Shown piece after piece: positions 1-31,533 of a stretch of 31,533 bases of DNA (positions are counted from its first letter, which is position 1; each line of letters begins with the position of its first letter). This DNA is from a virus. The stretch is from IMG/VR virus record IMGVR_UViG_3300029998_000087, positions 1 to 31,533 of that record; one strand, written 5' to 3'. The notes under the pieces are model-generated. The model was not told the DNA's origin. It worked only from the letters and a program-made list of their open reading frames with translations, and did not search any database. The position numbers and the translations under genes were made by a program.

Positions 1-2
1 CA

Positions 3-1031
3 CTAATCCCAAAACGGCCATCAATTGAACTAAATGTAGATAATGTAAAAATAAGTAATGGAGATTTTCAAAAGCATGAATTGCAAAAAGCTGTAGACAT
101 TGATTCAATTACTTACGCAGCAATTAAAGAATTTGTAGAATATGGCTATGATCGGCATTGCGGTTTAATCTTTGGAACTGGAATCGACCATTGCGAGCAT
201 CTTTGCGCGGCTGTTCAATCGTTTGGTGAAACTTGCACTTTTATTCATTCTAATCTGCCCACAAAAGAACGGGATAAAAGGCTTTCAGACTTCAAAGCTG
301 GAATCTATAAATACATTGTTTCAAATGGAATTCTAACAACTGGTTTCGACCATGCACCGATTGATATTATCGGCTGCTTCCGTCCAACAATGAGCCCAGG
401 TCTTTGGGTGCAGTTGCTTGGGCGCGGCACCCGGCCCTATACATGGCTTGATCAACAGCAATACATTGCAGGATTCAATTATGTTAAAGAAAATTGTCTT
501 GTTTTGGATTTTGCTGGCAATACTAAAAGGCTTGGTCCAATAAATGATCCTGTTAAGCCTCGCAAGAAAGGGCAGAAAACCGGGGATGCCCCAATTCGTA
601 TTTGCGATGCTTGTGGAACCTACAACCATGCTTCGGCCCGTCATTGCTGTTCTTGTGGGCAAGAATTTGAAATTAGAATCAAAATTTTTGGCGAAGCATC
701 GTCTGACGAATTAATCAAGACTGATTTGCCGGTTGTGGAAACATTTTCTGTAAATCGTGTCATCTATCACAAATACCAAAAAATAGGCTCGCTTCCGATG
801 ATTCGTGCATCATACTATAGTGGGCTGAAAATGTTTACTGAATACGTTTGTATTGAGCATTCAGGCTATCCAGGAACTAAAGCGAAAGAATGGTGGAACA
901 CTAGAACACAAGTTCCATTCCCAAAATCTGTTGATGAAGCATTGCAAACAATTTCTAATCTGAAGTCGCCCAGCAAAATAAATGTGCAGACCAATTGCAA
1001 GTTTCCGAGGATACTTAATTATGAGTATTAA
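3..1031 (+). CDS. SF2 (DEAD/DEAH-type) helicase, C-terminal part; 5' end outside window
   Basis: The frame is open to the left edge, so the ATPase half of the gene lies outside the window; the first in-window start-like codon (TTG at 81) is not the real start. Visible is helicase domain 2: a motif V region (TTGFDHAPID, about residues 86-95 counted from position 81), then motif VI as QLLGRGTRP with its arginine finger. A four-cysteine zinc knuckle follows (CDAC...CCSC, DNA position about 604-660). This is the organisation of phage DEAD/DEAH helicases that unwind DNA during replication or recombination. It is the first gene of a + strand replication block with a probable clamp and a DNA polymerase, which supports a replisome role. 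The tail of about 110 residues after the zinc knuckle is not assigned. One TGCCCACA copy lies at 256 and an inverted copy at 654 inside the zinc-knuckle codons. Confidence 0.9.
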   Translation, partial: LIPKRPSIELNVDNVKISNGDFQKHELQKAVDIDSITYAAIKEFVEYGYDRHCGLIFGTGIDHCEHLCAAVQSFGETCTFIHSNLPTKERDKRLSDFKAGIYKYIVSNGILTTGFDHAPIDIIGCFRPTMSPGLWVQLLGRGTRPYTWLDQQQYIAGFNYVKENCLVLDFAGNTKRLGPINDPVKPRKKGQKTGDAPIRICDACGTYNHASARHCCSCGQEFEIRIKIFGEASSDELIKTDLPVVETFSVNRVIYHKYQKIGSLPMIRASYYSGLKMFTEYVCIEHSGYPGTKAKEWWNTRTQVPFPKSVDEALQTISNLKSPSKINVQTNCKFPRILNYEY

Positions 1032-1242
1032 ACCTAGAAAGTTAACTTATTCTGATATTTGTTTTAACAAAGATAGAATTATTTTTCAGCAAAAAATGAT
1101 TAATAATGACTATTGGCAATGTTGCCAAAATTGTGTGCATATGGATCATGCAACAAATACTTGTAAATTGTTTAAAGCCGTTCCACCTGTTAATGTTATG
1201 GCTGTTGGCTGCGAAAACTGGCAATATGAAATTCCTTTCTAG
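1021..1242 (+). CDS. Small four-cysteine (zinc or Fe-S) phage protein
   Basis: 73 residues. The start is taken at the ATG at 1021, which overlaps the helicase stop by 11 bases and has GAGG about 10 bases upstream; a longer reading from 982 has no better support. The C-terminal half has CQNC, then CKLF, then a last Cys in VGCENW, preceded by an FKAVPP stretch. This Cys pattern recurs in small phage proteins of unknown function placed beside helicase or polymerase genes. It could bind zinc or an iron-sulphur cluster. The role is unknown; its position suggests a helicase or replication accessory. Confidence 0.8.
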   Translation: MSIKPRKLTYSDICFNKDRIIFQQKMINNDYWQCCQNCVHMDHATNTCKLFKAVPPVNVMAVGCENWQYEIPF

Positions 1243-1251
1243 GGAGTAGAA

Positions 1252-1407
1252 ATGGAAATTGTTCATAACAATAATACAAATGTTAGATGTGATGTTTGCG
1301 ATGAAACAGATTATATTTTTATTAGGCTTGCAGGCAAAAATTTTAATATTTACGTTTGTAGGCTATGCGCTAAACAAGCTAATAAAATGATTAAAAAGGC
1401 CGAATAA
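1252..1407 (+). CDS. Zinc-ribbon microprotein (51 aa)
   Basis: A 51-codon gene with a good ribosome site (GGGAG, 1242-1246) and a stop that overlaps the next start as TAATG. It carries two CxxC pairs: CDVC near residue 13 and CRLC near residue 36, separated by about 20 residues. This is the geometry of a treble-clef or zinc-ribbon fold. The C-terminus is lysine-rich (KQANKMIKKAE), which would suit nucleic-acid binding. No specific function is recognisable. Its tight packing between the helicase block and the clamp-like gene supports it being real. Confidence 0.75.
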   Translation: MEIVHNNNTNVRCDVCDETDYIFIRLAGKNFNIYVCRLCAKQANKMIKKAE

Positions 1408-2351
1408 TGCGAAAATCTAAATCGTCCCACTCTGCAACTCTAATTGATGCATTAAAATTTGTCGGTTTATCTGGTGCTGAATATTGTAGCATCGGGCAAG
1501 GCTTTGTTACTGCATATACCGATACAGTTTGTATGGGCCATCCTATTACTGAAGATTTGAACGCAAAAGCGCATATCAAAAGCCTACAGCAAAGCTTGAT
1601 TAAGTCAGAACATGAAACCACAATTACTCAACTTGATTTATCCAGACTTCAAGTTAATAGTGGAGAATTGCAGATTTTTATTAATTGTTCTGAAAAGGTT
1701 GAACAGCCAAAACCTGATTTTGATGGCATTAAAATTAGTAAAGAATTTTTGTTAGGTTTACATGAATTGCTTCCAATTGTTTTGAAAGCAGATTCAAACA
1801 TTTCTGCAAAAACAATTATGACCTTTGGAGAAAGCATTTTTGCAACAAATCGATTTATTTTAGTTGAGCGTTGGCATGGTGCTAATTTGCCGTTTACAAA
1901 TATGAGTCGCAAATTATGTGATCTAATTATCAAGTGCAAAAAAGAAGTGGCTGAATTTTGCAAATCGGATAATTCTGTTACGATTTATTTTAGCGATAGA
2001 TGCTGGATCATGGGCCGCATTTCCCCGGAACTTTGGATCAATCCGTTTGAAATTTTGAATAAGGAATTAGTGCAAAGTAATATTAACGATGAATTGCAAG
2101 AATCCCTGCGCCTTGTCCCAGGCTTCAATGGTAGTAGTCTGGCCTATCAGGTCAATGGACGGCTCCAGAGCGAACCGGCCCAAGGCGCGGGGGCATCCTA
2201 TCCTTGTGGGCAACTACCAGACGGCGGGATCTATGGCGTGAAAGAGTTAAAATATTTGCAAAAATATGGAAAGCAAATTAGCATTATTGGAGATGATATT
2301 TATTTCTTTGGTGATAAAATGCGTGGTGCTATTAGTTCACGGAAAGGATAA
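1407..2351 (+). CDS. Probable phage DNA sliding clamp (beta-clamp-like)
   Basis: 314 residues, starting in a TAATG overlap with the zinc-ribbon gene. The N-terminal half alternates predicted strands (ITQLDLSRLQVNSGELQIF, about residues 74-92), followed by an ATNRFILVERWHG segment near residue 150. I associate that pattern with phage proteins annotated as beta-clamp or DNA polymerase III beta-like. If correct, it would encircle DNA and tether the polymerase encoded two genes downstream. The 62% GC stretch at 2131-2230 encodes a Gly/Ala/Pro-rich segment within an otherwise AT-rich gene and ends near an inverted TGCCCACA copy at 2205. The clamp call rests on remembered family appearance and context, not on catalytic residues; a structure prediction would decide it. 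Confidence 0.55.
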   Translation: MRKSKSSHSATLIDALKFVGLSGAEYCSIGQGFVTAYTDTVCMGHPITEDLNAKAHIKSLQQSLIKSEHETTITQLDLSRLQVNSGELQIFINCSEKVEQPKPDFDGIKISKEFLLGLHELLPIVLKADSNISAKTIMTFGESIFATNRFILVERWHGANLPFTNMSRKLCDLIIKCKKEVAEFCKSDNSVTIYFSDRCWIMGRISPELWINPFEILNKELVQSNINDELQESLRLVPGFNGSSLAYQVNGRLQSEPAQGAGASYPCGQLPDGGIYGVKELKYLQKYGKQISIIGDDIYFFGDKMRGAISSRKG

Positions 2352-2355
2352 TAAA

Positions 2356-2589
2356 ATGATAGAAATTCAAAATAAAAATACAGATATGTGGTATACAAAA
2401 TCAGATTATTCTCCAAGTTATTTAGTTAGAATAAATATTGACAAAATTGAATTATTAGGTATTCAAGACATATGGCCGGGATATGAAGGAGCAAAAGAAA
2501 TAAAAATAGAACAACATCATATTGATTATATACAAAGTGAAAAAATAAATTTATTGATTAAATATTATGAAATGGAAGGGGAAAAATAA
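2356..2589 (+). CDS. Hypothetical protein (77 aa)
   Basis: The start is placed at ATG 2356 because AAAGGATAATAA precedes it and the previous gene ends at 2351; an upstream in-frame ATG at 2266 would overlap the clamp-like gene by 86 bases and is less likely. The product is 77 residues, Ile/Lys/Glu-rich and probably soluble, with no cysteine motif or membrane segment. Its stop shares a base with the polymerase start (TAATG at 2587-2591), so it is probably translationally coupled to the polymerase. I do not recognise the family. Confidence 0.7.
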   Translation: MIEIQNKNTDMWYTKSDYSPSYLVRINIDKIELLGIQDIWPGYEGAKEIKIEQHHIDYIQSEKINLLIKYYEMEGEK

Positions 2590-4529
2590 TGTTTTTCTCA
2601 GAATCAGAGCCAATATCAAAGAAAAGGCAACCGACTAAAGTTGATCGGTCTTTTTCTATGTCTGAATTTAAGCCTTTTGATTTATTTTCTGATCAGGAGT
2701 TGTTAGATGCTAGTCACTCAACCCTTATTTTTGATATTGAATGTTATTCTAATTACTTTCTTATTTTCTTTAAGTGTGTGGATACTAAAAATGTATGTTA
2801 CATGGAAATGTCTCCAGACTCCAAAATTGATTATAAAAAATTGGAATGGATATTGTGGAATTTTCTACTGGTTGGGTTTAATTCGAGTAATTATGATATC
2901 CCTATGTTGCTTTTGTGTCTTAAAGGTCTTTCTACTTTAGAATTAAAGAGAGTAAGTGACAGAATTATTAAAGAAGAACTGCGAATTCGTCAAATCGAAC
3001 AAGAATTTAATATAAAAATGCCCACAAAGATTAATCACATTGATTTGATTGAAGTGGCCCCGTTAAAAGCTAGTTTGAAAACATACGCTGGACGTGTGCA
3101 TTGCCCTAAAATGCAAGATTTGCCATTTGATCCTAATCAGATTTTAACCAGAGACGAAGCAACAGCTATTTTGCATTATTGTGAAAACGACTGTGACAAT
3201 ACAGCAATTTTGTTTAATGAATTGCAGGATCAAATTAAACTTAGATATGTAATGTCTGATCAATATGGAATTGACCTACGCTCGAAAAGTGATGCTCAGA
3301 TTGCAGAACATGTATTAGCTTCCGAAGTTGCAAAGATTAATGGATTCTGGCCAAGGCGTCCGGCCATCCTTGACGGGCAGACCTACCGGTATCAGGTTCC
3401 GGCGTTCCTGGCGCTTGCTGGCCCCCAGGCCCAGGCCGTTTTGGCAGTCATCGAGGCTACCGATTTTCGGATTGGAGCCAATGGCGCTGTTGAGTTGCCA
3501 GATGAGTTAGATAATTTAAAAGTTAAAATCGCAAAAGGTATTTACAGATTAGGCATTGGTGGTTTGCATTCGTCGGAAGAAAAAACTTGTCACAAAGCCG
3601 ATGATAATTTTATGTTACTTGACCGGGATGTTGCAAGCTATTATCCTAGTATTATTTTGAACTTGGGTTTATACCCTAAGCAAATGGGCGAACCGTTTTT
3701 GGATGTTTACAAAACTTTGGTCGATCGACGATTGAAAGCAAAGCATAATGGAAATAAAAAAGAAGCTGATTCTTTAAAAATCGTAATCAATGGAAGTTTC
3801 GGCAAGCTTGGTTCAAAATATAGTTGCCTGTATGCGCCCGATCTTTTGTTACAAGTTACCATTACTGGTCAATTGGCTTTGCTTATGCTAATTGAATACA
3901 TCGAAATGGTTGGAATTCAAGTTATCTCTGCCAATACAGATGGAATTATCATCAAATGCCCTACAGAACGATACGATGAACTTAACAAAATTATCGAATG
4001 GTGGGAACATGAAACTCAATTTATCACAGAAGAAACTCGATACAAAGCTGTTTATTCTAGAGATATTAATAATTATATTGCAATTAAAGAAGATGGCAAA
4101 GCGAAAGTTAAGGGTTGCTACTCTGAAAAAGGTTCTGCATTAAATAGTGCATTGAGTAAAAATCCTGAAAACATTATATGCAATGATGCTGTAATTGCAA
4201 AATTGACAGAAAATATCGATATTGAAGAAACTGTCAGAAATTGCAAAGACATGCGAAAATTTGTAACTGTGCGAAATGTTAAGGGAGGTGCCCACAAGAA
4301 TGGCAAATATTTAGGCAAGGTTGTAAGATTTTACATTGCTAAAAATGAACCTGGAACGATAAATTATGTGTTAACTGGAAATAAAGTTCCTAATAGCGAT
4401 GGAGCTAAATCCATGATGGATTTAGCTCCAATACCTAATGATTTAGATTTTGATTATTATATTAAATGCGCTGAAAATATTTTGTATGACATTGGATATT
4501 ATAAACCTAAACAAATTGGTTTATTTTAA
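2589..4529 (+). CDS. Family B DNA polymerase with 3'-5' exonuclease
   Basis: 646 residues. The exonuclease domain shows ExoI as FDIE (D49, E51), ExoII as GFNSSNYD (N98, D103) and ExoIII as YCEND (Y197, D201), so proofreading should be active. The polymerase domain has motif A as DVASYYPS (D347), motif B as KIVINGSFG (K397, N401) and motif C as ANTDG (D451). Motif C therefore has Asn where family B enzymes usually have the first Asp of DTD. At 646 residues it is compact, with no obvious TPR2 insertion or terminal-protein partner nearby. This is presumably the phage replicative polymerase, acting with the helicase and clamp-like protein encoded upstream. A GC-rich island (67% at 3351-3450) codes for the segment between the exonuclease and motif A. 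The stop codon overlaps the stop of the converging tailspike gene. Confidence 0.95.
   Translation: MFFSESEPISKKRQPTKVDRSFSMSEFKPFDLFSDQELLDASHSTLIFDIECYSNYFLIFFKCVDTKNVCYMEMSPDSKIDYKKLEWILWNFLLVGFNSSNYDIPMLLLCLKGLSTLELKRVSDRIIKEELRIRQIEQEFNIKMPTKINHIDLIEVAPLKASLKTYAGRVHCPKMQDLPFDPNQILTRDEATAILHYCENDCDNTAILFNELQDQIKLRYVMSDQYGIDLRSKSDAQIAEHVLASEVAKINGFWPRRPAILDGQTYRYQVPAFLALAGPQAQAVLAVIEATDFRIGANGAVELPDELDNLKVKIAKGIYRLGIGGLHSSEEKTCHKADDNFMLLDRDVASYYPSIILNLGLYPKQMGEPFLDVYKTLVDRRLKAKHNGNKKEADSLKIVINGSFGKLGSKYSCLYAPDLLLQVTITGQLALLMLIEYIEMVGIQVISANTDGIIIKCPTERYDELNKIIEWWEHETQFITEETRYKAVYSRDINNYIAIKEDGKAKVKGCYSEKGSALNSALSKNPENIICNDAVIAKLTENIDIEETVRNCKDMRKFVTVRNVKGGAHKNGKYLGKVVRFYIAKNEPGTINYVLTGNKVPNSDGAKSMMDLAPIPNDLDFDYYIKCAENILYDIGYYKPKQIGLF
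4400..4430. other. Perfect 13-bp inverted repeat inside the polymerase gene
   Basis: The arms 4400-4412 and 4418-4430 are exact complements around a 5-nt loop (ATGAT). The repeat sits in the last 130 bases of the polymerase gene, just before the two operons converge. Neither strand shows a T-tract after it, so it is not a classical intrinsic terminator. It could slow or process either transcript, or protect a 3' end. Confidence 0.7.
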
Positions 4530-6148
4530 TTTGAAGAAACAACAAAAGCATAAACATTACCTGCTGTCGGTGTTCCTAACAGGGAAAAAGTCCAATCTGT
4601 TATTGTTGATGTAGAACTGCCTAAGGGCATAATGGAAGATGCGGAATTTCCTCCTTCTGGCGTGCATTGAACAACTGGTGCAGCTAACCAAGGGCCGTCA
4701 ACAAATGTATATTTTACAACAGGATTTGCTGCCGGAGATGTTCCGCAAGTAATAATAAATTTAAGTTTTCCATCACTACCTTTGATGCTTCCAATGCTAG
4801 CACCAGTTCCCCAATTTGTCAAAGTAAATGCTGCTGAAGTTGGAAGAGTTCCTTTATTCTGATAGCGTCGTCCGCTAATACCATAATCGTTATCATTTAA
4901 CGTAGTCGAATTACTAAATGTTCCAATTGGAGAAATATTTTCAGGTCTGCCTAATGTTACTTGATTAGATTGTCCAGTAATGTATAGTGCATAATTTGTA
5001 TTTGCAATATCGATAAAAAGTTCAGCATTATTTCTAGCACCTGATTCAGCATAAGCGTAGCATCCAGTTGCAGCGCTATTACCAGCAATTCGTCCCTTAA
5101 AGAAATTAGCAAAACCTGACGAATTAATAGCAGAAAGACCTGAAGTTGCCCCCCAATTATTGATAGTAAAATCAGTGAAGAAATTTCCTTCAGTTCCTTG
5201 ATTATTAATTGGTTGTGAAACATTAGAAATTAAAAATCTGGAAAAATGACATTGCGAAATGATAGCAGAACCGCCAATTTGCAAATCAATTCCTTTTTGT
5301 CCAGCCACGATAGTGTCTGCAATAATTGCAAAATCGTCAAAAACATTATCAAGAGCACTGCCGTAAGTATCATTGGCTAAAATAGTTATTGCTGTTGCAG
5401 ACGAACCTGCGTTAGGCATTCTAATTTGCATACCCTTGATGCCAGCTAAGCTTGAAGCAACATTTCCCGAAGATTGCATTAAAAATAATGTTCCGTTATG
5501 TGTAAAAATGCAAATTGTTGCATCTCTTCCATTACCAATTAATTCAACTTTACTTGGAATTGTAAATGTTTGATTAAACGTCCAAACTCCTGTAGGAAAA
5601 TGAATTGAAGCCCCTTTCCCTCCACTTAAATCTAAAGCTGCCAAGGCCAAATTTAAAGCATTTGAATTTGATGTTGCACTCCCCCCGCTAACGGCGCCAA
5701 AATCAGTGATACTTAAAGAATCGGAAAGTTTTGTGTTTAAATTTCTTCCAATACTTCCAGTAAATGGGGAAATATGGCCAACTAAACTTGTTCCTAAATT
5801 TAAAGAATTTGATAGTAAATCGCTATCCAAAACTGCATGATAAATAATCCAATTTCCAGACGCTAAATCAGTTGCAAATGTTCCAGAAATATGTGGATTT
5901 TTACAAAGATAATTAATGCTATTTTGTTTAACTAAATCATTTCTAATAAATTGCGTTGCTGTTATCCAATTTCCTTTAATATTTGGGGCTGACGCAATAG
6001 CTTGAATTTCAGCAACTAAACTAGGCAAAGTTTCTACCTGAGTAACACCGTCTGAAGTTAAATAGGTTCCTAAAGTGTTTAAAAAAGTATTAAATCTAAC
6101 TTCATTTTCTTGAAACCTATTTACAGCATCTTGACCTGGAATTGGCAT
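4526..6148 (-). CDS. Tailspike / receptor-binding protein with pectate-lyase-like beta-helix
   Basis: 540 residues, preceded by AAGGAG and the last gene of the late operon. The N-terminal ~135 residues form a short helical virion-attachment part and a small domain with two tryptophan-containing repeats (KGNWITATQF and SGNWIIYHAV). From about residue 148 the sequence ITDFGAVSGGSATSNSNAL introduces a right-handed beta-helix typical of the Pectate_lyase_3 group, with repeated Gly/Asn/Ile coils to about residue 420. The C-terminal ~120 residues are beta-rich and end in a hydrophobic strand, probably a trimerisation or carbohydrate-binding domain. Such proteins bind, and often cleave, surface polysaccharide. 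The substrate cannot be read from the sequence, and depolymerase activity is an inference. Confidence 0.85.
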   Translation of the reverse strand: MPIPGQDAVNRFQENEVRFNTFLNTLGTYLTSDGVTQVETLPSLVAEIQAIASAPNIKGNWITATQFIRNDLVKQNSINYLCKNPHISGTFATDLASGNWIIYHAVLDSDLLSNSLNLGTSLVGHISPFTGSIGRNLNTKLSDSLSITDFGAVSGGSATSNSNALNLALAALDLSGGKGASIHFPTGVWTFNQTFTIPSKVELIGNGRDATICIFTHNGTLFLMQSSGNVASSLAGIKGMQIRMPNAGSSATAITILANDTYGSALDNVFDDFAIIADTIVAGQKGIDLQIGGSAIISQCHFSRFLISNVSQPINNQGTEGNFFTDFTINNWGATSGLSAINSSGFANFFKGRIAGNSAATGCYAYAESGARNNAELFIDIANTNYALYITGQSNQVTLGRPENISPIGTFSNSTTLNDNDYGISGRRYQNKGTLPTSAAFTLTNWGTGASIGSIKGSDGKLKFIITCGTSPAANPVVKYTFVDGPWLAAPVVQCTPEGGNSASSIMPLGSSTSTITDWTFSLLGTPTAGNVYAFVVSSN

Positions 6149-6157
6149 TTTTTCTCC

Positions 6158-8728
6158 TTAGGAAATTATACCGTTAATATAATCTTTATCGTTTTGATAA
6201 TATCGTTCATCGTAATTTGTTGCTTTAAGTGTCGATGTTAATACTCCTTTAGGTGTTTTTTCGGTTACAATAAAAGCCATTGTTCGCGTATCAGTATTTG
6301 ATGTAACAATAAATGTTGTTTTTGCAAATCTATCATAATCTGTAACTAATGGTAAATTTGGTGCTGAATTTAGAATAATTTTATTTTTAACTGAAGTTTT
6401 TGTAATAGGAATAGAATTTGTTGTCCCATCGTAATATTGTAAAAATATTGTATAAGAAATTTCATCTAATAAATCTAAATCTTGTGATAAATACAGTTCT
6501 AAACCGTTTTGTTCAATTATTTCGCCTTCAAAACTTCCTGATCTAGTTCCATCAGATACTAAAATTCTATCACTAATTAAACATACGTTAGCTTCTTGGG
6601 TAGCTTCAAATTCAACATCCATAGTTTGATATTTAATTTTGTTATATAAACGATGTGCATTAAAATAAGCTTGCTGATAGTTTCTAACACCTTTAGATTC
6701 AATTGATTTAGCGTTAGTTGCGCTTTGATCAGACGGTAAATAAATATTTATTGTAGACTCATCCTCAGGATTAATGTATTGATATTCTACTCCATCATTA
6801 TCATCAATATTACCAAAACTAACAGTTCTGGTTTCAGTTCCGGGTATTTTATTTCTATGATTGAAAAGAATTGTTGAGGCATCATTTAAACGTTCAAAAG
6901 CAATTTTTATTAAATTTCCCCTTCTATATCCAATACAATTTATTGAATCACAAATAGTTGAAATAATGTCTTCAAAAGATAAATCTGATGCATCGAAAGT
7001 ATAACAAAATTCAGCAACTTTTGAAGTTCCAAAATAAGATTTTATTGCTTGAACTGTGTCATAAATTCCAATTAAATCAATTTCATTTTGTAATCTATTT
7101 CCGATTTTTGAATCGGTGCATACTGATAAAAGAATGTCAGCAACATCATTGCTAGCAATACCGGGATCATTCATATTTCCGCTAAAAATAACACCATTTG
7201 CCCATAATTCAGGTTGTTTTTTAATAACAAGCATATTTAATTTACGTTCACTAACAGATAAAGCCGATGCAGTGCCCACAGAAAGCGACTGAACAGTAGT
7301 TATATTTCCAAAATCAGTTTTATTAACAGGTGCAAAAGAATACATGTCACGCCACTTAACATCTTCGGTTATTGTATATCCAGATACCACTGTTTTTGCA
7401 GTTAATCTTTTTGCTTCAACTTTGAATTTGTGGCCCGCAATCATACCAACTTCAATAGTTAAACCGCATACCAAATTAGCGTTTCTATTCCATCTTATTG
7501 TATTTGCTAAAAAACTAGGTGAAGCAATTGGATTGTAATTATCATCTACTGGAGTAACTCTTAATTCAATAACAACAGGAAAATCAATTCTATTAGAGCC
7601 GTTATCCCCATAAATACCTTGTTCAGCAACGAAATTGCAACAAATAGAAGTTATATCTTTTCTTTCTGTATAAAAAGGGCCAGTCCAGTCATGAGAATCG
7701 GATTCGATTGAACCGCTAATTAATGGAGTATCTAAATTAGCTGTAATCCATTTTCCCCAATCCACACTAACTGTTGATGGACTACTAACTACAATATACA
7801 ATTCACTAACTTCAGTAATCGTATAGGTTCCATTTAAATTATAAGATTGATTATTAATTGTATTGGGCGCCGTCATACCTGAATTAGTAAACGTCGTTCC
7901 TGTAATAATTGCAGAGTCGCCTACGTTAAAATAATCTCTAAAATCATAACCTGCCCCACTTTGAATTGAAATTTTACCTGTTTTGCCAAAAATTAAAGTA
8001 GTATCTGAAACAATATACAATTTTCCTTCGGGTGGCAAAGTCTGGCCATTTACTGAAGAGTATCTAATGACCGTTTTAATTGGAATTGATATTGGATCTC
8101 CGATTGTTTTAATAGGTGATCCTGAATTAGGAGAAGTTTCCGGCCAATAAATACCTAGCGCAGCATTTTGAATTTGAGAAAGTAGCGTGGTATCTTCACG
8201 AATATCTGAAATAGCGAATTTTCCACGTCCAATGCACATATAAGAATGTTCATATTCAATATTATTTTTATAAAATTTATAAGGCAAAGCTAATAATGTT
8301 GGAATGCTTCTAACAGTTCCGTATATATCTTCAATTCGCCCATTTACTCTAGCTTTATTTGTTCTATCAGATAAAGAATTATTTGATGAACTAGCAGTTT
8401 CATTTGTTGTCGGAATTACTGCTTTTTTCTGAAATAAAATATAAACAGCTAAAGTAATGATTGCTAATATAACAGAAATAATTGTGATAGCTTCGCCAGG
8501 AAAAACAACAATATAAAAAGGGCCTTCTAGTTTAGATAACGTTTCAATATCTTTTTCATTTGCTGGTGTTACATCAAACGTTGCGACTACATTTCTATTA
8601 TAAATTCTAGCATTTTGTGGCCAAACTTTATAATACTGCATAATAAATTCTAAAATATCTTCAGTTTCAAACTGTTTCCAAGTTTGATCATCCAGTGGAT
8701 TTTCAATTACATTAACTGTTTTTGACAT
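6158..8728 (-). CDS. Tail tip / host specificity protein (lambda J-like)
   Basis: 856 residues. The N-terminus has a hydrophobic segment (about residues 82-100, after FPGEAI), as in lambda J-like central tail tip proteins. The middle contains the domain that forms the tail tip ring, and the C-terminal third has fibronectin-like beta-rich repeats (about residues 740-850). It starts 17 bases inside the NlpC/P60 gene and precedes the tailspike, the usual order of tail-tip modules. It closes the distal end of the tail tube and helps dock the tailspike. Sequence divergence from lambda J is large; the assignment rests on length, the N-terminal hydrophobic segment and context. Confidence 0.8.
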   Translation of the reverse strand: MSKTVNVIENPLDDQTWKQFETEDILEFIMQYYKVWPQNARIYNRNVVATFDVTPANEKDIETLSKLEGPFYIVVFPGEAITIISVILAIITLAVYILFQKKAVIPTTNETASSSNNSLSDRTNKARVNGRIEDIYGTVRSIPTLLALPYKFYKNNIEYEHSYMCIGRGKFAISDIREDTTLLSQIQNAALGIYWPETSPNSGSPIKTIGDPISIPIKTVIRYSSVNGQTLPPEGKLYIVSDTTLIFGKTGKISIQSGAGYDFRDYFNVGDSAIITGTTFTNSGMTAPNTINNQSYNLNGTYTITEVSELYIVVSSPSTVSVDWGKWITANLDTPLISGSIESDSHDWTGPFYTERKDITSICCNFVAEQGIYGDNGSNRIDFPVVIELRVTPVDDNYNPIASPSFLANTIRWNRNANLVCGLTIEVGMIAGHKFKVEAKRLTAKTVVSGYTITEDVKWRDMYSFAPVNKTDFGNITTVQSLSVGTASALSVSERKLNMLVIKKQPELWANGVIFSGNMNDPGIASNDVADILLSVCTDSKIGNRLQNEIDLIGIYDTVQAIKSYFGTSKVAEFCYTFDASDLSFEDIISTICDSINCIGYRRGNLIKIAFERLNDASTILFNHRNKIPGTETRTVSFGNIDDNDGVEYQYINPEDESTINIYLPSDQSATNAKSIESKGVRNYQQAYFNAHRLYNKIKYQTMDVEFEATQEANVCLISDRILVSDGTRSGSFEGEIIEQNGLELYLSQDLDLLDEISYTIFLQYYDGTTNSIPITKTSVKNKIILNSAPNLPLVTDYDRFAKTTFIVTSNTDTRTMAFIVTEKTPKGVLTSTLKATNYDERYYQNDKDYINGIIS

Positions 8729-9074
8729 TGAAAAATCTCACTTTCTTAAAGCCAAGCATTATATCTTCAAGTCTTGAGTATTCTACTCCAGATTCCTTAA
8801 TGTGCAAAATTCGGCCATCCAGCCAAACACCTACATGTGGAGTATTGCGCCCAACCTGGAACAGCGCAAGGCAAGGCGAGCGCGGAACGGCCAAGCGCTC
8901 AAGGTGCCCAAGGTCGACAGAGCGCAGCCTACGCTCCATTGTGGGCAGCAAGACGGCCTGCAAAATCTTGTAATAATCTGTATTAAATAAATCTTTGAAT
9001 ACGTCACATACAAAATGAGCACAATTATAGTTTGCTGAATCGTATTTTCGATCTAAATATTTATCAATATTCAT
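8712..9074 (-). CDS. NlpC/P60-like tail assembly peptidase (lambda K-like)
   Basis: 120 residues, starting in an ATGA overlap with the DUF1833-type gene. The probable catalytic cysteine is in NYNCAHFVCDVF (C18) and the histidine in PHVGVWLDGRILHI, the Cys-His arrangement of small NlpC/P60 phage peptidases found beside the tail tip gene. It probably trims or opens peptidoglycan during tail assembly or DNA entry. The centre of the gene (8851-8950) is about 65% GC against about 25% at 8961-9060, yet the frame and conserved motifs run straight through it. This fits homologous exchange or uneven base drift rather than an insertion. Confidence 0.85.
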   Translation of the reverse strand: MNIDKYLDRKYDSANYNCAHFVCDVFKDLFNTDYYKILQAVLLPTMERRLRSVDLGHLERLAVPRSPCLALFQVGRNTPHVGVWLDGRILHIKESGVEYSRLEDIMLGFKKVRFFNVKNS

Positions 9075-9571
9075 AAAGTTCCAATTAACATAGGAAACCG
9101 ATCGATAGAATACATTTCACCAGTTTTGTTAATATTTAAAGAAGGAGCTTTTGCTTCAAAATTAGCGCCATCTCTAGTAAACGAAAATGTTTTAATTTCT
9201 AAAATAAAAGGCCCGTTTAAAACATTATCCAAATCATCACTTCTGTATGTTCTATATTTTAAAATAGGCTTTATTCCGAAGCCATTAGCAGCATTAACAT
9301 TGTCTAATTCTAAAGGAACAATTTCGCCCAAATCACCTAATTGAATAGTAATAGTTTGATCTAAATTATTTTGTTCATTTGATAATGAAACTTGCAAAGG
9401 ACAATAATTAAAAGTATAATAATTTCCATCTTCAAGTTTTACGGTTATACCTAATGTTGCATTTCTAACAATACGATACGTTTTTGAAAAATTAGGATGA
9501 ATAATTTCAATTAATTCTAATTGGACGATTGCACTAGAACTATTTAGGAAGTATTCAGTATATTTACTCAT
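9071..9571 (-). CDS. DUF1833-like minor tail protein
   Basis: 166 residues, beta-rich, with a conserved-looking C-terminus (GANFEAKAPSLNIN, then DRFPMLIGTL). Its position between a minor tail protein and NlpC/P60 matches lambda L/M-type tail-tip parts and the DUF1833 family of siphoviruses. The start ATG shares a base with the previous stop, and its own stop overlaps the next start as ATGA. It is probably a structural component linking the tail tube to the tip. Confidence 0.75.
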   Translation of the reverse strand: MSKYTEYFLNSSSAIVQLELIEIIHPNFSKTYRIVRNATLGITVKLEDGNYYTFNYCPLQVSLSNEQNNLDQTITIQLGDLGEIVPLELDNVNAANGFGIKPILKYRTYRSDDLDNVLNGPFILEIKTFSFTRDGANFEAKAPSLNINKTGEMYSIDRFPMLIGTL

Positions 9572-10047
9572 TACATTATCGCCGGAAGTTGAACGTTCAT
9601 TAAGTTATCAAATAAATCGTTATAAGTTTGATATTCGTTACCAAATAAGCCATATAACATTGCTGAATCGATATTGTTTTGGTCCATATCAATTTGGTCA
9701 ACTTCAATTGTTGCACTAACAATAAATTTTAACCCGCTTTGACTTTTTAAACCAAAAGTTCCTGGAACAATATGCGCAGTATGCTCTGTTAATTCAAAAG
9801 GATTATCATAATAAAGATCAATTAAAAAAGGCAAAGCACCGTAATTAACAACCTTTTTGTAAAATGCGCGTAAATAATTATATTCGTCTGGATCACATGT
9901 CCAAGAAACATTAAAATTTGAAGCTGCATCTAAAATATCTTGTCTATACTTAGACGCACCTCCATCAAGTTTTACAGATAAAATTTGCGTTCCATCTGTG
10001 AAACTATAGCCATCTCTATCTGGTGGAATAATCAATTTTTGTATCAT
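9571..10047 (-). CDS. Minor tail protein
   Basis: 158 residues, directly after the tape measure gene and overlapping the DUF1833-type gene by one base (TAATG). The beta-rich sequence includes WTCDPDEYNYLRAFY and a central PFLIDLYYDN segment, as in distal tail proteins that follow the tape measure in siphoviruses. It may correspond to the lambda M position, the ring that starts tail tube growth. No enzymatic motif is seen. Confidence 0.75.
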   Translation of the reverse strand: MIQKLIIPPDRDGYSFTDGTQILSVKLDGGASKYRQDILDAASNFNVSWTCDPDEYNYLRAFYKKVVNYGALPFLIDLYYDNPFELTEHTAHIVPGTFGLKSQSGLKFIVSATIEVDQIDMDQNNIDSAMLYGLFGNEYQTYNDLFDNLMNVQLPAIM

Positions 10048-10048
10048 T

Positions 10049-12748
10049 TTAATAGCGCCTCGCTACATTCGTATTTTGGCTTAAAGATTTAGAAATTGGA
10101 GAATTGGAATTAGCAATATGCGAAGCAACCAAATTAGGTGTATCGGTTTTAACTACCTTCTTTGCTTCATCTCTAGCGATAATACGAATTTGATTATCAT
10201 CCTGTTGAACTTCAAATTCTTTACTAGTTCCATAGTTTGCGATACTAACAGCTACCTGATTGCCCACAGAGATGGACTTCCCGGCGTTCATCGCTTCAAG
10301 TAATGGCCGATTCTTAGCTGTAGATGCTGCGTTATTGACAAATTCCTGGCCGTGAACCACACCAGCAATTGCTGAAGTTCCGCCGTTACCAGTATAACCA
10401 CCAGCTTCATAACCGGACATTTTTGTATTTAGAATTTGGCCGATTGCTGCGGCTGTCGCAACTGCTGTAGATGCTGCAAGGATAGGCCCAAGGATAGGTC
10501 CGGCCTCCAAGGCCTTCATGTAGGCGATGACGCCACTCACAGTAGCCTGGGCGATTGCGGCGGCCTTCCCAATTTCAAATAGAGTTCTGTCACCAGAATT
10601 TTGTAACGTAGCTAAGTTTCCAAAGAACTGGCTAGCATAATCTAACTGAGTTGCATATTTTGTTTGTGCAAATTTGGCTTGTGCAATGTAAGATTTTCTA
10701 GTCCGTTCCTGTTCTGTCATTAAACCTTTGGCTGTTAGAGTATCAATTTGATTAAGGAAATTATGATATTTGCTTAAATTATCTGCTAATTCCGAGTCAG
10801 TTCCTTCAAACATAGAACTAAAAATATTAACCTTAGCAGTATTTACATCATTACCATTCATAGATCCCATTGCTTTACTTAATGCTTCAACTTGAGCAGT
10901 AAATGTGTTTAATGTTCCAGTAGTAGTAGCATAAATTTTCTGTGATTCACTTTGAACTTCATTATCATGCAAATTTTGTTCAACTTTCGCTTTAATTGCA
11001 TTTTTATTTTTATTCCAAGCATCGGGATATTTAATCATTAAACTATTTTGAAGTTCTTGCATTTGTGTAGCAACTTGTAAATCAGTTCCAACTAATTGTA
11101 ATAATTTATGCTGATCGTCTAAAGAATCATTAGTTTTCTTCAAAGGATCATAGTAATTTTTTAATGTATCTAACGCAGTAGACATAGCACTGTTATATTG
11201 CTCATGTGTTATTATTTGTTTACTTAGTAATTCCCCAACAGCCATTGTAGTATTTAAATATTTGTCTTCAGCACCTTGAGTAGCATTATAAATAGAATCT
11301 CTCTCGGCAACTACTTTACTATATTCAACATTAGAATTAATAATTGAAGCCCATTGTTTAATTTGATCTTCGCCTAATGTCCATTTTTTATTGGCAAACT
11401 GAATTTCAATTTGATCTAATTGGTTGTATTCTTCTTTAGATGTTCCAAGCATAGACAAAGCATTTTGCTGTTTTAATAATTCTGCTGTAGTTTTTGCAAT
11501 TGCAGCAGATTTACTTTCTTCATTTTTATTAGGCTTATCATAAGCACCGTCTGTTTCAGCAGCACCTTTAATTAATGCAGCCCTGGCTTCATATAATGGT
11601 TTTAACTTATCGTTGTATTCTTGTATTTTCTTTAAATTAGCATCTTCTGAAACTTTATCAATAGTGCTATTTGGATTTAATTTATCTTTTGATAAACCTG
11701 ATGTAAAACTTAATAAGTTTTCATAAGCATTAATTGTCTTGGTAATCCAGCTTGTATCAGGACCTTTTGACTCAGTTTCTTTAATTTGAGAATTAATTTT
11801 CTTTAAATTTTCATCATTAATTGCTTTAACTGATGCTAATATTTCTTGATAAGAAATATTTTCTTTTGACAACATTGCCCTATATTCTGGACCTTGCGCT
11901 ATTAATTCTGCTTTTAATACATTTAATCTTTCTTGCTGATTACCCGCAGTTCCATATGTTGATGTTCCTTCCTTATGTAAGTTTATTTCAGTTCTCATGT
12001 TACTTACAATTTTATCAGCAGATGAAGCTAATTTGGCATTACTTTCAGCAACTTTATTTTGAGTATCTAGTAAATTATCACTTGCATTAACTAAAGTTTT
12101 AATTACTTCATAAGTTCCCATAATTGCAACGGTCCAAATTGCAAATCTTAAAATCGAGCGGATGGCTACACGTTCGGCCATATCACCCATTTTGCTTAAT
12201 GAAGTAGTGCTTAAATTTGTTCCGGTCGTAACTTTATCTTGAGCGTTAGCTAAACGTAAAGCTGACATTGTAGCCTGATCTGTGGCTCTTGCTAAATTCT
12301 GCACAGTAATCGCAGTTTTGTTTTGAGCCTGTTCTAAATTTTCTTGACTAATTAAAACATTATTACTTGAAATAGCTAAATTATTATTAGCAATAGCTAA
12401 CGAAATTGCGACCTGTTCAAGTTCTGCTGCTGCCTGGGCCGATAGCTGATGGCTTGCAGCCATCGTTTCAGCAGCGGCACTTGCTTCGGCCTCAGCGGTC
12501 CCCAGGGCCGTGATTGCGTCCAAAGCGGCAGACTGTGCCGCTGTTAGCTCATCAGTCGCCACAGAAACCTGATTTAAGTTTGTAGTCAAAGCAGCAATAC
12601 CGCCGCCGTTTAATGTGCTTAGGTTTTCTTGTAATGTTTTAATAGCAATGTCCGCACCAATAGCAGCATTGCTAATATCATCAAGTTTATTAGGAATAGA
12701 AGCATCGATTTTATCTTGTAATGTAATTACAATATTTTCATCAGGCAT
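10049..12748 (-). CDS. Tape measure protein
   Basis: 899 residues and the longest gene of the window, placed right after the chaperone and gp10-like genes. The N-terminal 190 residues are an Ala/Gln/Asn-rich helical array, followed by a hydrophobic segment (IWTVAIMGTYEVI, near residue 205). Long charged coiled-coil regions fill the middle. Near residues 735-800 comes the usual C-terminal signature: a hydrophobic Ala/Ile stretch, then GYEAGGYTGNGG and VVHGQEFV. The protein sets tail length and enters the host envelope with the DNA. At roughly 0.15 nm per residue it would suit a tail of about 130 nm, a rule-of-thumb estimate. Two GC-rich patches (12420-12560 and 10490-10570) interrupt the AT-rich coding. 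Confidence 0.93.
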   Translation of the reverse strand: MPDENIVITLQDKIDASIPNKLDDISNAAIGADIAIKTLQENLSTLNGGGIAALTTNLNQVSVATDELTAAQSAALDAITALGTAEAEASAAAETMAASHQLSAQAAAELEQVAISLAIANNNLAISSNNVLISQENLEQAQNKTAITVQNLARATDQATMSALRLANAQDKVTTGTNLSTTSLSKMGDMAERVAIRSILRFAIWTVAIMGTYEVIKTLVNASDNLLDTQNKVAESNAKLASSADKIVSNMRTEINLHKEGTSTYGTAGNQQERLNVLKAELIAQGPEYRAMLSKENISYQEILASVKAINDENLKKINSQIKETESKGPDTSWITKTINAYENLLSFTSGLSKDKLNPNSTIDKVSEDANLKKIQEYNDKLKPLYEARAALIKGAAETDGAYDKPNKNEESKSAAIAKTTAELLKQQNALSMLGTSKEEYNQLDQIEIQFANKKWTLGEDQIKQWASIINSNVEYSKVVAERDSIYNATQGAEDKYLNTTMAVGELLSKQIITHEQYNSAMSTALDTLKNYYDPLKKTNDSLDDQHKLLQLVGTDLQVATQMQELQNSLMIKYPDAWNKNKNAIKAKVEQNLHDNEVQSESQKIYATTTGTLNTFTAQVEALSKAMGSMNGNDVNTAKVNIFSSMFEGTDSELADNLSKYHNFLNQIDTLTAKGLMTEQERTRKSYIAQAKFAQTKYATQLDYASQFFGNLATLQNSGDRTLFEIGKAAAIAQATVSGVIAYMKALEAGPILGPILAASTAVATAAAIGQILNTKMSGYEAGGYTGNGGTSAIAGVVHGQEFVNNAASTAKNRPLLEAMNAGKSISVGNQVAVSIANYGTSKEFEVQQDDNQIRIIARDEAKKVVKTDTPNLVASHIANSNSPISKSLSQNTNVARRY

Positions 12749-13179
12749 TATAGCACCATTTTAAAATTCTTTACTGATTGACGGGCCATTAATTCGCAAT
12801 TTTCAACAAATCCAGCAGGAGCTTGCTTTGATGTTCCATTGTTCAAATCTCTAATATAAGGTGCATTATTAGAAATAAAAATAGTTTGTCCAGGTTTCTT
12901 TTCCATCATTTTTTGAGTAAATACTTCTAATGCTTCAGCGGCACTTTGCAATTTAGTTAAACCCATTACACCAGGAACATAAGGAAAAATTTCGGATGTA
13001 ATAGGCTGATCTAAAGAACCTTGCCAGTTAGATAAAGCATTAGAAGTATCAACAGGAGTGGTATAAACTAAATACTGCTCTAAAGTAATACCTGTTTCAA
13101 TACAACATCGGCTAACCTCAGGAGCAAGGTTAGCCTTAATCTGTTTCATTCGGTTAGCCAAATAAGTTAAATCAGGCAT
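12748..13179 (-). CDS. HK97 gp10-like tail/neck completion protein
   Basis: 143 residues. It shows the gp10-family hallmarks: TTPVDTSNALSNW near residue 40 and, near the C-terminus, FISNNAPYIRDLNNGTSKQA followed by PAGFVE. Members join head to tail or complete the tail. The gene lies between the chaperone frame and the tape measure instead of with the other neck genes, an order I also associate with several siphovirus groups. The start overlaps the preceding stop by 8 bases, and its stop shares a base with the tape measure start. Confidence 0.8.
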   Translation of the reverse strand: MPDLTYLANRMKQIKANLAPEVSRCCIETGITLEQYLVYTTPVDTSNALSNWQGSLDQPITSEIFPYVPGVMGLTKLQSAAEALEVFTQKMMEKKPGQTIFISNNAPYIRDLNNGTSKQAPAGFVENCELMARQSVKNFKMVL

Positions 13180-13486
13180 TACGTTTCCTTTTTTCAGCTA
13201 ACCATTTTATATAAACTAAATCCATTTCAGTTAAAAAGTATATTAGCCTTTCTGTTTGAATTTCACTAAAATGGTATGTTTCAGAATATTTAATTTTTAC
13301 TGTCCAAGGAATTTTATTATTTGAATTTCTGTCATCCTGTAATATTAAATAAGCATCAAAATAAAGCATTAAATCGGCATTTAAAGTCGGCTTATTTTTA
13401 ATTCTGTCCGGTATCGGCTGGTGCATTTGCTTTGCTTGTTTAATGATGTTTTGTTCGATACCGGACATATCTAAGTCATACAACAA
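13172..13486 (-). CDS. Tail assembly chaperone, T-like part reached by -1 frameshift
   Basis: This frame (104 residues from a TTG at 13486, open further upstream) lies in the -1 register relative to the G-like gene. The slippery site at 13498-13504 sits just before the G-like stop. A slip yields a fusion of about 243 residues: all 135 G residues, then LTDV, then this frame. Lambda and many siphoviruses make a G-T fusion this way at low frequency to chaperone the tape measure protein. The local start codons (TTG 13486, ATG 13468) have poor ribosome sites, supporting expression mainly through the frameshift. Confidence 0.8.
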   Translation of the reverse strand: MLYDLDMSGIEQNIIKQAKQMHQPIPDRIKNKPTLNADLMLYFDAYLILQDDRNSNNKIPWTVKIKYSETYHFSEIQTERLIYFLTEMDLVYIKWLAEKRKRNA

Positions 13487-13494
13487 AACATCAG

Positions 13495-13902
13495 TTAGTT
13501 TTTTGCGTCAGCCTTTAAATTGGAAGCAAGAAAATTATCCATCTTACTAGATTCAAAAGAAAGCTTCTGGAAAAGATCAGGAAGATCATTAAATAACTTA
13601 GTCGCATTTTCTTCATTATATTCAATATTAGAGCCAGTAGAATCCTGAATATTTTCCCAACCTTTAAGAATTGCAGTAATAAAAACTATAATATTAAGTC
13701 GATTAGCATCACTTTCCGAAATAGTTCCGTCAGCAAGTTCATTTTTGTAAGGACGGAAGGTAGCCTCAAACGTCTTTGCCCACAAAGTATTGTTTCTGCT
13801 AGTTCGACCAATTTTAAAAGATGGAATAGTCCCATCATCATTAGCCTTGAACTTAATAGTGATTGCATCATCAACTGTTTTATACTGCTCGTAAATGCTC
13901 AT
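13495..13902 (-). CDS. Tail assembly chaperone, G-like
   Basis: 135 residues. The second half, from FITAILKGWENI through YNEENATKLFNDLPDLFQKL, matches the tail assembly chaperones coded upstream of tape measure genes. It binds the tape measure protein before tube polymerisation. It follows a terminator after the major tail gene, so it should be expressed at a lower level than the tube protein. The gene ends two codons after the start of a heptanucleotide slippery sequence, so a fraction of ribosomes should continue into the overlapping -1 frame. Confidence 0.85.
   Translation of the reverse strand: MSIYEQYKTVDDAITIKFKANDDGTIPSFKIGRTSRNNTLWAKTFEATFRPYKNELADGTISESDANRLNIIVFITAILKGWENIQDSTGSNIEYNEENATKLFNDLPDLFQKLSFESSKMDNFLASNLKADAKN
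13498..13504 (-). promoter_or_regulatory. Programmed -1 ribosomal frameshift site (A AAA AAC)
   Basis: On the - strand the G-like gene ends GCA AAA AAC TAA. The heptamer A-AAA-AAC is in the X-XXY-YYZ phase and directly abuts the TAA stop (13497-13495). Shifting back one base gives CTA ACT GAT GTT TTG, which continues without a stop into the T-like frame ending at 13172. Phase, position and gene context all match tape-measure chaperone frameshifts. Confidence 0.85.
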
Positions 13903-13913
13903 TTCATCCTCAA

Positions 13914-13945
13914 GAAAAACCCAGCCAGACCATTCTAGCCGGGTT
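13914..13945 (-). terminator. Intrinsic terminator after the major tail gene
   Basis: On the - strand an 11-bp stem starting AACCCGGCTAG and closing CTGGCTGGGTT (two G-T pairs, 5-nt loop) is followed by a T-run. It lies between the stop of the major tail gene (13964) and the start of the G-like chaperone (13902). It probably lets only part of the transcripts continue, so tube protein outweighs chaperone. Confidence 0.8.
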
Positions 13946-13963
13946 TACAGCCAGTATACAGGT

Positions 13964-15493
13964 TTAGCTAGGCATTGCCACAGTCGGCAGATAAGTAAAG
14001 AAGTTGAAAAGAATTGTGCTTCCCAAAGTAGACTGTGCGGCATTCATACTAATTCCAAGATTAACCGGAGAATCCTTAGAAATTGTAAGTTTGCCGTCAC
14101 TCAAAGAAAGCAGCGGAATATCAACAATGAAACCCATATTCTTATGGGCAGCAATAGAACTAAAGCCAATATCACTATTCGCGCGAATTGCACTAACAGC
14201 CGCAACAGTGCTAAAGTAAGCAGTTAATGTTCCAGTAACGGTAAAGTCACCAACAGTAGCATCAAAAGCGCCCAAAACTCCAATTGCCTTGCTAGACTTA
14301 ACATTGTTATTAATAACAATCTTACCATCAGAAGCATAAGCAAAAAGAGCAGCATTATTAATATTCAGTGGATCGTAAATACTAATTTTCTGACGATAAA
14401 TATCAGACGATGTATTGTAAGCATTTTCATTAACTGCAGCAACTCGCGTTCCGGCCTTGGGTCCAACCGTTCCAGTCTGAGTCTGATAATCCATTGCAAC
14501 AAAAGTTAAATCAGTATTTAATTTGCCACTATTGGGAATGTTAAGAGTTAACTGATCAGGAACAGCGCCAAGTAAATATTCAGTCTGAACACCATTTCCG
14601 TCATTACCAATCTGGCGTTCAAGCTGGAAAGTGCGCCGCTTGATATTGGCATAAGGCTGATTCTTAATAACCTTGCCAAAGAACAACTGAATCAGCTTAC
14701 CAGTTCCAGCATCAACAACAGGAACGAAAGTTGTATCGTTAAAAACAATTGCGTGAGCAGCGATAGAAGCAATTCGTGCATATCCAGTAGGGCAAGTAGC
14801 AAACTTGCTATTAGCGCCATCGCCACCGAGGAAAACCCATTCGCCCACAGAAAGACCAAGGGTAGTCAAATCAGTGGCCACTGTGGCGAACGTGACGCCA
14901 GTAGCACTCACTGCGGAAATGCTAGCATCGGCAGACGGGAACTGGAAACCAACAACCTCAATATTCGCGCCAGCAGGTGGAGTAGCTTCATCAGTCTTTG
15001 TAGCAGTTTCAACAATAGTGGTAGCAGTTGCCGAAGCAACAATATCCAAACCATTGTTTAAAGCATTTGTAAAACCACTATTCCAAACAATATGATTTGC
15101 CTTGAAAGAACCTAAACCACTAGCGGCTGCAAAAGTCTTTGTAGAAGCAACAACGCTAGTAATAGGAATAGCGGCTGCGGATAAAGAAGCAGTATCAGGC
15201 TTTTCCAGAGCATCCGCAAAAACAAATCCCATTAAAAGAGTCTGCAAATTGCTTTCCATAAAATCGATATTAAAACCGCCCTTAGCATCAAGGTCTGTAA
15301 TAACACCTTTCTTAATATATCGATCAGGATTAATAGGTGTTCGATTAGTATTAGTAAAAGAACCGTAAAAATCAGAATAACTGTTAGGCTCCATAGATTG
15401 CCAAATAGGAGTTCCAGGCAAAACCTTTAAACTAGTCTCAACTGCAATAGCCAGACTAGTAGTATTAGAATCAACCTTATTAGGTGCTGTCAT
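13964..15493 (-). CDS. Major tail (tube) protein
   Basis: 509 residues, with a strong ribosome site (GGAGG). The position between tail terminator and chaperones is that of the tube protein. The N-terminal part (SLAIAVETSLKVLPGTPIWQ) and the C-terminal strands resemble large siphovirus tube proteins, which are longer than the usual 200-250 residues because they carry extra Ala/Thr/Val-rich domains. Here residues about 100-250 are such an insert. The gene has more GC than its neighbours and is followed by a terminator, as expected for a highly expressed product. TGCCCACA has its one-base variant CGCCCACA at 14842. Confidence 0.82.
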   Translation of the reverse strand: MTAPNKVDSNTTSLAIAVETSLKVLPGTPIWQSMEPNSYSDFYGSFTNTNRTPINPDRYIKKGVITDLDAKGGFNIDFMESNLQTLLMGFVFADALEKPDTASLSAAAIPITSVVASTKTFAAASGLGSFKANHIVWNSGFTNALNNGLDIVASATATTIVETATKTDEATPPAGANIEVVGFQFPSADASISAVSATGVTFATVATDLTTLGLSVGEWVFLGGDGANSKFATCPTGYARIASIAAHAIVFNDTTFVPVVDAGTGKLIQLFFGKVIKNQPYANIKRRTFQLERQIGNDGNGVQTEYLLGAVPDQLTLNIPNSGKLNTDLTFVAMDYQTQTGTVGPKAGTRVAAVNENAYNTSSDIYRQKISIYDPLNINNAALFAYASDGKIVINNNVKSSKAIGVLGAFDATVGDFTVTGTLTAYFSTVAAVSAIRANSDIGFSSIAAHKNMGFIVDIPLLSLSDGKLTISKDSPVNLGISMNAAQSTLGSTILFNFFTYLPTVAMPS

Positions 15494-15495
15494 TT

Positions 15496-15945
15496 CTAAC
15501 CTCCAATTTCGTCAAATTCGTAATCTGCGATTACGTTATGGTTTAAACTTCCATCTGTAGGATTTAATTCCTTGATACGCGAATTTCTAAGAATAACATT
15601 GGCTGTTGAATGTCTAAAACAATTTTGGACTAGCATATCAACTTTCTGAAGCAAAGGAAGCGATGTATTATCTTTTGGTGCAAAAATTTGAACAAAAATT
15701 AAACCAGTTGATGTAAATCGTTTTTGTCCATTACTAGAAACATTTTCAGATAATGTAGACTGTCCACTTGTTACCTGTTGTAGACTAATTCTTGCCCAAA
15801 ATTTTGAATTATCAATTGTAGTTCCACTATCAATTCCCGGCCATTCAATATGAGCAGAATAACCAAGTAAAGAGTTAATATTTAATAAACTAGCATTAAA
15901 TAATGCTAGAATTTCGTTGACTGTTTGTTCATATGTGCATGTCAT
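15496..15945 (-). CDS. Tail terminator protein (DUF4128-like)
   Basis: 149 residues, beginning with a helix (TVNEILALFNASLLN), followed by beta strands including a WARISLQQ segment and the phrase RFTSTGLIFVQIFAP. This helix-then-strand layout, size and position directly before the tube gene fit the lambda gpU type of tail terminator and the DUF4128 group. It caps the head-proximal end of the tube and stops polymerisation. The start shares a base with the preceding stop (TAATG). Confidence 0.72.
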   Translation of the reverse strand: MTCTYEQTVNEILALFNASLLNINSLLGYSAHIEWPGIDSGTTIDNSKFWARISLQQVTSGQSTLSENVSSNGQKRFTSTGLIFVQIFAPKDNTSLPLLQKVDMLVQNCFRHSTANVILRNSRIKELNPTDGSLNHNVIADYEFDEIGG

Positions 15946-16334
15946 TACTTAAACTCCAATACATACATTAAAGTCTGTTCATTTGGAGCTACTTCATCAA
16001 TTGCTTTAAGTTTTAATTCCTTTCCATTTCTAATCACCGACATTGTCATATCTGGAGTAACGGTCAAAGAATCCATATATCCGCGAATTACTGTTGAAAC
16101 TGTCTGTGTTCCACTTAAATACTGCATCAATTCTTTGCCAAATTCACTTGAACCTGTATTATTTGGAGCAAGAAAAACCATATTACAATCAGTTAAAATT
16201 GGTGTTCCTGGAATCATAATCCAAGGTTGATTAGGATCGGGAACACTAGCAACAGGCTTTTTAAACTGCACTACCTGACCATACTTTTTAATAAGTCTAG
16301 AAACTGTTTTGATCTGTCTATCGTAAGTTCCCAT
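15945..16334 (-). CDS. Head closure / neck protein
   Basis: 129 residues from the ATG at 16334; this start is chosen because it falls just after the previous stop (16336), while a longer in-frame reading to 16436 would overlap the previous gene by 100 bases. The order adaptor, this gene, tail terminator places it as the head-closure or stopper ring. The beta-rich sequence with IKKYGQVVQFKK near the N-terminus and KLKAIDEVAPNEQTLMYVL at the C-terminus fits such small beta-barrel neck proteins. Confidence 0.65.
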   Translation of the reverse strand: MGTYDRQIKTVSRLIKKYGQVVQFKKPVASVPDPNQPWIMIPGTPILTDCNMVFLAPNNTGSSEFGKELMQYLSGTQTVSTVIRGYMDSLTVTPDMTMSVIRNGKELKLKAIDEVAPNEQTLMYVLEFK

Positions 16335-16335
16335 T

Positions 16336-16839
16336 TTAAACTCGCATTGTTTTAATTGTGTAGCCGGCATTACCGTTTTTGAATAAAGGCTGAAGTAAAG
16401 CATCAACTGCCGATAATTCGGGCATAAAATAATCACCTGGATTTACAGCATAGTCAGTCTGAATAGGTCCAATCTTTTCAGATTTGATAGCTGGATCGGT
16501 AATTGTGGGCATAATATCAACACCATTTTTTAATTCCATAACTAACTGGCATTGAGCATTAACCAAAATTCCAGGAATTAAACTTGTATAATCAAAACCA
16601 TCCACAAAAACATTAAATCTTGGAAACTGTAAAGACTGAGTATTTGTTAATTTATTTCCTTGAAAATCATTGCGCTTACTCTCAAGATAGTCAATAGCTT
16701 TAATTGCCCATACTTCAATTGTTGAATCAACTGTTCCTAAATCAATTCCACGTAATGAAGCATAGGCTTTTAAAGTAACCAAACTAGCGTAAGAATTTGC
16801 GCCAGCGGGCATTGTTCCATCTTCAACAATAAGTGTCAT
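16336..16839 (-). CDS. Head-tail adaptor (DnaT-like phage family)
   Basis: 167 residues with the N-terminal signature VEDGTMPAGANSYASLVTLK and a following helical region (WAIKAIDYLESKR). Proteins of this kind are often annotated as putative DnaT-like ssDNA-binding proteins, but in phage neck clusters they act as the connector protein that binds the portal. The context here, between capsid genes and tail terminator, favours the adaptor role. The start directly follows the upstream stop (TAA then ATG). Confidence 0.75.
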   Translation of the reverse strand: MTLIVEDGTMPAGANSYASLVTLKAYASLRGIDLGTVDSTIEVWAIKAIDYLESKRNDFQGNKLTNTQSLQFPRFNVFVDGFDYTSLIPGILVNAQCQLVMELKNGVDIMPTITDPAIKSEKIGPIQTDYAVNPGDYFMPELSAVDALLQPLFKNGNAGYTIKTMRV

Positions 16840-17136
16840 TTAAACACCCGGTTTCCACGCAACCTTAGTAGAATCAACAGTGGTAGGCTCAACAGTTTCA
16901 GCTACCTTAGCAGGAGTAACAACATTACCATCTAAATCAATAACTGCAAAATCTTTATAATTATCAGGAATTTTTTCACCGTAAACATAATCACAAAGTT
17001 CCGGACGATCATCATCATGCACAAATAAAGCATTGCGAAAAACAGCCTTGCCAACAAGCTTCTTTAAATTATCCTTTTCTTCTTCAGTCGGAACGGAAGA
17101 ATAAATAAAATAGATAATTTTTGAATTGCGTTCCAT
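16840..17136 (-). CDS. Hypothetical virion-region protein (98 aa)
   Basis: The start is set at ATG 17136, preceded by GGAGAAATTAAA; an upstream TTG at 17160 would add eight residues but lacks this ribosome site. The N-terminal half looks like a compact alpha/beta domain (IIYFIYSSVP, then FRNALFVHDDDRPELCDYVYG). The last 30 residues are Val/Thr/Pro-rich and probably flexible. No known motif is seen. The neck-region position suggests a minor head or decoration component, unproven. A TGCCCACA copy at 17152 lies in its leader. Confidence 0.6.
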   Translation of the reverse strand: MERNSKIIYFIYSSVPTEEEKDNLKKLVGKAVFRNALFVHDDDRPELCDYVYGEKIPDNYKDFAVIDLDGNVVTPAKVAETVEPTTVDSTKVAWKPGV

Positions 17137-17165
17137 TTTAATTTCTCCATTTGCCCACAAAGGGA

Positions 17166-17945
17166 CTAAGCATAGAAAAGATCACCAACAACAGCGTTAA
17201 TTGCAACTGCGGTAGCATCGGTATCGGCTGCACCTGTAACAATAGAATAGCCAATACCAGTTGTAAAAGCTAGGCCAATATCACCAACTAAAGTAGCTTT
17301 TCCATTCGCAGGAATACCAATACTCTGAACGACACCTGAACCAGGAGTGGGAGTAGTCGCAATATTGTGCAATTTTAAATAAACAATTGCTGCTGTTGTA
17401 TTAATTAAATCCCATCCTAACAAACGTCCAGCACCGGCTTTAACAATTGTTGCATTTGTGGAAGCAGCTGCAACAACATGTTTAATAGTAGCTGCACCAG
17501 TTGCGTTAGCTCTAACTTCCTGTCCAAAATCTCCTACTAAAGCAGTTCCGGCAAGTAAACCAACATTCCAAGTTCCACTCTGTTTAGCAGCACCGATACA
17601 CTCAACACCATTAACTTTTTCAGCATTTATAATAACACTTCCGCTAGTAATAGCAGTAAGTTTAACATGAAACCATGTATAACCAGGAATATTAAAAAGT
17701 CTTGTTCTAGTAACTGGACTAGAAGTAACACCTGAAGTTGAAGCTGTAGTAACATCATCAGCAGAACTTACTCCAGTAACCGCAACCCAAGTTCCGTCTG
17801 TGCCATTTGTTGAATCGTTGCTACCTTCATAAACAGCATTCGCACCAACAAAAGTTCCAGTCCATTGAATTCTAATTGTATTTTTATCTTCTAATTTTAC
17901 AGCAAAAATATCCCCAATTGTTGTTAATGTTTTATCCCCTCTCAT
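17166..17945 (-). CDS. Probable capsid decoration / head fibre protein
   Basis: 259 residues, beta-rich, Gly/Ala/Thr-rich. The N-terminal half resembles an Ig-like or jelly-roll domain (IRIQWTGTFVGANAVYEG). The C-terminal half carries the pattern AGAGRLLGWDLINTTAAIVY ... LKLHNIATTPTPGSG ... GLAFTTGIGYSIVTGAADTD, common in virion proteins coded next to major capsid genes. It follows the terminator after the capsid gene, so it is expressed from read-through. Decoration of the capsid surface is an inference from position and composition. Confidence 0.6.
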   Translation of the reverse strand: MRGDKTLTTIGDIFAVKLEDKNTIRIQWTGTFVGANAVYEGSNDSTNGTDGTWVAVTGVSSADDVTTASTSGVTSSPVTRTRLFNIPGYTWFHVKLTAITSGSVIINAEKVNGVECIGAAKQSGTWNVGLLAGTALVGDFGQEVRANATGAATIKHVVAAASTNATIVKAGAGRLLGWDLINTTAAIVYLKLHNIATTPTPGSGVVQSIGIPANGKATLVGDIGLAFTTGIGYSIVTGAADTDATAVAINAVVGDLFYA

Positions 17946-17960
17946 TTTAATGCTCCTGTT

Positions 17961-17997
17961 AAAAACCGGAAGCAGAAACTAAATTCCACTTCCGGTT
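17961..17997 (-). terminator. Intrinsic terminator after the major capsid gene
   Basis: On the - strand AACCGGAAG and CTTCCGGTT form a perfect 9-bp stem around a 16-nt loop, followed by TTTTT. It lies between the capsid gene stop (18015) and the next start (17945). A leaky terminator here would keep capsid protein in large excess over the downstream neck and tail products. Confidence 0.85.
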
Positions 17998-18014
17998 AAT
18001 ATTGCTAGAAAGGT

Positions 18015-18980
18015 TTACTTGCTAATAACCAGAACACCGGCCATATCCTTATTGGAAGTAGCAACCTTATCCCAATTGGTAGCCAGTGCGAGTGCAGCAT
18101 CGTTCGGAGCCTTGCCGCCATTGGTCTTATCCCAGGTGAATCCCTTCAAACCAAGCTGGTAAGACCACTCAGCCTGATAAGTGCGCTGAATATTTTCATC
18201 CCCATTGAGAGTCTGAATATTATCCGTAAAATCGTTATTCTGATTGACAACAATAGCACCTTCGGTAAGACCAAGTGTATTATACTTGTTAGGCGAACCT
18301 GTAGTAACTAGAGCAGGAGCATCGGTAACAATAAAGACACGACCGAAAGGATCAGTAATAACATTAATCGTTCCGTAATTAAACAGAACACCACTATTAG
18401 CCAGAGCATTATCGTAGAAACCAGCCATCGCTGTGGAGTGCATAACCCAAGCCTGAATATCACTAGCGCGATCACCAAACAGGAAAGCGCCAGTATTAAG
18501 CATTCGCGGATTCATAGTATTTGGAGTAGCAGCACTTCCGTCATAAACAAGTGCAGCCTGGCCAGACAGACCAGCAAAGCAAGTCATGATTGCAGTATTA
18601 AGCATATCGGCCATCATGTCCTTGGAAAGCTGAAGCGCCAGGACAGCAGCCGCTTCTTCAGGATTAATCTGGAGCCATTTATACTGGCCAGGATCAAGAC
18701 GGATAGGCGGGGTGCCAGCCGCAACCTTGACCATGGTTTCATCGAGCATAGCCATAACCTTCTGAGTCTGAGCGCCAGAACCATAAGGATTACGTCGCCG
18801 GGCAAGGCCACTAATCTTGCCAAAGAAAGCAGTATCCTTGTAATCGCCCATGTGAGCAGCATTGGCAAGCTGGATGCAGCCGCGACTAGCAGTGTTAAAT
18901 AAATCAATCTGCTGTCGGGTAATTTCAGTTGTCATACTATAAAGAGTTTCCGAAAAAACAGTAAGATCGGTAAGAGCCAT
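18015..18980 (-). CDS. Major capsid protein
   Basis: 321 residues, directly after the scaffold gene with only one base between the stop and the start. The sequence has features of an HK97-fold shell protein: an N-terminal arm (SETLYSMTTEITRQQIDLFN), a long-helix region (PEEAAAVLALQLSKDMMADML) and a C-terminal beta and A-domain region ending KDMAGVLVISK. GC content is higher than in most of the window and the codons look tuned for strong expression. A terminator follows. No protease gene is seen nearby, so maturation probably does not involve a phage protease. Confidence 0.9.
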   Translation of the reverse strand: MALTDLTVFSETLYSMTTEITRQQIDLFNTASRGCIQLANAAHMGDYKDTAFFGKISGLARRRNPYGSGAQTQKVMAMLDETMVKVAAGTPPIRLDPGQYKWLQINPEEAAAVLALQLSKDMMADMLNTAIMTCFAGLSGQAALVYDGSAATPNTMNPRMLNTGAFLFGDRASDIQAWVMHSTAMAGFYDNALANSGVLFNYGTINVITDPFGRVFIVTDAPALVTTGSPNKYNTLGLTEGAIVVNQNNDFTDNIQTLNGDENIQRTYQAEWSYQLGLKGFTWDKTNGGKAPNDAALALATNWDKVATSNKDMAGVLVISK

Positions 18981-18981
18981 T

Positions 18982-19698
18982 TTATTCTCCGTCAGCAGGT
19001 TTAATATTGTTCTTGTAATAGTCAGTTAATTGTGCAGGAGTCATCTTAGACAAGATAACAGGCTTTCCATCGTTTCCATTGCTTGGAGTGTGGCCACCGG
19101 CCGCATTGCTAGGATTCGAGGCACCGCCTGAAGCCCTGCTAACTGTAATGATAGGGGCATATTCTTTGTTTGCAACAATTTCTTTTTGCAAATCTTCCAA
19201 AGACATTGCAGACGGTTTGCCAGCTAAATCAAGAATTCGAGTAACTGGCTTTCCGTCAACTAATTCAACACTAATTCGATCGTCCAAAACTCGCTTCATT
19301 AAACTTGAAGATTTGGACGAAAGTTTAGCAGCAAGGGGACCAGTAATAGCTTCCTTAGCAGAATGAATTGCACTATTGGAAAGATTATTAATCTGTGCAG
19401 TTAATTCACTTTCCCTAGCAGTTAACTTATCCTTCCAAGACTTTTCAAGTGCTTCAATATTGCCATCGCGCTTATTCTTTTCTCCAGTCAAATTATCTAA
19501 CTGTTCCTGAAGCGTAGAAAGCAACTTCTTAGTTTCCTTGTGGGCATTCGATTCATTATCCTTTGCATTGCGCAAAGCAGTAATTGCATCGTCGTCACCT
19601 TCAATCTTTGCAAGATAAGAATCGCCTTTCAGTTCATATTCAGCCTTCAAAACATCAGAAAGCTTTTCGTATTCTTCCTTACTAATCTTGCGCTTCAT
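18982..19698 (-). CDS. Capsid scaffold protein
   Basis: 238 residues, Lys/Glu-rich and strongly helical, with a predicted coiled coil at about residues 45-110 (KETKKLLSTLQEQLDNL and onward). The C-terminal part is Gly/Ser/Asn-rich, then ends in a short helix (MTPAQLTDYYKNNIK), the kind of tail that binds the capsid protein. It sits between the MuF-type gene and the major capsid gene, the normal place for a scaffold. Confidence 0.88.
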   Translation of the reverse strand: MKRKISKEEYEKLSDVLKAEYELKGDSYLAKIEGDDDAITALRNAKDNESNAHKETKKLLSTLQEQLDNLTGEKNKRDGNIEALEKSWKDKLTARESELTAQINNLSNSAIHSAKEAITGPLAAKLSSKSSSLMKRVLDDRISVELVDGKPVTRILDLAGKPSAMSLEDLQKEIVANKEYAPIITVSRASGGASNPSNAAGGHTPSNGNDGKPVILSKMTPAQLTDYYKNNIKPADGE

Positions 19699-19702
19699 TG
19701 CG

Positions 19703-20707
19703 TTACTCCCTGGTTAAAATATTGGTTAACTTGCTTGTATATTCATTTAGATTTAAACTTGTTGATTTAGCTAAATCTGTTTGAACTGAATTAGGCTGTT
19801 GTAATGTCCATTGACTAATCGAATTTTCTTCTGGTAAATCCGAACCGTTATAAGGAACTTCAGAACAACGGCATTTCCTATGATACGGCACAGAAGGACC
19901 AGCGCCATTATAAAAAATCTGATGATCCAAGAAAATACACGATGGACAAGTTGAACTATCCAAAACAGCAATCCACATATAACGATCAAATGCAGTTGAT
20001 GTATAAGCTGTTTCAATTGTAATCGAAAAATTCTGGATAACTGTTTCAGTTATATTTCTTGCTTCTCTATCAATAGAAATTAAAATTCCATCTTTAAATC
20101 CATTTTCACTTGTTCCAATAATATCATTTTCAAGTTCTTTTAATGTTTCATTGTTTGCAATTGCTTTATTAATTTCATTTTGTAATCTTGCGGTGGCTTT
20201 TTCAGTAAGACTGTTGATAAAATCTTGTGCGTTTGAACCACTTGCACCCATTAATGCCTGTAAAATTGCTACATGCGTTTTAGAATTATCATTATCTTGT
20301 AACCAAGAATAAGGTATTAAACCTGCTTTATAGTCATCAGTTTTATTATCATCAATAATTTTATTACATTCATCGTTATCTGTTACTTCATTATCAGATA
20401 AATAACTAGCAATAATTGACTTTTGAAAAGGCATTTCAGCCTTACAAAAGTCTTTCATTTCATCAAATAAATGATTTTGCCAATTCATCAAAATAGCAGC
20501 TAAAGCATTTGATAAATCACGTTTTAATTTATTTGATTCTTTCTTATTTAAATCACCCAAACTATCATAATCTTCATTTCTAATTGCTTCTTTCATTGCC
20601 TTAATCATTAATGGATTTTGCTTTCGCCATAATGAAATTTGATAATTCTTATACGCGTCAAGATACATTTGATGACGTAAAATAATATCATAAAGTCGGC
20701 GATCCAT
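19703..20707 (-). CDS. MuF / SPP1 gp7-like minor head protein
   Basis: 334 residues, starting immediately after the portal stop. Helical N-terminus; the C-terminal third has the family signature of CPSCIFLDHQIF followed by PYHRKCRCSEVPY (about residues 254-290), the Cys/His set that marks MuF-type head morphogenesis proteins. Such proteins bind the portal and may be ejected with the DNA. No toxin domain is fused at the C-terminus. Confidence 0.88.
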   Translation of the reverse strand: MDRRLYDIILRHQMYLDAYKNYQISLWRKQNPLMIKAMKEAIRNEDYDSLGDLNKKESNKLKRDLSNALAAILMNWQNHLFDEMKDFCKAEMPFQKSIIASYLSDNEVTDNDECNKIIDDNKTDDYKAGLIPYSWLQDNDNSKTHVAILQALMGASGSNAQDFINSLTEKATARLQNEINKAIANNETLKELENDIIGTSENGFKDGILISIDREARNITETVIQNFSITIETAYTSTAFDRYMWIAVLDSSTCPSCIFLDHQIFYNGAGPSVPYHRKCRCSEVPYNGSDLPEENSISQWTLQQPNSVQTDLAKSTSLNLNEYTSKLTNILTRE

Positions 20708-22210
20708 TTATTTGCCCACAGAAGAAACAACAGGCTGTTTATTTGCTGGATTCTTAGCGTCAATTGCAAAGCTGTCTAACGTTTCTTGATCAATTTCATC
20801 CTGGCTAGCCTGATCATCAAGCAATTGAACCTTGCCAGCACGTAAATTATTACGATATTCAGTCTTGCTAATTCCGCCTTTTAGCCATTCATTAAGCAAT
20901 TGAGCACGATTAGCGTCTGTCATTGCGGAAATAGCAAAATTAGTATTTAGCTTAAAAGTAACATCACTAAGTTCTGATTGAACAAACTGTAAACAATGCT
21001 CAATCGCAGCTTCAAACGCTTCGGAAGCGTTATTTGTAAGCGAGGATAAAATAGAAGTCTCTGTTACGTTACTAATATTAGATTCTGTGGCAGTCTTTGC
21101 CTGTCCCCCTGCACTTGGAGTAACCAGCTTTGCGCCCAGGGCAAGGAACTGGCTTTCCTTGTGCAGCATCGCCTCCATTGGCATTGTGTTAGGTGCAGCC
21201 TGGAGCAAGGAAGCCGAACCGTTCAAAGGCAATGGAATGGCACCACGGGAACCTAAACCAATTGTGTGCTTTTCAGCCCATTCTTCAGATAATCCTACAA
21301 ATACTGGCGTAGGCTGTCCAACCATATAAACTGATTCTTCATAATCAGCCGAATTATGATAATGACCAATATTCAAAACAGCGATATCGTATAAAATAGG
21401 CATGTCAGGTTTTGCATCGTTATTATCGCAACCTGCAAATTCAAAAGGAATTCGCTTAATTGTATGTCCATTAAAATCTTTAGGAATAACTGTAAGCCAA
21501 GGATTACCGAAAGATCCATTCGCAATTGGAGTAATTGTTTCACTGTCAGTTTCAACAACTTGAATGCCATTACGATAAATGTCAACCTGATAATCTCCAG
21601 ATTTATTTAGCCATAAAACTCTAAATTGCCACTGTTCTTTGAATTCAAAACCGTCATCAAAAGCAACAAATTTTTCTCTTAAAACAACTAAGGAATAAAA
21701 TGTTTCAGAACCAACAATTTTAGTGCGCCAGTTCAAAATATCAGAAGATTTATAAATTTTAATAAAAGGTCTAATACTACCTTCGTCAATTTGGGACTGT
21801 GTTAAATCTTCAATTGTTGTTGGATAATCAGAAAGCAAACCAAATCGGCCACCTTCTAATAACTTACCAATTCCGTCTTTAGATAACTGAGTTAAACTAT
21901 TACCAGTTCCATCAGCATTTTTTTCCAGCATTGCAACAGTTGTTGGCAAATTAATTTCAGGATCTTTAGCAAAAATCTGGCCAATCAAACCGGCATATGT
22001 AGCTTTTGTAACATTATAAAAAATAGCTCGCTTTAGATAATCTTTATAACGTTGAATGTTATCATTAGATAAATTAGTAGCGTCTGGCATTGGTAAATAT
22101 TTAGTTTTACGTTCCTTAATCTTGTGATCACCTTCAACGCAATCGGAAACAAGTGAATAAATAAAACGCTTTCTTTTTAATTCAGGATGCACAAAAGAAA
22201 CATTTGGCAT
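20708..22210 (-). CDS. Portal protein (DUF4055 type)
   Basis: 500 residues with ribosome site GGGG. N-terminal HPELKRKRFIYSLVSDCVEG and the segment YKDYLKRAIFYNVTKATYAG match DUF4055 portals. The C-terminal helical region (ANRAQLLNEWLKGGISKTEY) corresponds to the crown. It forms the dodecameric ring through which terminase pumps DNA. The last codons (VSSVGK) overlap a TGCCCACA copy at 20713. A GC-rich patch lies at 21110-21260. Confidence 0.92.
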   Translation of the reverse strand: MPNVSFVHPELKRKRFIYSLVSDCVEGDHKIKERKTKYLPMPDATNLSNDNIQRYKDYLKRAIFYNVTKATYAGLIGQIFAKDPEINLPTTVAMLEKNADGTGNSLTQLSKDGIGKLLEGGRFGLLSDYPTTIEDLTQSQIDEGSIRPFIKIYKSSDILNWRTKIVGSETFYSLVVLREKFVAFDDGFEFKEQWQFRVLWLNKSGDYQVDIYRNGIQVVETDSETITPIANGSFGNPWLTVIPKDFNGHTIKRIPFEFAGCDNNDAKPDMPILYDIAVLNIGHYHNSADYEESVYMVGQPTPVFVGLSEEWAEKHTIGLGSRGAIPLPLNGSASLLQAAPNTMPMEAMLHKESQFLALGAKLVTPSAGGQAKTATESNISNVTETSILSSLTNNASEAFEAAIEHCLQFVQSELSDVTFKLNTNFAISAMTDANRAQLLNEWLKGGISKTEYRNNLRAGKVQLLDDQASQDEIDQETLDSFAIDAKNPANKQPVVSSVGK

Positions 22211-22219
22211 TTTATTCCC

Positions 22220-23713
22220 CTAAAAAATAATTTTAACATCAAGAGTTTTAGCGTCTCTATTATTACCTTTTGTGCAGCGGTAGCGCGTCATATCGTATGG
22301 GTGATCCTCAGTTTCGCTATCAACATCGTCGGGGTCGTCTTTGTCGCGTGGCAGTTCAGGAATTGTGCTGATACTGGCCCTGCAATTATCCATAAAATAC
22401 AATCCAGGACCTTCCTTGTCCATAGAAGCTTTTAATCTATCTCGCATTACTTGTAATCCGCGTTTTCTTGATCCTGAAGATTTATCACTTTCTAACCATC
22501 TAATTCCTTGTTTGGCCATTTTAACAGCAATTGTTTCAACATCAACTTCAGTTGTATTACCAATCTGATTATCAGCAGGACCGCCATAGGGATTTGACAA
22601 AATCCATCTATTTTGCATCATTTCAATTTCACGTTCTTTGATACCTTTAGCTATATCAGTAGCTGACATTTTAATACCTTTATTTGTTCCAATTTCCTTT
22701 GTTCCATACCATTCTGCAATTTGGATTAAAGATCCTTTTTGTGGGCAAAACTTTTCAATTGTTTTATCTTTATTTATAATTATAGCTTCTTCACCATTTG
22801 CTTCGGCCCACCAACCTACACTAAAAGGATGAGTAGATCCCCAGTCAAATGATCTATCAATACGCCATGCTTTAGGAACAACAAATCTACGTTTAACATG
22901 AATATTTTTGTTCCACACATCATCAAACGCACTTCCACAAACTGCGTTCCAATCGCCTTTAAGCCAAGCTTTTTTCAAATTTTCATCAGTAATATTTTCA
23001 AGACTTGCAATATATAAAGGATCTAAATAAATATTTTCTTTGTATGATCCAAAAATCGCAACTTGTTTACGTTTAATAATTTCCTGTTGCTTAGTTCTAG
23101 GATTGAAAATTTCTGTTTCCTTAATAACAACTTGGCCATATGCTGCACAATCAATCCATTTTCGTTTAACCCATGCTCTACCCGGGCCCCAAGGATTGCA
23201 TGTGCTAAATGTTAACAATGGAATATTAGGCAATTCAGGATTATCTTTTTCTGGTGTAAAACTTGATCTATTACAAGATTGAACCATATCATAAAGTTCT
23301 GATGTTGGATATTTAGTTATTTCGTTCCAAGAAATATATGGAAATTCTTGTCCATGAATTTTATCATAATCATCTAATCGCTTCATTGAGCGAAACAATA
23401 ATTCTTCACCTGTAGGCCATACCCATCTATAGTTATCTTTAGAGCTAATAAATCTTGCGCCATCTTCAAAAGCATTAAACCATCGTTTAGATTTACTAAT
23501 CAAGTCGTCAAGGCTTTTATATTCTCTATCAATAACAATTCCACGCCAAAAAGGTCCATATCCAATTCCTACATTTTTCCTAAATAACATTAAACTACAA
23601 TCAGTCTTGCCTGGACCGCGAGCGCCACAATAAAGTGTTTCCTCGCATCTAGTATCTAATGCAAATTCTTGACTAGTTCCCTTAATGGGTTGCCAGATAA
23701 TCTCATTCTGCAT
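22220..23713 (-). CDS. Terminase large subunit
   Basis: 497 residues. Walker A is GARGPGKT (residues 30-37); Walker B with the catalytic glutamate is YISWNE (E131); the coupling motif is FSTCNPWG (about 169-176). The RNase H-like nuclease domain begins with the acidic residue in FDWG (D290). Thus both the packaging ATPase and the DNA-cutting nuclease are present. It overlaps the end of the small subunit gene by 11 bases. Confidence 0.95.
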   Translation of the reverse strand: MQNEIIWQPIKGTSQEFALDTRCEETLYCGARGPGKTDCSLMLFRKNVGIGYGPFWRGIVIDREYKSLDDLISKSKRWFNAFEDGARFISSKDNYRWVWPTGEELLFRSMKRLDDYDKIHGQEFPYISWNEITKYPTSELYDMVQSCNRSSFTPEKDNPELPNIPLLTFSTCNPWGPGRAWVKRKWIDCAAYGQVVIKETEIFNPRTKQQEIIKRKQVAIFGSYKENIYLDPLYIASLENITDENLKKAWLKGDWNAVCGSAFDDVWNKNIHVKRRFVVPKAWRIDRSFDWGSTHPFSVGWWAEANGEEAIIINKDKTIEKFCPQKGSLIQIAEWYGTKEIGTNKGIKMSATDIAKGIKEREIEMMQNRWILSNPYGGPADNQIGNTTEVDVETIAVKMAKQGIRWLESDKSSGSRKRGLQVMRDRLKASMDKEGPGLYFMDNCRASISTIPELPRDKDDPDDVDSETEDHPYDMTRYRCTKGNNRDAKTLDVKIIF

Positions 23714-24188
23714 TAATCATGTCCTTCTGTAAATTAAGTAATTTGTTCTCCCAATCTTCATCAGAACCATGATCTTTAACAATCATAACTTTGTTCGTAG
23801 TAGTTACTTCAGATTTAATATTCTTATTAATTGTCTTATCGGGCAAAAAGTTATTTATTTCAGCAAATAACTTCAATGCGGCGACTCTATCTTTGCCCAT
23901 TTCGTTACTATCATTTGCAATTTCCCATGCAAGTCGAATTGCATCTTCTTTTGTTAATTCTGATGGATCATCTGGTTTTACAGTAAAATTAACTTCAATA
24001 TTAGGCTTATTATTCTTAATGTTATCAATTTCCTGTAACACTTCGGGATCATCAATCCATTCAAAAGCATATTTACAAGCAAGTGAAATATTGTCAGGAA
24101 AAACCTTATTTGCCGCTGCAAAAGCATTGCCCGGACACTCGAAAAGTGACCGGGCAAACTGAAGTTTCATAGCGCCTAAATCCATCAT
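23703..24188 (-). CDS. Terminase small subunit
   Basis: 161 residues, directly upstream of and overlapping the large subunit gene. The N-terminal part is helix-turn-helix-like (AFAAANKVFPDNISLACKYAFEWIDDPEV), followed by an oligomerisation region and an acidic tail. It recognises the packaging start. The ribosome site before the ATG pair at 24188/24185 is weak, so the exact start (M1, M2 or M7) is uncertain. Confidence 0.85.
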   Translation of the reverse strand: MMDLGAMKLQFARSLFECPGNAFAAANKVFPDNISLACKYAFEWIDDPEVLQEIDNIKNNKPNIEVNFTVKPDDPSELTKEDAIRLAWEIANDSNEMGKDRVAALKLFAEINNFLPDKTINKNIKSEVTTTNKVMIVKDHGSDEDWENKLLNLQKDMINAE

Positions 24189-24209
24189 GGAACTAGAATA
24201 CGGTTAATT

Positions 24210-24617
24210 TTACTTGGCTGCAACTCCCTGCACCTTTTCATAGGTTCGCAAAGCGCCCATTCCCAGTAAACCCATGAGTAAAGGCATCATTTCGGAAAGA
24301 TTGGCAGGAGCGATAGTCAAATTATAATGGAAAATTGCAAGCGCAAATTTGCCAATAGGCAAACCAATCCAATTCCAGGCACAAGACATTCCGCAAACCC
24401 AACCAACAAATGGACGCCAACCAGAAACAAATAAACTCGGATTAGTAGCTTCTGCTTTGTCAATATCAGTTTGATCTTTATTTGCACTAATCTGACCCTG
24501 TAAAATTGCCATTGCCTGGGCCATTTGATCCTTTTCAGCCTGAGTCTTGTCTGGCCAAATCTTGCCAATAATGCTACTAGCTAAATCAGCCACAGACCCC
24601 AAACCAGTAATATCCAT
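24210..24617 (-). CDS. Holin of the three-TM type (Holin_3TM)
   Basis: 135 residues. An amphipathic Gln/Lys-rich N-terminus leads to SLFVSGWRPFVGWVCG (about residues 60-76), the hallmark of the holin family first described for gene transfer agent release. Hydrophobic segments are at about 67-83, 85-103 and 107-122. It would form the inner-membrane lesion that releases the endolysin. It follows the endolysin gene, with GGAG before its start. Confidence 0.88.
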   Translation of the reverse strand: MDITGLGSVADLASSIIGKIWPDKTQAEKDQMAQAMAILQGQISANKDQTDIDKAEATNPSLFVSGWRPFVGWVCGMSCAWNWIGLPIGKFALAIFHYNLTIAPANLSEMMPLLMGLLGMGALRTYEKVQGVAAK

Positions 24618-24631
24618 TTCAATTTCTCCAT

Positions 24632-25096
24632 TTAGGATTTAACAGTTCCACCAAATTCCTTGAACTTGGCAATTAGATTATCAATCTTGTTTTCATGCTG
24701 ATTGTAGCCAGCACCGGGAAAACTTGCCCAAATATGAGCACAAAGCATAATAGCTTGCTGAATATAACCATCGACAATAAGCTGAAATGCCTTGCATTCT
24801 TTAATCTGCTGAATTGCAATTGCATCCTGAGCAATCGGACTAAAATCTGAAAGATGAAGCTGATTTTTGTATACATCAAAATTATGAATCAATTCCTGAT
24901 AACGACCAGCAGCACTAGACTTTAAATTTTTATTGACCTGAATAATTTGTCTAGGATGATCAGAATAGGATTTGAAAAAAGTTCCGCCTACTATTTCATT
25001 ATAGCCATCATCGCCTTTACCTTTTGTGCCTTCGCTATAGGCAATCATGTCAAGAAAAGCAGCAACATTAGGAAATAGATTCTGCGAACGTGGCAT
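24632..25096 (-). CDS. Endolysin, lambda R-like lytic transglycosylase
   Basis: 154 residues from ATG 25096, chosen because it follows the previous stop and has GAGAAAGG seven bases upstream. It matches lambda R along its length: FLDMIAYSEGT with the catalytic glutamate, then VGGTFFKSYSDHPR, SSAAGRYQ, FSPIAQDAIAIQQIKE, IWASFPGAGY and LIAKFKEFGGTV. It cleaves peptidoglycan glycan strands to 1,6-anhydro ends. There is no signal peptide, so export relies on the holin. This is one of the most secure calls in the window. Confidence 0.95.
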   Translation of the reverse strand: MPRSQNLFPNVAAFLDMIAYSEGTKGKGDDGYNEIVGGTFFKSYSDHPRQIIQVNKNLKSSAAGRYQELIHNFDVYKNQLHLSDFSPIAQDAIAIQQIKECKAFQLIVDGYIQQAIMLCAHIWASFPGAGYNQHENKIDNLIAKFKEFGGTVKS

Positions 25097-25098
25097 TA

Positions 25099-25437
25099 TT
25101 AAACCTTTCTCATAAAAAATGGCCAAACATAAAAGTAGCCAGGATAGTCAACATTTAATTTTTCATCATTACAAAGGTCTGAAAATAAATGACGAGCTTC
25201 AACGGAAAGATGTTGAAAATAAAATTTTCCTTGTTTTTCATCAGTTTTATAGTAAACTTTATAATTCTTATCAGTAGGTTCAAGAGTAATTTTACCATCA
25301 ATACAAAGCTGAATAAATTCTTCTGGATTCAATGAGCCACAATAAGAACACGTATTGTCTTTTCGCCATTCAGAACCATCATTAGGCATACAGCCTAATT
25401 CATGACTTCTAGGGCAGATTTGAATATGATCTGTCAT
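25099..25437 (-). CDS. Conserved phage protein with Cys pairs
   Basis: 112 residues from ATG 25437, which has GGAG upstream. An N-terminal CPRSHELGC and a CSYCGSLNPEEF motif form a probable zinc site; the rest includes PTDKNYKVYY, FYFQHLS and YPGYFYVWPFF. I associate proteins with this sequence of motifs with the structural or lysis region of several phages, with no known function. It sits between the probable spanin and the endolysin. A role in the lysis cassette is only implied by position. Confidence 0.75.
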   Translation of the reverse strand: MTDHIQICPRSHELGCMPNDGSEWRKDNTCSYCGSLNPEEFIQLCIDGKITLEPTDKNYKVYYKTDEKQGKFYFQHLSVEARHLFSDLCNDEKLNVDYPGYFYVWPFFMRKV

Positions 25438-25439
25438 TA

Positions 25440-25760
25440 TCAATGTCTCCCATCAAGTTTGAAGTTGTCATTAATTTTTCTATAAACTTTTCTGTCACTT
25501 GCAATGTGAATTTCAAAATCAGTTCTCAAATCTGTAAAATCTTTATTGAGAGAAGCAATTTCAACTTTGTGTTCTGCTACATTTTTTGTATTCTCATTCA
25601 GCTTTTCAATTGCAACTGCTAATAGTGTAATCTGTGAGGCCTGCTTTTCGTGCAAGTCATACAGGAGCCATGCCGAAGCCGTCACGATGCTTGCCACTAG
25701 CCAGGACAGCGCCCGATATACCCTGTCTGACGTTCTGCGCTCTGATTTGTCTGTGACCAT
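25440..25760 (-). CDS. Membrane-anchored coiled-coil protein, candidate inner spanin
   Basis: 106 residues from the ATG at 25760; an earlier in-frame ATG at 25808 is possible but lies close to the terminator. A short charged N-terminus is followed by one membrane segment (LSWLVASIVTASAWLLY, about residues 18-34) and about 70 residues of heptad-like helix. This N-in, single-TM, periplasmic coiled-coil layout is that of inner spanins. No lipoprotein partner was found nested or adjacent, so an alternative role such as holin regulator is possible. The N-terminal codons are much more GC-rich than the rest. Confidence 0.5.
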   Translation of the reverse strand: MVTDKSERRTSDRVYRALSWLVASIVTASAWLLYDLHEKQASQITLLAVAIEKLNENTKNVAEHKVEIASLNKDFTDLRTDFEIHIASDRKVYRKINDNFKLDGRH

Positions 25761-25820
25761 GCCTGACCCCAATCCACAAGGCCAAGCATACGGCAAGCCA
25801 AGCGGCACGGCTAGGCAAAG

Positions 25821-25850
25821 AAAAACCCCGGCGGTTGAATGCCGGGGTTC
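25821..25850 (-). terminator. Strong intrinsic terminator between accessory and lysis regions
   Basis: On the - strand AACCCCGGC and GCCGGGGTT (arms 25841-25849 and 25824-25832) form a 9-bp stem with an 8-nt loop, followed by T-rich sequence. It would end transcripts of the regulator-like gene before the lysis and structural genes, so the late genes need their own promoter or anti-termination. I could not identify a convincing late promoter between here and 25760. Confidence 0.88.
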
Positions 25851-25981
25851 CCTTGGCTAACATTTAAATTCAAATTCCGAGAATCAATCTCAGCGAATTA
25901 CCTTTGTTGTTATTTAATCCTGTTTCGCAGCGCAGGAACCAAGTATTCCAAACTTAGCGTATTAGGCTCACAGTTTGGAAA
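25851..25981. other. Gene-free stretch with a 9-bp inverted repeat
   Basis: Between the terminator and the stop of the regulator-like gene there is no credible gene. TTCCAAACT (25946-25954) and AGTTTGGAA (25972-25980) are perfect inverted copies separated by 17 bases, directly after the gene's stop. No T-run follows on the - strand, so it may be an operator or RNA-processing hairpin instead of a terminator. A late promoter could lie here but none stands out. Confidence 0.6.
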
Positions 25982-26533
25982 TTATTTTTCGCGCCAAACA
26001 CCAGCACCGTTCACAATATTGCCTTCGCTGTCAGTTTCGTGATAGGGGCGAACCACAAACTTTCGGCTATATTCGAGCACCGGAACCACATTGCCCTTGC
26101 GATTGACGCGAGTTACAGCAATTTCAAAAGCATACTTTCGATTGGTAGCAGCAACAATGCTAGTCAAGCTCTTGGTAGGATCCTGACACTTTTCCGAATC
26201 GGGGACAAAGAAATACTGGCCAACTTCCATCGTAGCGAAAGGATACTTAGACTTGCGACCGGCCCCAGCCTTGCGCGTGGTAGTAGGAATGGGCGCAGAC
26301 TTCAGCACAAACACCGGGGCAGCTTCAGCAACAGCCTTGGGCTCCAGTTCTGCCAGGAATGCAAGACCAGCCGCAGAAATGCGAACCGCAACATCGCCCG
26401 CAGGATTGGTAACAGTTTCCTGCATTTCCACAAGTCCGTCCTTAACAACAGACTTCAGAATCTTCTTGGCCATGAAGGTTCCAGTCTCACCAAAAGCCTT
26501 GAGCGCTTCCAGAATTTCCAGCTTGCTAGACAT
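25982..26533 (-). CDS. Probable DNA-binding regulator of unknown family
   Basis: 183 residues with an excellent ribosome site (AAAGGAG) and its own promoter. Residues 1-58 look like a winged helix (LEILEALKAFGE, then KKILKSVVKDGLV, then a beta wing). After an Ala/Pro linker, RKSKYPFATMEVGQYFFVPD introduces a second domain that ends FVVRPYHETDSEG. The KYPF..MEVGQ.FFVP phrase is one I associate with phage proteins of unknown function. High GC codons and private promoter suggest strong expression. Transcription regulation is an inference from the winged-helix-like start. Confidence 0.6.
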   Translation of the reverse strand: MSSKLEILEALKAFGETGTFMAKKILKSVVKDGLVEMQETVTNPAGDVAVRISAAGLAFLAELEPKAVAEAAPVFVLKSAPIPTTTRKAGAGRKSKYPFATMEVGQYFFVPDSEKCQDPTKSLTSIVAATNRKYAFEIAVTRVNRKGNVVPVLEYSRKFVVRPYHETDSEGNIVNGAGVWREK

Positions 26534-26582
26534 TGCGTATTCTCCTTTGTGATTGGTTGATGGGTCATTGCCCGATACACCA

Positions 26583-26610
26583 ATTATCCGTTATCCAATT
26601 TCTATGTCAA
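26583..26610 (-). promoter_or_regulatory. Sigma70-type promoter for the regulator-like gene
   Basis: On the - strand TTGACA (26610-26605), a 16-nt spacer and GATAAT (26588-26583) lie about 50 bases upstream of the start at 26533. The -35 box is preceded by GC, giving GCTTGACA as in two other promoters here. It overlaps the last codons of the upstream gene. Confidence 0.85.
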
Positions 26611-27017
26611 GCAGGAATTTTGTTTTTCTCTCTATCCAACTTTTTGTTAACCGTGCTCAAAGTTCTGGTGCATTCCCCAAGTTCCTTTTGGGCAAGCTTT
26701 CGCTTGTTTTGCGCTTCCTTGATCAATTCATCCAAATCAAAGATTTGCTTTTCAACATCGAGTTTCCTATTGACAAGTGTGATCTTTTGATTGCCTAGCA
26801 ATTCCAATGCCAAACTAATTTTATTTTCTTGTCGTGCTGATTGCACTTTCAAACCGTATGTAGTAGCACTAATATTGTTGTCACGAAATTCAATTTTTTG
26901 CGGATTGTGTTCTTTAATGCAGCGCATACAGCGTTTGCTAACTCTATCAGAAGTTAATAGACTTGCTGAAAATTCAGTGTCGTCTTTTTCTTTTCCACAA
27001 GCTACACAAATACGCAT
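26607..27017 (-). CDS. Zinc-finger plus coiled-coil protein
   Basis: 136 residues from the ATG at 27017, which has GGGAG upstream; a longer reading to 27044 includes the -10 region and is unlikely. The N-terminus carries a paired-Cys zinc site (CVACGKEKDDTEF ... CMRCIKEH, residues 4-34). The second half is a long Lys/Glu/Leu coiled coil (about residues 75-130). Zinc head plus coil suggests a dimeric nucleic-acid-binding or adaptor protein. No specific family is recognised. It has a dedicated promoter at 27051-27078. Confidence 0.75.
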   Translation of the reverse strand: MRICVACGKEKDDTEFSASLLTSDRVSKRCMRCIKEHNPQKIEFRDNNISATTYGLKVQSARQENKISLALELLGNQKITLVNRKLDVEKQIFDLDELIKEAQNKRKLAQKELGECTRTLSTVNKKLDREKNKIPA

Positions 27018-27050
27018 ATCTTTCTCCCTCGGGATTAGTCCCATGTAACA

Positions 27051-27078
27051 ATTCTAAGTAATTTTAGGTATGTGTCAA
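27051..27078 (-). promoter_or_regulatory. Sigma70-type promoter for the zinc/coiled-coil gene
   Basis: On the - strand TTGACA (27078-27073), a 16-nt spacer and TAGAAT (27056-27051) precede the start at 27017. The -35 box overlaps the end of the VRR-NUC gene. The spacer length is identical to the other early promoters. Confidence 0.85.
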
Positions 27079-27467
27079 GTCAAATATTGGATCAAAATAT
27101 TTTTCGCTTCGATCCAGCCATGACAAATGCAAAATCCATACCCATTTGCTTGAACATGCTTGCCAAAATCTTTTTGATCTTTTGAAGCAACTCCACCTTG
27201 ACATTTTTTCATTTCTATGAACAGGCCGTGCATTCCATGTGCAGCAAATGGAAGCATGATATCTGCTACTCCGGCTTTCACACCTTCGGCCTTCATCGCT
27301 CCACCATGTATAGCTCTGGAACGCATTGAATCGCCACGGTCCCCACCGTTGGGAATAGCAAACATCCATTTCAACTGGGGAAATGTGCCCACAGATGCGA
27401 CAGCCCAGCAAAATAATGCCGCTTGCTGCGAATGCTCAGACTCACCTGCTATCTGCTCAGGAGTCAT
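27075..27467 (-). CDS. VRR-NUC domain nuclease
   Basis: 130 residues, a stand-alone VRR-NUC domain of the PD-(D/E)xK superfamily. Conserved parts are HSQQAALFCWA near the N-terminus, FAIPNGGDRG (about 36-45), AEGVKAGVADIMLP with the catalytic Asp, and LFIEMK with the Glu and Lys of the active site. Phage VRR-NUC proteins are thought to cut branched or flap DNA during replication and recombination. The start overlaps the upstream stop as ATGA, tying it to the early operon. A TGCCCACA copy lies at 27386. Confidence 0.92.
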   Translation of the reverse strand: MTPEQIAGESEHSQQAALFCWAVASVGTFPQLKWMFAIPNGGDRGDSMRSRAIHGGAMKAEGVKAGVADIMLPFAAHGMHGLFIEMKKCQGGVASKDQKDFGKHVQANGYGFCICHGWIEAKNILIQYLT

Positions 27468-27796
27468 TCTAAAATATTATCAATTGCAGAAATAACAGCA
27501 ATCGCAGATATATCGCAATTTTTAAATTTATCAATCAATTCTTTAATTCTACTAAGTTTAATACATGCGCAAGGATCTGCACATTCATATTTCTGTTCAT
27601 CAACCATTTGCGCTTTTTCAAATACACTAGCTCTGAATTCATCGCACAAATCAGATAAAGTATTGTTTGAAAGATCCGAAAGAATAAATCCATCGCTAAT
27701 TTCAGTTCCGCTTTCAGAAAATCTTGATTTTCTGATGATTGAAATTGAATCAGGAACTTTGAAAGGAATAATTTCGACTTCAATATTAGCTTTCAT
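27464..27796 (-). CDS. Conserved hypothetical phage protein (110 aa)
   Basis: 110 residues, with ATGA overlaps on both sides. After an N-terminal beta strand (VEIIPFKVPDSISI) come GFILSDLSNNTLSDLCDEFR and a Cys-containing CADPCACIKL segment. The PF.VPD start and the DLS..TL..LCD.FR phrase are what I associate with small phage proteins near nucleases, with no defined role. Its coupling to the VRR-NUC gene suggests the two work in the same process. Confidence 0.75.
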   Translation of the reverse strand: MKANIEVEIIPFKVPDSISIIRKSRFSESGTEISDGFILSDLSNNTLSDLCDEFRASVFEKAQMVDEQKYECADPCACIKLSRIKELIDKFKNCDISAIAVISAIDNILE

Positions 27797-27984
27797 TTTA
27801 CAGGCTCCAGGTTAGCATAAGCGATGATGTGGCCTTGACTATCGTTATCATGCAAGGCCACGCGAACATGATAACATCCAGTAAATCTAGTTTCAGTTTT
27901 GGAATACCAGTTATCATCCATCATCCAGACAATACGCCCAGCTAATGGGCCTGTGATAATCTTGAACTTATTTTGAGTGATCAT
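27793..27984 (-). CDS. Small hypothetical protein (63 aa)
   Basis: 63 residues from ATG 27984, which shares a base with the upstream stop (TAATG). The product is beta-rich (FKIITGPLAGRIVWMMDD, then CYHVRVALHDND), possibly a small SH3-like barrel. No motif is recognised. Tight coupling on both sides supports it as a real gene. Confidence 0.7.
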   Translation of the reverse strand: MITQNKFKIITGPLAGRIVWMMDDNWYSKTETRFTGCYHVRVALHDNDSQGHIIAYANLEPVK

Positions 27985-28166
27985 TATTGATCCGGTCGGT
28001 CGCAAGCAATATTAGTAATTTCAATTGAAAAGCACATAAAGAAAAATGCAATTATCCAGTCATTTTTATAAAATCCCCATTGAATTCCAAATAAGAATCT
28101 AGAATGATCTATTATTAACTTGCGATGAATTTTCTTTCCACAAAATCTAAATACAAATTGTTTCAT
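27984..28166 (-). CDS. Small membrane protein (60 aa)
   Basis: 60 residues with one of the best ribosome sites in the region (GGAGGG, six bases before ATG 28166). The N-terminal 20 residues are basic (KKIHRKLIIDH), followed by an aromatic, hydrophobic segment (WIIAFFFMCFSIEIT, about residues 37-51). The topology would be N-in with one membrane pass. Function unknown. Confidence 0.65.
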   Translation of the reverse strand: MKQFVFRFCGKKIHRKLIIDHSRFLFGIQWGFYKNDWIIAFFFMCFSIEITNIACDRPDQ

Positions 28167-28167
28167 T

Positions 28168-28317
28168 TTAACCCTCCCTCAGCTTATCAGCATAATTACG
28201 AATATCCATTCTGCGCTGATCCGTGCCAACATTTTCTACTAGCATCTTAGCATACAGATTATCAAACGTAGACGGAATTGACATAAGCAATTGCAATTCA
28301 AGTTTAGTCAGTTTCAT
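28168..28317 (-). CDS. Small protein (49 aa)
   Basis: 49 residues, read directly: begins MKLTKLELQLLMSIPSTF, ends NYADKLREG. It is helical and charged, with no Cys or membrane segment. Its start overlaps the end of the upstream gene by 14 bases, and the GGAGGG of the next gene falls in its last codons. Translation fits the dense - strand array; function unknown. Confidence 0.6.
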   Translation of the reverse strand: MKLTKLELQLLMSIPSTFDNLYAKMLVENVGTDQRRMDIRNYADKLREG

Positions 28318-28453
28318 AACAAGCATCCTTTAAAATAGCATTGATTTTATCAAAAGATTCCTGATCTCCAGCAAAATACTTTTTAACCAAATTCTCATCT
28401 CCAATTTCTTCGGCAGCTTGACACACCAAATTAATTGTGTATAGAACTGTCAT
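28304..28453 (-). CDS. Small acidic protein (49 aa)
   Basis: 49 residues with AGGAG before ATG 28453. Helical and acidic (CQAAEEIGDENLVKKYFAGD). No known motif. The codons for LYTINLVCQA coincide with a possible + strand promoter at 28418-28445, so base choice here may be under a second constraint. Confidence 0.65.
   Translation of the reverse strand: MTVLYTINLVCQAAEEIGDENLVKKYFAGDQESFDKINAILKDACYETD
28418..28445 (+). promoter_or_regulatory. Possible antisense promoter
   Basis: On the + strand GCTTGACA, a 16-nt spacer and TATAGA reproduce the -35 box and spacing of the early - strand promoters, but point against the genes. A transcript from about 28452 would be antisense to the two genes ending at 28456 and 28615. 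It could be coincidence within coding sequence. Confidence 0.35.
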
Positions 28454-28455
28454 AA

Positions 28456-28605
28456 TTACTCCTGTTCAATAATATGGCAAGGAAATGTGCTAATATGTTT
28501 TTTACCATGTTGATCAGTAAAATATAGCACAGTAATTTTAATCTCCCATTCTTTAACATCAACATAACAACTTCCATCAACTAAAATTGTATACAGTTTA
28601 AACAT
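28456..28605 (-). CDS. Small protein (49 aa)
   Basis: 49 residues with GGAG before ATG 28605. Beta-rich: an N-terminal strand pair (KLYTILVDGSCYVDVKEW), then ITVLYFTDQHGKKH and CHIIEQE at the end. Possibly one small beta-sheet domain. Function unknown; its downstream end provides the AGGAG of the next gene. Confidence 0.65.
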   Translation of the reverse strand: MFKLYTILVDGSCYVDVKEWEIKITVLYFTDQHGKKHISTFPCHIIEQE

Positions 28606-28614
28606 CTATTCTCC

Positions 28615-28899
28615 TTATTCGTTAGCAATGAAAGTTGTATCAATTTTAGGTTCAAACGTAATACAATCCTCATAAGATTGAAAGTTTACTTTATTTGTTA
28701 TTTTATTTATAAATATACTGCCAAGATATATCATTGTGCAGTTATCCTTTCCGCTATAAACGGAAAGACTATTACCAGTCCTTTCCAAATAAATTTCGCC
28801 AAATTCCTTATTCAAATAATCAATAATCGCCCAATAATGTGCCGAATTACGATACTTATCAAGCAATCCACTATCAAGCAATTCTTTTGATATTTGCAT
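28615..28899 (-). CDS. Hypothetical protein (94 aa)
   Basis: 94 residues with GGAGG before ATG 28899. The N-terminal part is helical (MQISKELLDSGLLDKYRN, then YWAIIDYLNKEFGEIYLE), the C-terminal part beta-rich. No family recognised. The ribosome site lies inside the last codons of the interrupted upstream frame. Confidence 0.7.
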   Translation of the reverse strand: MQISKELLDSGLLDKYRNSAHYWAIIDYLNKEFGEIYLERTGNSLSVYSGKDNCTMIYLGSIFINKITNKVNFQSYEDCITFEPKIDTTFIANE

Positions 28900-29082
28900 T
28901 TAATCCTCCATATCCCATTCGTCATCGGCTTCAAGCCATTGAAGTTCAAATAAAATTTTAAGCATCCATCTGGTTAATCTGCGAGGCTTGTAATATACAG
29001 CAAAGGAATATGAATACGTTGAATCACCAAATTAAAAAAAGCCAACTGCTTTAGGTGAATTGGTAAATACAAATTGCCCCAT
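28900..29082 (-). pseudogene. Small gene interrupted by an in-frame TAA (or readthrough gene)
   Basis: ATG 29082 has AGGAG upstream and reads MGQFVFTNSPKAVGFF before a TAA at 29034-29032. The same frame then continues for 43 sense codons (FGDSTYSYSFAVYYKPRRLT and onward) to a TAA at 28902-28900, which abuts the next gene. The second part looks protein-like and contains no ribosome site of its own. The stop follows seven T residues; adding or removing one T does not restore the full frame, so a substitution or stop-codon readthrough is needed to join the halves. Confidence 0.55.
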
Positions 29083-29083
29083 T

Positions 29084-29215
29084 TCAAGTCTCCTTAAAGT
29101 CGCATTCGTTAAATAGGTGCTGGTGATAGGCGGCGATTTTAATTCCTGCCCTATTGCACCTTTTGCCGCTCCATGGAGCACCAGCTAAATGTTCAGAACC
29201 AAAGTATAGGCTAAA
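29084..29215 (-). other. Open stretch without a clear start codon, two frames open
   Basis: One - strand frame is open from 29215 to a TGA at 29086-29084 and reads EHLAGAPWSGKRC ... AAYHQHLFNECDFKET, but has no ATG, GTG or TTG. A second frame is open from a GTG near 29180 into the downstream small gene (LHGAAKGAIGQELK...). Either may be the remnant of a gene that lost its start. GCTGGTG/CACCAGC inverted copies bracket part of the region. Confidence 0.35.
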
Positions 29216-29220
29216 CTACC

Positions 29221-29236
29221 TGTGATCTGCGTCACA
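29221..29236. promoter_or_regulatory. CRP-like palindrome
   Basis: TGTGATCTGCGTCACA matches the CRP core TGTGA-N6-TCACA at every fixed base. On the - strand a TATACT box (29208-29203) follows about 12 bases after the site, with no -35 box. The spacing (centre near -32) does not fit a standard class II activator site, so the site could repress or be incidental. Confidence 0.5.
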
Positions 29237-29243
29237 TCCCATA

Positions 29244-29477
29244 TTATCTTGGATATCTAGGCGGCTGCGAAGTCATATGATAGTTTTTGCAGAAATTACA
29301 CTTATATGCATACAGTTTAACACCAAACTTTTCTTCTTGCTTAGCAATAGCTCGCTCGCAAAGCTTTTTCTTGCTAAACCATATCTTAGTCTCACATGGA
29401 TATCCTGATAGTCTACCTTGCTTCAGCAATTCCCTTTCTTTCTTTGCATTCTTGTTCCTATTGGTATGCGCACGCAT
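29244..29477 (-). CDS. Small zinc-knuckle protein (77 aa)
   Basis: 77 residues, start in a TAATG overlap. Very basic N-terminus (MRAHTNRNKNAKKERELLKQ), then isolated Cys residues and a C-terminal YKCNFCKNYHMTS, resembling the C-terminal knuckle (YKC..C..WH.T) of small phage and bacterial proteins. Probably nucleic-acid binding; no defined function. Confidence 0.7.
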   Translation of the reverse strand: MRAHTNRNKNAKKERELLKQGRLSGYPCETKIWFSKKKLCERAIAKQEEKFGVKLYAYKCNFCKNYHMTSQPPRYPR

Positions 29478-29617
29478 TATTCACCTTTGAAAAAATTAAA
29501 TTCAAAATTCCAAACAAATTTACACAAACTTTTAGCCGTAAAACTATCTTGGCCAAATAAACATATCAACCGCAAAGCATGATTAAATATACGCAATTCT
29601 TTTTCGTAGTTAGTCAT
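29477..29617 (-). CDS. Small protein (46 aa)
   Basis: 46 residues with GAGG upstream of ATG 29617 and a stop that shares a base with the next start. Begins MTNYEKELRIFNHALRLICLFG and ends in an aromatic Asn/Phe-rich tail. Helical; function unknown. Confidence 0.6.
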   Translation of the reverse strand: MTNYEKELRIFNHALRLICLFGQDSFTAKSLCKFVWNFEFNFFKGE

Positions 29618-29622
29618 TTTAT

Positions 29623-29799
29623 TTACCTCACAATAAATTCAGCATATGTTACATACCACCATGGGCCATTCTCATTCTTTTTACTAACATAAAAATCATA
29701 ACCTAGTATCTTATGCGTAAGCAATTCCAATCCTTTCTTTCGTTCACGACCAATGAAGATACATTTATCAGTATGCAAGTCAACTATTTTATACCACAT
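29623..29799 (-). CDS. Small protein (58 aa)
   Basis: 58 residues from ATG 29799, supported by AAAGGATGTGAAC. A longer in-frame reading to 29922 is rejected because it overlaps a better-supported gene in another frame. Beta-rich with two Trp near the C-terminus (NGPWWYVTYAEFIV). Looks like a compact soluble domain; function unknown. Confidence 0.65.
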   Translation of the reverse strand: MWYKIVDLHTDKCIFIGRERKKGLELLTHKILGYDFYVSKKNENGPWWYVTYAEFIVR

Positions 29800-29953
29800 G
29801 TTCACATCCTTTCCATTCACAATAAAGAATGTAAATAAGACAAATAACGCATACAGCAATAGGCAACACCAAAGTTCGATGCTGCCCATATCGATACGCT
29901 GTATCAGCAAACCAAAAACCAAGCATTAGATGAGCGAAGTTGATTAGTTTCAT
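29789..29953 (-). CDS. Small membrane protein (54 aa)
   Basis: 54 residues, ATG 29953 immediately after the upstream stop and with AAAGGAG eight bases before it. Two hydrophobic parts: NFAHLMLGFWFADTAY at the N-terminus and LVLPIAVCVICLIYILY at residues 28-44. Overlaps the downstream start by 11 bases. Probably a membrane peptide; function unknown. Confidence 0.65.
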   Translation of the reverse strand: MKLINFAHLMLGFWFADTAYRYGQHRTLVLPIAVCVICLIYILYCEWKGCEHVV

Positions 29954-30058
29954 TTAAATTACTCCTTTCAAAAATAGATACAATAGCATGATTACAAAAA
30001 TACATATAAAAGCAAGAATAACAAGAATCAGCCAATCGATATATTTTTTGATATTCAT
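29954..30058 (-). CDS. Single-pass membrane peptide (34 aa)
   Basis: 34 residues: basic start (MNIKKYIDW), then one uninterrupted hydrophobic stretch (LILVILAFICIFVIMLLYLF), then KGVI. AAAGGATG precedes the ATG, which overlaps the upstream stop as ATGA. The stop directly abuts the next ATG. An inner-membrane peptide; could modify host membrane processes, but this is inference. Confidence 0.65.
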   Translation of the reverse strand: MNIKKYIDWLILVILAFICIFVIMLLYLFLKGVI

Positions 30059-30177
30059 TTTACATCCTTTACATAAATCCAACCAGTTTCACCGCAGCGC
30101 TGACAAATATATCTAAGTTTGCCAATATAATAATAGCCCACCCCTTTACAGTATGCACAAATTATCTTTTTTTTCAT
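30055..30177 (-). CDS. DnaJ-type zinc-finger microprotein (40 aa)
   Basis: 40 residues with two CxxCxGxG-like repeats: CAYCKGVG (residues 7-14) and CQRCGETG (25-32). This spacing is that of half a DnaJ cysteine-rich domain, a zinc-binding fold. ATGA overlaps on both sides. Such a minimal zinc hook may bind nucleic acid or misfolded protein; no known counterpart comes to mind. Confidence 0.7.
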   Translation of the reverse strand: MKKKIICAYCKGVGYYYIGKLRYICQRCGETGWIYVKDVK

Positions 30178-30350
30178 TTTACCCTCGCAATCATGTTAAT
30201 AAAAGGAACTTGCTTTGGTTTCTGGCAATTCAGATTTTCCAAAGCAAGTTCAATTTCACGTTCGTCATGCCTGGACATGTGGCCAGCGTGTAAGCAAAGC
30301 CATGCACAAGCTGTATCATCTTTGCCATGAATTGGATGCTGTTTATTCAT
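30174..30350 (-). CDS. Small His/Cys-containing protein (58 aa)
   Basis: 58 residues from ATG 30350, with AGAAGG upstream. The N-terminal part is rich in His and Cys (KQHPIHGKDDTACAWLCLHAGHMSRHD), which could form a metal site; the C-terminal part is helical. The longer reading to 30503 is rejected because it overlaps the better-supported gene at 30343-30510. Confidence 0.65.
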   Translation of the reverse strand: MNKQHPIHGKDDTACAWLCLHAGHMSRHDEREIELALENLNCQKPKQVPFINMIARVK

Positions 30351-30510
30351 ATGCGCAACCTTCTGCAAGTGAACTTGCAAACGTTTCCACCTCAAAGCAG
30401 CCAGGACACAGATTCCAGTAATACTTTTTAGGATCATCTTTATATTCTTGCTTATAATCATCGTCGGGCAAGAATAACCTATCGCATAAAGCACATTTAA
30501 CAAGTTTCAT
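30343..30510 (-). CDS. Zinc-ribbon small protein (55 aa)
   Basis: 55 residues with CALC (residues 6-9) and CPGC (35-38), the two halves of a zinc ribbon, separated by an acidic linker (LPDDDYKQEYKDDPKK). Start overlaps the previous stop as ATGA. Likely nucleic-acid or protein binding; specific role unknown. Confidence 0.7.
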   Translation of the reverse strand: MKLVKCALCDRLFLPDDDYKQEYKDDPKKYYWNLCPGCFEVETFASSLAEGCAYE

Positions 30511-30641
30511 TTCTTCACCCACACAATACGAGTTTGCAAAAACCTTTTCACCCCAACCTTAAAGCCATTATATTTGAAATGACAAATCCAATCATTCCAA
30601 TTATGGTTATAAATACCACAACCGCATTTGAATTTAAACAT
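30507..30641 (-). CDS. Small basic protein (44 aa)
   Basis: 44 residues with GGAGG seven bases before ATG 30641. Begins MFKFKCGCGIYNHNWNDWIC, with three Cys and several Trp, then a basic tail. Might bind metal. Coupled to neighbours by one-base and ATGA overlaps. Confidence 0.6.
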   Translation of the reverse strand: MFKFKCGCGIYNHNWNDWICHFKYNGFKVGVKRFLQTRIVWVKK

Positions 30642-30760
30642 TATCTTACCTCCATAATACAAGTATAAGTCCTTTCCAAGCTATCGCAAGCAAATATTGC
30701 AATGCCAAATACGATAGCAATAATCACGCCGATATTGATCACTTTATGTCGGTCAATCAT
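30641..30760 (-). CDS. Single-pass membrane peptide (39 aa)
   Basis: 39 residues: basic start (MIDRHK), hydrophobic segment VINIGVIIAIVFGIAIFAC, then a short polar tail whose codons (GAGGTA) supply the next ribosome site. Start overlaps the upstream stop as ATGA. Inner-membrane location is likely; function unknown. Confidence 0.62.
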   Translation of the reverse strand: MIDRHKVINIGVIIAIVFGIAIFACDSLERTYTCIMEVR

Positions 30761-30936
30761 TCGTTGCCATTCATATATTCAAAAATTTTCAGTGGATTCC
30801 TAGAAGTTTGCTCAAATATTTCAACACTGTAACCAGCATGAGCACCAGCAAGAATCGTCGCCTCTTTATAATTGGCACACTTTCTGACTAGCGCAACTTC
30901 ACCTTCAAATATATCAATTGCTAGAGTATCAAGCAT
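30757..30936 (-). CDS. Small protein (59 aa)
   Basis: 59 residues from ATG 30936, chosen because GGAG lies seven bases upstream and just after the previous gene's frame; an in-frame ATG at 30957 lacks this. Soluble alpha/beta look (MLDTLAIDIFEGEVALVRKC, then HAGYSVEIFEQ). No recognised family. Confidence 0.65.
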   Translation of the reverse strand: MLDTLAIDIFEGEVALVRKCANYKEATILAGAHAGYSVEIFEQTSRNPLKIFEYMNGNE

Positions 30937-30937
30937 T

Positions 30938-31024
30938 TTACGCTCCATAATATTCATAGTTTATTAAAGCGCAATCCATGTCCCACATCATTTCATAAAT
31001 CGGTCTGCCCCATTCATCAATCAT
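30938..31024 (-). CDS. Microprotein / leader-like ORF (28 aa)
   Basis: 28 codons, MIDEWGRPIYEMMWDMDC and so on, with AGGAG before ATG 31024. Its last codons contain the GGAG that serves the following gene, and the two coding regions are one base apart. It may be a real peptide or mainly a device that couples translation. Confidence 0.55.
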   Translation of the reverse strand: MIDEWGRPIYEMMWDMDCALINYEYYGA

Positions 31025-31035
31025 TTCTTTCTCCT

Positions 31036-31107
31036 TTATTTTGCAAGCCAAATAGCAATGCAGCCCATGAACGTAAACGCCAGGATGAACCGACCGAAGT
31101 AATGCAT
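31036..31107 (-). CDS. Hydrophobic microprotein (23 aa)
   Basis: First gene after the strong early promoter: 23 codons with GGAG before ATG 31107. MHYFGRFILAFTFMGCIAIWL is a single membrane-spanning stretch ending in AK. Its place as first gene means early, abundant expression. Function unknown. Confidence 0.6.
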   Translation of the reverse strand: MHYFGRFILAFTFMGCIAIWLAK

Positions 31108-31128
31108 GTTTGTTATCTCCTTAATACA

Positions 31129-31156
31129 AATATAGACCTCGCCTTATTTGTGTCAA
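31129..31156 (-). promoter_or_regulatory. Strong early promoter for the small-gene operon
   Basis: On the - strand TTGACA (31156-31151), a 16-nt spacer and TATATT (31134-31129) lie about 20 bases upstream of the first start codon at 31107. This is the best promoter in the window and probably drives the run of small genes down to the VRR-NUC gene. Confidence 0.88.
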
Positions 31157-31228
31157 GCAAATATTATTTTGAATTGATGCAAATCACATGTGCCCACAGA
31201 ATAACCAATTTGGCATAAATTTTGATAC

Positions 31229-31268
31229 AAAAACACCCCAGACCGCCCTTGTTTCGGTTGCTGGGGTG
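31229..31268 (-). terminator. Intrinsic terminator
   Basis: On the - strand CACCCCAG (31268-31261) pairs with CTGGGGTG (31241-31234), with a second inner helix ACCG/CGGT, and is followed by TTTTT. It ends the putative structured RNA and insulates the early promoter downstream. Confidence 0.82.
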
Positions 31269-31384
31269 CGCTGGAGGTCCGGCTTTCGCCAGTCCGTGCT
31301 ATACTTTCTCTTGCCTAGGATACCGGATGCCTAGGCGCCGCATTAACGGGGATTGGCTGATCGGTTCCAACCTGCGACCTTTGA
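31229..31384 (-). ncRNA. Candidate structured small RNA
   Basis: From the promoter at 31391-31418 a transcript of about 155 nt would run to the terminator. It is far more GC-rich than the flanks and folds locally: GCCTAGG (31313-31319) pairs perfectly with CCTAGGC (31330-31336) around a 10-nt loop; CTGGC/GCCGG (31279-31292) closes a GAAA tetraloop; the terminator forms a last stem. No convincing - strand gene with a ribosome site was found. It matches no RNA family I recognise. One part resembles tRNA anticodon and T-arm text but the stems do not pair. Confidence 0.5.
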
Positions 31385-31387
31385 GCT

Positions 31388-31430
31388 ATCAGTATCAAGT
31401 CATTCAACCCAAAGTCAAGGTGATACTGAT
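31388..31430 (-). promoter_or_regulatory. Promoter flanked by a 10-bp inverted repeat (candidate operator)
   Basis: On the - strand TTGACT (31418-31413), a 16-nt spacer and GATACT (31396-31391) form a promoter. ATCAGTATCA (31388-31397) and TGATACTGAT (31421-31430) are perfect inverted copies 23 bases apart; one covers the -10 box, the other lies just upstream of the -35 box. This looks like two half-sites for a repressor or activator. From 31431 to the window end nothing but a short GCATA/TATGC hairpin (31442-31454) is seen. Confidence 0.6.
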
Positions 31431-31533
31431 CACACTAAATCGGCATACTTTATGCTTACTGCATTCTAATTAAAACTTAATAAATCAGCCTACGCACCCT
31501 ATCCAGACTCCAGCGCTCGATGCCCGATTGCTG

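Follow-up and report, generated by a model that had tools for sequence, protein, structure and literature searches.

A candidate small non-coding transcription unit at an operon boundary of a Septimatrevirus/Lokivirus-like phage

Introduction

AgvB and EcOnc01 are phage-borne regulatory small RNAs of pathogenic E. coli prophages, and AgvB pairs with a host sRNA (PMC4104026). Small non-coding RNAs were found by stranded RNA-seq in the lytic staphylococcal phage K (PMC9241854), and RNA anti-CRISPRs (Racrs) are small phage RNAs located downstream of a predicted promoter (PMC10651486). In AT-rich genomes, GC-rich sequence between genes is an accepted criterion in searches for structured non-coding RNA (PMC6429828).

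Here we describe a locus in a linear virus fragment of IMG/VR (IMGVR_UViG_3300029998_000087; 31.5 kb, 36.2% GC), which was analyzed over its whole length of 31,533 nucleotides and is referred to as the window. An initial annotation had proposed a complete promoter-hairpin-terminator unit at positions 31229-31384, leaving the strand unnamed. All of these parts were present, on the minus strand, but the promoter and the overall fold were at chance level. We tentatively favor a small self-contained non-coding transcription unit on this strand, a reading to which we would assign slightly less than an even balance of probability.

The candidate unit resembles AgvB and EcOnc01 in combining a short intergenic RNA (a candidate RNA in the window) with an intrinsic terminator in a phage region. 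AgvB and EcOnc01 were experimentally detected, are Hfq-bound and are borne by prophages, whereas the window unit is known from sequence alone. Phage K is lytic and has small non-coding RNAs, as proposed for the window phage; the two phages are unrelated. With the Racrs the candidate shares the arrangement of a small phage RNA behind a predicted promoter. Their likeness to CRISPR repeats was not seen in the window unit, with no CRISPR repeat family among the Rfam matches up to E 10, a comparison that covers Rfam repeats only.

Results

Genomic context

Comparison with PHROGs identified genes for portal, terminase, scaffold, major head, tape measure and tail proteins on the minus strand of the window, and for a helicase, a polymerase processivity factor and a DNA polymerase on the plus strand. 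The nearest named phages were Septimatrevirus and Lokivirus members and their relatives, such as Pseudomonas phage 73 and Escherichia phage Halfdan, with up to 61% identity in TerL and 45-47% in the portal protein. The gene order of the window is that of these relatives. The window phage is a Septimatrevirus/Lokivirus-like, lytic-type siphovirus.

By synteny, the candidate unit would sit between the primase-helicase gene and an early operon of small genes. Upstream of it, only 18 codons of a minus-strand frame precede the window end at 31533, with no likeness to known primase ends; the upstream operon is probably the primase-helicase operon. Downstream of the candidate RNA lies the strong early-operon promoter TTGACA-16-TATATT (31156-31129, minus strand; 11/12 consensus matches); several related phages show the same order of terminator and promoter. 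A scan of 20 kb for minus-strand promoters of 11/12 grade returned three sites, at 31156-31129, 27078-27051 and 26610-26583. All have TTGACA and a spacing of 16 nt, the value previously ascribed to the early promoters. All three of these strong promoter-like sites belong to the early region. The first early gene (31103-31032, minus strand), read from the sequence as ~23 codons long, apparently encodes a 23-residue hydrophobic peptide, MHYFGRFILAFTFMGCIAIWLAK, behind a good ribosome site.

An intrinsic terminator at an operon boundary

The minus strand carries an intrinsic terminator at 31268-31229, in which the hairpin CACCCCAG...CUGGGGUG (31268-31234; -19 kcal/mol, z -3.65) is directly followed by UUUUU. 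Hairpins of this strength with T5 directly after them occurred four times in the window and not once in 10 shuffled windows. All four lie on the minus strand, with T-tracts starting at 31233, 25825, 17965 and 13919. The terminator is real and above chance, as the initial annotation had it, and the excess over shuffled windows (4 against 0/10) was counted in favor of a small RNA. A small RNA gene is expected to have an intrinsic terminator of its own, and the candidate unit ends in one.

The same hairpin can be accounted for differently. We compared the gap downstream of the primase-helicase gene across named phages and related contigs. In phage 73, PSV3, FtMidnight and contig L050, a terminator lies at most ~50 nt past the primase stop codon, with a TTGAC(A/G) early promoter after it. 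The gap of Kmi2C has a weaker hairpin with T6; those of AH03 and RcMotherGoose have the early promoter without a strong terminator; and the gaps of Halfdan, L029 and L042 are longer and likewise without one. The window shows this Septimatrevirus-type order, with the terminator at 31268-31229 and then the strong early promoter at 31156-31129. Because several relatives have a terminator followed by an early promoter in the same gap, the window terminator is an expected feature of an operon boundary. Assigning it to a small RNA, as first proposed, is therefore one of two explanations for a terminator that is itself present.

The whole locus could be no more than an operon boundary. Transcription of the upstream operon would then stop at the hairpin and U5, ahead of the strong early promoter; the GC-rich stretch would be an inert spacer or belong to the 3' untranslated end of the upstream operon, and the 9/12 promoter described below would be a chance match. 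We regard this as a serious possibility, closely behind the small RNA and nearly as likely. The gaps of phage 73, PSV3, FtMidnight and L050, which have the terminator and the TTGAC(A/G) promoter and no RNA unit, argue for it, as does the weaker hairpin of Kmi2C. It does not account for the ~200 additional bases of GC-rich, non-coding sequence in a genome that is compact and of 36% GC. These lie between the terminator and the last upstream stop codon of the window, against at most ~50 nt in phage 73, PSV3, FtMidnight and L050, and were counted toward a small RNA. Phage 73, PSV3 and FtMidnight, and the Lokivirus Halfdan, have the same gene order as the window, and the first three also share the terminator and the subsequent TTGAC(A/G) promoter downstream of the primase-helicase gene. 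In contrast to the window, none of these four gaps contains a GC-rich extra unit with a promoter-like site of its own. By this comparison, the terminator is explicable without a small RNA, and the extra ~200 bases are what is unusual. Note that in PSV3 (L105; 3019-3286) the primase 3' end and the terminator are present in tandem duplicate with a spacing of ~121 bases; the duplication may be genuine or may have arisen in assembly.

A second boundary of this phage, at 25750-25865 on the minus strand, has an intrinsic terminator and then a GC-rich stretch, after a DUF7303-like gene and before the lysis genes. This boundary after the DUF7303-like gene is conserved, occurring also in L002 (~640-700), L007 (~2900-3010) and L008 (~8080-8180). 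Its sequence is partly shared between the window and L002 (80% over 50 nt), and in L007 and L008 it includes -10-like TAGACT sites that may mark a late promoter. That this boundary (~25.75-25.85 kb) likewise combines a high GC content with a terminator was counted against a small RNA and in favor of an ordinary boundary.

A GC-rich body with local hairpins

The non-coding body of the candidate RNA (31386-31269, minus strand; predicted 5' end near 31384-31386) has a GC content of 57.7%, compared to 36.2% for the window, whose 31.5 kb contain nine GC peaks, this one included. This GC content is above chance, and a body of 58% GC in a 36% GC genome, with no recognizable protein frame, was counted in favor of a small RNA.

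Both local hairpins of the initial annotation could be recovered. The first, GCCUAGG-10-CCUAGGC (31336-31313, minus strand), forms with a predicted pair probability of ~1.0. The second is the GAAA-capped hairpin CUGGCGAAAGCCGG (~31292-31279, minus strand), which with its flanks spans 31298-31276 in the predicted fold. Locally they score z -2.1 and -3.4, values for hairpins picked after the fact. The fold model also has a multi-branch core, which GCU/AGC and AGGUC/GACCU close with fair pair probabilities of ~0.7-0.9. A 9-nt complementarity between 31268-31276 and 31508-31516 was at about chance level.

Stable or conserved secondary structure is a usual, though not strict, requirement of independently transcribed small RNA genes. 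The whole unit folded with z -1.4 to -1.9 relative to shuffled sequence, and the body without the terminator with z -0.37. By this modeling, neither fold is above chance; the GC-rich body and its hairpins stand, but as a fold the body behaves like shuffled sequence. Together with the chance level of the promoter, this was counted against a small RNA and argues for an operon boundary.

Promoter-like site and flanking inverted repeat

Upstream of the body, the minus strand carries the promoter-like site TTGACT-16-GATACT (31418-31391; 9/12 consensus matches). Sites of this grade were found nine times in 1.5 kb, where 5.9 ± 2.7 were expected, and 13% of shuffled upstream stretches had such a site. 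It is not above chance. A perfect 10-bp inverted repeat, ATCAGTATCA...TGATACTGAT, absent from the initial annotation, flanks this site: one half (31421-31430) lies just upstream of the -35 hexamer and the other (31388-31397) overlaps the -10 hexamer. Such a repeat arose in 1.4% of shuffled copies of the 434-base region (P ~0.014, a local value). Because it was noticed post hoc, we take it as a hint of an operator and not as proof; its position around the promoter-like site is suggestive of one. The placement of the promoter-like site, its 16-nt spacing as in the early promoters and the surrounding repeat were counted for a small RNA, and the repeat is not accounted for by an operon boundary.

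The repeats at 31388-31430 and 31313-31336 could instead be protein sites in a DNA element next to the primase gene, such as a replication origin or a regulator binding region. In keeping with this, the inverted repeat is perfect, there are two TGCCTAGG copies 16 nt apart, and replication genes adjoin by synteny. Yet there is no iteron array, a search of the window found no further exact copy of the half-site, and the T5 terminator would have no role. We consider a DNA element improbable.

Coding potential and searches for relatives

Frames open at the locus include one of 83 codons on the plus strand (31222-31473) and two of 30 and 23 codons on the minus strand. No relatives of the 83-codon frame were found in IMG/VR viral contigs, GTDB genomes, Pfam or PHROGs, and none of the three peptides had a significant match in related loci. 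The 23-codon frame (31370 to ~31299, minus strand) starts with TTG and has AAAGG 7 nt upstream, a segment mostly paired with GACCU near the 3' end in the predicted fold. A tiny coding unit might then consist either of this frame, its ribosome site masked by the GACCU pairing, or of the 83-codon frame. That both are open, and that the first early gene of the window is of similar length (~23 codons), speaks for such a unit; the TTG start, the non-consensus ribosome site and the lack of relatives speak against it. AAAGG and the TTG frame are not good evidence of translation, and we consider a coding unit quite unlikely. The earlier view that the interval holds no credible gene is borne out, as no protein frame was recognizable.

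The claim that it belongs to no known RNA family likewise agrees with the Rfam search, which gave no match over the window at the gathering threshold; at a lax threshold the best score was 16.8 bits against a required 50. A tRNA/tmRNA search found none, and AAAGGTCGCAGGTTGGAACC, which resembles a tRNA T-arm, does not pair as one when read by eye. Searching phages and plasmids with the candidate unit by blastn returned nothing. Exact patterns of 25 and 20 nt had no match in IMG/VR, and an 18-nt pattern had five, about the chance expectation, none of which extended. Over 82 related loci (1.34 Mb), a structure-based covariance model of the unit matched itself alone. No matches were obtained with an early-gene protein as the query. 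Searches with terminase and VRR-NUC yielded nearly 100 loci, among which early genes were recognizable in one contig only (L008, the same contig as L087), and a terminase search of GTDB genomes gave no loci with recognizable early genes. The absence of a homologue was counted against a small RNA.

Pairing of the candidate RNA with phage gene starts was weak. The best target, the gene start at 25808, reached only P ~0.04 in a calculation that ignores folding, and this site is itself GC-rich; this too was counted against a small RNA.

A parallel stretch in a related contig

L008 is the closest relative that includes the region (TerL 65% identical; 37.6% GC). Here a single small frame comes after the primase gene, then a stretch of GC-rich, non-coding sequence (822-1003) and finally a strong early promoter, TTGACA-17-TATACT. 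The stretch reaches 63% GC, has two terminators and folds significantly (z -4.5 as a whole; -4.7 and -3.6 for the two halves), and a 9/12 promoter-like site, TTGAAA-16-TATTCT, lies upstream of it. Rfam searches at gathering and lax thresholds returned nothing for it. As a candidate small RNA it is, by predicted folding, structurally stronger than the window unit.

Comparison of the two revealed no sequence similarity beyond short matches. The L008 stretch is a positional parallel and not a homologue. Its presence at the same place was counted for a small RNA in the window, and its lack of real similarity against. A comparable structured stretch in L008 is also left unaccounted for if the window locus is an operon boundary only.

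Discussion

If the locus is a small non-coding transcription unit, as we tentatively favor, host RNA polymerase would start near 31385 and produce an RNA of ~155 nt with a GC-rich hairpin body, ending at the intrinsic terminator at 31268-31229. The same terminator would shield the early operon from upstream transcription, and the promoter might be switched by a protein that binds the 10-bp inverted repeat. The most likely action would be that of a trans-acting RNA which, early in infection, base-pairs with RNAs of the phage or its host or else titrates a protein. The unit may have been acquired in the manner of a phage 'moron'.

More speculatively, the interval between the primase and early operons may, across this group of siphoviruses, be a hot spot in which different lineages (the window phage and L008) carry unrelated GC-rich small RNA units that act early on the host; we consider this unlikely. 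Neither a small RNA nor an operon boundary at this position would be very surprising to a specialist. The interest lies in the presence, at one and the same boundary of two related phages, of additional GC-rich sequence bounded by terminators. If it is not transcribed, the locus is an ordinary operon boundary. If transcribed, it would provide an early small RNA that has no known relatives and comes from a siphovirus of lytic type. The boundary between primase and early genes would then be a place to seek such RNAs in many related phages, of which several are in culture (phage 73, Halfdan and FtMidnight).
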